A DNA stretch of 64,000 bases from Verrucomicrobiaceae bacterium E54 (GTDB lineage Bacteria > Verrucomicrobiota > Verrucomicrobiia > Verrucomicrobiales > Akkermansiaceae). Below, piece by piece: positions 1 to 64,000 of this stretch. How positions within the stretch are numbered: the first letter of the stretch is position 1; every line of letters starts with the position of its first letter. Location: contig JAKZES010000002.1 of the NCBI GenBank assembly GCA_022548915.1, forward strand, positions 124,001-188,000, in the 5' to 3' direction. The notes under the pieces were generated by a model that was given only the letters and a program-made list of their open reading frames with translations, was not told where the DNA came from and searched no databases. Position numbers and translations under genes: made by a program.

Positions 1-2144
1 TGAAGGATCATCTCAACGGTGTCGACGCCCGCTTCAGCCTCGAGCATGCCGGAAAGGACCGCCCGCTCGACCTTTCGGGTTGGGACGAGGTGAGGTTCAC
101 CGGCCGGTGGCCGGTCGGTGTGGTCGACTACGCCGCCGACAAGTCGCCCCTGAAGGTCCGCCTCGAGGCATGGACGCCCTTTATTCCGCTGAACCTGAAG
201 GACTCGTCATTGCCGGTCACGGTCCTCGAGTACACGGTCGAAAATCCGACGACAAAACCTGCCGAGGTCATCCTGCGGGGCCACCTCAACAATCCGGCAG
301 GACGGTTTTCCGGCCTGGAGGCGATGCGCGTGACCGAAGTGATCGAAGGTGACGGCATCGGCGGGCTTCACCACCGGCTCCGCCCGGCCGACGGGGCGGC
401 TCCATTGACCCAGCCCGATGCCGGGTCGATGGCGATCGCGGGGCTGGCGGAAAAAGTAAAGACGGTTCCGGAAGAAGGCGGGGTCACGCTGTCCGGCACG
501 GTGCCGGCCGGGGGCAACCGCACCTTCCGCTTCGTGATCGGCTGGCACTTTCCGAACATCCACCCCAAGGTCGGCGAGAAGGACGAGAAGGGGCTCAAGC
601 GCCACTACGTCAATGAGTTCGACGATGCGGCCGCGGTCGTCCGCCACCTGGCGAAGCGGCTCGACCACCTCTCGAAGCTCACCCGGCTGTGGGTCGAGAC
701 TTGGAACGACTCGACGCTGCCGCAGTGGTTGCTCGATCGCACGATCCTCACCGCCAACACGCTGCAGACGACCAACTGCTATCTTTTCGAGGACGGCCGC
801 TTCTGGGCGTGGGAAGGGGTCGGTTGCTGCCCGGGAACCTGCGGCCACGTCTGGCAGTATGCGCAGGGGCACGCGCGGCTTTTCCCGGAAATCGAGCGCC
901 GCCTGCGCGAGAAGACCGACTACGCGGTGGCGCAGAAGGACAACGGCGAGATCCGCTTCCGCGGCACGCGGAACGACATTTCCGCGATCGACGCACAGAC
1001 CTCCTACATCCTCCGTACTTTGCGCGACCACCAGCTCTCGGACGACCCGGGGTACCTGCCCCGCGTGTGGGAGCCGACGAAGAAGGCGCTCCGCTACCTG
1101 ATCGACTTCGACAAGGCCGACCCGCGCGGCGGCCTTGACGGCCTACTCGACGGGCGCCAGCACAACACGCTCGACGCCGAGTGGTATGGCAAGGTGCACG
1201 TGCTGTGCTCGATGTATCTCGCCTCGCTGCGGGCCGGCGAGATGCTGGCTCTGGCGATGAATGATACCGGCCTGGCGGAGGAACTTCGGGGGATCTACGA
1301 GAAGGGCCGTGGCAACATCGGGAAGCTTTACAACGGCGAGTTCTACGAGCAGATCGAGGATCCGGACCACCTCAAGGCGATCGGGGTCGGCAAGGGCTGC
1401 TACATCGACCAGGTCATGGGCCAGTACTGGGCGAACCAGGTGGGTCTCGGGCGGCTCTACGAGGCGGAGGAGCAGAAGTCGGCCCTGCGCGCGCTGTGGA
1501 AATACAACTTCGTGCCCGAGTATGGGGCCTTCCGCAAGGCCTTCCCGCGCGGGCGCCACTATGCCATCGCCGGTGATTCCGGCCTGCTGATGTGCACCTG
1601 GCCGAAGGGTGGGTTGCGCGACGACTTCACGAAGCACTGGCAGTATGCCTACTTCAACGAGTTCATGACCGGCTTCGAGTACCAGGCCGCCGCGCACATG
1701 GTCGCCGAGGGGGACAAGGACCTCGTCGAACACGGCCTCGCGATCACCCGGGCAATCCACGACCGCTACTCGGCGACGCGCGGGCGAAATCCCTACAACG
1801 AGATCGAGTGCTCCGACCACTACGCCCGCGCCGGTTCGTCGTATGCGGTCTTTCTCGCGCTGTGCGGGTTCGAGTTCGACCAGGCTCGCGGACGCCTCGC
1901 CTTCGCACCGGTGGTTCCGGAGGGTCAGAAGCACTTCCGCGCCCCCTTCACCACCAGCAAGGCCTGGGGCACGTACGAGCAGAACGGCGGCACGGCGTCG
2001 ATCCGGGTCGTGCAGGGCGAGTTGGAGATCAGGGAGCTCGCGCTCGCCATCTTCGGCGACCGCAAGCCCAATGCCGAGCTCAACGGGGAGCCGGTCGAGG
2101 GCATCCTCAAGCTCAATGCCGGCGACCGCCTCGAGCTGTCGTGA
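1..2144 (+). CDS. GH116 family glycosidase (GBA2-like), 5'-truncated
   Basis: The frame is open from the window edge, so the N-terminus is missing; 713 residues are visible. The protein matches the GH116 (non-lysosomal glucosylceramidase/beta-glucosidase) pattern: the end of an N-terminal beta-sandwich domain, then an (alpha/alpha)6 catalytic domain. Family hallmarks are the segment WEGVGCCPGTCGHVWQYAQG near bases 820-870, NTLDAEWYG near 1165-1190, which should carry the catalytic glutamate, and ECSDHYARAGSSYA near 1806-1850, which should carry the acid/base aspartate. The catalytic assignment is by family analogy. It probably hydrolyses beta-glucosides or related glycans. No signal peptide can be judged because the start is outside. 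It converges on a sulfatase gene 33 bases away, consistent with a polysaccharide-degrading lifestyle. Exact substrate unknown. Confidence 0.85.
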   Translation, partial: KDHLNGVDARFSLEHAGKDRPLDLSGWDEVRFTGRWPVGVVDYAADKSPLKVRLEAWTPFIPLNLKDSSLPVTVLEYTVENPTTKPAEVILRGHLNNPAGRFSGLEAMRVTEVIEGDGIGGLHHRLRPADGAAPLTQPDAGSMAIAGLAEKVKTVPEEGGVTLSGTVPAGGNRTFRFVIGWHFPNIHPKVGEKDEKGLKRHYVNEFDDAAAVVRHLAKRLDHLSKLTRLWVETWNDSTLPQWLLDRTILTANTLQTTNCYLFEDGRFWAWEGVGCCPGTCGHVWQYAQGHARLFPEIERRLREKTDYAVAQKDNGEIRFRGTRNDISAIDAQTSYILRTLRDHQLSDDPGYLPRVWEPTKKALRYLIDFDKADPRGGLDGLLDGRQHNTLDAEWYGKVHVLCSMYLASLRAGEMLALAMNDTGLAEELRGIYEKGRGNIGKLYNGEFYEQIEDPDHLKAIGVGKGCYIDQVMGQYWANQVGLGRLYEAEEQKSALRALWKYNFVPEYGAFRKAFPRGRHYAIAGDSGLLMCTWPKGGLRDDFTKHWQYAYFNEFMTGFEYQAAAHMVAEGDKDLVEHGLAITRAIHDRYSATRGRNPYNEIECSDHYARAGSSYAVFLALCGFEFDQARGRLAFAPVVPEGQKHFRAPFTTSKAWGTYEQNGGTASIRVVQGELEIRELALAIFGDRKPNAELNGEPVEGILKLNAGDRLELS

Positions 2145-2177
2145 AGCTCCGGGGCACCACGGCTTGAAGGGCGCGGG

Positions 2178-3575
2178 TCAGCGCGCGCCGGCTTTTTCGA
2201 TCGCCTTGCGCTCGGCGTCGGCGTCGTATTTCGGGTTGGTTTCGCGGGGGATCGGCGCGTCGACCTCCTGCTGCCAATCGTGAAGCTTCTGAAGCAAGGC
2301 GTCCCGTTTGGCGGGCATCTTTTCGGCGAGATTGTGCTGTTCCCGGATGTCGTCCTTGAGGTTGTAGAGCTCCACGTGGCCGTCCTCGTAGTATTCCTTG
2401 AGCTTGAAGTCGCCGACCCGGATCGCGGCGACCGGTCGTGAGCGGAACAGCGGATCCCGCTGCTCGTCGTGGATGCTGTAGCTCTGCAGGTAGGCGGGAA
2501 AGTGCCAGTAGATGGGGCGCTCGCCGAAGGTCTTGGTCTTGCCGCGGAGCAAGGGCATCAGACTGCGGCCGTCGAGCGCCTGGTCGGGCGGTTCGACCCC
2601 GGCGATCTCACAGAAGGTCGGGTAGAGGTCGGTGCCGATGACCGGCTCGCCGGAGCGACTGCCCGGTTTCACCACCCCCGGCCAGTGGACGAACAGCGGC
2701 ACCCGGATGCCGCCCTCGAAGTAGGTGCCCTTGTAGCCCCAGAGCGGATCCATGTCGGTGGCCGGACCGTAGCCGCCGTTGTCGGAAAAGAAGATGATCA
2801 CCGTGTCGTCCTCCTCCCCGAGTTCCTCCAGTGCCTCGATCAGGCGTCCGGTGGCGTCGTCGATGGCCTGGATCATGGTCGCCATCACGACGTGGTCGTG
2901 GAGCTTGCCGGGCTTCTTGGCTTCGTATTTCGGCAGCAGGTCCTTCTTCGGATCGAGCGGGGTATGGACGCCGAAGTGGGCGAGGTAGGCGCACCACGGC
3001 TGGTCCTTGCTTTCCCGGATGAAGTCGATCGTCCGGTCGGTGAGCATGTCGGCGAGGTATTCGCCCTTGGGCCCGTAGTGGCCGTACTTCGGGGTGAGCT
3101 TCTGGTGCTCGACCGAGACGTCGAAGCCCTGGGTCTTCGGATCGGGGCCCAGGTGCCACTTGCCGAACATGCCGGTGCGGTAACCGGCCTGCTGGAGCGT
3201 CTCGGCCCAGGTCACGATCTTGTCGTCGAGCACGGTGGTGCCGGTGACGGGCACGAGGCGCCGGTGTTTGGCGTTTCCCCGGGGTCGGGTGCCGACATTG
3301 AAAATCCGGTGCCGGGGGGTGTATTGGCCGCTCAGCAGGCTGGCGCGGGCCGGAGCGCAGTTGGCGGCGTTCGAGTAGGCATCGGTGAAGACCAAGCCGT
3401 CCTTCGCCAGGGCATCGAGATGGGGCGTCTCGTAGAAGTCCGAGCCCATGTAGCCGGTGTCCTTCCAGCCGAAGTCGTCGAGGTAGATGAAGAGGATGTT
3501 GGGCGGCCCGGCGGCCCGGAGCACGGTCGGGACCAGAAGGGCGGACAGGGCCAGGGCGATGGCGGATCGATTCAT
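2178..3575 (-). CDS. Secreted sulfatase (formylglycine-dependent)
   Basis: 465 residues, about the usual length of a type I sulfatase. An N-terminal signal peptide (about residues 1-22, ending LRAAG) targets it to the periplasm or outside. PPNILFIYLDDFGWKDTGY gives the metal-binding aspartate pair, and C73 in NCAPARASLLSG is the canonical C-x-P-x-R site converted to formylglycine by an anaerobic or FGE-type maturase (not seen in this window). GKWHLGP near residue 140 and FSDNGGYG near residue 265 are further family motifs. It probably removes sulfate esters from algal or animal polysaccharides. The substrate cannot be read from sequence. It is convergent with the GH116 gene. Confidence 0.92.
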   Translation of the reverse strand: MNRSAIALALSALLVPTVLRAAGPPNILFIYLDDFGWKDTGYMGSDFYETPHLDALAKDGLVFTDAYSNAANCAPARASLLSGQYTPRHRIFNVGTRPRGNAKHRRLVPVTGTTVLDDKIVTWAETLQQAGYRTGMFGKWHLGPDPKTQGFDVSVEHQKLTPKYGHYGPKGEYLADMLTDRTIDFIRESKDQPWCAYLAHFGVHTPLDPKKDLLPKYEAKKPGKLHDHVVMATMIQAIDDATGRLIEALEELGEEDDTVIIFFSDNGGYGPATDMDPLWGYKGTYFEGGIRVPLFVHWPGVVKPGSRSGEPVIGTDLYPTFCEIAGVEPPDQALDGRSLMPLLRGKTKTFGERPIYWHFPAYLQSYSIHDEQRDPLFRSRPVAAIRVGDFKLKEYYEDGHVELYNLKDDIREQHNLAEKMPAKRDALLQKLHDWQQEVDAPIPRETNPKYDADAERKAIEKAGAR

Positions 3576-3611
3576 GACGGAGTGCGTGTTGATTTGCAGA
3601 CTCCAGCACCC

Positions 3612-3639
3612 GGTGCCGGCCGTCGATTCAGAAAAAGGC
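3612..3639 (+). repeat. 28-bp direct repeat, left copy
   Basis: Begins GGTGCCGG and ends CAGAAAAAGGC. It recurs at 4263-4290 in the same orientation with one mismatch (position 9, C versus T). The two copies bracket the toxin-antitoxin pair. Just upstream, CCAGCACCCGGTGCCGG can fold into a short hairpin. Confidence 0.85.
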
Positions 3640-3689
3640 GTGGCGAACGGGCATGTCGCCGTTCCGCCGCCCCCCTGTGAATCACGCTC

Positions 3690-3986
3690 TTACCGATCTT
3701 CGAGCGATCTGCGGATCCTTTGCGGATCCCTCCGGCAGTCGAGAATGCGATAGACCACCACAACGTCGCCCTCGTGAAGGTAGTAGATCGCATACGGTAA
3801 ATGCTTCGAAAGCAAGCGATGGAAACCGAAAACCTTTCGATGCATCCCACCGTAAAGAACGAGCGAATCGATGTCCGAGATCAGACAGTCCTGAAAGTAG
3901 TCACCGACCCCGGCTTCCTGCCGGTCGTAGAAGTCCTTCCCGGCTTTGAGGTCCACGATGGCGGATTCCAGGATCCGGATCCTCAT
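3690..3986 (-). CDS. ParE/RelE-family toxin
   Basis: 98 residues when started at the ATG at 3986, the last base of which lies inside the antitoxin stop codon (ATGA overlap). The longer open frame upstream is antitoxin sequence in another frame. MRIRILESAIVDLKAGKDFY, a middle YFQDCLISDIDSL helix and the C-terminal VVVYRILDCRRDP strand are typical of the RelE/ParE fold, usually an mRNA interferase or a gyrase inhibitor. Which target applies cannot be told. It is translationally coupled to the upstream antitoxin and is probably autorepressed through it. Bracketed by a 28-bp direct repeat. Confidence 0.82.
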   Translation of the reverse strand: MRIRILESAIVDLKAGKDFYDRQEAGVGDYFQDCLISDIDSLVLYGGMHRKVFGFHRLLSKHLPYAIYYLHEGDVVVVYRILDCRRDPQRIRRSLEDR

Positions 3987-4198
3987 GCTCTGACTCGAAG
4001 GCGGCGTTTGGCCTCGTCCCAATCCAGGCGCTGCTCTTCCCCGGCCGCGACACGGGCCTCGGTTTCGCGAAGTGCCGCCTCATGCCACGACGGGGAATCG
4101 AAGGCTTCCTCGGCAGCGGTCAGGTCCGCCCACAGGGCCTCCATCAACCTGAGTTTGTCGGGCCGAGACAACCGCATCGCCTGTTCCTGCACGTTCAT
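3983..4198 (-). CDS. Antitoxin of the addiction-module component type
   Basis: 71 residues from the ATG at 4198. The N-terminal half (SRPDKLRLMEALWADL) and the C-terminal WDEAKRRLR segment resemble the 'putative addiction module component' antitoxins (PF09720/TIGR02574), which pair with RelE/ParE toxins encoded just downstream. Its stop overlaps the toxin start by four bases. It should neutralise the toxin by wrapping the charged C-terminal helix around it, and it may repress the operon, although no classic ribbon-helix-helix is obvious. Confidence 0.8.
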   Translation of the reverse strand: MNVQEQAMRLSRPDKLRLMEALWADLTAAEEAFDSPSWHEAALRETEARVAAGEEQRLDWDEAKRRLRVRA

Positions 4199-4262
4199 GG
4201 CTTTTCCATACCCCGGATGCTTCCCGGCCTCAAGCTCCGCCTCCCCGATCACGCGTCCGCCA

Positions 4263-4290
4263 GGTGCCGGTCGTCGATTCAGAAAAAGGC
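4263..4290 (+). repeat. 28-bp direct repeat, right copy
   Basis: Matches 3612-3639 at 27 of 28 positions. The stop codon of the minus-strand membrane protein gene (4279-4281) lies within it, so this gene's last codons are supplied by the repeat. Confidence 0.85.
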
Positions 4291-4650
4291 ATGCCAGGCG
4301 GCGAAGGCCATGCCGGTGATGATGCCCAGCAGCGAAACCACCGTTCCGGTGTGGTAGACGCGGTAGACCGGAACGAGTCCCCAGCACCATCGGAAGTGGC
4401 AGAACAGCCCGACGCAGGAATACACGACTCCGAGGGATTTCGCGGTCGCGCCCTTCACCTCGATGTCGCTGTTGCCCTGGCCGAACCAGATCGCCTGCTC
4501 GGTGAGCCACGCCGTCGCCCCCGCGTGGAGGATCCAAGCCGGCAGAAGGATGCCGAGCAACACCAACTTTACCCGGCCGCCGGAAGGAGGGTAGGAGAGA
4601 TCCTCCATCTCCGAGGCGGTGTGGCGGTAGGGATGCTTGAGCCAGGGCAT
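4279..4650 (-). CDS. Small membrane protein, unknown function
   Basis: 123 residues from the ATG at 4650. It has about three hydrophobic stretches (near residues 27-45, 74-95 and 102-122), and a middle segment with aromatic residues (WFGQGNSDIEVKGATAKS) probably lies outside the membrane. I do not recognise the family. It is the third gene of a tight minus-strand group (spacings 23 and 17 bases) with a DUF1232 protein and a membrane-anchored protein. The C-terminal residues HAFF are read from the 28-bp repeat, so the natural terminus may have been altered by whatever placed the repeat here. Confidence 0.65.
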   Translation of the reverse strand: MPWLKHPYRHTASEMEDLSYPPSGGRVKLVLLGILLPAWILHAGATAWLTEQAIWFGQGNSDIEVKGATAKSLGVVYSCVGLFCHFRWCWGLVPVYRVYHTGTVVSLLGIITGMAFAAWHAFF

Positions 4651-4667
4651 GGACGGGTCGGTTGGAT

Positions 4668-5018
4668 TCAGTCTCCACTCTCCGGCAGCCAGCGGGTCAT
4701 GCGCTCCCTCGCCAGCTCGACATGCTTTCTCTTCACATGCGCGGCCACGATGCCGAAGGCGACGGCCAGCGCGCCCAAGTCGTCCGAGAACCCGGCGAGC
4801 GGCACCAGGTCCGGGATCGCGTCGAGCGGGGCGATGAAATATCCGAGGGCCGAAAGGATCGTGCCCTTCGCCCACTTCGGGGTGTCCTCGTCCTTGAGGG
4901 TTTCGTAGAGGGTCAGCACCTTCTCGACGACCTCGATGCCGGCCTTGCGGGCAAAGCCGCCCAGCTTCTTCCGGAGTGAGTCGTCGGAGTAGTCTTTCGA
5001 ATAGTCGTGGTCTTTCAT
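4668..5018 (-). CDS. DUF1232 (YkvA-like) membrane protein
   Basis: 116 residues from the ATG at 5018. The central segment ALGYFIAPLDAIPDLVPLAG is the hallmark of the DUF1232/YkvA family (Y-x-x-x-P-x-D-x-I-P-D), small proteins with one hydrophobic segment and unknown function, often linked to envelope stress. The N-terminus is polar and charged (KDHDYSKDYSDDSLRKK). It sits in the middle of a three-gene group, 17 bases before the next gene. Confidence 0.85.
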   Translation of the reverse strand: MKDHDYSKDYSDDSLRKKLGGFARKAGIEVVEKVLTLYETLKDEDTPKWAKGTILSALGYFIAPLDAIPDLVPLAGFSDDLGALAVAFGIVAAHVKRKHVELARERMTRWLPESGD

Positions 5019-5041
5019 GGTGGCGACGGTCGGGGGAAACT

Positions 5042-5428
5042 TCAGTGCCGGCGCTGCTCCGCTTCGATCTCCGCCAGGCGTCGCTGGAGCCGCTCTTTCT
5101 CCGATTCGAGGCTTTCGGCTGGACCGGGGGATTCGGCGCCGGGTTCCGCAACGACACGGTCGTTGGTCAGATAGACGCCGCTCATCATCGATGTCTTGAC
5201 GTGGGCGCGATGGACGCAGCCCTGACGATCCCGATAGACGACCTGATAGATCCTCGAGTCCTTTTCGCCGAACCAGCCCGGACCGAAGGGATCCCAGCTC
5301 CGGTCGATCAGTTCGTAGCCCTGGTCTTTCAGATACCGCTCGACCCGCTCTCCATCGAACGAGCCGGCCATCAGACGGACAACGATGGCGAACGCGATGG
5401 CGAGAACGATGATGATGGCGGGTTCCAT
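5042..5428 (-). CDS. Membrane-anchored protein with C-terminal coiled coil
   Basis: 128 residues. One N-terminal transmembrane helix (about residues 3-21) is followed by a soluble region containing RVERYLKDQGYELIDRSWDPFGPGW and strands ending in a histidine-containing segment. The C-terminal 25 residues (SLESEKERLQRRLAEIEAEQ) should form a short coiled coil. I do not recognise a named family. First gene of the minus-strand group, divergent from the SulP transporter. Confidence 0.65.
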   Translation of the reverse strand: MEPAIIIVLAIAFAIVVRLMAGSFDGERVERYLKDQGYELIDRSWDPFGPGWFGEKDSRIYQVVYRDRQGCVHRAHVKTSMMSGVYLTNDRVVAEPGAESPGPAESLESEKERLQRRLAEIEAEQRRH

Positions 5429-5569
5429 ACGGGGGCGATGATGTTCCGGATCCGGGCCGGGGCGACATTACAAAACCGGCCGCGGGTTGTGCCGCCCGCC
5501 TTTCTGGCCCTCGACCCTTGCGCATTCGGTGGATGCCCCCTATGCGGCCGGGCCCTCCGCTCCCGACCG

Positions 5570-7177
5570 ATGTTTTCCGAATTTTTCCGCAAAAAGAACG
5601 GCAACTGGAAAGACGACACGCTTTCCGGCCTGACCGTCGCCCTCGCCCTGGTGCCCGAAGCGATCGCCTTTTCCTTCCTCGCCGGGGTGAGTCCGGTGGT
5701 CGGGCTCTGGTCGGCGGTGTTCGTCGGTTTCATCACCGCCTCGCTCGGCGGACGCCCGGGGATGATCTCGGGTGCGACCGGGGCCATTGCGATCGTCGCG
5801 GCCAAGGCGGTGACGCTTGGCAACGAGGCCGGCGGCGAGGAGATGGGGATGAAATATCTGTTCGCCACCCTGATCCTTGCGGGCCTGATTCAGTTTGGTG
5901 CCGGGATCCTGAAGCTGGGTCGTTTCATCCGGCTCGTGCCGCACCCGGTGATGATCGGCTTCGTCAACGGCCTGGCGATCGTGATCGGCCTCGGCCAGCT
6001 CGGCTTCTTCAAGGAGTTCGCCGGCCTCGCGGAGGACGGGTCGCGCCTGATGGCGTGGCTGCCGATGCCGAAGATGGCGCTCATGATCGGCCTGGTCGTC
6101 GCCTCGATGGCGATCATCCACTTCCTGCCGAAGCTCACCAAGGCCGTCCCGTCCGCGCTTGCCGCGATCGTGCTGATCGGCGTGCTCGGCTACTTCGGCC
6201 TCTTCGATGCCCGCACCATCGCCGACGTGCTGAAGGACGGCGGCGGCGACGGCACCCTGAGCAACGATTTTCCGCTCCTCGCCGATCTCGGCGGGCTGCC
6301 CTGGGGCTGGGAGTTTCTCAAGACCATCCTGCCCATTGCGCTGACCATCGCGCTGGTGGGCCTGATCGAATCGTTGATGACGATGCAGCTCATCGACGAG
6401 ATGACCGAGACCCGCGGTCACGGCAACCGCGAGTGTCTGGCACAGGGGGGCGCGAATGTTCTTTCCGGCCTGTTCGGCGGCATGGGCGGCTGCGCAATGA
6501 TCGGCCAGTCGCTGATCAACATCCGCTCGGGTGGCCGTGGCCGGACCTCGGGCATCGTGGCCGCGCTCGCGCTGGCGGCTTTCGTGCTCTTTGCCGGCCC
6601 GGTGATCGTCCAGATCCCCATCGCCGCGCTGGTCGGAGTGATGTTCATGGTGGTGATCGGCACCTTCGAGTGGTCGTCGCTGCGCACCTTCGGAAAAGTC
6701 CCGGTTTCCGAGATTCTGGTCATTGCGGCCGTGACCCTGGTCACCGTCTTCCTGCACAACCTCGCACTGGCCGTCTTTGTGGGAGTCATTCTTTCGGCGC
6801 TGGTCTTCGCCTGGGAAAGCTCGCGCCACGTGCACGTTGAACTGGTTCACGACACGGAGGAGGAGCGCATCTACTCGCTGGAGGGGCTGCTCTACTTCGG
6901 GTCGGTGCGGGATTTTGCGGATCACTTCCAGGCCCGCTCGGATGTGCCGAGCATCGTGATCGACTTCGCCCGGGCCCGGGTCTGCGATCTTTCCGGCATC
7001 GAGGCGATCAACGCCCTCACCGAGCGCTACCGCAAGGCGGGCAAGCGGCTGCGGCTGCGCCATCTCTCGAAGGACTGCGCCCGCATGCTCAATCGCGCGG
7101 ATGCGTTGATCAACATCGAGATGGCCGAGGACGATCCGGACTATCTGGTCGCGCGCATCCGTCCGCAGCAGGACTGA
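5570..7177 (+). CDS. SulP-family anion permease with STAS domain
   Basis: 535 residues from the ATG at 5570; the frame is open further upstream but that part does not look like a SulP N-terminus. About 10-12 transmembrane segments cover residues 15-420, with the family signature LTVALALVPEAIAFSFLAGV near the start. A C-terminal STAS domain (about residues 425-530) carries the DLSG motif. SulP proteins import or exchange sulfate, bicarbonate, dicarboxylates or chloride; which one cannot be decided. With two sulfatases in the window, sulfate is a tempting but unproven guess. Divergent from the small envelope gene group. Confidence 0.93.
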   Translation: MFSEFFRKKNGNWKDDTLSGLTVALALVPEAIAFSFLAGVSPVVGLWSAVFVGFITASLGGRPGMISGATGAIAIVAAKAVTLGNEAGGEEMGMKYLFATLILAGLIQFGAGILKLGRFIRLVPHPVMIGFVNGLAIVIGLGQLGFFKEFAGLAEDGSRLMAWLPMPKMALMIGLVVASMAIIHFLPKLTKAVPSALAAIVLIGVLGYFGLFDARTIADVLKDGGGDGTLSNDFPLLADLGGLPWGWEFLKTILPIALTIALVGLIESLMTMQLIDEMTETRGHGNRECLAQGGANVLSGLFGGMGGCAMIGQSLINIRSGGRGRTSGIVAALALAAFVLFAGPVIVQIPIAALVGVMFMVVIGTFEWSSLRTFGKVPVSEILVIAAVTLVTVFLHNLALAVFVGVILSALVFAWESSRHVHVELVHDTEEERIYSLEGLLYFGSVRDFADHFQARSDVPSIVIDFARARVCDLSGIEAINALTERYRKAGKRLRLRHLSKDCARMLNRADALINIEMAEDDPDYLVARIRPQQD

Positions 7178-7248
7178 TCGGAGCGCGGGGAGTGCAAAGG
7201 ATGAGTATGCCGCCTTGTTCGGGGCCGGTCCAGAGGACCCCCGGCACT

Positions 7249-7267
7249 CGCAATCCGCAGGATTGCG
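7249..7267 (+). terminator. Hairpin downstream of the SulP gene
   Basis: CGCAATCC, loop GCA, GGATTGCG: an 8-bp perfect stem about 70 bases after the SulP stop and before the riboswitch. A second short palindrome (GGTCCAGAGGACC) lies just upstream. No U-tract follows, so it may be a REP-like element rather than an intrinsic terminator. Confidence 0.45.
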
Positions 7268-7329
7268 CCACGACGGGCCGCGCGGACACGGATCGTTCTT
7301 GTTGGACACGGTCCTGCCCTGCATTCTCA

Positions 7330-7490
7330 CCGCGGCGCCGGGTTCGTCCCGTCGCCAGCCTCCGGGAAGCCCGTGGCACGGGCAGGAAATAGATGGGGAA
7401 TCCGGTGCAAATCCGGAACGGTCCCGCCACTGTGACCCGGCTTCGAAGGAAGCGGGGAAGTCAGATCGCCAGCCCGGGGTGCTTGTCACA
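7330..7490 (+). promoter_or_regulatory. Cobalamin riboswitch
   Basis: The core has the expected conserved blocks in order: GGGGAATCCGGTGCAAATCC (near 7395-7414), CGGTCCCGCCACTGTGA (near 7419-7435) and GAAGTCAGATCGCC (near 7457-7470). It lies directly upstream of the BtuB-type receptor gene at 7532. Riboswitches of this class bind adenosyl- or other cobalamins and reduce expression of uptake genes when the vitamin is plentiful. The boundaries are approximate; I did not fold the RNA. The remainder of the 7178-7531 gap holds the hairpin above and probably the promoter. Confidence 0.92.
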
Positions 7491-7531
7491 GACGACCTGC
7501 GGATTTCAGGTCAAGGACTCGAAAAACTAGA

Positions 7532-9331
7532 ATGCACCCGAAGAAATCGTCCGGCCCGCGCCGGACGGCCAAGTCGTGCCGCCCCTTGCTGGCGGCGCTC
7601 TCCCTCGCCTGCCCTGCGCAGGCCGAGATCGAATCGGAACTCGACCCCCTGGTCGTCTCCGCGCTGCGAACACCGGTCGAGCCCGGCCTGATCACTTCGG
7701 CGGTCACCTCGCTGGACCCGCGGGATCTCGAAAAGCGCGGGGTCCTCGACCTCCGCGATGCCCTGAACGAATCGCCCGGGGTGATCTCGACCTCCACGGC
7801 GGGCCAGACCGGGGCGGCGGGATCGCTGTTCATCCGCGGCACCACCACGGCCGATTCGCAACTGATCGTCGACGGCATCCGGCTCAGTGATGCGACCACC
7901 CCGCTGGGCAACTTCCTCGCCGGGACCCGGCTCGACGACCTCGGCCGCATCGAGGTCCTGCGAGGCCCGCAGTCGGCGATCCACGGCGGGGAATCGGTCG
8001 GCGGCGTGCTGTGGCTGGAGACGGCGAACGGCCGGGACCGGCCCGGCGGACGCCTGCGGCTCGAAGGGGGCTCTTTCGACAGCCACGACGCGCACCTGTC
8101 GTACGGCGGCAGCAACGAGGCGTTTTCGTGGTTCGCCGGCATCGGCAAGGGAGGCACCCGGAACGACGCGATCGACCAGGACTTCCGGCGCTCGCGGGCG
8201 GCGCTGCGATTCGAGTGGATGCCGGCGGAGGAGGTCACGCTCGGCGTCACCTTCCGCGCGACCGACTCCCGTTTCGACTTTCCCGGATTCTTCGGCCCGA
8301 ACGTGGATGAACTCGATGCCGCCCTCGGGACGATCTATCTGGAGGCACGCCCGACGGATGCGTGGCTGGCGCGGATGACGATGGGGTATTACCGGGAAAG
8401 CTACGACAACCAGGGATTCTTCGGAAACTTCGGCACCGACCTCGACCGAACCGCGATCCACACCGACCACGTGATCGACTTTGGTCCGCACCATCGCCTG
8501 CTGGCCGGTGCGTCCTTCGAGCAGACCGACTTCTCCAACACCATCGGCACCGATGTGTCCGCCGACCGTTTCGGTGCCTACCTCGGCTGGCAGTGGCGAC
8601 CGGTCGACCGCTTCGTCACCGATGCGGTGCTGCGCTGGCAGGACGACCAGAGCTACGGCGACGAGTTCACCTGGAGGGTTGGCGCGGCGTGGGAGTTCAT
8701 CGAAGGCACCCGCGTGCGTGGCGGGATCGGCCGTGCGTTTCGCGCGCCGACCTTTCTCGACCTGTATGGGACCGCGTTCGGTGCCGGTGATCCGAATCTG
8801 AAGGCCCAGACCAGTCTCGGCTGGGACCTCGGGATCGAGCATCAACTCGCGGAGGATCATCAGCTCACGCTGACGTGGTTCGAGAACTCGATCGAGAACC
8901 GCATCCGCTCGCTGCCGACCCCGCCCGTGAACCTGCCGGGAGACACGCCGGCCCGGGGGCTGGAAACGGCAATCGATGGATCATGGTGCGACGGCCGCTA
9001 CGGCTATCGCCTGGCCTGGACCTTTCTCGACGAGTCCCTGCAGGACCAGCCGGAGCACACGGCCACGGCCTCATTCGATTGGCGCCCGCTCGATCGGCTC
9101 TTGCTCGGCGTCGGCGCGACCTACGTCGATGAGCGGAGCTACGGCGGCGCGCCGCTGGACGACTACCTGCTGCTGCGCATCTACGGCAGTTACCGTATCA
9201 GGGACCACCTCACGGTCCATGGCCGGGTCGAGAATCTCGCCGACAGCGGCTACCAACTGTCGAACATCGGCGGCACCGTGGTCGAGGGTTCGGGGCTTGG
9301 GGCCTTCGCGGGGGTGACGGCGGAGTTCTGA
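7532..9331 (+). CDS. btuB: TonB-dependent cobalamin receptor, BtuB-like
   Basis: 599 residues, a usual length for BtuB. Signal peptide about residues 1-30, ending CPAQA. A TonB-box-like stretch (DPLVVSALRTPVEP) is followed by a plug domain (LFIRGTTTADSQLIVDGIRL, then RIEVLRGPQSAIHGGESVGG) and a 22-strand barrel ending in a C-terminal phenylalanine (GVTAEF), as expected for BAM-dependent assembly. It should bind corrinoids outside the cell and pass them inward using TonB energy. The assignment is strengthened by the cobalamin riboswitch just upstream. No btuCDF or corrinoid synthesis genes are in the window. Confidence 0.9.
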   Translation: MHPKKSSGPRRTAKSCRPLLAALSLACPAQAEIESELDPLVVSALRTPVEPGLITSAVTSLDPRDLEKRGVLDLRDALNESPGVISTSTAGQTGAAGSLFIRGTTTADSQLIVDGIRLSDATTPLGNFLAGTRLDDLGRIEVLRGPQSAIHGGESVGGVLWLETANGRDRPGGRLRLEGGSFDSHDAHLSYGGSNEAFSWFAGIGKGGTRNDAIDQDFRRSRAALRFEWMPAEEVTLGVTFRATDSRFDFPGFFGPNVDELDAALGTIYLEARPTDAWLARMTMGYYRESYDNQGFFGNFGTDLDRTAIHTDHVIDFGPHHRLLAGASFEQTDFSNTIGTDVSADRFGAYLGWQWRPVDRFVTDAVLRWQDDQSYGDEFTWRVGAAWEFIEGTRVRGGIGRAFRAPTFLDLYGTAFGAGDPNLKAQTSLGWDLGIEHQLAEDHQLTLTWFENSIENRIRSLPTPPVNLPGDTPARGLETAIDGSWCDGRYGYRLAWTFLDESLQDQPEHTATASFDWRPLDRLLLGVGATYVDERSYGGAPLDDYLLLRIYGSYRIRDHLTVHGRVENLADSGYQLSNIGGTVVEGSGLGAFAGVTAEF

Positions 9332-9344
9332 GGAGGAATGGGAG

Positions 9345-9392
9345 GTCAGACACTCTTGTCTGACAAGCCGGGGCAGGCGGACAGCCGCCTGC
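9345..9392. terminator. Two tandem hairpins between btuB and recA
   Basis: First stem GTCAGACA / TGTCTGAC with loop CTCT (9345-9364), second stem GCAGGCGG / CCGCCTGC with loop ACAG (9373-9392). Both are perfect 8-bp arms. They sit in the gap between convergent genes, so they may stop transcription from both sides. The lack of a U-tract leaves a dispersed palindromic repeat as an alternative. Confidence 0.6.
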
Positions 9393-9431
9393 GCTGAAGC
9401 TCCGGCGCGCCGGGGAAGTGTCAGCCCTCCC

Positions 9432-10460
9432 TCACCCCTTCGCCTCGTCGAGCTTCTCGCGGACCTTGGTCGCCAGCTCCTCGTAAAGCTCCTCGTTGTC
9501 CTTGAGCGCCTGCTTGGCGGCATCGCGGCCCTGGGCGAGCTGCTCGCCGTTGTAGGCGAACCACGAGCCGCGCTTCTGGATGAGGTCGAACTCCAGCGCC
9601 AGGTCGAGCAGCGAGCCGGTCGAGGAAATGCCCTCGTTGTACATGATGTCGAACTCGCAGGTGGTGAAGGGCGGGGCGACCTTGTTCTTCACGATCTTGA
9701 TCTTGGTGCGGTTGCCCTGGACGGTCCCGTCGGTCGCCTTGATCTGACCGATGCGGCGGATGTCGACGCGGACCGAGGAGAAGAACTTGAGGGCCCGACC
9801 ACCGGGGGTGGTCTCCGGGTTGCCGAACATCACGCCGATCTTCTCGCGGATCTGGTTGGTGAAGATGCAGACGGTGCGGGCCTTGGAAATCAGCGCGGTG
9901 AGCTTGCGCATCGCCGCGCTCATCAGGCGAGCCTGGGTGCCGACGGTGGAATCGCCGATCTCGCCGTCGAGCTCCTGCTTGGTCACCAGCGCGGCGACCG
10001 AGTCGAGCACGATCACGTCGATCGCATTCGAGCGGACCAGCGCCTCGCAGATCTGCAGCGCCTCCTCACCGGAACTGGGCTGCGAAATGAGCAGGTCGTC
10101 GAGATTCACGCCGAGCTTGCGGGCGTACTGCGGGTCGAGCGCGTGCTCGACGTCAATGAAGGCGGCGAGCCCTCCCCGCTTCTGGGCCTGGGCGATCGCG
10201 GTGAGGGTAAGAGTCGTCTTACCCGAGGATTCCGGACCGAAAACCTCGACGATCCGGCCGCAGGGGAAGCCGCCGACGCCGAGGGCGCGGTCGATGACCA
10301 GGTTGCCGGTCGGGATGACGTCGATGTCGATGGCGTTCTCATCGCCCATCCGCATGATGGCGGTTTCGCCGAATTCCTTCTGAATCTGGGAGATGGCGAG
10401 GTCCAGATTGCGTTTGCGGGCATCAGCGAGTTTGTCGGAGGGATCAGCGGTCTTGGCCAT
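9432..10460 (-). CDS. recA: Recombinase RecA
   Basis: 342 residues from the ATG at 10460, a typical RecA length; the frame open upstream is not RecA-like. Walker [10 protein letters not shown], Walker [11 protein letters not shown], the ATP-sensing and DNA-binding loops ([20 protein letters not shown]) and the C-terminal domain are all present. It polymerises on single-stranded DNA, drives strand exchange and stimulates LexA-type autocleavage. The short acidic C-terminus ([10 protein letters not shown]) is typical outside Proteobacteria. I did not find a clear SOS box upstream. Confidence 0.98.
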
Positions 10461-10530
10461 GCACCGGGATGTCGCAGCCCGGAGTGCTCCGGTCAACAAA
10501 AAAAGATGTTCTCTTGAACAAAAAGATGCC

Positions 10531-10690
10531 TCAGATCCGTTTCTCCCGCAGCGCCTTGGCCACGGCACCGGTGTTGGTGGTCACGCGCAGCTTGTCGTAG
10601 ACCCGCTGCATGTGTTTCGAGACGGTGGCCAGGCTGATATGGTCAACGCATCCGCGATCTCCTTCTTCACCATGCCTGCCACGCCAAGCG
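10531..10690 (-). pseudogene. Remnant of a NarL-type response regulator (LuxR HTH end)
   Basis: Reverse-strand translation gives VKKEIADALTIS, then after a frameshift ISLATVSKHMQRVYDKLRV, then [16 protein letters not shown] and a stop. This is the last 55-60 residues of a LuxR-type helix-turn-helix. It closely resembles the tail of the response regulator gene at 21978-22625 but has no receiver domain. It lies in the 342-base gap between recA and the sigma factor gene; the rest of that gap holds the sigma promoter and nothing else I can see. Confidence 0.75.
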
Positions 10691-10737
10691 ACCGAACCCG
10701 GCTTCGAGTTTGCCGGGCCCCGGCCGCCGGGAAATTT

Positions 10738-10772
10738 TGTAACGTTCACCTACTGTGTTCTGTTACCCACTG
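10738..10772 (+). promoter_or_regulatory. Probable ECF sigma-type promoter of the sigma gene
   Basis: TGTAACGTTC, nine bases, then GTTCTGTTACCCACTG. The same arrangement with the same spacing is found at 12892-12926 upstream of the PEP-CTERM gene (10 of 10 matches in the first box, 12 of 16 in the second). ECF promoters usually have an AAC-containing -35 and a GTC-like -10 about 16-17 bases apart, which fits. It ends 30 bases before the sigma factor start, suggesting autoregulation. Confidence 0.6.
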
Positions 10773-10802
10773 GAAGCTGACGCTCCGGCGACCGCAACGG
10801 AC

Positions 10803-11342
10803 ATGCCATTCAGGAAGCAGAACGAGGGGAACGAATTGCAGACCTACGTCACCCTGATGACCGGCCATCAGGCCAACCTGCGTGCCTTCATCGTGTCGCT
10901 GATGCCGGGAAGCCAGGACGTCGACGATGTCCTCCAGAACACCAACGCCGTCCTCTGGCAGAAACGCGCCCGCTTCCAGCACGGCACCAACTTCACCGCC
11001 TGGGCCTTCAAGATCGCGCGCTACGAGGTGCTCGCCTACCGCAACCGGATCAAGCGCGATGGGCTGATCGTCTTCACCGACCGCCTGGTCGAGGCTCTCG
11101 CCGAGATGGGGCCCTTCGAGCAGACCAACGAAGAAGTGCTCGCCGCCCTCGATGGGTGCCTCGAAAGGCTGAGCGACAACCAGCGGAATCTCGTCAAGGC
11201 ACGCTACACCCCCGGCAGATCCCTTGAACAACACGCGGCCACGGTCGATAAATCGCCTGGGAGCCTGCGGATCGCCCTGCTCCGGATCCGGGCCATCCTC
11301 AGGGATTGCGTCGAAACCAAACTCGGCACCAAGTTCGCATGA
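10803..11342 (+). CDS. ECF RNA polymerase sigma factor (Rhodopirellula/Verrucomicrobium type)
   Basis: 179 residues from the ATG at 10803; 16 more in-frame codons upstream overlap the predicted promoter and are unlikely to be translated. Region 2 (LRAFIVSLMPGSQDVDDVLQ, then FTAWAFKIARYEVLAYRNR) and region 4 (LDGCLERLSDNQRNLVKARY, then SLEQHAATVDKSPGSLRIAL) are clear. It belongs to the planctomycete/verrucomicrobial ECF group (TIGR02989-like) that is paired with FecR-type anti-sigmas. Its stop overlaps the next start (ATGA). It probably drives its own promoter and that of the PEP-CTERM gene, judged from shared promoter sequence. Confidence 0.92.
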   Translation: MPFRKQNEGNELQTYVTLMTGHQANLRAFIVSLMPGSQDVDDVLQNTNAVLWQKRARFQHGTNFTAWAFKIARYEVLAYRNRIKRDGLIVFTDRLVEALAEMGPFEQTNEEVLAALDGCLERLSDNQRNLVKARYTPGRSLEQHAATVDKSPGSLRIALLRIRAILRDCVETKLGTKFA

Positions 11343-12844
11343 GTCCCTCCGAGTTGGAATCCACCATCCTCCGAATGCTCGATGGCGAGCTCTCGGCCGA
11401 GGAGGTCGACGCCCTCGAGGCCGAACTCTTGGAAAATGTCGCCGCCCGTGAGACCTATCGGGAACTTGCCCGGATCCATTCGATCCTCGAAACGCGCCAC
11501 AAGGGGCAGGCATTCGTCCAGCAAGCGGGAATCGTGCCGATCGAACGGGTCATGGCCCGCCAGCGGAGCCGGATCGTCAGAATCGCCCTGACGGCGGCGG
11601 CCGCGATCATCCTGATCTCGGCCCTGGTCCTGTCGTTGCTGCAGGTGCCACCTTCGCCGATCGCCAGCTTCCGGGTCACCCCGGACTCCGAGTTCACCCT
11701 GGCCCACGCCCAGTCGGAGGACGGAGACCCACTCGATGGCCAGGTGCTGGCGGCGGGCTCCTCGCTGCGCATGACCCGCGGCACCCTGGAAAGCACCTTC
11801 GAATCCGGAGTGCGGGTGGTGGTGGAGGCACCCTGCAGCCTGAGGGTCATCCGCCATGACCGGGTCGCCCTCGACGAGGGGGTCGCCTGGTTCGAAGTTC
11901 CGCCCGGTGCCGAGGGATTCACGGTCGACACCCCGGGACTGAGCGTCGTCGACCTCGGGACCGCCTTCGGCATCGATGCCTCCACTGTCGGTCGGGAAGA
12001 GGTCCACGTGACGCGGGGCGCCGTCGAGGTGACTTCCCGGATCGAGGGTGGCGACGTGCAAACCCTGCAAGCAGGCGAAGCCCGGCGGGTGGACGACCAG
12101 GGGAAACTGCACCGGATCGACGCCGACGGCGACCGCTTTGCGACGGTCCTCCCCAACATTGAGGGCTTGGTAGGGCACTGGAAGTTCGAGTCCCAGTCGG
12201 ACGGCCTCACGCCGGATGCCTCGGGAAACGGTCACTCGGGACGTATCGAGGGGAACGCCACCATCGTCACCGATCCGGACCGCGGCAGGGTGCTCTCCCT
12301 CTCCGGCCTCCGATCCAGCGGCGATGGGGTCGACATCGACTCCGTCCGGGAGATGCCGACGCTGCTCGCCCACCGGGGAGGCACCCTGGCCGCCTGGATC
12401 AAGCGGAACCCGGACGCCTCCGCCGGCTACGAGCACGGCTACATCGTCGCTCTCGGCGCCAGCGAGGATGCACCGGTGATGACGCTCGGGATCACCCAGT
12501 CGTCCAAGCGGGTGGTCGGCTATGTCGAGGGGGATGGAGGCTCGGACCAGGTCCAAGTGACGGGAGACACCGTAGTGGTTGACGGCGCGTGGACGCATGT
12601 GGCCATCACCTACGACCGGGTGAACGACGAAGCGATCACCTACGTCAACGGCGTCGCGCAGGGCTCGCCCACCGACATTTCCACCGTGGGCGACGGGGCC
12701 TTGGATTGGCGCCACGGAGCCATCGGCCGGAACCTGGATCACTTCGACCGCGACGACCGGTTCTTCGGCGGCCTGATCGACGACGTCCGGATTTACGACC
12801 GCCCCCTGCCCGCCGAGGACATCCGGCAGCTTCTCCGGGAATGA
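11339..12844 (+). CDS. FecR-type anti-sigma factor with extracytoplasmic LamG domain
   Basis: 501 residues from the ATG at 11339, coupled to the sigma gene by an ATGA overlap. A cytoplasmic anti-sigma segment (about residues 1-75) includes the zinc-free helical RILDGELS-like region. One transmembrane helix (about 77-100) is followed by a FecR domain (about 105-260, with VDLGTAFGID and VHVTRGAVEV) and then a concanavalin-like LamG domain (about 278-495). The LamG part is strikingly similar to the second LamG domain of the secreted protein at 16771-19053. It should hold the sigma factor until an outside signal is sensed. The ligand is unknown; glycan or cell-surface binding by LamG is an inference. 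Confidence 0.9.
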   Translation: MSPSELESTILRMLDGELSAEEVDALEAELLENVAARETYRELARIHSILETRHKGQAFVQQAGIVPIERVMARQRSRIVRIALTAAAAIILISALVLSLLQVPPSPIASFRVTPDSEFTLAHAQSEDGDPLDGQVLAAGSSLRMTRGTLESTFESGVRVVVEAPCSLRVIRHDRVALDEGVAWFEVPPGAEGFTVDTPGLSVVDLGTAFGIDASTVGREEVHVTRGAVEVTSRIEGGDVQTLQAGEARRVDDQGKLHRIDADGDRFATVLPNIEGLVGHWKFESQSDGLTPDASGNGHSGRIEGNATIVTDPDRGRVLSLSGLRSSGDGVDIDSVREMPTLLAHRGGTLAAWIKRNPDASAGYEHGYIVALGASEDAPVMTLGITQSSKRVVGYVEGDGGSDQVQVTGDTVVVDGAWTHVAITYDRVNDEAITYVNGVAQGSPTDISTVGDGALDWRHGAIGRNLDHFDRDDRFFGGLIDDVRIYDRPLPAEDIRQLLRE

Positions 12845-12891
12845 AATGGGCGCCCGGTCAGAACCGGACCGACGAGAAATTCCCTTTTTTG

Positions 12892-12926
12892 TGTAACGTT
12901 CCGCCCCTCCGTTTTGTCTCCCAATG
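12892..12926 (+). promoter_or_regulatory. Probable ECF sigma-type promoter of the PEP-CTERM gene
   Basis: TGTAACGTTC, nine bases, then GTTTTGTCTCCCAATG; matches the element before the sigma gene with identical spacing. It ends 55 bases upstream of the ATG at 12982. Confidence 0.6.
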
Positions 12927-12981
12927 AGTCCATCGATGACTCTCCAAGCCCCCGTGCAACCGTCTTGATCCCCAATCATTC

Positions 12982-13743
12982 ATGAAGCCAAACATCTCAG
13001 CTCTCCTCGCCGGATTCTGTCTCTCAGTGCTGTCCGCAAGTGCCGCCACCATTACTTCTGTCACGTGGAACGACCCCGTTAATGGGAACGTTACCAGCAC
13101 AGACAACACCGGCATCGAAATCCAATACGCGTCGACGCTGGTATCCTTCAATGTCGGCACGACCACCTACAGCACTTTCTCGACCGCGACTTCGACCACG
13201 GCCTCGGGGGGCACCGGCATCACTCCATATTGGGGCATCAATGCCACGAATCTGACGGCGGCGGATGACCAACTCTCCGTGACCGACAATCGAATCGACA
13301 CCGGGATGGTCAACATTGGCAACGACAGCGAGTTCTTCTTTGCCGCGCCCACCAGTCTCGACCAGATCTTCTTCGTCTTTGATGCTGGTGGCGGCGATGG
13401 AAACAGAACGGTTGAATTCATCGACGGCGCTCTCGGCAACGTGGTGGGCAACTCGATCACGGTGGATTTTTCCACCACCACGATCGCACAGATGGATTTC
13501 GAGCGCGTGAATGGTGCTGGCACGGCCGTAACCAATAACACGGGTTTCCGGGGCGTCGCCCTTTCCTTCTCGGATTTCGGGATCACCAATGCAGCGACGC
13601 TCAGCTCCATCGCCGGCGTCCGCATTGATGGCGGCGACAGTCTGGACCCAACCATGCTCGGTTTCGCAGCGGTTCCGGAGCCCGGAAGCGTGGCACTGAT
13701 TGCGTTGACCAGCGGTCTGTTCGTCCTTCGCCGCCGTCGGTAA
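12982..13743 (+). CDS. PEP-CTERM exported protein
   Basis: 253 residues. Signal peptide about residues 1-21 (ending SASAA). The body is rich in Thr, Ser, Gly and Asn, as in many surface or matrix proteins. The C-terminus is a textbook PEP-CTERM signal: VPEPGSVALIALTSGLFVLR followed by arginines, which exosortase recognises and cleaves. The exosortase gene is not in this window. Function unknown; probably surface or exopolysaccharide associated. It has its own ECF-like promoter and a strong terminator after it, so it may be transcribed alone. Confidence 0.9.
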   Translation: MKPNISALLAGFCLSVLSASAATITSVTWNDPVNGNVTSTDNTGIEIQYASTLVSFNVGTTTYSTFSTATSTTASGGTGITPYWGINATNLTAADDQLSVTDNRIDTGMVNIGNDSEFFFAAPTSLDQIFFVFDAGGGDGNRTVEFIDGALGNVVGNSITVDFSTTTIAQMDFERVNGAGTAVTNNTGFRGVALSFSDFGITNAATLSSIAGVRIDGGDSLDPTMLGFAAVPEPGSVALIALTSGLFVLRRRR

Positions 13744-13798
13744 GCGTTCCACCCACTTTCGGTATCCCGTTCCCCCCCGGGGTGATTCACCTTGATGA

Positions 13799-13830
13799 GC
13801 CGGGCGGCGTCGCTGCCCGGCCATTCTTTT
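13799..13830 (+). terminator. Intrinsic-type terminator after the PEP-CTERM gene
   Basis: Stem GCCGGGC / GCCCGGC (13799-13805 with 13815-13821), loop of nine, followed by CATTCTTTT. It ends just before the start of the next gene and may attenuate read-through into the LamG genes. Confidence 0.7.
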
Positions 13831-13834
13831 GCCC

Positions 13835-16732
<2,898 letters not shown>

Positions 16733-16770
16733 CCAAGCCCTTGAAACAAAAACCCGTTCGACTCCTGACC

Positions 16771-19053
16771 ATGAACGCACAACAAAATTCAAAGCTTCTC
16801 CCTGACATCGCGGTGCTCACAGCCCTGATATTGGCGACAGGTCCATGGGCATCCGCCGGCACCACCGCATATCGCGACGTCATCCTCGCTGACAATCCGA
16901 TCGTCTACTACGAGTTCGACGAGACCAGCGGCACGACCGCAGCGAACTCCGCCACCACCGGCACCACCTACACGGGAACGATCAGCACGACCGGAGGTGC
17001 CGTCACCATCAATCAGTTCAGCTTCGCCCAAGGCGGAACCGCGTATGATTTCGGCGGCGGCGCGGTCTTGTCGGCAAACGCCTTGCAGAACTCGCTGACC
17101 GCATGGACCGTCGAGGCGTGGGTGAACTACGATTCGGCCAAGACCACCGCGTCGAATTTTTTGGGCAACGACCAAGGCGGTTGGAACGATGATGTCCTGA
17201 TCGGCATCGGCCCCGAGGATGGCGCCCGCGGTATCGGCCCAGGAAACGTCGGCATCATTCACCAGGACAATGCAAATACGACCCGGGATTTCGTCGGCGC
17301 CGCATTGTCCGCCGGCGAGTGGCACCATGTGGTGATCACCGGAGAGAACGGAACGGGTGCGGGGACAAGCACCCTCACCCTCTACATCAATGGCGTGCAG
17401 GTTGCCCAGAACTCGACCATTGCAGGCAACGTGACCTTCAATGGTGATGGCGGCATCGGAACGCCGAATCTGACCGTTGGTGCCGCAGGCCCTGATGCTT
17501 ATGGAGGGCGGCGCCCCTACGACGGACTCCTCGACGAAGTGGCCATCTACGATTCCGTGCTGGATGCCACCACCATCCTCAACCACTACACCGTGGGCTC
17601 ATCCACTGCGAGTGTCCCGCCGGTCATTGCCACACTCAGCCCCGCTGACGACTCAAGCGGAGTGCTCATTTCCTCGGATCTGGTCGCGACCTTCAGCGAG
17701 CCGGTGGTCTTGACCGGAAACGGCACGGTCACAATCCGAAACCTCACCCTCGGGTCGGGCTCGGACATCGTCATTCCCCTACCGGACCCGCAGGTCACGG
17801 TCAGCGGCAGCACCTTGACGATCAACCCCGCCACCGACCTCGCCGTCGCCACCAGTTATGCGATCCGGATCACGGGCGACGCCATCGAGGACGTGGACGG
17901 CGAGGCCTTTGACGGCTTACTCGACGACAACGCCTGGCATTTCGCGACTGCGGCCCCTCCCGGCCTGGTCGGCAAGTGGGAATTTGAATCCGAAGCGGGC
18001 GGGGTCACGCCCGACTCATCCGGCAACGGCCATGATGGCACCTTGGAAGGAAATGCAAACCTGACCATGGACGCGGAGCGCGGCAGCGTGCTGGAACTGT
18101 CGGGCCTCGGAGTCGATGCCGACGCGGTCGATATCGACGCCATTCTTGAAATCCCCACCCTTCCCTCGGGTCGCGGCGTGACGCTGGCGGCATGGATCAA
18201 GCGCAATGCGGACGCCTCGGCCGGAGACATCTACTCCTACGTGATCGGTCTTGGCGACAGCGGGGACATCCCGATCGTGACCCTCGGCATCGACGATGCC
18301 ACGGGTCTGGTGAAAGGCTTCATCGAGGGTGAACTCGCGGGCAATGATCAGGTCGACGTGGATGGGGACACCGTGGTGACCGATGGCGTCTGGACACACA
18401 TCGCCGTCACCTACAACCGGATCAACAACGAGGGAATCACCTACGTCAACGGGGTCGCCCAGGGAAGCCCCACCGATATCTCAGCGGCGGGTGATGGCGC
18501 CCTGGATTGGAATTTCGCGACGATCGGACGGCGGACCAATGTCAGTGGATTGGATTCCGCCCATTTCGGCGGTCTCATCGATGACGTCTGCTACTATGAT
18601 GAGGTGCTCACCCCGGCCGAGATCGCAGCGCTTGCCGAAACTGGAGGGGACAGCTTCAGCGACTGGGTCGACGGCTTCTTCCCGGGTGAGACCGATCCGG
18701 CCATCATCGGCCTGGATGCGGATCCCGATGGCGACGGCATCGACAACGGCATCGAGAACTTCTTCGGCACCCGGCCGGACCAGTTCAACCAGGGCTTGCA
18801 GGCGGCTGACGTCACCGGCAATCAGTTCACCTTCACCCATCCGGTCAGCGACAACCCTGCCACGGACCTGACCGCAGGCTACCGTTGGTCGAAGGACCTG
18901 GTGACCTTCACCCCGAGCGGCGACAGCCATGACGGCACCACCGTGACGATCACCCCGGGTGCGCCGACGGGAGGATTCGTCACCGTGACGGCGGACGTCA
19001 GCGGCACCTCGACCAGCAGGCTTTTTGTCAGAGTTGAAGTCACCCAACCGTGA
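16771..19053 (+). CDS. Secreted double-LamG protein
   Basis: 760 residues from the ATG at 16771, with a signal peptide to about residue 29. Domains: LamG (about 30-277), a Big_5 Ig-like domain (about 280-393), a second LamG (about 397-623) and a C-terminal domain opening with the calcium-site-like DADPDGDGIDNGIENFFG and running to the end. LamG 1 is paralogous to the neighbours on both sides. LamG 2 matches the sensor domain of the FecR anti-sigma, with shared blocks such as TLAAWIKRN-DASAG and ITYVNGVAQGSPTDIS. Probably a surface carbohydrate-binding protein; no catalytic site seen. Start is 38 bases after the preceding stop. Confidence 0.83.
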   Translation: MNAQQNSKLLPDIAVLTALILATGPWASAGTTAYRDVILADNPIVYYEFDETSGTTAANSATTGTTYTGTISTTGGAVTINQFSFAQGGTAYDFGGGAVLSANALQNSLTAWTVEAWVNYDSAKTTASNFLGNDQGGWNDDVLIGIGPEDGARGIGPGNVGIIHQDNANTTRDFVGAALSAGEWHHVVITGENGTGAGTSTLTLYINGVQVAQNSTIAGNVTFNGDGGIGTPNLTVGAAGPDAYGGRRPYDGLLDEVAIYDSVLDATTILNHYTVGSSTASVPPVIATLSPADDSSGVLISSDLVATFSEPVVLTGNGTVTIRNLTLGSGSDIVIPLPDPQVTVSGSTLTINPATDLAVATSYAIRITGDAIEDVDGEAFDGLLDDNAWHFATAAPPGLVGKWEFESEAGGVTPDSSGNGHDGTLEGNANLTMDAERGSVLELSGLGVDADAVDIDAILEIPTLPSGRGVTLAAWIKRNADASAGDIYSYVIGLGDSGDIPIVTLGIDDATGLVKGFIEGELAGNDQVDVDGDTVVTDGVWTHIAVTYNRINNEGITYVNGVAQGSPTDISAAGDGALDWNFATIGRRTNVSGLDSAHFGGLIDDVCYYDEVLTPAEIAALAETGGDSFSDWVDGFFPGETDPAIIGLDADPDGDGIDNGIENFFGTRPDQFNQGLQAADVTGNQFTFTHPVSDNPATDLTAGYRWSKDLVTFTPSGDSHDGTTVTITPGAPTGGFVTVTADVSGTSTSRLFVRVEVTQP

Positions 19054-21869
19054 TGCAAGCTTGGCCGAAGATCATCTGCGCCACTGCGATCGTAGGGTGC
19101 ATGGCTGTATTGCAGGCGGGCACACCCTCCTATCGGGAGGTGGTCCTGGCGGACAATCCGATCGTCTACTACGAGTTCGACGAAACCAGCGGCACCACTG
19201 CCGCCAACTCCGCCGCCACGGGATCAACCTACACCGGAACCTTCAACACGGATGGTGGCCCGGTCACCGTCGGGCAACCGAGCTTCCCGCAGGGCGGCAC
19301 TGCCTACGACTTCGGCGGCGGCTTTGTCGGCGCGGCCTCGGGCCTCACGAATTCCCTCAGCGAATGGACGGTCGAAGCCTGGGTGAATTACGATCCCGCC
19401 AAGACCGGTGCCTCCAATTTCCTCGGTAATGACCAGGGCGGCTGGAACGACGATGTGCTGATCGGCATCGGCGCGGAGAACAACAACATTCCTGCGGGCA
19501 CGGTCGGTTTGGTGCACCAGGGAAATCCGGGGAGTGTGCGCGAGACGGTGTCGTCTCCAATCCCCGCCAGCCAGTGGCATCATGTCGTGATCACCGGCAG
19601 TGAAACCGAAGGGGCGCTGCAACTTTACATCAACGGCGTGCTTGTGAACTCGAACACCGTCCTCGCCAACGGGGCCACCTTCAACGGAGCGGACGGTTTT
19701 CTTGGGGCGACAGCCCACCTGACGATCGGCGCGGCGCGACCGGATTCGACCGACGCCGGCTACCGCCCCTACGATGGGCTCCTGGACGAGGTCGCCATCT
19801 ACGATGCGGTGCTGGATGCGACCACCATCCTGACCCACTACAATGCCGGCAATTCCACCGCCGGCACGCCGCCGGTCATCGCGGCGCTGGACCCTTCGGA
19901 CGATGCCACCGAGGTGCCGCTCTCGGGAGATCTGGTCGCCACCTTCAGCGAACCGGTCGTTTTGACCGGCACCGGCACGGTCACCCTCCACAACCTAACT
20001 TTGGTGCCGGCTTCGGATGTTCTCATCAACCTTCCCGACCCCCGCGTCTCGGTGTCCGGTTCCACCCTGACCATCAGCCCCGCCACCGATCTCGAACTCG
20101 ACACCCGCTACGCGGTCCGGATCAGCGCCGATGCCCTCGAGGATGTGTCCGGAGATGCCTTCGCCGGGATTCTCAACGACGAGGATTGGAGTTTCACGAC
20201 CGTGGCCGAGTTGGATACCACCCCTCCCCGGATCGTCTCGACGGTGCCTGCGGATGACAGCACCGAGGCCGATCCCTCCACGGATTTGGAGGCGAACTTC
20301 GACGAGCCCGTGACTCTTACCGGTGGGGGAAACGTGACTCTCAGAAACCTGACTGCCGGGACCGACACCCTCATCGCCCTGCCCGACGGGCGGGTGACGG
20401 TCGCCGGCTCCACGCTGACCATCAACCCCACTGAAAATCTTGCGGAGGGAAGCAGCTACGGCATCCGGGTAAGCTCTGATGCGATCACCGACCTTTCGGG
20501 CAACGGCTTCGCAGGCATCCTCAACGACACCGACTGGAACTTCTCCATCCCCGCAGCGAACACGCAAGGCGGCCTTGAGGTCAGCACCTACGCGCCGGAT
20601 GCGACCGGGCTGCAGCTGAAATGGCCGACCCACATCGCCTTTGGTCCCGGCAGCGAAGAGATCATTACCGACCTGAGGAACAATCGCTTTCTCTATCGCG
20701 ACGGGCCCGACGCCGCCTGGCTCGCGTCGCCGGTATCGGTCAGCGGGCCCCACTCGCTGGCCTACAACCCGGTCGACGGGCTTTACTACGCCAACGACAC
20801 CGCGAATCACCGGATGATCGCCTTCAGCGATCTCTCAAGCGGCACCATCGCCGCCCAGACCAACTCGATCGCCGGCGTTGGCCTGAATCGTCCGCACGAC
20901 ACATTGTATGATCCGGATACGGGCTGGATCTATGCCCTCAATCCCAATTCGGGGCACGTGTTCCGCTTCACCGCGATCGGCCAGAATGAGACCGCGGTCC
21001 AGGCGCCCACCGGCGGTTATGCGCGGGCCATCAGCCTCGTCAACGGCAAGATCTACGTGGTCGGATCTTCCGCCGGCCGGATCGTCGAGATCACCGACTG
21101 GGACACGCCGACCTTCACGATCTACAACAGCTACGACCCGAGTGGGGGCAGCGGATCCGCGGGTTCCTGGGAACGGACCGGATTGGTCATCAACGATGCC
21201 GAGTATTTTGACGGCTACTGGTATGTCACCAGCTACTTCACCGAATCCTTTGCCGCCGGCACCGACTTCAATAAAAACAAGTTCATCCGCTTCGAGACTT
21301 TTGACCAATTCGAAACCGGCAACTGGGAAGACCTCAGCGACCTGGTTCCCAGTGGAATGAACCCCTACTTCCTCACCGTCCACGACGGCAGCCTCTATCT
21401 GGCCATCTTCAACCACGAATCGGCCGGGAACGGAGACGCCATTCTCCGCTTCACGCCCGTCGCCGACGACTTCAACTCATGGATCTCGGACCCATCCTTC
21501 GGACTCGATCCCGCCGAGCAGGGCTTTGCTCTCGATCCGGACGGCGACCGGCTCAGCAATGGCCTTGAAGCGTGGTTCGGCACCCACCCCGGCCAGTTCA
21601 ATGCGGGCCTCACCGGTCTTGCCACCGACGGTGTCACCACCACTTTCGTCCATCCGCGGAGCAAGGTCCCGCCCAGCGATCTCAGCGGCTTCTACGAATG
21701 GTCCCTGGATCTTGAGCATTGGTATGTTGGTGATGGCAGCGCCGGTCCACCCGGCGGCCCCACCGTTCACCTTGCAGCCAGTCTTGCCGACTCCAGTGCC
21801 ATGGTTACCGCCACCGCCAGCGAGGCGCTGGACAAGCTCTTCCTGCGGGCCGGAGTGGCGCAGGAATGA
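19053..21869 (+). CDS. Secreted LamG / Ig-like / beta-propeller protein
   Basis: 938 residues from the ATG at 19053, whose first base is the last of the preceding stop (TGATG); a GTG three bases earlier is the alternative. Signal peptide about 1-23. LamG (about 22-270), two Big_5 Ig-like domains (about 272-387 and 390-503), then about 300 residues with NHL-like repeats (HIAFGPGSEEIITDLRNNRF, YYANDTANHRMIAFS, IYALNPNSGHVFRFT) that should fold as a six-bladed propeller. The C-terminal domain (about 809-938) is shared with the preceding protein. Long nucleotide stretches are nearly identical to the first LamG gene, indicating recent duplication or gene conversion. Function: probably extracellular binding or an unrecognised lyase. 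Confidence 0.82.
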   Translation: MQAWPKIICATAIVGCMAVLQAGTPSYREVVLADNPIVYYEFDETSGTTAANSAATGSTYTGTFNTDGGPVTVGQPSFPQGGTAYDFGGGFVGAASGLTNSLSEWTVEAWVNYDPAKTGASNFLGNDQGGWNDDVLIGIGAENNNIPAGTVGLVHQGNPGSVRETVSSPIPASQWHHVVITGSETEGALQLYINGVLVNSNTVLANGATFNGADGFLGATAHLTIGAARPDSTDAGYRPYDGLLDEVAIYDAVLDATTILTHYNAGNSTAGTPPVIAALDPSDDATEVPLSGDLVATFSEPVVLTGTGTVTLHNLTLVPASDVLINLPDPRVSVSGSTLTISPATDLELDTRYAVRISADALEDVSGDAFAGILNDEDWSFTTVAELDTTPPRIVSTVPADDSTEADPSTDLEANFDEPVTLTGGGNVTLRNLTAGTDTLIALPDGRVTVAGSTLTINPTENLAEGSSYGIRVSSDAITDLSGNGFAGILNDTDWNFSIPAANTQGGLEVSTYAPDATGLQLKWPTHIAFGPGSEEIITDLRNNRFLYRDGPDAAWLASPVSVSGPHSLAYNPVDGLYYANDTANHRMIAFSDLSSGTIAAQTNSIAGVGLNRPHDTLYDPDTGWIYALNPNSGHVFRFTAIGQNETAVQAPTGGYARAISLVNGKIYVVGSSAGRIVEITDWDTPTFTIYNSYDPSGGSGSAGSWERTGLVINDAEYFDGYWYVTSYFTESFAAGTDFNKNKFIRFETFDQFETGNWEDLSDLVPSGMNPYFLTVHDGSLYLAIFNHESAGNGDAILRFTPVADDFNSWISDPSFGLDPAEQGFALDPDGDRLSNGLEAWFGTHPGQFNAGLTGLATDGVTTTFVHPRSKVPPSDLSGFYEWSLDLEHWYVGDGSAGPPGGPTVHLAASLADSSAMVTATASEALDKLFLRAGVAQE
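19680..19800 (+). repeat. LamG duplicated segment, copy 2
   Basis: Partner of 14480-14600; both encode NGADGFLGATAHLTIGAARP and the following glycine/tyrosine-rich turn. Confidence 0.7.
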
Positions 21870-21874
21870 GTTGA

Positions 21875-21896
21875 ACCCCCCCAGCCAAGCGGGGGT
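21875..21896 (+). terminator. GC hairpin after the LamG operon
   Basis: ACCCCC / GGGGGT with a 10-base loop, six bases past the stop of the third LamG gene. No U-tract; probable 3' end of the operon transcript. Confidence 0.45.
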
Positions 21897-21977
21897 CGGA
21901 GAACTGCCGGATTTCTTGCGCGGGATGAAGCGCTCCGGCTCGCCACAGGACAGTCTCTTCCGTGCGTTTTCTTCGGC

Positions 21978-22625
21978 TCAAATGAGCTTCTCACGCAGCG
22001 CCTTGGCCACGGCGCCCGTGTTGGTGGTCACGTGCAACTTCTCATAGACCCGCTACATGTGCGTCGAAACCGTGGCCACGCTGATGTTCAAGACTTCGGC
22101 AATCTCCTTCTTCACCAGGCCATCGGCCATCAGGCGGAGAATGTCGCGCTGGCGTGGCGTCACCCCGTAGTCGTCGCCGCCCGGTGAGTCGTCCTTGTGA
22201 GCCAGGGTGTCCAGCACCTTGCGCGCCACCTCGGGCGCCATCGAGGCCCCGCCGTCGATCACCTGACGGATCGCCTCGCCGATTTCCGCGCGAGTCGACG
22301 ATTTCAGCACGTAGCCCGACGCTCCGGCGCAGACCGCGCGGAAGATTTTGTCGGCATCGTCGAACACCGTCAGGATCACGACCTGCGCCCCGGGCGCCTT
22401 GGCCTTGAGATGAGACAGGGCCGTGATGCCGTCCATGCCGGGCAACTGCACGTCCAGCAGGATGACCTCCGGCGTGCCGCCGGCATCGAGCGCGGCGAAG
22501 GCCTGTTCCACCGACCCGTATCGGCCGCCGCATCGCATGCCTTCCAGGCGGTCGATCGTGCGCTGCACCCCGGTGGCGAAGATCTCATTGTCTTCCACCA
22601 GCCAGATCTCGGTTTCGGTTTTCAT
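21978..22625 (-). pseudogene. NarL-type response regulator with in-frame TAG near its end
   Basis: The frame 22625-22056 encodes a receiver domain (acidic pocket VEDNEI, phospho-acceptor D in VILLDVQLPGMDG, conserved K in GYVLKSS) and a LuxR helix-turn-helix (VTPRQRDILRLMADGLVKKE). Translation stops after STHM at TAG (22053-22055). Reading on in the same frame gives [20 protein letters not shown] and EKLI before a TGA at 21978. The sister remnant at 10531 has CAG (Q) at this position, so the TAG is a single-base change. The truncated 190-residue product lacks the last recognition-domain helix and is probably inactive in DNA binding unless the stop is read through. No partner kinase adjoins it. 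Confidence 0.8.
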
Positions 22626-22856
22626 CGGTTGGTTCGGTGATGGGCTGTACCAGATGCTTCAATCTTGCGGGTCAGATGGAATTCACCGCAAAGACGCGAA
22701 GAACGCCAAGTCCCGACCGGTGAGACTTATACCTCTGTGCATTAGGTCTTCGGAATCCGGGCGCGCAAGGTTTCAGGCTTGTGGGGTACCGTCCCGAAAG
22801 CAAACGAGCCGGATGGCCCGCGCGGACTTCAGACCTTCAGGCCGGGGCTTTCCCGA
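22626..22856. other. Intergenic stretch with a widespread repeat-like motif
   Basis: 231 bases without a gene. Near 22680-22710 the sequence TTCACCGCAAAGACGCGAAG followed by AACGCCAAG resembles a motif I have seen scattered in unrelated bacterial genomes. Nothing else is identifiable. Confidence 0.4.
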
Positions 22857-23483
22857 CTATCCAGCGAGCGCCACCGGTCCCGAGCTTTCGCGGATCGATG
22901 CGTGGATCGCCTTGAGATCCTCCCCTTCGGCCAGCGGCAGGCGCGGCTCCCAGCGTCCTCCGGAGCGATAGGTCACCCAGTCGAGGAAGGTGCGGATCAC
23001 CTCCGAGACCAGCTGGCCTTCACCGCAACGGCCCGGATCGACGATCCCGCTGAGCTCGCTTTCCCGGCAGGAGTCGCAACGCGAAAGCATCACCCGGCAG
23101 ACGTTGGGGAGGTCGTGGGTGGCATCCATCGCCGCCTGGCCGCCGAGGACCACCCCGCCGAGCGAGGCCAACCCGCGGAGCACCACCTCGATGTCGTTCC
23201 AGGTGTGGAAGCGGGGGTTGTCGAGATCGGCCCGGGTGACGATGAAGCGCCGCAGTCCGGGCTGGCCGGACAGATGGCGGATGTCTTCGAAGCCGAACCA
23301 GCCGAAGCGCGAACCCTGGAGTTCGCGCACGCGGTTCAGAGCATCGCAGGTTTCCCGCTCGAGGCGGGCGAGATCGCAGCCGCAGGTGGCACCCACGGCG
23401 AGCGAATAGGGGGGAGAGGACGCCTCAAGCCAGTTGGACAGGCGCCCGACCGTCGAGGGATAACGGTCGCTTTTTCTTTTCAT
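22857..23483 (-). CDS. Conserved-looking hypothetical protein
   Basis: 208 residues from the ATG at 23483; 30 extra in-frame codons upstream look non-coding. No signal peptide or membrane segment. It contains CGCDLARLERETC near residue 45 and a CRVMLSRCDSC cluster near residue 145, which might bind a metal. The central part (GSRFGWFGFEDIRHLSG) is aromatic-rich. I do not recognise the family. It stands alone between the response regulator and the decayed oxidoreductase. Confidence 0.6.
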   Translation of the reverse strand: MKRKSDRYPSTVGRLSNWLEASSPPYSLAVGATCGCDLARLERETCDALNRVRELQGSRFGWFGFEDIRHLSGQPGLRRFIVTRADLDNPRFHTWNDIEVVLRGLASLGGVVLGGQAAMDATHDLPNVCRVMLSRCDSCRESELSGIVDPGRCGEGQLVSEVIRTFLDWVTYRSGGRWEPRLPLAEGEDLKAIHASIRESSGPVALAG

Positions 23484-23576
23484 GGGATCCCCTATATCGC
23501 TCCGCTCCGCAAATTTTTCCATCGAAATCTTGGGCCCGGTCGCAAATTTCTGCCCGACCCGAATCGGAGTCATGGA

Positions 23577-23804
23577 TCAGGATTCGCCGCTCACCGCGAG
23601 GCCGGCCATCGTCCGGGTCATGAAGCGTCGGGCCGGACCGATCCGCTGCATCGCCCGGAAGAAAACCCGCCGAGCCGGGGTCAGCCATTCGCGCTCCGAC
23701 TGAAACCATGGCCGCACGCGCCAACCCTGCCGGGCCAGCAGCACGGCCAGGGCGGGCCCGGCCGATCCACAGCCCGCAATCGCGACCGAGCGCTCAGCCT
23801 TCAT
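23577..23804 (-). pseudogene. FAD-dependent monooxygenase with large internal deletion
   Basis: 75 codons. The first 27 residues are a Rossmann dinucleotide-binding start (VAIAGCGSAGPALAVLLARQ, a GxGxxG motif). It then jumps to a segment typical of the extreme C-terminus of FAD-dependent monooxygenases (FQSEREWLTPARRVFFRAMQ, then RRFMTRTMAGL). A whole enzyme would be near 380 residues, so about 300 are missing in frame. Its start overlaps the end of the preceding gene by 11 bases, as if once the last gene of that operon. Confidence 0.7.
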
Positions 23805-24447
23805 CGCGGGAAAGTTCGGCGATCAGGTTTCTTCCTGCGAGCTGCCCCAGCATCTCCAGCTCGCCGCGCAGCGTTTTCCAGGCCGCTTCGCCCTCGTCGC
23901 ACGGCATCCCGCAGGGTGTGAAGGAACCGAAGCCCGGATAGCCGGGCGCCGCCGCCGGATCGCCCTGCGGCGTCGCCAGGGTGAGAAACGGCCGCCCGTC
24001 GCGCTGCCGCAGCAGCAGCGGGTGCATCCAGCACGACACCGGCTTCCACCACCACGGGTGCCGCCCTTCATCGACGGCCAGACGTTGGAGCAGGCAGCGG
24101 TGCTGCGAGTCGAGGAAGACGCAGCGGGTTATTGGAAAGTGCGCCGGAAAATCCTCCGCCAGCTCCACCTCCGAGGCCCCGACCGTTGCGGTCTTGATTC
24201 GTCCGCCCCGGCGCTCCCGCCAGTCACTACGGTGGAAACCGTACTTGGCCAGCCGCCCCGCCACCCCGGCGATCCCGCTCTCCTGCTCGGCATCGAGGAA
24301 CACCCCGTCGTGGCAGCAGGTCGCCCGGCACTTCGAGAGATCGCAGACCTTCAGCGGCATGGCGAAGGCCTCGTGATCGAGCGCCGCCTCGTGGATCTGG
24401 CGGCCGAGTTCGCGCTCCGCCCCGGGATAAGCAATGCGCTTCATCAT
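23794..24447 (-). CDS. Cysteine-rich CxxxCC (YkgJ/DUF3109-like) protein
   Basis: 217 residues. The N-terminal CDLSKCRATCCHDGVFLD, the middle RCVFLDSQHRCLLQRLA and the later KPVSCWMHPLLL and FTPCGMPCDEGE clusters supply eight or more conserved-looking cysteines, the pattern of YkgJ/DUF3109-type proteins thought to hold zinc or an iron-sulfur centre. Biochemical role unknown. It starts 21 bases after the DUF3482 GTPase stop, so it is probably cotranscribed with it. Confidence 0.72.
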   Translation of the reverse strand: MMKRIAYPGAERELGRQIHEAALDHEAFAMPLKVCDLSKCRATCCHDGVFLDAEQESGIAGVAGRLAKYGFHRSDWRERRGGRIKTATVGASEVELAEDFPAHFPITRCVFLDSQHRCLLQRLAVDEGRHPWWWKPVSCWMHPLLLRQRDGRPFLTLATPQGDPAAAPGYPGFGSFTPCGMPCDEGEAAWKTLRGELEMLGQLAGRNLIAELSRDEG

Positions 24448-24468
24448 GGTCCGTCTGTCGGCGCTCCT

Positions 24469-25917
24469 TCACGCCTCTTCCACCTCCTCCAGGCAGTCGA
24501 CCAGTTCCGCAAACACCTCCGGTTCCCGGGCCCGGTCGGGCGAGCCCTTGAGGCAGGAGGTGAACCACTTCTGCAGGCGCGAGCGGCGCTCGGAGGAAAA
24601 GCCCCGCGCAAACCCGTCGCCGCCTTCGTCGAGCGAGGCCGGATCGCGACGCCCGTGGGCCCTCGCCAGGATGCTGCGGTAGCGCACCAGCATCGAATCC
24701 AGCAGGACCCAGGGAAAGTTCGGGTTCTTCGGCGGACCGACGACGAGCGTCTCGCCGTCGCCGGCATTCCACTTCAGGCCGCCCCCCAGCTTGATCTTCA
24801 GCTCCGGCAGCTTCCCACCCTTCAGGAAGGCCGCCGTGCCGCCCCCGATCGCCCCGATCACCGTGCCGAGCATGAAGCTGTGACCGCCGACCCCGAAGTC
24901 GATCACCCCGCCCGCCGCGCCGCCGGCGGTGGCCCCGGCCGCCACCAACTGCCAGCGATTCAGGCCCCACCGGCGCCAGGTCTCCTCGGTCGCAAGGTCG
25001 AGCCCTCGATGCGCCGCGGGGTCGACGTCGGCCTCGATGAGATGGTGGCGGTAGATCCCGAGCCAGCGGTCGAGGCAGGCCGCCTCGAGCTTGGCCAGCT
25101 TGCCGTAGTACTCGACGATCAGCGCCTCCTCCTTGCGTTCGCGGCGGGCCGGCACCCCCTTGTCGCGCTCGTCCAGGCCCTCGCGGGTGCGCAGGGTCAG
25201 CGTCTTTTCGAGAAAGTCCACCAGCGCCTCGGCCGCGTCCTCGCGACGCTGGTCCCACTCGCGCTCCATCGCCTCGATCACGTGCTCGATCCGCCCGGCG
25301 TGCCGTTCCTCGATCTGGAGCAGGGAAAGCAGCAACTTACGACGCTCGTCGTACTTCGCCCGGTGGGCGTCGAAGGTCCGCACCAGGTTGAAGGAGGTCC
25401 CGAGCCGCTCGCGCCAGGCCTCCTCATGTTCGTTCGGCTCGCCCTGGGGATTGAGCAGGGCAAGCCGCGGCCGGCCGCTCCAGCGCAGGATCTCGATCTC
25501 GGCGATGAAGGAATCGCGCAGCGGCTTGCAGGGATCGACCACGTAGAGGATCCCCGCGCCCTCGACCACCGGGCCGAGCAGCCGCACCTCGTCGGGAAAA
25601 TTGTCACCGCATTCCTCGACGAAGCGCCGCACCTCGCCCGGCCCCGGCGTGCCGCCACCGGCCATCCGCTCGATCTCGCGCATCGCCTCGACCGGCTGCT
25701 GGAAGCCCGGCGAGTCGAAGAAGCGGATCCATTCCTCGTCGTCGTAGATCACCGGCAGCGGCTGCACGGCGGTCGTCTCGCCGGGCGTCGGCGAGACCCG
25801 CAGGATCGCGTCGTCGTCGACCTCCAGCAAGGTCGCCAGGGTCGCCGTCTTGCCGGCATTCACCCGACCGACCACGACGAAGGCCGGCACGTCCGCGTTC
25901 CACCATTCCTCGCTCAT
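24469..25917 (-). CDS. GTPase with DUF3482 domain
   Basis: 482 residues. An N-terminal GTPase domain (about 1-190) has a P-loop GRVNAGKT, a G2-like threonine region (SPTPGETT) and G3 DSPG. The usual NKxD is replaced by NPQG (LALLNPQGEP), so guanine specificity may be relaxed. The remainder (DUF3482) has a long helical segment and a glycine-rich hydrophobic stretch (VAAGATAGGAAGG, then GTVIGAIGGGTAAFL), likely membrane-inserting. Such proteins are nearly always encoded next to a DUF2868 protein, as here. The pair's role is unknown; dynamin-like membrane remodelling has been a natural guess. Confidence 0.9.
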   Translation of the reverse strand: MSEEWWNADVPAFVVVGRVNAGKTATLATLLEVDDDAILRVSPTPGETTAVQPLPVIYDDEEWIRFFDSPGFQQPVEAMREIERMAGGGTPGPGEVRRFVEECGDNFPDEVRLLGPVVEGAGILYVVDPCKPLRDSFIAEIEILRWSGRPRLALLNPQGEPNEHEEAWRERLGTSFNLVRTFDAHRAKYDERRKLLLSLLQIEERHAGRIEHVIEAMEREWDQRREDAAEALVDFLEKTLTLRTREGLDERDKGVPARRERKEEALIVEYYGKLAKLEAACLDRWLGIYRHHLIEADVDPAAHRGLDLATEETWRRWGLNRWQLVAAGATAGGAAGGVIDFGVGGHSFMLGTVIGAIGGGTAAFLKGGKLPELKIKLGGGLKWNAGDGETLVVGPPKNPNFPWVLLDSMLVRYRSILARAHGRRDPASLDEGGDGFARGFSSERRSRLQKWFTSCLKGSPDRAREPEVFAELVDCLEEVEEA

Positions 25918-25953
25918 GGGGCTTCGTAGAAAATCAGTTCCAGTTGCCGTGGC

Positions 25954-25970
25954 CGGGGCTTCCAGCCCCG
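25954..25970. repeat. Short palindrome between DUF2868 and DUF3482 genes
   Basis: CGGGGCT, TCC, AGCCCCG: 7-bp perfect arms in the 70-base gap. Possibly a dispersed hairpin or a transcript-processing site. Confidence 0.4.
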
Positions 25971-25987
25971 TCGCCGATCACTTTTCT

Positions 25988-27349
25988 TCATGATGGCTCG
26001 AAAAACACGAGTTCCAGTTCCTCCGCACCCCGTTCATCGACGAAACGCTCCCACTGCGCGCGCTCGTCGTCGGTCACCGCCTCGATCCCGCCCTCGACCG
26101 GATCGCCGACCAGCAGCACCCGCCGTCGTTCCCCGGCGCGGGCCGCCACCTCGGCCAGCGCCCGCTCCATCTGCCGCGGTGCGAGCGACCAGCCTTCGGC
26201 GAAAAGCACGATGCCGGCGGGCGCCTTGGCCAGCGCCTCCCGGGCCGCGTCCTCGCGGGCCTCGTCGAGCACGCCGAGGCTTTCCCAGGCGGTCGGATTC
26301 ATCCGCAACCGGCGCAGCAGGAAGGGCCTCAGCGCCTCGTGATCCGGCTCGGCCCCGCCGACGGTGATTACCAGTGCGCCATCGACCGGACCCTTCGGCT
26401 CCTCGCCACGGCGGACGGCATTCAGCTCGCGCCACAGCTTGCGGTGATGCGGGGCCTGGAAGGTCAGCCGGGCGAGCGAGCGACGCTTCTGCCAGCCCGC
26501 CCAGGCGGCCAGCAGCACACGCGGCAGCACGCCCCAGACGACGAAGGCCATCAGCGAAAAGCTCCACCACCCGCCGCCCTGCTCCATCCACGCCGAGCCG
26601 ATCTGCGATCCGGCCACATCCGGCACCGCCCGCCCGAGAAATCCGGCCCAGGGCGCGGACAGCACCGCCACCGCCTGCTCGAGAAACTCCCGCATCGCCG
26701 TCTCGGTGGTCGTTTCCCAGAAAAACCCGACCTGCTTGAAAAGCACCATCGCCCCGAGCCCGGCGAAGGCACCCGCGTGAAAGGCCGCGGCGACAAGCTG
26801 GGTCCGCGCGGCCAAGTGCCAGGCCAGCACCCTGGCCAGCTCGCCACTGCGGCGGATGCGGTCGAGGCCGGCGCGAAGCTCCTCACCGGCGAAGCGCAGC
26901 GACACCTTTTCCAGCAGTCCCCCCACCAGCCCGATCCCGGGCACGCAGCCGCGGAAAAGCCACGCAAGCGCTCCGAACACCAGCAGCAACCACGGCAGGA
27001 CCAGCGTGGCGGAAAGCATCCAGATCACGTTCACGCCCGAGCTTTCGCGGTCGAGCGAGCCCCACACCGCCCCCGCCCCGGCGATCGCGGCGACCCCGGC
27101 CAGCAGCATCGCCGCCGCCCCGAGCCCACCGGTCCAACGTCCTCCGGGTCCCTCGGTTTCACGGGATCGAAGCCAGCGGCGCATGACCACCGCCCGGCTG
27201 CCGCCATCACGGTCGGGCTTCGCCTTCCCGTCCCACGACGCCAGCGCGCTTTCGAAGTCGATCAACTCCGCAAGCGTCCAACGCGATCCATCCTTCGCAG
27301 GCACATCCCGACTCTCCGCATCCACAAGTTGCTGGCAAGCCCTCGTCAC
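25988..27349 (-). CDS. DUF2868 membrane protein
   Basis: 453 residues from a GTG at 27349; a GTG at 27325 is another candidate and no ATG precedes the conserved region. Four or so transmembrane segments: two close together (about residues 80-130), one near 195-220 and one near 275-300. The C-terminal soluble half (EPKGPVDGALVITVGGAEPD and onward) may be a degenerate Rossmann-like domain. DUF2868 proteins accompany DUF3482 GTPases. It is divergent from the metzincin gene, 63 bases away, where both promoters must lie. Confidence 0.85.
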   Translation of the reverse strand: MTRACQQLVDAESRDVPAKDGSRWTLAELIDFESALASWDGKAKPDRDGGSRAVVMRRWLRSRETEGPGGRWTGGLGAAAMLLAGVAAIAGAGAVWGSLDRESSGVNVIWMLSATLVLPWLLLVFGALAWLFRGCVPGIGLVGGLLEKVSLRFAGEELRAGLDRIRRSGELARVLAWHLAARTQLVAAAFHAGAFAGLGAMVLFKQVGFFWETTTETAMREFLEQAVAVLSAPWAGFLGRAVPDVAGSQIGSAWMEQGGGWWSFSLMAFVVWGVLPRVLLAAWAGWQKRRSLARLTFQAPHHRKLWRELNAVRRGEEPKGPVDGALVITVGGAEPDHEALRPFLLRRLRMNPTAWESLGVLDEAREDAAREALAKAPAGIVLFAEGWSLAPRQMERALAEVAARAGERRRVLLVGDPVEGGIEAVTDDERAQWERFVDERGAEELELVFFEPS

Positions 27350-27412
27350 CGCGGAATTCGGAGTGGCCGGACCGGGAGGGACGGCTATCTTGCCGGGAAA
27401 ATCCAGCACCCG

Positions 27413-30400
27413 ATGTCCAGCACCCATCCCCGGCACGCAGGCCTTCTCGCCCTGGCCGTGACCACGATTCTGATCCCGTTCGCCCGCGGGCAATCCGTCA
27501 ACTTCCCGCCCGGAACCGCGCCCGCGGTCGCCGAGTTGCCGTCGGGCCGTTTCCAGCAGGAACTGCGCGCACTGCCCCCGGTGGCCCAGGCCCGTGCCCG
27601 CGCCTGGCTGAACGACATCCATTTCACCGAGAACGACGTCCACTCGATGCACGCCGACGCCTCCGGCGGCATCTGCTTCGCCTGCCGGTTCCATGCGCCG
27701 CCCGCCGAGGAACTGCCCGCCGACGAGAGTGAACCCACTCCCACCGGCGATCCGGTGCCCGAGGCGGCGGCGATCCCCATCGACCCCTTTCCCGAAAGCC
27801 TGAAATTCAGCAGCCGGCCGGGTGCGACCAACGTCATCTACATCAATTTCTCCGGCCAGACGATCGAGGGCACCGAATGGAACACGGTGGTCGGCCGCAC
27901 CAGCTTCACCGCGCTGCCCTTCAGCACGGACTCCGACTACACGACCTTCAGCGATGCCGAGCAGACCGCGATCAAGAGGGTCTGGCAGCGCATGGCCGAG
28001 GACTACGCCCCCTTCGATGTCAACGTCACCACCGAGCCGCCGCAGACCCTCACCAACCGCACCGCGGTCGCCCTGGTCACGCGCAACACCGACTCCGACG
28101 GCAACCCGAATCCCTTCAGCACCGCCGGCGGGGTGGCCTACGTCAATGTCTTCGGCCGCAGCGACTTTGCGTCGCGCTACAGCCCGGCGTGGGTCTATCA
28201 GAACAACCTGAGCAACAACGAATCGTTCATCGCCGAGGCGGCCTCCCACGAGATCGGCCACAATCTCGGCCTCAGCCACGACGGCCTGACCACCGGGGCC
28301 GAGTACTACGGCGGCCACGGCAGCGGCGAGACCTCCTGGGGCACGATCATGGGCACCGGCTACAACCGCAACGTCAGCCAGTGGTCCAAGGGCGAGTATT
28401 TCAACGCCAACAACACCCAGGACGACCTCGCGGTGATCGCCGGCAAGCTCGCCTACCGCCCCGACGACCACGGCAACACCCCGGGCACCGCCACCGCCCT
28501 GGTGATCAGCGGCGGAAACCAGGTTGCTTCCACGGATTTCGAAACCGACCCGGACAACACCAGCCCGGACAACAAGGGCATCCTCGAGCGCAACACCGAC
28601 CTCGACGTCTTCTCCTTCGTCCACGGCAACGGGCCGCTCAACCTCGCGGTGGCCCCGTTCTTGATGCCCGCCGGAACCCGTGGCGGCAACCTCGACGTCC
28701 GGCTCGAGTTGTACAACGAGACGGGCCAACTCGTCACCACCAGCGCCCCGTCGACCCAGACCGGGGCCACCCTTTCAACGACGCTCACGGAAGGGCAGTA
28801 CTTCCTCCACGTGCGAAACGACGCCGCCGGCAGCCCGCTTTCCTCACCGCCGACGGGCTACACCTCCTACGGCAGCATCGGCACCTACCACCTGAGCGGC
28901 ACCATCACCCCGGCGATCGCCTTCAATCCGCCGCCACTCGCCCAACTCCAGGCCTCCGACCTCACCGCTATCGGGCAGTCGAGCCAGACCCTCACGGTCA
29001 CCTACTCCGACGATTTTGCCATCAACACCGCGACCATCGACTCGGCGGACATCCGCGTGACCGGTCCCGGTGGCTACGATCAGCTCGCCCAGTTCGTCTC
29101 CATCAACGACCCGGCGAACGGCTCGCCGCGGGTCGTCACCTATTCCCTGCCACCGCCGAGCGGCTCGGAATGGACGGCGGCGCACAACGGCACCTACATC
29201 GTGGCGGCCGAGGCGGAACAGGTCGCCGACACCCAGGGAGCCTTCGTCGCGGCCGGCCCGCTCGGCGGCTTCGAGGTCGCGCTGCCGGTGCCGGTCTTCT
29301 CCGCCAACATGGATTTCAATCCGGGATGGACCCTCCAATCCGGCTCCGGCCAGGACCCCGGCTGGGAATTCGGCCCGCCCGCCTACGGCACCACGGCCGA
29401 CGCCCCAGCCTCGGCCTTCACCGGCGGCAACATCATTGCCTACAATCTTGGCGGCAACTATCCGAAGGGACTGGGCACACCGCTCTATGCCACCACGGCT
29501 CCCATCGACGTCAGTGCCGCCTCAAACCTCACCCTCCAGTTCCGGCGATGGCTGCGGCTCACCAATCAGGGCACCGGCACCGTCGAGGTCTCCACCAACG
29601 GCTCCAGTTGGACGACGATCTGGACCGGCTCCTCGATCTCGGACACCAGCTGGCAGCTCGTCCAGTATGCGCTGCCGTCGTCGGTGGAAGGCAGCTCTTC
29701 GCTGCAGATCCGGTGGGGCCTCAGCTCGGGGAATCGCCCCCAAACCGACATCGGCTGGAACATCGACGACGTCCTGATCCTCGGCGACGGCGCCCTCGAC
29801 ACCGATCCGCCGGCTGCCTCGCTCAACGTCGGCGGCATCACGCTCAGCGGCACGCCAAGCCACTCGTGCAGCGTGACCTTCACCGATGATACCGCCGTGC
29901 GCCTCGCCAGCCTCGACGAACTGGATCTCGTGGTCACCGGACCGAACGGTTACACCACCTTCTCCCTCGTCAACGAGGTCGAAACCAGCACCCTCGGCTT
30001 CATCGGCGCCGACCTTGGCACCGACGGCTCGCCGCTCACCGCCAGCTACGACATCCCCGCGCCCGACGGCTCCCAGTGGGCATCGGCGGACAATGGCACC
30101 TACACCATCACCCTGCGCGCCGACAGCGTCGAGGACACGCTCAACAACACGGTGGCGGAAGCCGTGCTCGGCACCTTCGAGGTGGCCATCAGCGAGGTCC
30201 AGCCCGCCGAGCTCACCATCACCCCGGAAGCCGGACTCACCACCGCGGGAGAAGTGGGCGGACCCTTTTCTCCGCCCTCGATCACCTTCACCCTCGGCAA
30301 CACGGGCGGCGAGGCCCTCGCCTGGACCGCCAGCAAGACCGCGCCGTGGTTCGACCTGAGTGCCGCTTCAGGAACCATCCAACCGGCCGCCACGGTCGAG

Positions 30401-30757
30401 GTCACCGTCTCCCTGAACGCCCAGGCCGCCGCCCTCGAGCCTGGCGATTTCAGCGACATCATCAGCTTCGTCAACACCACCAGCGGCATCGGAAACACCA
30501 GCCGCGACGTCAGCCTGACCGTTTCCCCCGCCAGCGTGCCCACCCGCTTCTCCAGCTACGGCCTCAATGCCAACGGCGTCTTCGAGTTCGTCATCAGCGG
30601 CACCCCGGGCACCACCGTGGCCGTCGAGTGGTCCAACGATCTAAACGGCTGGAATCCGCTGGTCAGCGGCGAAATCGGTCCCGAGGGCACCGTCACGCTC
30701 GAAGACCCCACCGACCCGCTCCCCGACCGGCGCTTCTACCGCGTGACCGGTCCGTGA
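27413..30757 (+). CDS. Large secreted metzincin-type zinc protease
   Basis: 1114 residues with a signal peptide to about residue 26. A propeptide with GGICFACRF near residue 85 precedes the catalytic domain, whose zinc site HEIGHNLGLSH begins at residue 279. A methionine-containing turn (GTIMGTGYN) follows about 25 residues later, as in metzincins. After it come a pre-peptidase-like beta domain (about 350-500), Ig/jelly-roll-like segments (including NIDDVLILGDGALD near 785) and a BACON-like domain (about 930-1040). The C-terminal 60 residues (FYRVTGP end) resemble the tail of the LamG phosphoesterase. Probable extracellular degradative protease; substrate unknown. Confidence 0.9.
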   Translation: MSSTHPRHAGLLALAVTTILIPFARGQSVNFPPGTAPAVAELPSGRFQQELRALPPVAQARARAWLNDIHFTENDVHSMHADASGGICFACRFHAPPAEELPADESEPTPTGDPVPEAAAIPIDPFPESLKFSSRPGATNVIYINFSGQTIEGTEWNTVVGRTSFTALPFSTDSDYTTFSDAEQTAIKRVWQRMAEDYAPFDVNVTTEPPQTLTNRTAVALVTRNTDSDGNPNPFSTAGGVAYVNVFGRSDFASRYSPAWVYQNNLSNNESFIAEAASHEIGHNLGLSHDGLTTGAEYYGGHGSGETSWGTIMGTGYNRNVSQWSKGEYFNANNTQDDLAVIAGKLAYRPDDHGNTPGTATALVISGGNQVASTDFETDPDNTSPDNKGILERNTDLDVFSFVHGNGPLNLAVAPFLMPAGTRGGNLDVRLELYNETGQLVTTSAPSTQTGATLSTTLTEGQYFLHVRNDAAGSPLSSPPTGYTSYGSIGTYHLSGTITPAIAFNPPPLAQLQASDLTAIGQSSQTLTVTYSDDFAINTATIDSADIRVTGPGGYDQLAQFVSINDPANGSPRVVTYSLPPPSGSEWTAAHNGTYIVAAEAEQVADTQGAFVAAGPLGGFEVALPVPVFSANMDFNPGWTLQSGSGQDPGWEFGPPAYGTTADAPASAFTGGNIIAYNLGGNYPKGLGTPLYATTAPIDVSAASNLTLQFRRWLRLTNQGTGTVEVSTNGSSWTTIWTGSSISDTSWQLVQYALPSSVEGSSSLQIRWGLSSGNRPQTDIGWNIDDVLILGDGALDTDPPAASLNVGGITLSGTPSHSCSVTFTDDTAVRLASLDELDLVVTGPNGYTTFSLVNEVETSTLGFIGADLGTDGSPLTASYDIPAPDGSQWASADNGTYTITLRADSVEDTLNNTVAEAVLGTFEVAISEVQPAELTITPEAGLTTAGEVGGPFSPPSITFTLGNTGGEALAWTASKTAPWFDLSAASGTIQPAATVEVTVSLNAQAAALEPGDFSDIISFVNTTSGIGNTSRDVSLTVSPASVPTRFSSYGLNANGVFEFVISGTPGTTVAVEWSNDLNGWNPLVSGEIGPEGTVTLEDPTDPLPDRRFYRVTGP

Positions 30758-30817
30758 TTCGGGCGGGCACGGAGGATCTGCCCCGACCCACCCCGGGGGC
30801 GGGATTCCGGCCCATTC

Positions 30818-31618
30818 TCAGCCGAACAACTCGTCCGTCCCGAAGGCGAGGTCGCAGGGTGCCGCCGGACCTTCGTGCCAGCCGCAGGGCTCGTCCTGAC
30901 TCGCGCAGGCGACTTCGGGCACCGCGCCCCTCACCGCAGCCAGGGCGACCTCGGCGGTGTTGCAATCGCGGCTCAGGTGGCCGAGCACCACCCGCCTCAA
31001 TCCGTCGGGAGCCAGTTCGGCGACCAGTGCGGCGGCCTGGGCATTGGAAAGATGGCCGTGGCGCGAGGCGATGCGCTGCTTGGTCGACCACGGACGCCGG
31101 GTGTCGGCCTCGAGCAGGCCGTCGTCGTAGTTCGCCTCGACGAACAGGGCCTCGACCCCGCGCAGCGCGTCGGTCACCCGCGAGGTCACGTGACCGCTGT
31201 CGCTGACCAGGCCGAAGGACCGCTCCTCCGAGCGGAACACGAAACCCACCGGCTCGACCGCATCGTGGGGCACGGCAAAGGACTCGATCGTGAGGCCGTC
31301 GAGCGAGAAACCCGCGCCGCTTTCAAAAATCTTCCAGCTCGCCGCCCCGACCTGCTCGCGGACGACCTCGCGGGTCATGGGCGTGGCGTAAATCGGCACG
31401 GCGAGGGATTTCATCAGCACCCGCAGGCCACGGACATGGTCGCCGTGCTCGTGGGTCAGGAGGATTCCGTCGAGTGATGCCGGGGAAATGCCCATCATTT
31501 CCAGCCGCCGGAGGATCTGGCGGGCGGACAGCCCGGCGTCCACCAACACCCGCGTTTTTCCGGTGTCGACCACGGCGGCGTTGCCGCCACTTCCGCTCCC
31601 GAGCACCGCAAACCGCAT
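30818..31618 (-). CDS. MBL-fold hydrolase, WalJ/YycJ-like
   Basis: 266 residues from the ATG at 31618 (an ATG 12 bases upstream also fits). Metallo-beta-lactamase fold with FAVLGSGSGGNAAVV at the start, the zinc ligands THEHGDH, a histidine in AVPHDAVEP, SDSGHVT and GHLSRDCN. This pattern is that of the WalJ/YycJ group, cytoplasmic nucleases linked to cell-wall signalling and DNA repair in Firmicutes. The role in this phylum is unproved. Convergent with the protease and divergent from the AsmA-like gene. Confidence 0.88.
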   Translation of the reverse strand: MRFAVLGSGSGGNAAVVDTGKTRVLVDAGLSARQILRRLEMMGISPASLDGILLTHEHGDHVRGLRVLMKSLAVPIYATPMTREVVREQVGAASWKIFESGAGFSLDGLTIESFAVPHDAVEPVGFVFRSEERSFGLVSDSGHVTSRVTDALRGVEALFVEANYDDGLLEADTRRPWSTKQRIASRHGHLSNAQAAALVAELAPDGLRRVVLGHLSRDCNTAEVALAAVRGAVPEVACASQDEPCGWHEGPAAPCDLAFGTDELFG

Positions 31619-31687
31619 GGCCCGGATCATGCATCGGGGCAGCGCGGTGTTGAAAGCCGAAAGCGATCAGGCATCATCAGGAAGCAA

Positions 31688-34264
31688 GTGAAACGCATCC
31701 GCATCATCCATCGACTGCGCACGGCGCTGGCGCTGCTGGCCTTCTGCGGCCTGCTGGCGGCGGGCGGCACGGTGTGGTGGGCCAACCACACCGGCCTGCC
31801 GGAGTCGTGGCGAAGCGGCATCGAGCAGGCCCTCGCCGCGAGCGGACTGCATGCGGAAATCGAGAGCCTGCGCTACCTGCCGCTGCGCGGCATCGAGGCC
31901 GGCGAGGTGGTGATCTACACCGACGCCTCGCGCAAGCGGGTGCTCGGCCGGCTCGATCACCTGCTGCTCGACATCGACCGCACCAAGCTCTCGCGCGGCG
32001 ACTTCCGGGTGGAGCGGCTCGAGCTGACGGGTGCGCGGGTGACCCTGGCGGTCGACCCCGACGACCCCGAGAGCAAGGCGCTGGAGATTTCGGACGCCCG
32101 CGCCCGGATCGAATTTTCCGGCGTGCGGCAGATCGAGACTTCCGGGGTCTCCGGCATGGTCGGCGGCCTGCGCCTCGAGGGGCAGGCGCTCTACAAGCTC
32201 TACCGGCCCGACACCACCGGCACGCTGGAGGACATGGAGCGCGCCCGCGCCGAACGCCGGCGCATCCTGATCGCCGTGATCGACGCGATCGACCAGTTCG
32301 ACCTCGAGGCGACGGCACCCCCGCGGCTCCGGATCGATGCCCGCGGCGACCTGGAAATGTACGGGAGCCTGCGGGCCAAGCTCGACTTTCGCGCCGCCGA
32401 CCTCACCAGCCGTGGCGTCGACATCCGCCGGCTCGACATCGATGGCGAAGTCCGCGGGTCGACGCTGGTGCTGCACCGGATCGATCTCGAGACGCCCTCG
32501 GGCGGCATGAACGGCAAGCTGGAGTACGAGCTGGCCGACTCGGAGGGCCGCTTCGAGCTGTCCTCGACCGCCGACCTTCCGGCCCTGATCCGGCAGGTCG
32601 CCCCGACCCTGCCGGAGAACCTGCCGACCCTGGAGGCCCCACCCACCCTGAACGCCCACGGTTCCTTCCACCGCGACGAGGGGACCCTGCGATTGAAGAT
32701 CATCGGCGACATCGATCTCCCCGGCCCCGGTTTCGAGCACCTGTCCGCCGACCGGCTGGCGACCCGCTTCGCGGTCGAAGCCACCCTCCCCCGCCCCGGT
32801 GCCGACGGCGCTGCGGCGAGCCCGCCGCTGCGGGATGCCCGTCTGCTTCTGGAGGACCTCGTCATCGAGGACGGGGCCCACCAGCTCGACGGTCGTGCCT
32901 TCGTCACTTCCGGCGAGCTGCGCTACGAGTTCTCGACCGACCTCCCGGTGGACTTCTGGCAGCGCGCCATCCAGTTCCAGCCGCTGTCCCAGGTGCTCGA
33001 CGATTTCTCCGCCACCGAGGCCACCGCGAGCCGGGTGGAAGCCACCGGCATGGCGGATTTCCACGACCCGCGGAACTGGCATTTCAAGGGGCGTGCGGAA
33101 AGCAGCGGCATCGCCTACCGGGGCGTGCCCAGCCACTACGCGGAGGTGGAGATGGACCTCTGCCACGCCAGCCTCGACTTCACGAAGGGCAAGGTCGACT
33201 TCGACTACGACGACTACCCGCTGCGAAAGGCCCACGGAGGCCCCGGCACCGGATCCCTGACGGTCGACCGCATCCTTTACGACAACATCGCCAAGACGGT
33301 TGAAATCAACAAGCTCCGGGGCAGCGTCTGGCCGGCCCCGGTGGTCCGCACCTTCGCCGCGGAGGTCGCCGACGAACTCGAGGCCTACCGTTTCCACCGC
33401 CCGCCCACGCTCGCGGCGGATGGCACGATCGGCATCGAGACGGGGCTGCCCCGGCAGGACCTCCGCGTGGTGTTCTCCAGCGACGCCCCGGCGTCCTACG
33501 AGTTCCTCGAAAAGGACCTCCGGCTGTCCCGGCCGAAGGGCACCGTCAGGGTCCTGCCGGACGAGGTGCGGGTCTCCGGGCTGGACGCCGGCTTGTTCGA
33601 CGGGCGCCTGCGCGCCGACTTCACCAGCCGTCTCGGCCGCCGGCAGCAGCAGATCGAGGGGGAAATCGACTGGACCGCCCTGAGCGTCCCCGGGCTCGCC
33701 ACCACCTACGACTTCGATAGTACTCCGAAGGGCTCGATCACCGGGCGGATGGACTTTTCCCTGACCGGCAGCGACGTCTCCGGGCTCGACGGCAGCGGCA
33801 ACATCCTGCTGGAGGATGGCGAGTTGTTCGAGGTGCCGATCTTCGGCCCGCTGTCGCCGGTGATCTCGGCGGTGCTCGGGCGCCGCAAGGCCGGCTTCGA
33901 GGAAGCCAACGAGGCGTTCTGCACCTTCCGCGTCGAGAAGGGGGTCGTCTCGACCACGGACTTCTTCACCAGCACGCCGTCGATCCACTTCACCGGGGAT
34001 GGCAAGGCCGACCTGCCGAAGGACCGGCTCGACATGACGATCCGGATGAACGCGCGCGGCCTGTTCGGCTTCATCACGCTGCCCCTGCGGCCGATCTACG
34101 AGGGGTTGTTCCAGTTCCGGGGCAGTGGCCCGATCGAGAAGCCCGAGTGGCGCACGGTCAGCTTCACCTCCCCGCCCGAGGACCAGAAGAGCCGGTTGCT
34201 CGAGCCGCCGAAGGCCCGGCCCGTGGACGCGCCGCCGCGGGCGAGGATCGTTTCGCCCCCCTGA
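31688..34264 (+). CDS. AsmA-like envelope protein
   Basis: 858 residues from a GTG at 31688. An N-terminal signal anchor (about 11-32) is followed by a long beta-rich region of repeated short strands, as in the AsmA/TamB/DUF3971 family of periplasm-spanning lipid-transfer proteins. The C-terminal part (DMTIRMNARGLFGFITLPLR, PIYEGLFQFRGSGPIEKPEW) is the AsmA_2-type motif. It should bridge the inner and outer membranes and move phospholipids; this is by family analogy. Divergent from the MBL gene and followed after 84 bases by the DUF883 gene. Confidence 0.85.
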   Translation: MKRIRIIHRLRTALALLAFCGLLAAGGTVWWANHTGLPESWRSGIEQALAASGLHAEIESLRYLPLRGIEAGEVVIYTDASRKRVLGRLDHLLLDIDRTKLSRGDFRVERLELTGARVTLAVDPDDPESKALEISDARARIEFSGVRQIETSGVSGMVGGLRLEGQALYKLYRPDTTGTLEDMERARAERRRILIAVIDAIDQFDLEATAPPRLRIDARGDLEMYGSLRAKLDFRAADLTSRGVDIRRLDIDGEVRGSTLVLHRIDLETPSGGMNGKLEYELADSEGRFELSSTADLPALIRQVAPTLPENLPTLEAPPTLNAHGSFHRDEGTLRLKIIGDIDLPGPGFEHLSADRLATRFAVEATLPRPGADGAAASPPLRDARLLLEDLVIEDGAHQLDGRAFVTSGELRYEFSTDLPVDFWQRAIQFQPLSQVLDDFSATEATASRVEATGMADFHDPRNWHFKGRAESSGIAYRGVPSHYAEVEMDLCHASLDFTKGKVDFDYDDYPLRKAHGGPGTGSLTVDRILYDNIAKTVEINKLRGSVWPAPVVRTFAAEVADELEAYRFHRPPTLAADGTIGIETGLPRQDLRVVFSSDAPASYEFLEKDLRLSRPKGTVRVLPDEVRVSGLDAGLFDGRLRADFTSRLGRRQQQIEGEIDWTALSVPGLATTYDFDSTPKGSITGRMDFSLTGSDVSGLDGSGNILLEDGELFEVPIFGPLSPVISAVLGRRKAGFEEANEAFCTFRVEKGVVSTTDFFTSTPSIHFTGDGKADLPKDRLDMTIRMNARGLFGFITLPLRPIYEGLFQFRGSGPIEKPEWRTVSFTSPPEDQKSRLLEPPKARPVDAPPRARIVSPP

Positions 34265-34348
34265 CGCGGCAGACATGCCTTGCACCCCCGGGCCAATGGT
34301 GGCAGCGTAAAGGAGCGAGACGAACGCAACCCCAAACACACCGGAATC

Positions 34349-34774
34349 ATGTCAGACAACTTTGCAAAATCACCGGAACTCGAGCCGGAAAGCGGATTCT
34401 CCAATCCCTCGGTGTCGAAGGCCGCCGACGACCTGCGCCACGCCGCCAGTGACCTCGGCCACGCCGCCAGCGACAAGGCGAAGCAGTTCGCCCACGAGAA
34501 GGCCGAGGAGGCCAAGGCGGTCGGCGAACGCGCCAAGGCCAGTGCCGAGCAGTTCCGCGACCGCGCGGTGGAAAAGGCCCAGAACCTCAAGCAGGTCGCC
34601 GAGGCCAAGGCCACCCAACTGCGGACCGCGGCCGACGAGCAGTGGGTGCACACCCGCGACCGCGCCCGCGAAATCCACGTCTCGGCCGAGGACTACATCC
34701 GCCAGAACCCCACCAAGTCGGTGCTTGCCGCGCTCGGCGTGGGCTTTCTGATCGGACTGATCAGCCGCCGCTGA
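34349..34774 (+). CDS. DUF883 (YqjD/ElaB-like) membrane-anchored protein
   Basis: 141 residues from the ATG at 34349. A long alanine/lysine/glutamate-rich amphipathic helix with repeats such as RHAASDLGHAASDKAKQ covers residues 25-115. A C-terminal transmembrane segment (SVLAALGVGFLIGLISRR) completes the DUF883 signature. Family members anchor ribosomes to the inner membrane in stationary phase in E. coli. First of three genes resembling yqjD-yqjE-yqjK. Confidence 0.88.
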   Translation: MSDNFAKSPELEPESGFSNPSVSKAADDLRHAASDLGHAASDKAKQFAHEKAEEAKAVGERAKASAEQFRDRAVEKAQNLKQVAEAKATQLRTAADEQWVHTRDRAREIHVSAEDYIRQNPTKSVLAALGVGFLIGLISRR

Positions 34775-34847
34775 ACCGCTCGAGAGGCCGACGGTGCCCC
34801 CGTTGCCCGAAGCGCTTCGCTCCGGGCCGCGAGCTTCCCGACCCACC

Positions 34848-35243
34848 ATGAACGACGCCCCGGATCCCGACGCCGACGCGACGCCCGAGAACTGGAAGTC
34901 TCTCGCCGCCGAGTTCGTGCAGGCGCGGATCGACCTGATCCGGCTTGAGGCCCGGGAAGCCGGCAGGCAGGCGGCCCGCCGCGCCGCGACCGCCGTCTTC
35001 ATCGTCGGCTGCGCGGTGCTTTTCTGGATGCTCACCGTCGCCGGACTGATCGGCCTCATCGCCGCGACCCGGCCCGACTGGACGTGGTGGCACATCACGC
35101 TCGCCGCCGGCGGCGTCCACCTGCTCGTCGGGCTGATCGCCCTGCTTTCCCTGCGGCGCCCGGGAGGCCCCGCATTTCCCCTCACCCGCTCCGAACTCGC
35201 GAAGGACCAGGCATGGCTCGAGACTCTGAAACGCAAACCCTGA
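34848..35243 (+). CDS. Phage-holin-family (YqjE-like) membrane protein
   Basis: 131 residues from the ATG at 34848. A helical N-terminus (ENWKSLAAEFVQARIDLIRL, then EAREAGRQAAR) precedes two transmembrane helices (about 48-70 and 80-103), the layout of the YqjE/'putative actinobacterial holin-X' family. Despite the family name it is a chromosomal stress-associated membrane protein, not a phage gene. Its end overlaps the next gene by 31 bases. Confidence 0.82.
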   Translation: MNDAPDPDADATPENWKSLAAEFVQARIDLIRLEAREAGRQAARRAATAVFIVGCAVLFWMLTVAGLIGLIAATRPDWTWWHITLAAGGVHLLVGLIALLSLRRPGGPAFPLTRSELAKDQAWLETLKRKP

Positions 35244-35584
35244 TCGACCGGATCGAGGCCTCGCGCCGGCACTTGGGGAACGAGGTGCTCGTCCTCAGGG
35301 AAAAGTTCGATGTGCCCAAGCAGCTGAAGCGCCGGATCGCCCGGAAACCCTGGCTGTGGTTCGGCGGGTCGGCGGCCGCCGGGCTGCTGGTCACGATGGT
35401 CCTGCGCCGCCCGCGGCGCTCGAAAAAGCGCAAGTCGGCGCTGCTGCGACTGCTGCTGCCCGCCGTGCTGGCCGTCCTCAAACCGTGGCTCAAGTCGCTC
35501 GCCACCCGGGAAATCCAGCGCCGGTTCCTGCCCGGGCCGGCCTCACCCGAAAAGAGGACACAATTTCCCGTGTCCACTTTCTGA
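35213..35584 (+). CDS. YqjK-like small basic membrane protein
   Basis: 123 residues from the ATG at 35213, overlapping the holin-like gene by 31 bases. It has an N-terminal soluble helix (LIDRIEASRRHLGNEVLVLR), a transmembrane helix near residues 46-62 and very basic stretches (RRPRRSKKRK). Its position after DUF883 and YqjE-like genes parallels yqjK of E. coli, but sequence alone does not prove homology. Confidence 0.68.
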   Translation: MARDSETQTLIDRIEASRRHLGNEVLVLREKFDVPKQLKRRIARKPWLWFGGSAAAGLLVTMVLRRPRRSKKRKSALLRLLLPAVLAVLKPWLKSLATREIQRRFLPGPASPEKRTQFPVSTF

Positions 35585-35609
35585 ATCCCGGCTGTAATTC
35601 CTCCCGGAC

Positions 35610-36692
35610 ATGGCAGAACACCAAGTGCTTGATCACGTCGACCAGTACCTCCGGCTGGGTCGCGAATACGACTGCTCCGATGTGCACCTCCCCACCGGTT
35701 TCCCGCCGGCGTGGCGCCGCTTCGGCCAGCTGCTGCCGATCTGGGATGATCACGAACCGCTGACCGCCGAGGAAACCGAGAAGCTCGTGCGCTCGTTCCT
35801 CGAGGAGCGCGAGTGGACCCGCCTCCAGGAAAAGGGCGACGTCGACTTCGCCTACGCCAATGACGAGGGCCGCTTCCGCGCTTCCGTCGTCAAGCAACGC
35901 CTCGGCTACGACATGGTCTTCCGGATCATCAACACCCAGATCCGCTCGATGGAGGAGATCAACCTCCCCATCGACAGCATCGTGCCGCTCACCCGCTACC
36001 AGAACGGCCTGATCCTCGTCACCGGGTCGGTCGGCTCGGGCAAGTCCACCACCCTCGCCGCGCTCGTCGACTTCATCAACAAGGACCGCGAAGACCACAT
36101 CCTCACCCTCGAGGATCCGATCGAGTACGTCTTCGAGTCGAAGAACAGCCACGTCAACCAGCGTGAGGTGCACCTCCACACCGACTCCTTCGCCAAGGCC
36201 CTGCGGGGGGCGCTGCGGGAGGATCCCGATGTCATCATGGTCGGCGAGATGCGCGACCTGGAAACCATCCAGCTCGCCCTGACCGCCGCCGAGACCGGGC
36301 ACCTCGTGCTCGGCACGCTGCACACCGGCAACGCCCCGCGGACGCTCGACCGGGTGCTCGATGTCTTCCCGGTCGATCAGCGGGGGCAGATCCGCATCAT
36401 GGTCTCCGAATCGCTGCGCGGGATCCTCTCCCAGCAGCTCCTGCCCAAGGCCAGCGGCGACGGACGGGTGATGGCGCTCGAGTTGCTCGTCAACACGCCG
36501 GCGGTCGCCAACTGCATCCGCGAAGGAAAGACCTACATGCTCCCGGGGGTGATGCAGACCGGCAAGAACGTCGGCATGCTCACGATGGATGAGTCGTTGC
36601 GGAATCTCTACGTCAAAGGCCAGATCACCCAGGAGGAGGCGCTCTTCCGCGCCGAGGACAAGACCCAGATGCTCTCCTTCTTCGAATCCTGA
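35610..36692 (+). CDS. PilT-family twitching ATPase, first copy
   Basis: 360 residues. N-terminal PAS-like pilin-ATPase domain, then a RecA-like core with Walker A GSVGSGKSTT, an Asp box (DHILTLEDPIEYVF), Walker B (ALREDPDVIMVGEMRDLETI) and His box (GHLVLGTLHTGNA). PilT-type motors depolymerise type IV pili for retraction. It lies 15 bases before a second copy, an arrangement like pilT-pilU. No pilin genes are in the window. Confidence 0.93.
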   Translation: MAEHQVLDHVDQYLRLGREYDCSDVHLPTGFPPAWRRFGQLLPIWDDHEPLTAEETEKLVRSFLEEREWTRLQEKGDVDFAYANDEGRFRASVVKQRLGYDMVFRIINTQIRSMEEINLPIDSIVPLTRYQNGLILVTGSVGSGKSTTLAALVDFINKDREDHILTLEDPIEYVFESKNSHVNQREVHLHTDSFAKALRGALREDPDVIMVGEMRDLETIQLALTAAETGHLVLGTLHTGNAPRTLDRVLDVFPVDQRGQIRIMVSESLRGILSQQLLPKASGDGRVMALELLVNTPAVANCIREGKTYMLPGVMQTGKNVGMLTMDESLRNLYVKGQITQEEALFRAEDKTQMLSFFES

Positions 36693-36707
36693 CCCTTTCC
36701 CGCGCCC

Positions 36708-37817
36708 ATGGCTGAAATCGACCGACTCTTCCAGCATCTCGTCGAAAGCGGCGGCTCCGACCTCCACATCTCGGAGGGCCAGCCGCCGAAGATCCGCGTC
36801 CACGGCGCGGTCAATCCGATCGAAGGCGAAGCCGTGCTCGATCACGACACCATGCACCGCATGCTCTCCGAGATCTGCGAGGAGAACGCCTTCAAGATCT
36901 ACATGGACACCGGAGACCTCGACTTCGCCTACGAGATGGACGAGGAGTCACGCTTCCGTTGCAACTACCTCAAGCAGAAGAACGGTCTCGCCGCCGTCTT
37001 CCGCCTGATCCCGACCGAAATCATGCAGCTCGAGGAACTCGGCGTGCCCGAGGTGGTGAAACGCTTCGGCCAAATCCGCTCCGGACTGGTGCTGGTCACC
37101 GGCCCCACTGGTTCGGGCAAGTCGACCACGCTCGCCGCCCTCCTCGACTACATCAACTCGAACTACAACCGGCACATCATCACCATCGAGGAGCCGATCG
37201 AGTTCGTGCACTCGAGCAAGAAGTCGATCATCACCCAGCGCGAGGTGCCGATCCAGACGCCCTCCTTCGCCGACGGCCTGAGGGCCGCACTGCGCGAGGA
37301 CGCCGACATCGTGCTGGTCGGCGAGATGCGCGACCTCGAGACCATCTCGCTGGCGCTCACGGCCGCCGAGACCGGCCTGCTCGTCTTCGGCACCCTGCAC
37401 ACCAACAACGCCCGCAAGACCGTCGACCGGATCGTCGATGTCTTCCCGTCCGACCAGCAGTCGCAGGTGCGGACGATGCTTGCCGCGTCGCTACGGGGCG
37501 TGCTGGCCCAGCTCCTGTGCAAGCGCACCGACAAGCCGGGCCGGGTCGCCGTGCACGAGATCATGTTCGCCACCCCGGCGGTCTCGGCGATCATCCGCGA
37601 GGGAGCGACGCAGAAGCTTTACGACGTCATCACCGGCGGCAAGGGCGAGGGCATGCAGTTCATGGACGAGTCGATCTGGCAGAAACTCCAGTCCGGCATG
37701 ATCTCTCCACAGGAGGCCTACATGAAGGCGATCGACAAGACCCGCTTCAAGAAGTTCCTTCCCAAGGAGCTCGAGCACCTCGGCGACGCCTCCGGCGAAA
37801 GCCCGCATGATCACTGA
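36708..37817 (+). CDS. pilT: PilT-family twitching ATPase, second copy
   Basis: 369 residues. Starts with LFQHLVESGGSDLHISEGQP, a typical PilT opening. Walker A GPTGSGKSTT, Asp box HIITIEEPIEFVH, Walker B ALREDADIVLVGEMRDLETI and His box LVFGTLHTNNA are all intact. It is closer to classical PilT than the upstream copy, which would then be the accessory PilU-like motor; this is judged by eye. Probably cotranscribed with it. A long inverted repeat follows the stop. Confidence 0.93.
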   Translation: MAEIDRLFQHLVESGGSDLHISEGQPPKIRVHGAVNPIEGEAVLDHDTMHRMLSEICEENAFKIYMDTGDLDFAYEMDEESRFRCNYLKQKNGLAAVFRLIPTEIMQLEELGVPEVVKRFGQIRSGLVLVTGPTGSGKSTTLAALLDYINSNYNRHIITIEEPIEFVHSSKKSIITQREVPIQTPSFADGLRAALREDADIVLVGEMRDLETISLALTAAETGLLVFGTLHTNNARKTVDRIVDVFPSDQQSQVRTMLAASLRGVLAQLLCKRTDKPGRVAVHEIMFATPAVSAIIREGATQKLYDVITGGKGEGMQFMDESIWQKLQSGMISPQEAYMKAIDKTRFKKFLPKELEHLGDASGESPHDH

Positions 37818-37886
37818 GGAGAAGGGACTTCCAGCCCCTTTGCATCGGACGCGTCGCTGGGGAAAGAGACTGGAAGTCCCTTCTCC
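37818..37886. terminator. 17-bp perfect inverted repeat between convergent genes
   Basis: Left arm 37818-37834 starts GGAGAAGGGACTTCCAG; right arm 37870-37886 is its exact reverse complement, with a 35-base loop. It begins one base past the pilT stop and precedes the gltS stop, so it may end transcripts from both sides. The long arms and loop are also compatible with a small palindromic repeat element. Confidence 0.65.
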
Positions 37887-37935
37887 TGATTGATCCGGCG
37901 AACCCTCGGCAGGCTCAGGCCGAAAGGCGTCGAGG

Positions 37936-39138
37936 TCATCCGAACCGGGTCAGGAAGGCCTTGATGATGACCGCGTTGGCGATGTCGACGAAGAATCCGC
38001 AGACCAGCGGCACGATGATGAAGGCCTTGTGGGCCGCTCCGTAGCGCTTGCTGACCGCGGTCATGTTGGCCATCGCCGTCGGCGTCGAGCCGAGTGAAAT
38101 GCCGCCGAAGCCGGAGCACACGACCGCCGCTTCGTAGTCGCGGCCCATCAGGCGGAAGACGACGAAGAGCGCGAAGGCGAAGGCGATCAGGAACTGGGCA
38201 CCGAGGATCGCCAGGATCGGCCCGGCGAGTTCGGCCAGCGTCCACAATTGCAGGCTCATCAGCGACATCGCGAGGAACATCCCGAGCGAAATGTCGGAGA
38301 TCAGCGCGAGCGAACGGCTGCCCGCCGGCCAGGCCAGCTTCGGGAAGATCCTCGGCACGATGTTGGTCAGCAGGATGGCCCCGAACAGGCAGCAGACGAA
38401 AAGCGGAAGCTGCAGTCCCGCCTTCTCCAGCGCCTCCTGGATCGCGAGGCCCGAGGTGAGGCTGATGTTGAGCACCAGCCACGCGCTGAGGACCGAGTAG
38501 GCGTCGATCGGCGAGTGCTCCCGGTCGTGGGTCATGCCGACGTCGGGTTGGTCGACCGCCTTCGGCTCCAGCTTGTGGCGACCGATCAGGATGTTGGCGA
38601 TCGGGCCGCCCATCAGCGAGGCGAGGACCAGGCCGAAGGTCGCGCAGGCGATGCCGATCTCGCTGGCATTTCCGATGCCATATTCGTCGCGGAAGGTCGG
38701 TGTCCATGCAATCGCGGTGCCGTGGCCGCCGATCAACGAGGTGGTGCCGCCGAGAATGCCGACCGCCTTTTCCAGCCCGAACAGGCTCGCCACACCCACG
38801 CCGGTGAAGTTCTGGATGAACATGTAGACCACGGTGGCGGCGAGCAGGATCACAAGCGGCAGCCCTCCGGCGAGTAGCGAGCGCAAGTCCGAGTTCAATC
38901 CGATGCCGGCGAAGAAGAACACCAGCAGGATGTCCCGGCTCCTCAGGTCGAAGGAAATTTCGGCGCCCCAAATGCCATAAATCGCCCAGGTCGCGAGGCA
39001 CACCAGGAGGCCGCTGCTGACAGGTTCCGGGATGTTGTAGCGGCGGAGCAGCGGGATGCGCTGGTTGAGCCACTTGCCGAAGAACAGAACCAGGATGGCC
39101 AGGTTGAAGGTGGTGATGGCGCGGAGCTCGAATTCCAT
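37936..39138 (-). CDS. gltS: Sodium/glutamate symporter, GltS family
   Basis: 400 residues from the ATG at 39138, the usual size of GltS. About ten transmembrane helices with the two family re-entrant loops: GGTTSLIGGHGTAIAW (about 135-150) and GFGGISLGSTPTAMANM (about 335-352). These carry the glycine-rich sequences that bind substrate. It should import glutamate with sodium. Not in an obvious operon; convergent with pilT. Confidence 0.93.
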   Translation of the reverse strand: MEFELRAITTFNLAILVLFFGKWLNQRIPLLRRYNIPEPVSSGLLVCLATWAIYGIWGAEISFDLRSRDILLVFFFAGIGLNSDLRSLLAGGLPLVILLAATVVYMFIQNFTGVGVASLFGLEKAVGILGGTTSLIGGHGTAIAWTPTFRDEYGIGNASEIGIACATFGLVLASLMGGPIANILIGRHKLEPKAVDQPDVGMTHDREHSPIDAYSVLSAWLVLNISLTSGLAIQEALEKAGLQLPLFVCCLFGAILLTNIVPRIFPKLAWPAGSRSLALISDISLGMFLAMSLMSLQLWTLAELAGPILAILGAQFLIAFAFALFVVFRLMGRDYEAAVVCSGFGGISLGSTPTAMANMTAVSKRYGAAHKAFIIVPLVCGFFVDIANAVIIKAFLTRFG

Positions 39139-39280
39139 AAGGCGGGGGGGAGAAATGGAGGGGGTAGCCTGAGAGGGAGCTGCCGACGGGGCAAGCCATC
39201 CCGCCTGCGGTGGCGGGTGGGGTGCACAGGCGGGAACCCGCCGCCGGGTGGTCGGGCTTGGCGTGGAGGCCGCCCGGGCG

Positions 39281-40231
39281 TCAGAACTGATAGACCGCCT
39301 TGAGCCAGAAGTAGTCGCCCTGCATCCGGTTGGTGGTGTCGAGTTCGGCCAACCAGCGCGCCTCGGCGACGAAGACGTCGTCACCGACCGGCAGGATGTA
39401 GCTCAGCACCGGCCCGAGACCGTAGCTGCGGCTTTTGAAGCCGCCGGGGGGCGCTCCGCGGCCGCTGTCGTCGCGGACCTGTTCGAGGTAGAAGGCCTCG
39501 ACGCCGATGCCGAGGAAGCCGGGGCCGGCGGGCAGCAGTTGCTGGGCACTGAGGTCGAGGTGGAACAGCGTGCCGTTGCGGTAGTTGGTGTCGGGGTTCT
39601 CGGTGGCGAAGGTCAATCCGGTGTGGGCCGCGAAATTGAATCCGGTTTCTTCGTTGGAGTAGGCGACGCCGACGGTCGGGTCGAAGCTCCAGTGGTTCAG
39701 GCCCGGGTTGGCGAGACGACCGACCCGGTAGTCGCCGGTCGGAGCGTAGATCGGCAGTGCGGCGTTGAACTGCCACTCGCCCGACTTCCACGCCATCATC
39801 ACCGGCATCAGCGAAATGTCCCCAAGGCCGCTCTCGCTCGAACCTTGGTAGGCGGGCGGGAGGTTGCCGATCCGCACCAGGGCCTCGACGTCCATCCAGA
39901 CATACGGAACGAAGGCTCCGACCGAATAATGGGCCCCCAACACTTGCTCTTCGAAGGTGCAGAAGCCACCGAGCATGAATGCATCACTGGTCGCGTCCAG
40001 CCCGAGGCTGATACGGTTGGCGATGGGGATCCGGGCCGTGGCCGAGGCATCGCCGGAATAGCGCATGTACATCGACTCGAACACCCAGCCGGGTTCGGTC
40101 GGCAAAAGGTCGATCAGCGTGCCCATGCCGCCGGGCACGTGGTGACCGGCACCGCCTTCCTCGGCGAGCGAGCAGGGGGTGGCGAGCAGGAGAACGGATA
40201 GGGCAGGCAGGATGGAAGGGTGTCGTTTCAT
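39281..40231 (-). CDS. Outer-membrane channel-like protein (phenol MetA-pathway type)
   Basis: 316 residues. Signal peptide about 1-23 (ending CSLAEE). The rest is beta-rich with alternating hydrophobic residues and ends VYQF, with a terminal phenylalanine. It matches the pattern of the COG4313/PF13557 'phenol MetA degradation' or SphA-like outer-membrane proteins (HVPGGMGTLIDLLPTEPGWVF opening, later SFDPTVGVAYSNEETGFNF). Substrate unknown. Last gene of a seven-gene operon, 15 bases after its paralogue-like neighbour. Confidence 0.82.
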   Translation of the reverse strand: MKRHPSILPALSVLLLATPCSLAEEGGAGHHVPGGMGTLIDLLPTEPGWVFESMYMRYSGDASATARIPIANRISLGLDATSDAFMLGGFCTFEEQVLGAHYSVGAFVPYVWMDVEALVRIGNLPPAYQGSSESGLGDISLMPVMMAWKSGEWQFNAALPIYAPTGDYRVGRLANPGLNHWSFDPTVGVAYSNEETGFNFAAHTGLTFATENPDTNYRNGTLFHLDLSAQQLLPAGPGFLGIGVEAFYLEQVRDDSGRGAPPGGFKSRSYGLGPVLSYILPVGDDVFVAEARWLAELDTTNRMQGDYFWLKAVYQF

Positions 40232-40246
40232 GAAAGGAGGGCGGTG

Positions 40247-41065
40247 CTATGATTTTGGCAGAACGAAGTTCATTTGCAGACGGAAGCGGAGATCGTCGGC
40301 ACCGTTGGTCGGCGATTCCGCCCAGTAGCCGACCCCGGCCTGGAGGCTGACGGGCAGCTTGCCAAATCGGACCAGCTTCGAGACCGCGGCGTTGACCGGA
40401 ATGGACCACTGCTCGGCGCTCCAGTTGTAGTTCATCTCGCTCTGCAGCGAGAAGGTCCATGCGCTTTCCGTCGTGTAAGCGACGAAAGGCTGAACAAAGG
40501 TGTTGTTGAGGTGTCGGCTGCCGCTTCCGGCGAAGGACCAGAGGTGGTTGGCAAGGATGCCGTAGGTCCACGGGCCCTGCATCCGCAGCATGACAAGCGA
40601 CGGTCCTGCCGCCCACTTGTCGGCACCCAGCAGCGAATCGGTGGCCGTCGGAAACAGGAACACCGGGCCGGCGCCCCAGACGAAGTCGTCCGACGCCGAA
40701 CGGGGCGAGAAGAACAGGCTCATGTTGATGTCTCCGAGCCCAAACTGGGAGCCGGAACCCGGGAACAGGTCCTCCTGGTGGATCACCGGGATGATGGTGC
40801 GGGTGATCAGGTTCCAGTGCTCGTTGAGCTCGAACGGGATCACCGGCTGGATGTTGGTCTGGAGGCGCCAGCCGTCGCCGAGCGGACCGAAGCCGTCGTC
40901 GTAGTTCGCCTGGATCGGCAGGGTGATCAGGTCGGCCAGCGGGTTGGTGAGGTCCTGGGCAAGGTCGGCGGCGTCATCGCCCCGTGACGCGAGCGGGCAG
41001 GCAAGGGTGGTCAAAAGCAGCAGCGCCGGGAGGAATCGCATCGGTGGTCCGGCATGGGGTTTCAT
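40247..41065 (-). CDS. Outer-membrane channel-like protein, transporter family
   Basis: 272 residues from the ATG at 41065; an ATG at 41041 would also give a good signal peptide (MRFLPALLLLTTLACPLA). Mature part: DLAQDLTNPLADLITLPIQA, then a beta-rich barrel-like region with GSGSQFGLGDINMSLFFSP, typical of the 'transporter' group often found beside DUF1254 proteins. Probably an outer-membrane pore. 46 bases after the DUF1254 gene and 15 before the next gene. Confidence 0.78.
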   Translation of the reverse strand: MKPHAGPPMRFLPALLLLTTLACPLASRGDDAADLAQDLTNPLADLITLPIQANYDDGFGPLGDGWRLQTNIQPVIPFELNEHWNLITRTIIPVIHQEDLFPGSGSQFGLGDINMSLFFSPRSASDDFVWGAGPVFLFPTATDSLLGADKWAAGPSLVMLRMQGPWTYGILANHLWSFAGSGSRHLNNTFVQPFVAYTTESAWTFSLQSEMNYNWSAEQWSIPVNAAVSKLVRFGKLPVSLQAGVGYWAESPTNGADDLRFRLQMNFVLPKS

Positions 41066-41111
41066 GGTCGTTTGGATGTGAGGATTCGTTGTGGGATCGC
41101 TTGCCGTTCCA

Positions 41112-42107
41112 CTATTCCACGGGCTCGATGGCCGGGAAGGTCCAGGTGCCATCCAGAACCTCCTTGCGCGGCTGGTAGAGCCGGATCGTGTAGTTCCAGC
41201 CTTCGGTGATGGGCAGGTAGTTCTTGGCCTTGGGGTCGCCGCCAAAATGGATCGTGTAGGAACCATCGTCGTTCGGCGTGGCCGAGGTGTTGTTGTAGCT
41301 GTTGCGATTGAGATCGTTGGCGGCGAGAAAGCCGTCGGCGTCGTAAACGGTGATCGACCAGAAGGCGTCCACCGGCACGTCCTTGACGGTGACCACATGG
41401 GGCGTCTTGCCGTCGTTCATTTCGACGGCATCGACGATGCCTTCGGCCATCGTGGCCGGTTGTCCGGCCCAGCCGGCGATCCCAATCAGGTGGCCCAGCG
41501 GGTCGATCTCGCCGCGTCGACCGAAGGAAGTGCTGGATTCGAGACCGACCACCGCCGCAAGGTCGTTGACCGCCTTCCGCGCCTTGGCAAGGGCTTCGAG
41601 GTCCCAATTCGGCGCCTCGAACGGTCCCTTTCCGCCGCCCTCGATGACGATGCCATCCTGCACCGCATGGGCCCGCGCGGCATCGTCGGGATCGCCTGCA
41701 TCGACGAAGGTGCGGAACAGCAGCATCGCGAAGCGTGTCCCGACCTCCTCCTCGGTCAGTTGATATGCTCCGGGTTTGGCATAGCCGAAGTTGTAGTGGT
41801 CCTGGCTGATGACCAGCACCGACTGGAACCGCCCGTCCCCTTTCGGCAGCTTGACCGTCACAGGCTTCGACAGATCGATGATCGCGGCGGAGTAGAATGT
41901 GTCCTGGTTGGGCCGGATCACCGTCTGGGGTTCGTTGGCGGAGGCGGCCTTGCGATCGTGGAAGAGCTCGCCGATGCCGATGTTTCTTTCCTTCATGGTC
42001 ATCCGGAACATCGTGTCGGATTCGGCGCGCACGAGGTTCTGGATCGTGATGTCCTCGGCAAAGGCGAGCGTCGGGAGCAACAGTGCGCTCAGTAGTAGCT
42101 TCTTCAT
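41112..42107 (-). CDS. DUF1254/DUF1214 secreted protein, shorter copy
   Basis: 331 residues. Signal peptide about 1-17 (ending LAFAE). The DUF1254 part includes VIRPNQDTFYSAAIIDLSKP and FQSVLVISQDHYNF; the C-terminal DUF1214 part has VPVDAFWSITVYDADGFLAA and YTIHFGGDPKAKNYLPITEG, with the final W-rich strand RLYQPRKEVLDGTWTFP. The function of this family is not established. Distantly paralogous to the next gene upstream; together with two barrel proteins they make an envelope gene set. Confidence 0.9.
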   Translation of the reverse strand: MKKLLLSALLLPTLAFAEDITIQNLVRAESDTMFRMTMKERNIGIGELFHDRKAASANEPQTVIRPNQDTFYSAAIIDLSKPVTVKLPKGDGRFQSVLVISQDHYNFGYAKPGAYQLTEEEVGTRFAMLLFRTFVDAGDPDDAARAHAVQDGIVIEGGGKGPFEAPNWDLEALAKARKAVNDLAAVVGLESSTSFGRRGEIDPLGHLIGIAGWAGQPATMAEGIVDAVEMNDGKTPHVVTVKDVPVDAFWSITVYDADGFLAANDLNRNSYNNTSATPNDDGSYTIHFGGDPKAKNYLPITEGWNYTIRLYQPRKEVLDGTWTFPAIEPVE

Positions 42108-42143
42108 GATTTCTCCTTGTTGCAGGTTTTGGATGGGTCTCCG

Positions 42144-43568
42144 TTACTGCGCCCGTTTCAGCGGCGGTATCGTCCACGAGCCGTCAAGGGCTTCCTTCTT
42201 GGGCCAGTAAAGACGCATCACCGCGCTGAAGGGGCCCTTGGGCGCCGGCAGCCAGTTGGCTTCCTTGTCGGTGCCCGGTGAGTCATGCTGCAGGTAGAGG
42301 GTGATTCCGCCGTCATCGTCCCGCACGAAATCGTCGAGCATGGTCGAGTTGAGCAGGTAGCGATTGATGGGGTTTTCCACCATCAGGCTTTCCGGCAGTT
42401 CGTACATCGTCAGCGACCAGAAGGAGTTGACGGGCGGCAACCGTCCCGGCGCAAACCGCAAGGTGTAACGGTGGGAGCCGTCGAGCTTCTCCCCATCGGC
42501 ATCCACGTAGTAGGACGGGTAGATCGCCTCTTCCTCGCTGTGTCCCCAGATGCCGAGAACGGCGGCGGCCATGCGATAGAGGTAGTTGTTCTTCAGATGT
42601 TCCCTGGTGCCGAAGATCTCGCCGGAACCGACCTCGCCCGCGTCGGCCCGCTCCTTCAGCGCCGCAAAGTCTGCCCAGGCATCGGCAATGCCCTGACCGA
42701 TGGCTCTCTGGACTTCAGGAGAGAACGCATCCCAATCGAAGGTCCTTCCAGCCCCGATACCGAGTCGGGCGAGCCGGGCCATGAGCTCCTTTTCGGAGGG
42801 ATGGGTGGGGCAGAACTGCAGCACGAAATTCAGCTGCTGGAATACCTCGGGTGATTTCTTGATTTCATCGCGCGTCAACGGCTCGATAAAGTTGATCGCG
42901 GGTGCGGCTTCGGGCGCCGGCTGGCCGAGAAACGCGGAGAGGGGCTGCACCTTGTAGCCGGCCTGGACGGCCTTCACGTTGTCCAGGTCGGCCGGGTTGA
43001 AGAGCTGGGTTCGGTAGACGGCGACCGCCAGTTCGGTTTCGCAATGAATCACTTTGGCAATGCCCTCGGGCACTTCGCCCTTCCACCCCGGCCCGGCGAC
43101 CAGGAAATCACCGCCATCGTTGCCTGTCGTTCGGCTTCCGATGTAGTCGAAATTATGGGTGTAAAGGTCGATCAGTTGGATGTTGAAATAGCGCTCCTTT
43201 TCAACCGGCGGCACCGTCAACACAAAGGGCTCGGTGCGCAGGTCCAGGGCCAACCAACTGTAGGGCGTATCGGAATTGGCGGTCTGCACGGCCCGGTCCT
43301 CGTGCGTGTAAACCCGCGCCAGGTTCACGAGCTGGTTGATCGGCGTCTTGTAATCAGGACTCGTCTCGTCAACGAAGGCCCCATGGAAGATGCGGTAGTT
43401 GTCCACCATCGGGTTGGCGTAGATGTATGCTTCCTTGGCGATGGCACGGGCCTCTTCGGGCGAAAGGTCGGTTGCAGCGGGTCCGGAGGCCGGTTCGGAG
43501 GAGCGGTCACAGCCGCAGACGGCGAGCCCGGCGGCGATCAGGATGGGGGTGGCGAGAATGCGTGTCAT
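42144..43568 (-). CDS. DUF1254/DUF1214 lipoprotein, longer copy
   Basis: 474 residues from the ATG at 43568; the frame continues far upstream only as a shadow of other genes. The signal sequence ends LAVCGCDRSS, compatible with lipid attachment to the second cysteine. DUF1254 (about 35-170) with PMVDNYRIFHGAFVDE and ANSDTPYSWLALDLRTEP; DUF1214 (about 355-470) with VNSFWSLTMYELPESLMVEN and LRYW-like end strand MRLYWPKKEALDGSWTIPPL. No catalytic residues can be named. 53 bases after the DUF2950 gene and 36 before the shorter copy. Confidence 0.9.
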   Translation of the reverse strand: MTRILATPILIAAGLAVCGCDRSSEPASGPAATDLSPEEARAIAKEAYIYANPMVDNYRIFHGAFVDETSPDYKTPINQLVNLARVYTHEDRAVQTANSDTPYSWLALDLRTEPFVLTVPPVEKERYFNIQLIDLYTHNFDYIGSRTTGNDGGDFLVAGPGWKGEVPEGIAKVIHCETELAVAVYRTQLFNPADLDNVKAVQAGYKVQPLSAFLGQPAPEAAPAINFIEPLTRDEIKKSPEVFQQLNFVLQFCPTHPSEKELMARLARLGIGAGRTFDWDAFSPEVQRAIGQGIADAWADFAALKERADAGEVGSGEIFGTREHLKNNYLYRMAAAVLGIWGHSEEEAIYPSYYVDADGEKLDGSHRYTLRFAPGRLPPVNSFWSLTMYELPESLMVENPINRYLLNSTMLDDFVRDDDGGITLYLQHDSPGTDKEANWLPAPKGPFSAVMRLYWPKKEALDGSWTIPPLKRAQ

Positions 43569-43621
43569 GGGGTTGGTGTTGTGCTTTGAGAGTGGGAAAG
43601 CGGAAGGCGAAACAGACGGAC

Positions 43622-44524
43622 TCATTCGATCGTCGACTCGTCGAGGTCGTCGGCGGGGACCTCGGACCAGTTGTCGTCGGGCTGATAGGCGGTGATGGCT
43701 TCGGCAGCCTTGGCGGTTCCGGGGCCGAGGTCGCGGTCGAAGACCTTGCCCTGGTGGTTGACGATGAAGCTCATGATGCCCGACTTGCCGTAGTCGGCGG
43801 GCCAGGCGAGCATCGCGTAGCCGGCGATCATGTTGCCGTTGATGACGTAGTCGTAGGCCCCACCCGGGGCGGCGTCGCCCTGGCCGCGGAGGATCTTGTA
43901 GTAGTAGCCGTAGTAGGGGTCGCCGGGTTTTCGATCCTTGAGGTATTCCGCCTTCTCGGCGACCAGCGGACCGAAGGGGCTGGGCGGTTCGCCGGGCTCG
44001 GTTTCGAAGTAGAGTCCGTCGCGCTGGCCCTTGGTGCTGACGATGAGCTGGGCGAACTCGTTGACCTCGTCGCCGTCGTGGTCGTCGGCGGCGTAGTCGC
44101 GCTGGGCCTCGACGTAGGCGCGCAGGGTTTCGATGGCGGTGATTTCGTTGCGGCCGATGCGACGCTTGTGGATCTCGTCGAGTGCGGCGGGAAGGTCGAA
44201 GGTCCACTTCGAATCCGCGGCGACCACCGGGACCGGCAGGATGTAGCCGACGTCGCCGACCTGGATGAGCCGCTGGTCGTCGCGGGTCAGGACCTCGTGG
44301 TCGAGCTCGTAGGCCTCGGCGAAGGCTTTGAGGGTCGAGGTGGTTTCGTCGGCGAGCAGACTTTCGGCGTCGGGGCCGATGATGGTGGTGAGTGCTGCTT
44401 TGTCGCCTTCGGCGCAGGCCTTGGCGACGGCGGCGAAGGCGGCCTCCGCGGAATCGAAAGACTGCTGGGCGTTGGCCAGCGGGAGGGCGAGGGCCGCGAT
44501 GGCGGTGAGCGTGGAGTGTTTCAT
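43622..44524 (-). CDS. DUF2950 exported protein
   Basis: 300 residues. Signal peptide about 1-19 (ending LANAQ). The core matches DUF2950: FDSAEAAFAAVAKACAEGDK, IIGPDAESLL, then KRRIGRNEITAIETLRAYVE and the late PAGGAYDYVINGNMIAGYAM with MLAWPADYGKSGIMSFIVNH. DUF2950 genes are commonly next to DUF3300 genes, as here (21 bases apart). Biochemical role unknown. Confidence 0.92.
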   Translation of the reverse strand: MKHSTLTAIAALALPLANAQQSFDSAEAAFAAVAKACAEGDKAALTTIIGPDAESLLADETTSTLKAFAEAYELDHEVLTRDDQRLIQVGDVGYILPVPVVAADSKWTFDLPAALDEIHKRRIGRNEITAIETLRAYVEAQRDYAADDHDGDEVNEFAQLIVSTKGQRDGLYFETEPGEPPSPFGPLVAEKAEYLKDRKPGDPYYGYYYKILRGQGDAAPGGAYDYVINGNMIAGYAMLAWPADYGKSGIMSFIVNHQGKVFDRDLGPGTAKAAEAITAYQPDDNWSEVPADDLDESTIE

Positions 44525-44545
44525 GACTGGGATGGTGTGAGGATT

Positions 44546-46057
44546 TCAACGGCTGCGGCGGTTGCCGCTGGCGGCCCCGCGAGAGGAGGCGCGGTTGCTG
44601 CCGCCCTGTGGCTGGAAGGAGGAGCGGTTGGTCGGTCGAGCGGACGGAGCGGGCCTGGCCTGGCCGCCGCTGCGGTTGAGGCTCGAACTCCCTCGCTGGA
44701 GGTCCTTGCGGTTGGCCGGGGCGCTCGGGCGCGTGGCGGGCCGGAAGTTCGATCCCGGTGATGCAGCCGGGGTGCCCGGTCGAGTGGTCGGCTTGGTTGG
44801 GACAGCCGGTCGGGTCGTGGGTTTGGTGGGAACCGCCGGCCGGGTCGTCGGCTTGGTCGGCACTGCCGGCCGAGTGGTCGGGGTCCCCGGGCGGTTGCCG
44901 GGAACGGCGGGGCGGGTCGCCGGCAGCGGGGTGGGCCGGGGCGGCGGGGTGGCGAGCGGAGGACGTCCGCCACCGGGGCGCTGGGGTGGCTTGACGGCGG
45001 GCGGACGCGGGGGGCGCCAGGATCCTCCGTCGGCGGGCGGCCGCGCACCGGGGCGATCGGGGCGCAGGACCGGGAAATGGCCGGGCGGCGGGATCGGCCG
45101 TGGAGGCCGGTAGCCGGGTGGTCGCTGGCCGGGCGGCCTCCAGCCGGGAGGGTGGGGCGGACGAACCGGGGGCCGGTAGGACGGCGGCCGCGGCGGCGGC
45201 TTGTGACCGTAGTACGGACGGCCGTAGTGGTGGTGATAGTGATGGTGGTGCCATGGCTGATACCAGTGGTGGTGGTGGACGCACTTGCGCTTGCCCCAGT
45301 CGAAGGCCCAGCTCAGTCCCCAGACCACGGCGACGCCGGTGGCGAAGGTGAGGAAGGGGGCGGCGCTGGCGGTGGGCTGCTTCTCGACGTAGATCACCTG
45401 CGGCTCGTATTTGGGCACGTAGATGACCTGCGGATCGGCTGGCTCGATGCGGATGATCTCGGTCTCCTTCACATAGACCTGCTGCTGGTTGTCGGTGAGC
45501 AGGCCCTTGGCGTCGGCCCGGGTGCGGACCAGCTGGATCGCGTCGTAAACGTCGGACTCCTGATAGTAGAAGGCCTGCCCGAGGGTCATCGTCCAGTTGA
45601 TGTCCCCGGCCATCAGGTCGAGCACGTCCTTGAACTGGAGCAGCGAAACCACCGCCGGGTCCCAGGATTCGACCGCTTCAGCCGGTGGCTCCTCGAATTC
45701 CGGCTCGCGTTCGACGAACTGCTGCGCCGCGACGACATCGAGCGGCACGGTCGAGGCCGGCAGCATCTGCGCCAGCAGCTCGTCGGGGTAGAGGGCGACC
45801 GGCGCGACGATCGGCTCGAGCTGCTCCATGCCGAGCTTCTCGTAGCCGGCCTCTTCGGCGCTGACCCTCGGCGCGGGCTCGCCGGTATCCGCAGGGTCCG
45901 ACGCTTCAGAGGCGGGAGTCACGGGAGGGGCTTGGGCGGCGGCTTCGGTCGAAGCGGCCACGGCCTGGGCGAAGCCGGGGGTGGAGACCAGCAATCCGGC
46001 GGCCATGACCGTGGCGACCATTTGCTGGAGCGGTTGGGGAAAAGGCGTGGTCTTCAT
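44546..46057 (-). CDS. DUF3300 exported protein with His-rich and Pro-rich tail
   Basis: 503 residues. Signal peptide about 1-30 (ending GFAQA). The DUF3300 domain (about 70-225) has PIVAPVALYPDELLAQMLPA and VVSLLQFKDVLDLMAGDINW. A hydrophobic segment (about 228-246) precedes a histidine cluster (HHHHWYQPWHHHHYHHHYG, about 253-271) that could bind transition metals. The rest is a Pro/Arg-rich low-complexity tail with a ten-residue unit TKPTTRPAVP repeated about three times, encoded by 30-bp tandem repeats near 44785-44885. Partner of DUF2950. Role unknown. Confidence 0.88.
   Translation of the reverse strand: MKTTPFPQPLQQMVATVMAAGLLVSTPGFAQAVAASTEAAAQAPPVTPASEASDPADTGEPAPRVSAEEAGYEKLGMEQLEPIVAPVALYPDELLAQMLPASTVPLDVVAAQQFVEREPEFEEPPAEAVESWDPAVVSLLQFKDVLDLMAGDINWTMTLGQAFYYQESDVYDAIQLVRTRADAKGLLTDNQQQVYVKETEIIRIEPADPQVIYVPKYEPQVIYVEKQPTASAAPFLTFATGVAVVWGLSWAFDWGKRKCVHHHHWYQPWHHHHYHHHYGRPYYGHKPPPRPPSYRPPVRPPHPPGWRPPGQRPPGYRPPRPIPPPGHFPVLRPDRPGARPPADGGSWRPPRPPAVKPPQRPGGGRPPLATPPPRPTPLPATRPAVPGNRPGTPTTRPAVPTKPTTRPAVPTKPTTRPAVPTKPTTRPGTPAASPGSNFRPATRPSAPANRKDLQRGSSSLNRSGGQARPAPSARPTNRSSFQPQGGSNRASSRGAASGNRRSR
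44785..44885 (-). repeat. 30-bp coding tandem repeat in the DUF3300 gene
   Basis: About three and a half imperfect units encode TKPTTRPAVP-type decapeptides; drift is mainly at third codon positions. Such repeats can expand or contract by slippage. Confidence 0.75.
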
Positions 46058-46072
46058 CGGTGGGTAGAAGGG

Positions 46073-46411
46073 CTATCTGGGGGGAGTGGCGGGCGGATTT
46101 TCAGGAACGTCCGCCCCGGTCGGGGGAGCACGGTGGACGAGGGCAGGTTCCCGGCCCGCCGGCGGACGCGGGAGGCGGCAGACGAGCTCGTGTTCGAGAT
46201 TCACGCGGAGTTCGCAGTATTGCTCGATCCGGTCATCGGCCCCTCCCTGTCCCCTGCGCAATTGGTCGAGCATGGCGACGCATTCGGCGTAGTCGTTGCA
46301 GAGTTCGCGGAATTCCTCATCTTCATGAAAGAGCTGACGGATCGCCGCTTCCGACCGGGGTTGAAGCATGAGCACCGGATCAGGTGGCTGGGCGGGCTCC
46401 CCGGTTCTCAT
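46073..46411 (-). CDS. Small helical protein, first gene of the DUF3300 operon
   Basis: 112 residues from the ATG at 46411; the open frame reaches 46480 but that part covers the operator-like site. The N-terminal 75 residues are helical with FHEDEEFRELCNDYAECVAM and IEQYCELRVNLEHELV; the tail is Pro/Ala-rich. No signal peptide. I do not know a named family, though small proteins of this kind look conserved. 15 bases before the DUF3300 gene, so it probably leads the operon. Confidence 0.65.
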   Translation of the reverse strand: MRTGEPAQPPDPVLMLQPRSEAAIRQLFHEDEEFRELCNDYAECVAMLDQLRRGQGGADDRIEQYCELRVNLEHELVCRLPRPPAGREPALVHRAPPTGADVPENPPATPPR

Positions 46412-46439
46412 GGAAGCGAACTTTTCACTTCGCCGACAC

Positions 46440-46472
46440 CACGGCCAAGTAACGCGGGGTAACTTACGGTCA
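46440..46472 (-). promoter_or_regulatory. Shared operator-like site A
   Basis: Read on the minus strand it is TGACCGTAAGTTACC (46472-46458), followed by four bases and GTTACTTGGC. Site B at 50482 has the identical 15 bases followed by five bases and GTTACTGGC. The GTTAC boxes are 10-11 bases apart, one helical turn, as expected for a tandem-binding winged-helix regulator. It sits between the divergent operon (start 46411) and regulator gene (start 46543). Confidence 0.6.
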
Positions 46473-46542
46473 TTGACCATCGCTCGGTTGCTTGCCTAGG
46501 GTCCGTGCGATGAGTGCTGGTTAAGGTCTCACCATTTTTCTC

Positions 46543-48135
46543 ATGCCCTCAAGCAGCCGCCAGCGTCAGAATGGAAAGCCGCCCGACAGGCAGGCCGTCG
46601 AGGAGCAGTTGGATCGGGTCACGGAGAGTCCGGAGTTCGACACGAGCCAGCGCTCGGTGGATTTCCTGCGATTCGTGGTGGGCGAGGTGCTGGACGGGCG
46701 CTCGCAGATGATTTCGCAGCAAGCCATCGCCGGCAGCGTGTTCGACCGCGGGGATGAATTCGACCCGACGACCGACCCGATCGTCCGCATGCAGGCGGGG
46801 CGGGTGCGCCGCTCGATCGAGCACTACTACCTTACGGCGGGCGTTGCCGACCCGGTGTCGATCCAGCTGCCGAAGGGCTCCTATGTGCCCACCTTCGAGT
46901 GGCGGGAGTCCTCCTCCGGAGCGCTTCAGCCGATCGATCCGGGAGACGTGCCGGCCACCGACCCCTGGCCGACGCTTCTCGTTTCACCGCTCCGCAACCT
47001 GACAGGGCGGCCTGAAGTTGATTTCGTCGCCGAGGGTCTCGCTTCCGACCTCTCCGCAGAGTTCAGCCGCGACCAGGCGCTTCACGTCTTCCGTGGTCCG
47101 GTGGCCGGAGAACGGCCGGGTCGGGCCGACGAAGCGCGCTTCCGCCTCGGAGGCACGATCGTGGCACGGAATGACGGGCTGAAACTCACCCTGGATCTGA
47201 TCGACGGCGAAAGCGGCCGACAGGTCTGGGCCGAGACGTTCCTGTGCCCGGAGGGGCCGGAGCAGGCTTGTCGATTGGAGAAGGTGGTTCACACCACGGT
47301 GGCGATGGTGGCGGAGGAGCAGGGGTTCCTGTCGCGACACCTCGGCGGAGAGTCGCGCCGGGATCCCGCTGCCGGCGGCAGCGCCTACCAGGCCATCCTT
47401 CGCTACCTGCACTTCGATGTGACGAACGATCCGGCGGCGTTTGTCGAAGCGTTCGCCGCCCTCCGCCAGGCGGTGGATGCGGATCCCGAGTGTGCGGTGT
47501 GCTGGTCCTATCTCGCCCGGCTCGGCGGGGCGCATTGGAGTCTCGGGCTGCCCGGAGAGGTCCTGCCGATCGAGGAATCGCTGGCGGCGGCCCGGCGCGG
47601 CGGCGGCCTCGCCCCCCGGGACGTGCGCTGCCGTTCCATTCTCTCCTATCTGTTGCTGCTCGTTGACGAGTTGGACGAGGCGCTTGGTGAGGCGGAGGCC
47701 GCGCTCGAAGTCAATGGAACGTCCATGTTCTGGCTGGATGTGATCGGATATCTGCTCACGCTGTCCGGCGACTGGGAAAAGGGGCCGGCACTGCTGAGAC
47801 AGGCGCTGGAGATCAACCCGTTCCCGCGGCGGGCCTGCTACGGTGCCCTGTGGCTGGACGGCTTGATGCGGGACGATCCGGCGGCGGCCCTCACCGCCGC
47901 CCGTGAGTATGCCCCGGAGTCCTACTTCTGGAGCCCGCTGATGGAGTCGGTGGCGCTGGCCGCCGATGGGCAAACGGAGGAGGCAGCCGCCGCGGCGAAG
48001 CGCCTGCTGGAGATGAAGCCGGACTTCCCCGAGCGCGGACGCTGGTTGATCACCCGCTACGTGAAACCTCCGGAGATGGTGGAAATGATCGAGCGGTCAC
48101 TGGCGGAGGCTGGCGTCAGTTTTCGCGCAGGTTGA
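46543..48135 (+). CDS. Regulator-like protein with winged-helix-like N-terminus and TPR repeats
   Basis: 530 residues. The N-terminal 115 residues (VDFLRFVVGEVLDGRSQMIS, IAGSVFDRGDEFDPTTDPIV, then VRRSIEHYY and QLPKGSYVPTFEW) match a recurrent domain in Acidobacteria and related phyla that I read as a divergent winged-helix-like DNA-binding module; this is an inference. A TolB/FlgO-like domain (about 140-270, TLLVSPLRNLTGRPEVDFVAEGL) and a TPR region (about 280-525) follow. It is divergent from the DUF3300 operon and is the obvious candidate to act on operator-like sites A and B. Its last 20 bases overlap the hydrolase gene tail to tail. Confidence 0.72.
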   Translation: MPSSSRQRQNGKPPDRQAVEEQLDRVTESPEFDTSQRSVDFLRFVVGEVLDGRSQMISQQAIAGSVFDRGDEFDPTTDPIVRMQAGRVRRSIEHYYLTAGVADPVSIQLPKGSYVPTFEWRESSSGALQPIDPGDVPATDPWPTLLVSPLRNLTGRPEVDFVAEGLASDLSAEFSRDQALHVFRGPVAGERPGRADEARFRLGGTIVARNDGLKLTLDLIDGESGRQVWAETFLCPEGPEQACRLEKVVHTTVAMVAEEQGFLSRHLGGESRRDPAAGGSAYQAILRYLHFDVTNDPAAFVEAFAALRQAVDADPECAVCWSYLARLGGAHWSLGLPGEVLPIEESLAAARRGGGLAPRDVRCRSILSYLLLLVDELDEALGEAEAALEVNGTSMFWLDVIGYLLTLSGDWEKGPALLRQALEINPFPRRACYGALWLDGLMRDDPAAALTAAREYAPESYFWSPLMESVALAADGQTEEAAAAAKRLLEMKPDFPERGRWLITRYVKPPEMVEMIERSLAEAGVSFRAG

Positions 48136-49759
48136 GCAGCAGGATCCGCTTGACCTCTTGGATCGCTTCCGGGCATTTCGGCACGTTGTGGTCGGAGGGC
48201 ACGATCAACTCGCTGTCCACTCCGTCGAGATGGGAGGACCAGTACGGTACGACGCCGTCGGAGCTGTCCGGGGTGTCGCTTCGGCCGCGGTCGCCGATGA
48301 CCGAGTGGAGGTGGACCCCCTTTCGAAATGGCAGGTTTGGCACGATCTGGAACAGGGGTCGTCCGGGCTGCAGCGCCTCGATCCCGGTCGGCAGGCGGAT
48401 GTTGCGGCCACGGAACCTCAGGCTCTCCTCCGCCGAGACCAGGTCGGGATCGGTGAGGGCGGCGGCATTGCGGACGAGCAGGTCGGGGATCTCGACGGTA
48501 AGCAGCTTGGGGAGCCGGATGAGCCTCGACGCCAGCATCGCGAGTGAGTGCTCGGCCAAGGGACTGCCGCGGTGGGGGGCGGCCAGGAAAACCGCGCGGC
48601 GGACGCAGGGCAGCGGTTCCCACAGGAACACCTCGCGGAGCAGCTCCCGTTCCTTCGGGGTCACATCGAGTTGATCCATCGGCTTCTTGATGAATGTGGA
48701 ATACACGGCATCCCCCGGGTCACGCAGACTCGCCTGGGTGATCAGCGCTCCCTTGGAGTGGGCGACCACCACCGTCTTGTCCAGATGCCGGCAACCCTCC
48801 TCACGGGCGTAGGCGAGCGCGGCGCGGAAGCTCTCGCGAAAGCGTGCGGCCGCCAGGCCCCAGGGAACCCCGGTCGGATAGCTGTAGACCCACAGCTGGT
48901 AGCGGCTGCGGATGTCCCCGTCGGCGATCAACTCGTTGATCATCCGGTCAAAGACGTCGGGGCTCGACTTGAGTCCGTGGACCAGTACCAAGGGGATCCG
49001 GTCGGGGTCCGGCGGCCGGGTGAAGAAGATCCCCTCGATCCGTTGCAGGCGCTGCGGGAGGAGGACGTTCTGGATCGTGGTGCGGTCCAGTCGGCTCATC
49101 TCCCAGTACAGGGCGTGGGCGGCGGACCAGTCGCTGCGGAGCGGATGATGGACGCCGCCGACGCGGATGAGTTCGGAGTTGAAGGGTTGGCGGAACTGCC
49201 AGACCGGTGTGGGTCCGCGGTCGAAGCGCAGGATGGCGGTGGCGGTGGCGGTGATGCCGGCGGGAGGCGGAAATCTCGCCCTATCGTAGAGGGGCAACTC
49301 GTCCTCGATCCAGCCGACCAACGGCAGTCCGATGCCCGAGGCGAGCTGGCGCTCACCGAGGCGCCGGGTGTCGACCTTGGAGGCGGGAAACACGACGCCG
49401 AGCAGGGCGGGGTCGAGATCGCCGGGGCCCGGGTCGGCCAGGCGGGTGCCCGTGGTGGCGGCGGCCTTCTTCCAGTCGCTGCCGGCCCGGCGGAGGTCGT
49501 CGAAGGCGGCGGCGACGGCTTCGTTGTAAGCCTCGCCCGCGGCGGGCCAGTCGGCGTCCCGACCGGGGTCGGCGAGGATCTTCCAGGCGGACCCTGCGGC
49601 GGCGAGGGGGGCCTCGATGCGATGGTCGCCGGGGGCGGCGGGCGGGCGCATGTAGGGTGCGACCGTCGGCGCCCCGCACCCCGCCAGCAGCACGGCGGCC
49701 AGCACGCCGGGGCCGGCGGTGCGAAACCGGACAGGCAGCAGCCGGAACCCGCGCATCAT
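48116..49759 (-). CDS. Alpha/beta-hydrolase lipoprotein (lipase/esterase-like)
   Basis: 547 residues. Lipobox LLAGC near residue 28. The C-terminal half has the hydrolase core: IPLVLVHGLKSSPDVF (oxyanion region), nucleophile serine in VVVAHSKGAL, and FLAAPHRGSPLAEHSL. SDGVVPYWSSHL and the final SDHNV supply the likely acid and histidine. The N-terminal 230 residues are unassigned but contain a barrel-like middle part. Probable outer-membrane-anchored lipase or esterase. It is 10 bases after the SYLF gene and probably cotranscribed. Confidence 0.85.
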   Translation of the reverse strand: MMRGFRLLPVRFRTAGPGVLAAVLLAGCGAPTVAPYMRPPAAPGDHRIEAPLAAAGSAWKILADPGRDADWPAAGEAYNEAVAAAFDDLRRAGSDWKKAAATTGTRLADPGPGDLDPALLGVVFPASKVDTRRLGERQLASGIGLPLVGWIEDELPLYDRARFPPPAGITATATAILRFDRGPTPVWQFRQPFNSELIRVGGVHHPLRSDWSAAHALYWEMSRLDRTTIQNVLLPQRLQRIEGIFFTRPPDPDRIPLVLVHGLKSSPDVFDRMINELIADGDIRSRYQLWVYSYPTGVPWGLAAARFRESFRAALAYAREEGCRHLDKTVVVAHSKGALITQASLRDPGDAVYSTFIKKPMDQLDVTPKERELLREVFLWEPLPCVRRAVFLAAPHRGSPLAEHSLAMLASRLIRLPKLLTVEIPDLLVRNAAALTDPDLVSAEESLRFRGRNIRLPTGIEALQPGRPLFQIVPNLPFRKGVHLHSVIGDRGRSDTPDSSDGVVPYWSSHLDGVDSELIVPSDHNVPKCPEAIQEVKRILLLNLREN

Positions 49760-49769
49760 TCCCGGGTCC

Positions 49770-50405
49770 TCACGGATTGAGCGCTCGGATCGGCGAGAAC
49801 CGCCGGGTTTGGTAGGTCACGCCGTAGGACAGGCCGGAATCGGTGAGCGTGTAGGCCTTGAAGCCCTTCCCCGGGCTGGCGACCCCGCCGACCCCGGCCC
49901 CGAGGTCATCCTTCTTCACGGTGGCCTCCGCGGCGGCCCCCGAATCCCACTTGCCGGTCTTGAACTTGTCGAACACCTCGCGGTCATCGAAGACGAAGAC
50001 CACCGAGTTCTCCTTCACGCCCATGCCCCAGCCCCAGTTGAGCTTCTGAACCTTCATGTAGGTCCGCGCCTCGTCCGATGGGTCAACGGCCACGCCGTAG
50101 CCGGCCCCGCCGCCCAGTCCGCCAAGCACGATCGGCAGCTTGCCCGAGGTGTAGCGGAAGGCCGCGTAACCTTCGGCGGAAGCAATCTCGCCCCCGGCTT
50201 CGGGCGAACTTTTCTGCAAATCCTGGAGGATGCGGGAGGCCTCCTTGTCGATGAAGGTCCGCTTCTCCGCGTCGGTCGATCCTTCGGGGTTCATCGACGC
50301 GCACTGGCAGGCGAGGCATGGAAGGGCGATGGCGGCAAGAAAACGCAGGCCCCGGCCCCGGAGGGTCGATGGCAGGATGTTGATGGAGATTGTGAGATGA
50401 GGCAT
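49770..50405 (-). CDS. SYLF-domain (YSC84-related) lipid-binding lipoprotein-like
   Basis: 211 residues. The signal sequence (about 1-33) ends in a cysteine-rich CLACQCAS, perhaps a lipobox. The mature part matches the SYLF/YSC84 fold: GEIASAEGYAAFRYTSGKLP, GGAGYGVAVD, TYMKVQKLNWGWGMGVKENS and FVFDDREVFDKFKTGKWDSG. SYLF domains bind phosphoinositides and other lipids. It begins 76 bases from operator-like site B and precedes a lipase-like gene, suggesting a joint envelope-lipid role. Confidence 0.82.
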   Translation of the reverse strand: MPHLTISINILPSTLRGRGLRFLAAIALPCLACQCASMNPEGSTDAEKRTFIDKEASRILQDLQKSSPEAGGEIASAEGYAAFRYTSGKLPIVLGGLGGGAGYGVAVDPSDEARTYMKVQKLNWGWGMGVKENSVVFVFDDREVFDKFKTGKWDSGAAAEATVKKDDLGAGVGGVASPGKGFKAYTLTDSGLSYGVTYQTRRFSPIRALNP

Positions 50406-50481
50406 GGGGCGTGATCGGGTCCTGGTTCCGTGACGATGGTGTTGAAAGATTTGGCACAGTCAATGCCGCCGACGGGGTTAG

Positions 50482-50509
50482 TGACCGTAAGTTACCTTCG
50501 TGTTACTGG
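50482..50509. promoter_or_regulatory. Shared operator-like site B
   Basis: TGACCGTAAGTTACC (50482-50496), five bases, then GTTACTGGC; the first 15 bases equal site A read on the opposite strand. It lies in the divergent gap between the SYLF gene (start 50405) and the fumarylacetoacetase-fold gene (start about 50566), so it could serve either or both. Confidence 0.6.
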
Positions 50510-50565
50510 CTGGGGGAGCCCGGAGCCCGGAAGATGCAAGGGCTGAGAATTCGATCCGAGGCCGC

Positions 50566-51621
50566 GTGACCGTGACATCGCCAACAGCTGCCGATCCCGA
50601 ACGGCAGGTGCCCCATTGCCCTCTCCCGGCGACGCGAGGGATCAGGTGGGGACGAATCGTGCTCGGGATCGTGGTGCTGGCCGTGGCGGCATTGCTCTAC
50701 CACCTGTTTCGGCCGCTGCCGGTGACGCCGGTCCCGGCGGTGTTTCACGAGTATGACCTCGGGGAGGGCCGCTTCGTGGCACTCGAGCCTCCATCCGAGG
50801 TATTCGGTGTGGGGCTGAGTTATGCAAAACACATCGAGGAGACCGCATCGGACTTCGATCCTCGCTCGGGACCTCCCATTTTCCGCAAGCACCCGCGTGC
50901 GGTCGTCGGTTCCGGATCGATCGTGATGCTTCCCGGAGCCGGGGCGCTGGCATCTGCAGTCGAGGGGCTCGAGCCGGGAATCACAGAGAAACTCAAGGCG
51001 GAAGACCTGCAGCTGAGCTGCCTGCTTGATTACGAAGGCGAACTCGGCTTCGTTTTGCTGGAGGATGTCGATCCGGTCGAGCTCGGCCGGCAGGATTTCG
51101 TTCCGCAGATCGGTTTCTTCATCGCCAACGACTTGTCGGCCCGCTCGATTGCCATCCTCGGCGAGGGCATGGCGAACCGCTACGACTACTGGGGACTCTC
51201 AAAGAGTTTTCCCGGCTTCATGCCGGTGGGTGGACGGGCCTGGATCCCCGACGTGCCCGTGGCCAACGGCATCCCACCGGTGATCATCGAAACGAAGGTC
51301 AATGGCGAGAATCGCCAGCGGCAGGTCGTCACCGAACTCGTCTACACGCCGCGGCAGATGCTGCGTTTCATCCATGAGACCTACCCGGACCAGCCCTTGG
51401 GGAAGGGGATGATGGTTCTCACCGGCACGCCGGGCGGGGTGGCGCTGAAGAGCCCGCGTTGGAAGGTCCGTCTCGCCAACGCGATCGGCATGAGCCGCTT
51501 CACCAAGCTTTCGATCAAGCAGGACGGCGACACCACGCAATTTCTCAAGCCCGGGGACGAGGTCACGGTGAGCGGTGGTCCGCTGGGATCGGTGACCGTG
51601 ACCATCGCCGACGGAGATTGA
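50566..51621 (+). CDS. Membrane-anchored fumarylacetoacetate hydrolase-fold protein
   Basis: 351 residues from the GTG at 50566; the open frame reaches 50500 but would overlap operator-like site B. An N-terminal transmembrane helix (about residues 28-48, GRIVLGIVVLAVAALLYHLF) is unusual for this normally soluble fold. The FAH domain follows: LSYAKHIEE, then LLDYEGELGFVLL (metal-ligand glutamates), FIANDLSARS and VLTGTPGGVAL. Likely a C-C bond hydrolase or isomerase of acylpyruvate-like substrates facing the periplasm or held at the membrane. Leads a plus-strand run of hydrolase genes. Confidence 0.82.
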   Translation: MTVTSPTAADPERQVPHCPLPATRGIRWGRIVLGIVVLAVAALLYHLFRPLPVTPVPAVFHEYDLGEGRFVALEPPSEVFGVGLSYAKHIEETASDFDPRSGPPIFRKHPRAVVGSGSIVMLPGAGALASAVEGLEPGITEKLKAEDLQLSCLLDYEGELGFVLLEDVDPVELGRQDFVPQIGFFIANDLSARSIAILGEGMANRYDYWGLSKSFPGFMPVGGRAWIPDVPVANGIPPVIIETKVNGENRQRQVVTELVYTPRQMLRFIHETYPDQPLGKGMMVLTGTPGGVALKSPRWKVRLANAIGMSRFTKLSIKQDGDTTQFLKPGDEVTVSGGPLGSVTVTIADGD

Positions 51622-51645
51622 GAATCGACAATCAACGGAAGGGCG

Positions 51646-52638
51646 ATGTCTTCTTCAGAATCCCACAGACTCATGCACTGCCGCCATTTCCTGCTGACCT
51701 GCCTGGTGGTGCCGCTTCTCTGCCACTGTGGCTCGTCACCCGACCCCGGTCCGACGGCCGCGCAGATTTCCGAGCGGCTCGGCAAGCTAGAAACCGGCAC
51801 CTTCGCCGGAGCGGATGACAAGGAGATCGCCTACGTGGTGCAGCGGCCCGCGCGCCTGAACCCGCGCCGCGCCGCGTTTCTTTATCTCCACGGCATCGAA
51901 AGCCACGGCGGGTGGTTCGACCTGGCAGCCGGGCAACTGGCCCGGCGCGGTTATCCGGTCTTCAGCATCGACCGCCGCGGCAGCGGGATCAACCGGGAGA
52001 ACCGCCATTTCACATCGGGACATGTCGAAAGCGGAGTGCGCCTCGTCGATGACGTCCAACGGGCGGTCGCGGCCGTGAGGGCTTCCGGCAAGTTCGACGA
52101 GATCTACCTGATCGGCCTGTCGTGGGGAGGAAAGTATGTGATGGCCTATGACGTGGCTCATCCCAACCAGATCGACGGCATGGTGCTGGTCACGCCCGGA
52201 ATGAAGCCCAAGGTTGATCTAACCGTTCCACAAAAGGCGGCGGTGTTCGTCGACATGGTCTTCGCTCCCGAGCGTCAGCATCCGGTGCCGATCGAGACCG
52301 AGATGTTCACCACCGACCCGGATCAACTCGCCTACATCCGGAACGACCCTCTCCGGTTGCACACCGTTTCCGCCGCGTTCCTCAAGGAGAGCATCCGCAT
52401 GGACCGGATGGTCGAGCGCAGCGAGGATCGGGAATATCCACCTCTGCTACTCTTTCTCGCGGGCAGGGACCGCATCATCGACAACGAGGCAACGCGTGAA
52501 CTGGTCACCCGCGATCCGCAGCGACCGGTGAAGATCGTCGAATACCCCGAGCAGACCCACTCGATCCAGCTCGACGCCCCCGACCGTCTCGCCCGCGACA
52601 TGATCCGCTGGATCGACACGCTGCCCCGAAAGCACTGA
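51646..52638 (+). CDS. Alpha/beta-hydrolase lipoprotein (S33-like)
   Basis: 330 residues from the ATG at 51646, 24 bases after the preceding stop; the ATG at 51673 gives a shorter, cleaner signal sequence (HCRHFLLTCLVVPLLCHCG) and may be the real start. Lipobox-like LLCHC. Hydrolase motifs: FLYLHGIESHGGWF, nucleophile GLSWGGK (serine near residue 165), an aspartate in LAGRDRIIDN and a histidine in PEQTHSIQL. Similar to monoglyceride lipase or serine aminopeptidase S33 proteins. Substrate unknown. Confidence 0.85.
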   Translation: MSSSESHRLMHCRHFLLTCLVVPLLCHCGSSPDPGPTAAQISERLGKLETGTFAGADDKEIAYVVQRPARLNPRRAAFLYLHGIESHGGWFDLAAGQLARRGYPVFSIDRRGSGINRENRHFTSGHVESGVRLVDDVQRAVAAVRASGKFDEIYLIGLSWGGKYVMAYDVAHPNQIDGMVLVTPGMKPKVDLTVPQKAAVFVDMVFAPERQHPVPIETEMFTTDPDQLAYIRNDPLRLHTVSAAFLKESIRMDRMVERSEDREYPPLLLFLAGRDRIIDNEATRELVTRDPQRPVKIVEYPEQTHSIQLDAPDRLARDMIRWIDTLPRKH

Positions 52639-52653
52639 CTTCCCCTGACCACC

Positions 52654-53807
52654 ATGCCCCGCATCGTCTCCCTTCGCCTGCACGCCGTCGACCTGCCGTT
52701 TCGCGGCAAGTTCGAGCATGCGGCATCGTCCCGTGAGTCGTCGTCGAGCCTGATGCTCGAGGCCGAACTCGACGACGGCACGGTCGGCTGGGGCGAGGCC
52801 CTGCCGCGGCCGTATGTCACCGGTGAGACGCGCGACGGGGCATGCGAGCTGCTGCGCGAGTCGGTGCTGCCGAAGCTGATCGGCCGGAAATTTTCGAGCT
52901 TCGACGAGGTCACCGCCTTCCTCGTCGATTGCGACGGCTGCGCGCCTGCCGACTGGGTGCTGCCGCAGCTTCCCCAGTCGGCCGCGTGGTGTGCGGTCGA
53001 CCTCGCCCTGCTCGACGCCTTCGGAAAGCACTTCGGCAAGACGCCCTTCGGGAGTGGCCCGGAACTCCCCGAGGACTTCCGCTACAGCGGCGTGTTGTCA
53101 TCGGGCATGAACCTGAAGCGCCGGGCGCAGCTGCTGGCCTACCGACTGCTCGGGTTCCGGGCGCTGAAGCTGAAGATCGATGCGTCGACCGGGCCGGCGG
53201 AAATCGCCGGGATCCGTCGGCTCGCGGGGGGCCGGGTGTCATTGAGGGCCGATGTCAACATGGGCTGGGATGCGAAGCAGGCGCTGGCCCGGATGCCGGC
53301 GCTGGCCCGCGAGGGGATCACGAGTTTCGAGCAACCGCTGCCCGCCGATGACTTCGAGGGTGCGGCGCGACTGGTCAGCGAGACCGGTCTCGACGTGATG
53401 GCCGATGAAAGTCTGAACACCCGGGCGTCCCTCGAGCGCCTGATCGAGACCGGCGCCTGCACCGCGATCAACGCCCGCATTTCGAAGTGCGGCGGGCTAA
53501 TCGCCACGCTGGCGCGCTGCCGCGAGGCGGTGGCGGCGGGCCTGTGGGTCCAGATCGGCTGCCAGGTCGGCGAATCCTCGGTGCTGTCGGCCGCCCATCT
53601 CCACCTCTGTGCCGCTTTCCCCGAAGTCCGACACGCCGAGGGCTGCTTCGGCAAGCTGCTGCTGGCGGAGGATCCGGCCGTGCCACTGTTGCAGATGCGC
53701 CGTGGGGGGCGCCCTCCGCGGCTTTCCTGCGAGGCCGGACTCGGAGTCGAAGTCGATCCGGACCATCTCGCGCGCCACCGCTCTGGACACTGGGATTTCG
53801 CCGAGCC

Positions 53808-53811
<4 letters not shown>
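52654..53811 (+). CDS. Enolase-superfamily enzyme (muconate-cycloisomerase/dipeptide-epimerase group)
   Basis: 385 residues. An N-terminal capping domain (about 1-130) is followed by a TIM barrel with the MLE-subgroup residues: KLK in ALKLKID (about residue 173), D in RADVNMGWD, E in SFEQPLP, D in VMADESLN, and K in ARISKCGG. These supply acid/base lysines on both faces and the magnesium site. The reaction could be dipeptide epimerisation, o-succinylbenzoate synthesis or cycloisomerisation; the context, with a kinase coupled by ATGA, does not decide. The C-terminus is near SGHWDFAEP. Confidence 0.87.
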
Positions 53812-55274
<1,463 letters not shown>

Positions 55275-55295
55275 CAACCGCCAACCCACCCAGCC

Positions 55296-56987
55296 ATGAA
55301 TCTCGCCACCACCATCATCGCCCTCAAGGCCAGCCTCAGTGCACGGCCCTTCCAAAAGGCCGTCGAGGACCCGGCGGGCACCCAGCAACGCCTGCTGCTC
55401 TCGATCCTCGAGCGCAACAAGGACACCGAATACGGCCGCGCCTACCAGTTCGGCTCGCTCAAGTCGCTGGCGGACTACCAGGGCAACGTTCCGATCGTCG
55501 ACTACGAGAACATCCGGGAGCGGATCGACCGCATGACCCAGGGTGAGGAGAACATCCTCACCGCCGAGACTCCGGTGCTCTTCGCCCAGACCTCCGGCAC
55601 CACCGGGACTCCGAAGTACATCCCGGTCACCCCGACCTGCCAGAAGGGAGGCGGCACCACCACCTGGCTGCATTTCGCGCGCAAGGACCACCCGGCCATG
55701 TTCGCCGGCAAGGTGATCACCATCGTCTCGCCCGCGGTCGAGGGCCGGACCCCGTGCGGCATCCCCTTCGGCTCGACCAGCGGCATGGTCATCCGCGAGT
55801 TGCCCGGAATCGTCCAGAGCGCCTACGCCGTGCCGTACGAGGTTTACGAGGTCGAGGACTACGACGCCAAGTACTACACGCTGCTGCGCTTCGGCGTCGC
55901 CGAAAACGTGACCATGCTCGGCACCGCGAATCCGTCCTCGGTGGTGAAGCTCGCCGAAATGGCCGATCGCCTTTGCGACTCCCTGATCCGCGACATCCGG
56001 GACGGCACCCTCGGCGACGAATTCGAAATCGAGCCGAAGCTGCGGCAGAAGCTGGAACCGAAGCTCCGGGCCGACCCGGGGCGCGCCCGGGATCTCGAGC
56101 AGATGCGCGAGCGCCGGGGCGGCCGGTTGCTCCCGGCGGACTACTGGCCCGGCATGGCGCTCATCGGTTGTTGGAAGGGGGGCACCGTCTCCTCCTATCT
56201 TGAGCGGTTCCCGGAGTGGTACGACCCCGATGGCCGGGGCATGCCCGCCAACCGCGACATGGGCTATCTCGCCTCCGAGGCGCGGATGAGCATCCCGGTC
56301 TCCGACCACGGGGCCGGCGGCGTGCTCACCGTCCACCTCAATGTCTTCGAACTCGTGCCGGCGGAAGACATCGACGGCCATCCCGGCGACCCGGACTCAT
56401 GGCGCTTTCTCGGCCTCGATGAGGTCGAGGTCGGCCAGGAATACTATGTCTTCATCACCACCACCGGAGGCCTCTACCGCTATGACATGAACGACGTGAT
56501 CGAGGTGGTCGGCCGGTATCGCAAGGCACCGGTGGTCGTCTTCCGCCGCAAGGGCCGGGGCATGACCAACCTCACGGGCGAGAAGCTGAGCGTGAACCAA
56601 CTGATCGAGGCGGTCGCCCAGGCGTCCGCCGCCGCCGGGGTGGAAGCACCTCATTTCAAGGCCGAGCCGGACTCCGAAGCGTCACGCTACGTCTTCAAGG
56701 TCGAGTTCCGGCCAACGCCGGACGAGGCGACCGCCCGCGCCTTCCTGAAGGCGGCCGACGAGGCCCTCGACGAACTCAACATCGAGTGGAAGACCAAGCG
56801 CGCCAGCGGACGGCTGCGCGATCCGGTTCTCCAGGTCATGAAGGAAGGCTGGTACGAGCGCGGCAAGCAGAAGCTCGTCGCCGAGGGCAAGCGCCTGTTC
56901 CAGGCCAAGACCATCCTGCTCGATGCCAAGGCCGTTTACCGCCCCGAACCCGGGGAGACCGCCATGGAGATTTCCGCTGATGGATGA
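55296..56987 (+). CDS. GH3-family acyl-adenylating enzyme
   Basis: 563 residues. It matches the GH3 auxin-responsive family of ANL adenylating enzymes: QTSGTTGTPKYIPVT is the ATP-binding P-loop, LYRYDMNDVIEVVGR the ribose/adenine motif, and LTGEKLSV the hinge to the C-terminal lobe. In plants these conjugate amino acids to hormones; bacterial homologues activate a carboxylate with unknown acceptor. Starts 21 bases after the kinase stop, so probably in the same operon. Confidence 0.9.
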   Translation: MNLATTIIALKASLSARPFQKAVEDPAGTQQRLLLSILERNKDTEYGRAYQFGSLKSLADYQGNVPIVDYENIRERIDRMTQGEENILTAETPVLFAQTSGTTGTPKYIPVTPTCQKGGGTTTWLHFARKDHPAMFAGKVITIVSPAVEGRTPCGIPFGSTSGMVIRELPGIVQSAYAVPYEVYEVEDYDAKYYTLLRFGVAENVTMLGTANPSSVVKLAEMADRLCDSLIRDIRDGTLGDEFEIEPKLRQKLEPKLRADPGRARDLEQMRERRGGRLLPADYWPGMALIGCWKGGTVSSYLERFPEWYDPDGRGMPANRDMGYLASEARMSIPVSDHGAGGVLTVHLNVFELVPAEDIDGHPGDPDSWRFLGLDEVEVGQEYYVFITTTGGLYRYDMNDVIEVVGRYRKAPVVVFRRKGRGMTNLTGEKLSVNQLIEAVAQASAAAGVEAPHFKAEPDSEASRYVFKVEFRPTPDEATARAFLKAADEALDELNIEWKTKRASGRLRDPVLQVMKEGWYERGKQKLVAEGKRLFQAKTILLDAKAVYRPEPGETAMEISADG

Positions 56988-57008
56988 AATCCGCAACCAT
57001 CGGTCGAC

Positions 57009-57464
57009 CTACCGCTGGCTTTCGACCCGTCGTTTGATCTCCTTGAGAAGCCCGGAGTAGGAGCTCTTGCCCGCCAGCATCGGCTGGCGGACGGTTTCGC
57101 CATAGACCGTGCTCTCCTGTGCGATCTCGACGTCGCACATCAGGCGGACCTGATCCGCGCCCATCGGCGACCAGCTCACGGTCGGACGGATGATCACCGG
57201 ATTCGGGTTGCCGACCGTCTTCCAGGCGATCTCGGCCTGGCGGCCACCCACCTTTTCGAAGGTCACCGAAGAGCTCGTTTCCGAGCGCACCGAAAATCCC
57301 TGTTCGCGAAACACGGCCACCGTCGCCGGGCGGATCGATGCCGGCGACGCCTGCTTCACCGTCACCTTGGCCAGCGAGTCGCTGCCGGGGCCACCCACCC
57401 CGACCGCCCCTCCGCAGCCGGCGAGAAGCAGACACGTCAATCCAAGCAGCTGATATCTCGTCAT
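57009..57464 (-). CDS. Small lipoprotein, unknown function
   Basis: 151 residues. Signal peptide with a clear lipobox LLAGCGG (cysteine at residue 17). The mature part is a small alpha/beta domain with FREQGFSVRSETSSSVTFEK and VRLMCDVEIAQESTVYGETV. No named family recognised. Convergent with the GH3 gene, divergent from the porin gene. Confidence 0.72.
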   Translation of the reverse strand: MTRYQLLGLTCLLLAGCGGAVGVGGPGSDSLAKVTVKQASPASIRPATVAVFREQGFSVRSETSSSVTFEKVGGRQAEIAWKTVGNPNPVIIRPTVSWSPMGADQVRLMCDVEIAQESTVYGETVRQPMLAGKSSYSGLLKEIKRRVESQR

Positions 57465-57625
57465 GGAGTGAGCATGGGCTTCCCGGGTGATGGGTCGAGT
57501 CGAATGAGCGGCATGGGAGTCCGGACCGGATTCGCCTTCGCGAGATGCGTCTTCCGCGGTAAGAACCGGCCGCCGCGAGCACTCCGCTCGATATCAAAAG
57601 CTCCTCGATCGTGACGGACCCACGC

Positions 57626-58804
57626 ATGCCTTTCATCCTCCTCCTGTTTCTGGTGGGCGGGACACCTGTTGTCGGCGAAGAGCCCGTCTTGCCCGGGGAC
57701 ATTGCCCGGGAAATCGAATCGACCGGTGGGGGAGCCGGGTTGCTGCCCGTGCTCGAGGAATGGGACAAGACCCGCGACCGGATCGACAAGGAGATCGGTC
57801 TGAGCTGGTCGGTCCGCTACGATACCGTCGCGCTCGGCGCCGCGCTCGGCCATGGGGTGCCGGTGGGGGCCTCCGGCGACTTCACCTTGCAGGGGATCTG
57901 GGCACCCGCCCGGCGCTGGAGCGGCAACCCGACCGAACTGCGCTTCCGCCTGCGCGACCGCCATGCGCTGGGAGGCCGGGCGGCCTCCGAACTCGGCCCC
58001 GGCATCGGCGCGCTGTGGGGCGTGGTCGATGGCTTCAGCGGCAGCGGCTTCGAGGTGCCGGATTTCTTTTTCCGCCATGTCTTCGAGCGCAGCGGCATCG
58101 AGCTCCGCTACGGCCAGATGACCATCGATGCCCAGTTCGGCGGACACCAGTTGGCGAGTGCGAAGAACTATTTCCTCAACCAGGCCTTCGCCTCGAGTCC
58201 GGCGGTCGCCTTTCCGCGCTTCGGTGCGGGCATCACGCTGGCCAAGAGCTTCGACAACGGCTTCAGCATCGGCCTCGGATCGACGACGGTCCAGGGCACG
58301 CAGCAAGGGGCGCAGGTGGATCTCGAGTTCGGTTCCGACGACCTGTTCCACGCCCTGCAGTTCGCCTACGACTTCAAGGGCGCGGACGTTCTACCCCGGC
58401 GCATTCAACTCCTCGGGTGGCACAGCGACGCCGTCGAGGATGCCGGCCGCCCCGGGGGCCAGGGGCTTCAGCTCATCCACGAGCGCGCGCTTTCTGCCGA
58501 TGGAAGCCGTATTTTCGTCAAGCTCGCATGGGCGGACGGCGGCGCGACACCGGTCGACTGCTTCCTTGCCGCCGGTTTCGGGCGGCCATGCGGAGACCAT
58601 GACTTTCTCGGTCTGGCCGCCGGGATCGGCCGCGGCTCCGGACCGGCCAAGGACTGGCAGGGAGTGATCGAGGGATTCTACCGCTGGCATCCCTGGGAGA
58701 GCCTCCGCATCTCGCCGGATGTCCAGCTGCTCTTCGGCGAAGGATTCAACGGCAGTCCGGGAATCCGGGTGGTCGCGGGGTTGCGGGCCGGGCTGGTCTT
58801 CTGA
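57626..58804 (+). CDS. OprB-like carbohydrate-selective porin
   Basis: 392 residues from the ATG at 57626 (a GTG at 57611 is possible). Signal peptide about 1-18 (ending VVGEEP). Beta-rich with RYDTVALGAALGHGVPVGAS, FDNGFSIGLGS and a C-terminal GLRAGLVF ending in phenylalanine. Domain pattern matches the OprB family (PF04966) of sugar-uptake porins. Not in an operon; the downstream gap contains the MITE-like element. Confidence 0.75.
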   Translation: MPFILLLFLVGGTPVVGEEPVLPGDIAREIESTGGGAGLLPVLEEWDKTRDRIDKEIGLSWSVRYDTVALGAALGHGVPVGASGDFTLQGIWAPARRWSGNPTELRFRLRDRHALGGRAASELGPGIGALWGVVDGFSGSGFEVPDFFFRHVFERSGIELRYGQMTIDAQFGGHQLASAKNYFLNQAFASSPAVAFPRFGAGITLAKSFDNGFSIGLGSTTVQGTQQGAQVDLEFGSDDLFHALQFAYDFKGADVLPRRIQLLGWHSDAVEDAGRPGGQGLQLIHERALSADGSRIFVKLAWADGGATPVDCFLAAGFGRPCGDHDFLGLAAGIGRGSGPAKDWQGVIEGFYRWHPWESLRISPDVQLLFGEGFNGSPGIRVVAGLRAGLVF

Positions 58805-58808
58805 GCCT

Positions 58809-59047
58809 GGGTGCAACTGAAAGTGGTGGGCAGAGCGGTTGGGGTGACCGCGATGCAGCGGTCCGCGGCCGGACGTTCCAGGCCCGGATGACGAGCCTCC
58901 GGGAGATCCAGAGTGCGGCGATTCATCGCCGGTGGCCCGGCTCGCATTGAAATGCTTCGCCAAAGCGGCGATGAATCGCCGCAGTCTAGAGGGGAATGGC
59001 TGCCGGCCGGCCAGTCCCGGCCATGCCCACCACTTTCAGTTACACCC
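58809..59047. mobile_element. MITE-like element with 24-bp terminal inverted repeats
   Basis: The ends 58809-58832 and 59024-59047 are inverted copies with one mismatch (first bases GGGTGCAACTGAAAGTGGTG). Inside lie a second perfect inverted pair of 18 bases (58914-58931 and 58966-58983, centred on GGCGATTCATCGCC, itself palindromic) and several short GC palindromes. No open frame for a transposase. It fills the 294-base gap between the porin and the histidine kinase. I did not identify a target-site duplication with certainty. Confidence 0.7.
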
Positions 59048-59098
59048 TCTGAGCCCGACCGGCTTGCGTCGGGCCCGGGAATCCACAAGGCTGGCTGC

Positions 59099-61324
59099 AT
59101 GGGCAAGCCGATCGGTTCCAGGGTGGCGGCGCGCAGCGGTGTCGGGTTCCTGATGCTGGTGCTTCTGCTTGCCCCTGCCGCGTTGGCCAAAGACGCCACC
59201 CCGCGGGTCCTGCTGCTCTTTTCCCACGACCGGCTGCTGCCGGCCAATGCCGAGCTGGAGGAGGGATTCCGCGAGGGAATCGGCAGGCACCGCGACGAGG
59301 TCGAGATCTTCGCCGAGTTTCTCGACGTCGTCCGCTTTCCCGAGCGGTCCCATGCGGAAAGCATGACCCGCTATCTCCGGGAACGCTACGCGGGCCAACC
59401 GCCGGACGTGGTTGTCGCGATAGGCCCGCAAAGCATCGGCTTTCTGGCCGGGCACCGTGAGCAGTTGTTTCCTGGAACCCCGGGGGTGATCGCCGGATTC
59501 ACTAACCGTGACCTGATCGCCGCCGAACCGATCACCGAGGTCGCCGGTCGCCCGATGGTCTGGACCATCGAACCGATCCTGGACGAGATTCCGAAATGCC
59601 GATCGGACATCCGGCGGCTCCACCTGATTGCCGGGGCAGCTCCCTTCGACCAACAGAGACTTCAAGACGCGCTCAAGGTCTGCGAGGCGACCGACTCCGG
59701 TCTTGCCGTCACCACCTCGGTCGGCGAGGAACTGTCATCGCTTCACGACGCCGTAGCCCGACTCCCCAGGAACACCCTCGTCGTCTACTTGAGTTATTTC
59801 CTTACCCCCGGAGGGGCCACCACGGTGCCTCGCGAGGTGGGCAGTGAACTTGCGGCTTCCGCTTCGGTGCCGGTGATCGGCCTCTTCGACACCTACTTCG
59901 GCGACGGCATCACCGGCGTCTGCGCCGCCTCCTTTCGCGACGAAGGCATCGCGGCCGCCGACCTGGTCTCGCGCATTCTCGCTGGCGAAGCGCCCGACTC
60001 GATCGGCATCCTGCCGCCTGCGGAGCCCCGCTTTGTATTCGATGCAAGGCAGCTCAAGCGCTGGAATTGGGATCCTGACGTGCTGCCGGCCGGCAGCATC
60101 GTCCGCCATCGCACCCCCGGACTCTGGGAACAGCATCGGGGGGCGGTTCTCGGCAGTCTTGCCGTGTTGCTCGTTCAAAGTTCACTGATTGGTGGCCTGG
60201 TGGTCACCAAGCGCCGCCAGACCCGCATGGCCCAGGCCCTCCGCCGCTCGGAGGCAAGGTTCGCGGGGATTTTCGCCGGCAGTCCTTCCGCGGTCGCGAT
60301 TGTCCGGCAGAGCGACGGTCGGACCGTCGAGGTCAATCCCGCATGGGAATCGACCACCGGCATCCCGCGGGCCGACTCGATCGGCCGGACTCCGCTGGAA
60401 CTGGGTTTCGTGATCGAAGGGGATTCCGAGCAGCGATTCACGGAATTTCTCAAGTCAGGCAAGCCACTTCGGAACTATGAGCAGGCCTTCCGCGCACCGG
60501 ATCACCGGATGCTCACACTGAGCCTCGCCACCGAACTGGTCGAGCTTCATGGAGAACCCTGCTACGTGGTCATGGCCGAGGATGTGACCGGCGTTCGCGA
60601 GGCCACCGAGGCGCGCCGCCAGTTGTCCCGCGCCTCGCGACTCGCCCAGCTCGGAGAAATGACCGCCGCGATCTCCCACGAGGTGAACCAGCCGCTGGCC
60701 GCGATACTCAGCAACACCGAGGCCGCCGAGATGCTGATGGCGCAGGACGCACCTCCCATCGACGAGGTGCGGCAGATCCTCTCCGACATCCGCCGCGACG
60801 ACCTGCGTGCCAGCGAGGTGATCCAGCGGGTGCGCGCGCTGGTCACCCGCAAGGAAACCCACTTCGAACCCATCGCCATCGGCGACCTTCTCCGGCACAG
60901 CGTGGAGCTCATCGCCCACGAAGTGAAACGCCGGGGCGTCGCCGTCGAGTTCGACATCGTCCCGGGGCTCCCGCCGGTGACCGGTGACCGCGGCCAGCTT
61001 GAGCAGGCCTTCCTGAACCTGATCTTCAACGCGATGGAGGCGATGGCGGAAACGCCGGTCGCCCGCCGCCAGATCACCGTCTCCGCCGTCGTCGAATCTG
61101 CCGATCGCCTGCGGATCACGGTCGGCGACCGGGGCACCGGCATCGACGACGGGAACCTTGGGAAGATCTTCGATTCCTTCTTCAGCACGAAGGAGGGGGG
61201 CATGGGCCTGGGCCTCGCCCTGGTGCATTCGATCGCCGAACTCCACGGAGGCCGGATCGGGGCGGAAAACAACGCTTCCGGAGGCGCGGATTTTCATCTA
61301 ACGCTTCCACTCCAGCGATCATGA
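59099..61324 (+). CDS. Histidine kinase with ABC substrate-binding-like sensor
   Basis: 741 residues from the ATG at 59099; longer readings run into the MITE-like element. Signal anchor about 10-30, then a periplasmic domain (about 35-330) like the ABC-type sugar-binding/COG2984 proteins (RVLLLFSHDRLLPANAELEE, VVAIGPQSIGFL). A second transmembrane helix (about 350-372) leads to a PAS domain (about 385-510), a HisKA region with phospho-acceptor H in ISHEVNQPLAAI and an ATPase domain (N box NLIFNAMEAM, G boxes GDRGTGI and GGMGLGLALV). It overlaps its regulator gene by ATGA. Confidence 0.94.
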   Translation: MGKPIGSRVAARSGVGFLMLVLLLAPAALAKDATPRVLLLFSHDRLLPANAELEEGFREGIGRHRDEVEIFAEFLDVVRFPERSHAESMTRYLRERYAGQPPDVVVAIGPQSIGFLAGHREQLFPGTPGVIAGFTNRDLIAAEPITEVAGRPMVWTIEPILDEIPKCRSDIRRLHLIAGAAPFDQQRLQDALKVCEATDSGLAVTTSVGEELSSLHDAVARLPRNTLVVYLSYFLTPGGATTVPREVGSELAASASVPVIGLFDTYFGDGITGVCAASFRDEGIAAADLVSRILAGEAPDSIGILPPAEPRFVFDARQLKRWNWDPDVLPAGSIVRHRTPGLWEQHRGAVLGSLAVLLVQSSLIGGLVVTKRRQTRMAQALRRSEARFAGIFAGSPSAVAIVRQSDGRTVEVNPAWESTTGIPRADSIGRTPLELGFVIEGDSEQRFTEFLKSGKPLRNYEQAFRAPDHRMLTLSLATELVELHGEPCYVVMAEDVTGVREATEARRQLSRASRLAQLGEMTAAISHEVNQPLAAILSNTEAAEMLMAQDAPPIDEVRQILSDIRRDDLRASEVIQRVRALVTRKETHFEPIAIGDLLRHSVELIAHEVKRRGVAVEFDIVPGLPPVTGDRGQLEQAFLNLIFNAMEAMAETPVARRQITVSAVVESADRLRITVGDRGTGIDDGNLGKIFDSFFSTKEGGMGLGLALVHSIAELHGGRIGAENNASGGADFHLTLPLQRS

Positions 61325-61950
61325 CGCTCGGCCCGACACCTGCCGTCCATCTCATCGATGACGACGATTCCCTCCGCACCGCACTGGGGCGACTCTTCAC
61401 GGCTGCGGGCTTGAAGGTGCACAGCTACGCCTCGGCCACCGAGTTTCTCCTGAAGCGGGAACCGGGCATCCGCGGATGTCTGGTCGTCGACGTGCGGATG
61501 CCGGGAGGCCCGGGCGGCCTTGAACTGCAGGAAGCTCTCGTCCGGCAGGGCACGGACCTGCCGCTGATCTTCATCACCGGTCACGGCAACATCCCGATGA
61601 GCGTGGAGGCCATCAAGGCCGGTGCCTTCGATTTCCTGACCAAGCCGGTGAAAGGCGAGGAGTTGCTTGGAAAGGTCCGCGCCGCCCTCGAGCGGGAGGA
61701 AAGGCAGTGGGCCGCCACCCGTCAGCGGCGCGACCTGTTCGAGCGTTTCGAGAAACTCACGCCTTCCGAGGGCAAGGTGTTTCGGCGTGTGGTCGCCGGC
61801 CTGTTGAACAAGCAGATCGCGGACGAGCTTGGATGCTCGGAGCGCACGGTGAAGGCACACCGCTCCCAGGTGATGTCGAAGATGGAGGCCGCCTCCCTCG
61901 CCGAACTCGTCCGGATGGCGGGTGAGATGCGCGAGCCCACCGCCGAATAG
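61321..61950 (+). CDS. FixJ/NarL-type response regulator
   Basis: 209 residues, start overlapping the kinase stop. Receiver with acidic pocket HLIDDDDS, acceptor D in VVDVRMPG, T in FITGHGN and K in FLTKPVKG. C-terminal LuxR helix-turn-helix (LTPSEGKVFRRVVAGLLNKQ, then ERTVKAHRS). FixJ-type regulators are phosphorylated by their adjacent kinase and activate sigma-70 promoters. Targets unknown; the neighbouring receiver and aquaporin are candidates by position only. Confidence 0.94.
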   Translation: MTLGPTPAVHLIDDDDSLRTALGRLFTAAGLKVHSYASATEFLLKREPGIRGCLVVDVRMPGGPGGLELQEALVRQGTDLPLIFITGHGNIPMSVEAIKAGAFDFLTKPVKGEELLGKVRAALEREERQWAATRQRRDLFERFEKLTPSEGKVFRRVVAGLLNKQIADELGCSERTVKAHRSQVMSKMEAASLAELVRMAGEMREPTAE

Positions 61951-62044
61951 CTTGCCCTGGCAAAGACGCCAATCCGCGTGGGGACGCGCCGGCATGATTC
62001 GTCCGACGTGCTTCCGCCCGATGCACACCTGAACATGGCACCAA

Positions 62045-62063
62045 GGGGCAGGGGATTTGCCCC
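62045..62063. promoter_or_regulatory. Small inverted repeat upstream of the lone receiver
   Basis: GGGGCA, seven bases, TGCCCC, embedded in CCAAGG...CCAAGG flanks. It lies about 45 bases before the next start and may be a regulator site or hairpin. Confidence 0.35.
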
Positions 62064-62108
62064 AAGGTCCTATTCCATTGTGAAAGCGACGCGTCCAGTC
62101 TTCGAGGC

Positions 62109-62480
62109 TTGAGCAAGGCATCCAACAGGATCGTCGTCGTCGATGACGACCCCGGAATCCGGCAGGCACTGGTGCGACTGTTGAGTGCTGCCGGGCTTGA
62201 AGTGACGACCTTCGAATGCGGCGAAACCCTCCTGGCAGCCGGCGATGCGGCCCACAGCGGCGTGCTCATCCTCGACATCCAGCTTCCCGGGATGAACGGC
62301 CTCGAAGTCCATGACCGGCTCCAACTCCAAGGCATGTCGATCCCGACCATCTTCATCACCGGCCGGGCCGGAGAGCGTCAGCTGGAACAGATCCAGCGCC
62401 TCGGCACCCCCTGCTTCAGCAAACCCTTTCCCGGTGCCGCCCTGATCAACGCCGTCCGCAAACGGCTCCCCGCCGCCTGA
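62109..62480 (+). CDS. Single-domain response regulator receiver
   Basis: 123 residues from a TTG at 62109; no ATG or GTG gives a full receiver. Acidic residues VVVDDDP, acceptor D in [13 protein letters not shown] in FITGRAG and K in CFSKPFPG. No output domain, so it probably acts as a phosphate sink, relay or by protein contact. It is a paralogue of the receiver of the preceding regulator; the same kinase may serve both. Confidence 0.85.
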
Positions 62481-62508
62481 TCCACTCTCCCAACCAACCC
62501 CAACTCCC

Positions 62509-63210
62509 ATGAAAACATCCAACAAACTCCTCGCCGAATTCTTCGGCACCTTCTGGCTCGTTTTCGGCGGCTGCGGCAGCGCCGTGCTCGCCGCCACCTT
62601 TCCCGATGTCGGCATCGGCCTCCTCGGCGTGTCCTTCGCCTTCGGCCTTACCGTGCTGACCATGGCCTACGCGATCGGCCACGTCTCCGGCTGCCACCTC
62701 AACCCGGCGGTCACCATCGGCCTCTGCGCCGGTGGGCGGCACCCGTGGTCGGAGGCCGGCGGCTACATCGTCGCCCAGGTGGTCGGCGGGCTTGCCGGTG
62801 CCGGGGTGCTCTACCTGATCGCCAGCGGCAAGGCGGACTTCACCGCAGCGGACGGCTTCGCCTCGAATGGCTACGGCGAACACTCGCCCGGTGGCTACTC
62901 GCTGCTCGCCTGCCTCGTCGCCGAGGTCGTGCTGACCTTCTTCTTCCTCATGATCATTCTCGGCGCGACCGACAAGCGGGCACCCGCCGGCTTCGCACCC
63001 ATTGCGATCGGCCTCGGCCTCACGCTCATCCACCTGATCGGCATCCCGGTCACCAACCTCTCCGTCAACCCCGCCCGCAGCACCGGTCCCGCCGTCTTCG
63101 TCGGCGGCTGGGCCATCCAGCAGCTCTGGCTGTTCTGGCTCGCCCCGATCGTCGGCGCCGCGCTGGCCGGCATCGTTTACCCGAGAGTCGCGGGTTCAAC
63201 CGACTCCTGA
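62509..63210 (+). CDS. aqpZ: Aquaporin Z-type water channel
   Basis: 233 residues, the size of AqpZ. Six transmembrane helices with two NPA boxes: [10 protein letters not shown] (about residue 64) and [10 protein letters not shown] (about residue 186), the latter followed by the arginine of the selectivity filter. Histidine in the filter region (HLIGIP) favours water over glycerol, as in AqpZ. Starts 28 bases after the receiver stop. Confidence 0.93.
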
Positions 63211-63249
63211 AACATCCTCCAACAACCCCAACAAGAAAGACATAGACCA

Positions 63250-64000
63250 ATGAGAACGAAACCACCCTTGATCCGCTTCCTGCTCACCGCCGCCGTCGCC
63301 TTCGCGGGCGTGGCCTCCGCGCAGGCCAAAAAACCGAACATCCTCGTCATCTGGGGCGACGATATCGGCTGGTTCAACCCAAGCTGCTACCACCGCGGCA
63401 TCATGGGCTACCAGACGCCGAACATCGACCGCATCGCCAACGAAGGCGCGCTCTTCACCGACTGGTATGGCGGCCAAAGCTGCACCGCCGGCCGCGCGGC
63501 CTTCATCACCGGACAATCACCGATCCGCACCGGCCTCACCAAGGTCGGGCTGCCCGGCGCTCCCGAGGGCATGCAGAAGGAAGACCCGACCATCGCCACC
63601 CTTCTGAAAGCACAGGGCTACATGACCGGCCAGTTCGGCAAGAACCACCTCGGCGACCGCGACGAGATGCTGCCGACCGCCCATGGTTTCGACGAGTTCT
63701 ACGGCAACCTCTATCACCTCAATGCCGAAGAGGAACCGGAGAACCCCGACTACCCCAAGGACCCGGAATTCAAGAAGCAATTCGGTCCCCGCGGCGTGAT
63801 CAGCTCGACCGCCGACGGCAAGATCGAGGACACCGGCCCGCTGACCAAGAAACGCATGGAGACGGTCGACGAGGAAGTCACGGCCAGGGCGATCGATTTC
63901 ATGGACCGCGCCAAGAAGGCGGACAAGCCGTTCTTCATCTGGTGGAACGCCACCCGCATGCACGTCTGGACCCACCTCAAGGAGGAATCCGAGGGCAAGA
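63250..64000 (+). CDS. Secreted arylsulfatase, 3'-truncated at window edge
   Basis: 250 residues visible from the ATG at 63250. Signal peptide about 1-26 (ending ASAQA). [20 protein letters not shown] gives metal aspartates, and C78 in [14 protein letters not shown] is the formylglycine site, here C-x-A-x-R rather than C-x-P-x-R, a known variant. [10 protein letters not shown] is a further family motif. The rest lies beyond the window. 39 bases after the aquaporin gene. Substrate unknown. Confidence 0.92.

Follow-up and report, generated by a model that had tools for sequence, protein, structure and literature searches.

A conserved tandem site beside the gene for a predicted OmpR-fold regulator in Verrucomicrobiota

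HilA/EilA and CadC join a winged helix to a TPR or TolB-like region. Among regulators of the OmpR/PhoB type, PhoP recognizes repeats of 7 bp that are separated by 4 bp, which makes 11 bp, and the OmpR/PhoB sites known so far are all said, in the same paper, to be direct repeats (PMC4832192). The CpxR box is given in another source as GTAAA-N5-6-GTAAA (PMC9600279). As to the genes that concern us here, a third paper describes DUF3300 and DUF2950 as universally co-localised in root-nodule bacteria and as induced in two symbiosis transcriptome studies, and states that neighbours and databases give no functional hint (PMC4653623). Among the papers listed in our literature search, none is a study of the regulator-like protein described below, REG, or of its site.

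Two identical sites among divergent genes

The window, by which we mean the whole stretch of 64,000 nucleotides that was analyzed, contains two exact copies of TGACCGTAAGTTACC, at 46458-46472 (minus strand) and 50482-50496 (plus strand), as had been noticed in an earlier sequence-only reading. Each copy is part of a longer site, A or B, and the sites lie among the following genes.

41112..42107, minus strand: DUF1254/DUF1214 protein
42144..43568 (start approximate), minus strand: DUF1254-type protein, named by tblastn similarity to DUF1254-annotated genes in rhizobial records and not by a Pfam scan
43622..44524, minus strand: DUF2950 protein (PF11453, E 2.3e-98)
44546..46057, minus strand: DUF3300 protein (PF11737, E 5.8e-49)
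46073..46411, minus strand: small protein with a FREL-C-(N/D)-D stretch, whose gene opens the divergent set
46448..46472, minus strand: site A, TGACCGTAAGTTACCCCGCGTTACT, with box starts at 1, 11, and 21; it lies 36 bp upstream of the start of the small gene and 70 bp upstream of REG
46543..48135, plus strand: REG, the proposed regulator; its N-terminal domain is predicted to be a winged helix, and its C-terminal region is TPR-like (TPR matches below Pfam cut-offs)
48116..49759, minus strand: lipase-like protein (so named in the sequence-only reading; no Pfam family at E 0.001)
49770..50405, minus strand: SYLF-type lipoprotein (below curated cut-offs), divergent from FAH and behind site B
50482..50507, plus strand: site B, TGACCGTAAGTTACCTTCGTGTTACT, with box starts at 1, 11, and 22; it lies 58 bp upstream of the start of FAH and 76 bp upstream of SYLF
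50566..51621, plus strand: FAH-fold protein (PF01557), the gene to which site B points
51646..52638, plus strand: alpha/beta hydrolase, which probably belongs to the FAH transcription unit

The small gene probably starts at 46411 and not at 46480. No sigma-70-type promoter was recognized in the surroundings of site A, and no RNA family matched at E 1 between 46000 and 51000.

As had also been described, the 15-mer is followed by GTTACT, 4 bases on at site A and 5 bases on at site B, and then by TGGC or GGC. The proposed spacing of 10-11 bases between GTTAC boxes holds as well, but the sites have three boxes and not two: an upstream TGAC is the third, giving T(G/T)AC starts at 1, 11, and 21 (A) or 22 (B). 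The central GTAAGTTAC of the site is also a small palindrome. When up to 3 mismatches were allowed, the sole match to the 15-mer in the window beyond sites A and B was a 3-mismatch one at 18869, while shuffled sequences gave a mean of 0.35 matches, and none of 100 shuffles reached 3.

Occurrence in the genome, family, and phylum

In the 5.9-Mb genome (G000), TGACCGTAAGTTACC has 3 exact copies, compared to 0.011 expected with uniform bases, and every one of them lies in the gap of a REG gene itself or less than 3 kb away. The third copy, at G000:C23:3138 on a 3.7-kb contig, is located between a REG paralogue and a small-gene paralogue, after which a DUF3300 gene starts. This paralogue and the REG of the window, 64% identical, are the only two REG homologues found in the genome (E 0.001), and the site is present in the divergent gap of each. 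A whole-genome search for the two-box pattern with N6 spacing and up to 3 mismatches returned one extra, unconvincing match. The earlier statement that the 15-mer occurs nowhere else is therefore correct for the window and not for the genome, which holds the C23 copy and a 1-mismatch copy at C218:19375 (L035:8371-8385, minus strand). The latter is without a good second box and lies 91 bp before a GltS-like transporter gene, on a contig that also carries paralogues of the DUF1254 pair of the window; it keeps the first part of the site only and was excluded from the site counts.

Counting sites A and B, the C23 copy, two sites in G014, one in G001, and one in G619, seven Verrucomicrobiota sites from four genomes could be compared. 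All seven have T(G/T)ACCGTAAGTTAC(C/G)-N4/5-GTTACT in common and follow the layout T(G/T)AC-N6-TTAC-N6/7-TTAC, with half-sites 10-11 bp apart; at the sequence level, all are thus direct repeats with a period of about 10-11 bp. Their orientation is equally uniform: in 7/7 copies, the site faces the small gene (window A, C23, G014), FAH (window B, G014, G001), or, in G619, a gene whose product looks exported when judged by eye, with REG or SYLF at the back of the site. Since site B points at FAH, this gene appears to be a better target than the SYLF-lipase pair, for which a link is possible. The sequence-only reading had named both, and orientation favors its FAH half, the SYLF-lipase pair lying behind the site; its "envelope" label suits part of the gene set and not the remainder.

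In the family, the two-box pattern was found in 3 of 260 genomes (G000, G014, G001), with all 6 matches at homologous gaps, and the reversed control gave 9 matches in 8 other genomes. In the phylum sample, 4 of 387 genomes had the pattern, with 6 raw matches versus 17 for the reversed control (17 by our own count from the table). The raw counts are lower than those of the reversed control, and the case depends on where the matches fall and not on their number. A relaxed pattern, GTTACC-N5-GTTACT with 2 mismatches, was uninformative (58 matches versus 176 for the reversed control). The phylum matches in G625 and G724, which have no TGAC box and no REG match at E 1e-5, were taken as chance; in G724, nonetheless, the two GTTAC boxes are present 11 bp apart, and a T comes next.

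Location does link the site to REG. A close REG occurs in 2 of the 387 phylum-sample genomes (G000 and G619), both of which are among the 4 pattern genomes (Fisher P 8e-5). The REG N-terminal profile matches 5 of the 387, 2 of them with the pattern; the other three have a distant REG domain only and no pattern. Altogether, four close REGs were found, one of them in another family, and the site adjoins REG in 4/4. G014 has the whole arrangement, with REG, small gene, DUF3300, and DUF2950, and lipase, SYLF, and FAH on the other side. G619, from the other family, encodes a 59%-identical REG and has the full site in the gap just after this gene, the 600 bp upstream of REG being without one. No core was found upstream of the distant REG homologues of G029, G006, and G427, and G753 has a 1-mismatch core upstream of its distant homologue. 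G001, a 90%-complete assembly, has a perfect two-box site in the SYLF/FAH gap, and neither protein nor profile search detected REG in it.

SYLF orthologues of at least 70% identity were present in 3 of 116 genomes (G000, G014, and G001), all three with the site. Invariant columns amount to 22/29 in site A versus 74/277 around it (three sequences) and to 24/29 versus 117/272 for site B, where the closest pair only gives a weak contrast (25/29 versus 169/272). The site is thus kept at loci orthologous to those of the window (G014, G001, G619), and its low copy number in genome, family, and phylum is not that of a dispersed repeat; the shared-site observation is real, conserved, and useful.

In G619, REG is flanked on both sides by near-identical 144-aa exported-looking proteins (L153:3401-3835 and 8275-8709), one of which follows the site.

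REG and its homologues on rhizobial plasmids

The longest invariant run among three close REG homologues, FDPTTDPIVRMQAGRVRRS, is located in the N-terminal domain. AF2 predicted this domain with a pLDDT of 95.1, as four helices followed by two strands. In VIA-align, applied as a second look at 393 Foldseek candidates, rows 1 to 18 were all of the OmpR/PhoB type, the best being SaeR (Z 7.2, rmsd 3.5, 89 aligned), and a Z below 8 is middling according to the tool's own note. Foldseek alone returned nothing at E <=0.001 for the N-terminal domain, and a search of the PDB by sequence found no REG relative. Among eight REG members, Trans_reg_C matched one weakly (E 0.053), and DUF3736, an unrelated-looking family, matched three (best E 0.0036). 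By its predicted fold, the N-terminal domain of REG resembles an OmpR/PhoB-type winged helix; the sequence evidence for OmpR-type membership is thin. The confident model covers this domain only, a full-length model made without an alignment being useless (pLDDT 44). The C-terminal part of the window REG has weak TPR matches below Pfam cut-offs, and the L160 homologue has TPRs above cut-off together with weak FlgO and TolB_N matches. Pfam scans of REG gave no receiver domain, and those of the window REG and the L160, L174, and L153 proteins gave no cyclase domain. The suggestion that a tandem-binding winged-helix protein is encoded from 46543 agrees with the predicted structure and with the way the site tracks REG homologues.

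Judged by eye, the winged helix of the L174 homologue (L174:4794-6707) seems to be followed by a membrane-spanning stretch, a feature of CadC/ToxR-type regulators; the window REG seems to be without it.

REG homologues were found in 301 of 72,556 plasmid records, mainly rhizobial, the best covering up to 97% of REG at about 29% identity in tblastn. We hand-picked 24 alphaproteobacterial loci from the 301 records, and these loci form 15 clusters by gap similarity. S. meliloti pSymA carries an exact CGTAAGTTAC directed at a small gene, after which come DUF2092, a hypothetical gene, and two DUF1254 genes, an arrangement that resembles the window. A core within 1 mismatch of CGTAAGTTAC is present in 10/24 REG gaps and 4/15 clusters, compared to about 1% per gap in shuffles; this count rose from 7 to 10 gaps once corrected start positions were used for four loci that are from S. 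meliloti or similar to it. Among all gapped 7-mers of the form 4-N3-3, CGTANNNTAC occurs in the most upstream gaps (16/24, with 8/24 lacking it), in many cases close to DUF1254 or DUF3300/DUF2950 genes; by clusters, it is found in 7/15, and two GC-rich patterns that are common everywhere rank higher. The degenerate form of CGTANNNTAC and the 1-mismatch threshold were picked after viewing the S. meliloti gap, and the P values are to that extent post hoc. The extended pattern CGTANNNTAC-N6..8-TAC was found 7 times in plasmid REG gaps and 5 times elsewhere in the loci, versus 0 and 3 for the reversed pattern, and none of 300 letter-shuffled patterns reached 7 in the gaps. A second TAC at 10-11 bp accompanies 7/17 core occurrences in the gaps versus 5/28 outside.

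The core follows the gene content of these loci: 9 of the 10 loci with DUF1254, DUF3300, or DUF2950 in the fetched stretch have the 1-mismatch core, versus 1/14 of the others. L176 and L177 themselves carry DUF3300 and DUF2950, the L177 core having 2 mismatches. In some rhizobial loci, a gene divergent to REG encodes a relative of the small protein (best E 2.5e-5, L160/L163; others weaker). Relative to REG, both orientations of the core are found. Since Pfam scans of L160 and L174 contain no cyclase domain, the "adenylate cyclase" annotation of these plasmid homologues looks wrong.

Two further features were observed in these loci. L160:9001-11106, and likewise L163, L179, and L180 (S. meliloti pSymA region), have two successive REG N-terminal matches; in L160, a single annotated gene contains both, as though its winged helix had been duplicated. 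In L166:9379-9830, a small-protein relative and an alpha/beta hydrolase flank two operator-like sites, which are at a distance from REG and similar to window site B.

Candidate mechanism, rival binders, and known systems

What computation establishes is the site with its conservation and orientation, its association with REG loci, and the predicted fold. With a probability of roughly 0.78, we propose that sites A and B are tandem operators of REG, a one-component OmpR-fold regulator of the divergent DUF operon and the FAH set. The N-terminal winged helix of REG, similar to OmpR/PhoB DNA-binding domains, would bind both sites, its copies sitting head-to-tail on T(G/T)AC boxes 10-11 bp apart, one per helical turn, and the TPR-like part would probably sense a ligand or a partner. 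From site A, REG would control the divergent small-DUF3300-DUF2950-DUF1254 set and probably also itself; through site B, it would act on the FAH-hydrolase set and, perhaps, on SYLF-lipase. That REG is the binder is our inference, and so would be any statement on how many copies bind, on activation versus repression, or on the signal.

The main objection to REG as the binder is G001, where the site is present and REG was not found, so that the site might be bound by a different protein of the OmpR type. The chief rival is a CpxR-like protein, for example, a response regulator encoded elsewhere, REG being a mere neighbor, and we regard this as improbable though not far-fetched. The other strand of the site reads GTAAC-N5/6-GTAAC, with a spacing equal to that of CpxR, and among the genes listed under CpxR in the source that gives the CpxR box is the DUF3300 gene yacH of E. 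coli (PMC9600279). However, both repeats are GTAAC in 7/7 sites, with C instead of A as the fifth base, so that the spacing agrees with the CpxR box and the sequence does not. Furthermore, the site turns up, in several genomes and in two phyla, with the REG paralogue, with orthologues, and with remoter homologues, and there is no response regulator among the annotated genes of the window.

It is very unlikely that the element is instead a core promoter for an alternative (ECF-type) sigma factor. Such a promoter would agree with its directionality in 7/7 copies, its location 36 bp before the small-gene start, and its one-base spacing variation, but twelve contiguous invariant bases plus GTTACT exceed what -35/-10 elements, which are short, usually require. 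The boxes with their 10-11 bp period and the plasmid core in either orientation relative to REG also argue against it, and we noticed no gene for a sigma factor within the conserved cassette. An open frame from 46480 does traverse site A, yet coding conservation in that frame, like chance similarity or a dispersed repeat, is hardly credible: the C23 and G014 copies differ from A by one base of spacing and so lose the frame, neither site B nor the G001 copy falls within a gene called in its region, the 3 exact genome copies compare to 0.011 expected, and the N6 two-box pattern had just one extra match. These readings were rejected on copy number, location, and frame-breaking spacing.

Returning to REG as the binder, a wider reading, which we put forward tentatively and would not yet favor, unites REG, its CGTA-N3-TAC tandem operator, and the small FREL-C-(N/D)-D protein in a single cassette common to Verrucomicrobiota and rhizobia. 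This cassette would switch the DUF1254, DUF3300/DUF2950, SYLF, and hydrolase genes together as an envelope programme, and the small protein would act as a partner of REG or modulate it. The similar sites next to REG relatives in nitrogen-fixing bacteria of another phylum point to a shared switch for several genes, whose putative functions are partly in the cell envelope. A short operator with its regulator, also in S. meliloti pSymA, would offer a handle on when and why DUF3300/DUF2950-type genes are switched on, and the assignment of REG would correct the "adenylate cyclase" annotation on several rhizobial plasmids.

Compared to described systems, REG is similar to HilA/EilA and CadC in combining a predicted winged helix with a TPR or TolB-like region. 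The HilA/EilA model NF009037 matches L174 (E 1e-5, at 24.1 bits far below the curated cut-off of 589) and the G619 REG (E 0.0022), in both cases after the winged helix, and L174 matches CadC at E 0.025; the window REG matches neither HilA/EilA nor CadC at E 1, and both systems differ from REG in gene neighborhood and site. With the OmpR/PhoB response regulators (PhoB, PhoP, CpxR), REG shares the predicted DNA-binding fold and head-to-tail boxes at 10-11 bp, and since the sites of these regulators are said to be direct repeats, the candidate REG site fits. Unlike REG, in which none was found, they have a receiver domain, and the candidate site differs from theirs in its three boxes and GTA-N3-TAC core. 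The rhizobial plasmid genes annotated as adenylate cyclase are of the same family as REG by tblastn, with the related CGTANNNTAC upstream in 16/24 loci. What is new, therefore, is an unnamed regulator family, its candidate operator, and its link to several DUF families in two phyla; the kind of regulator is already known.
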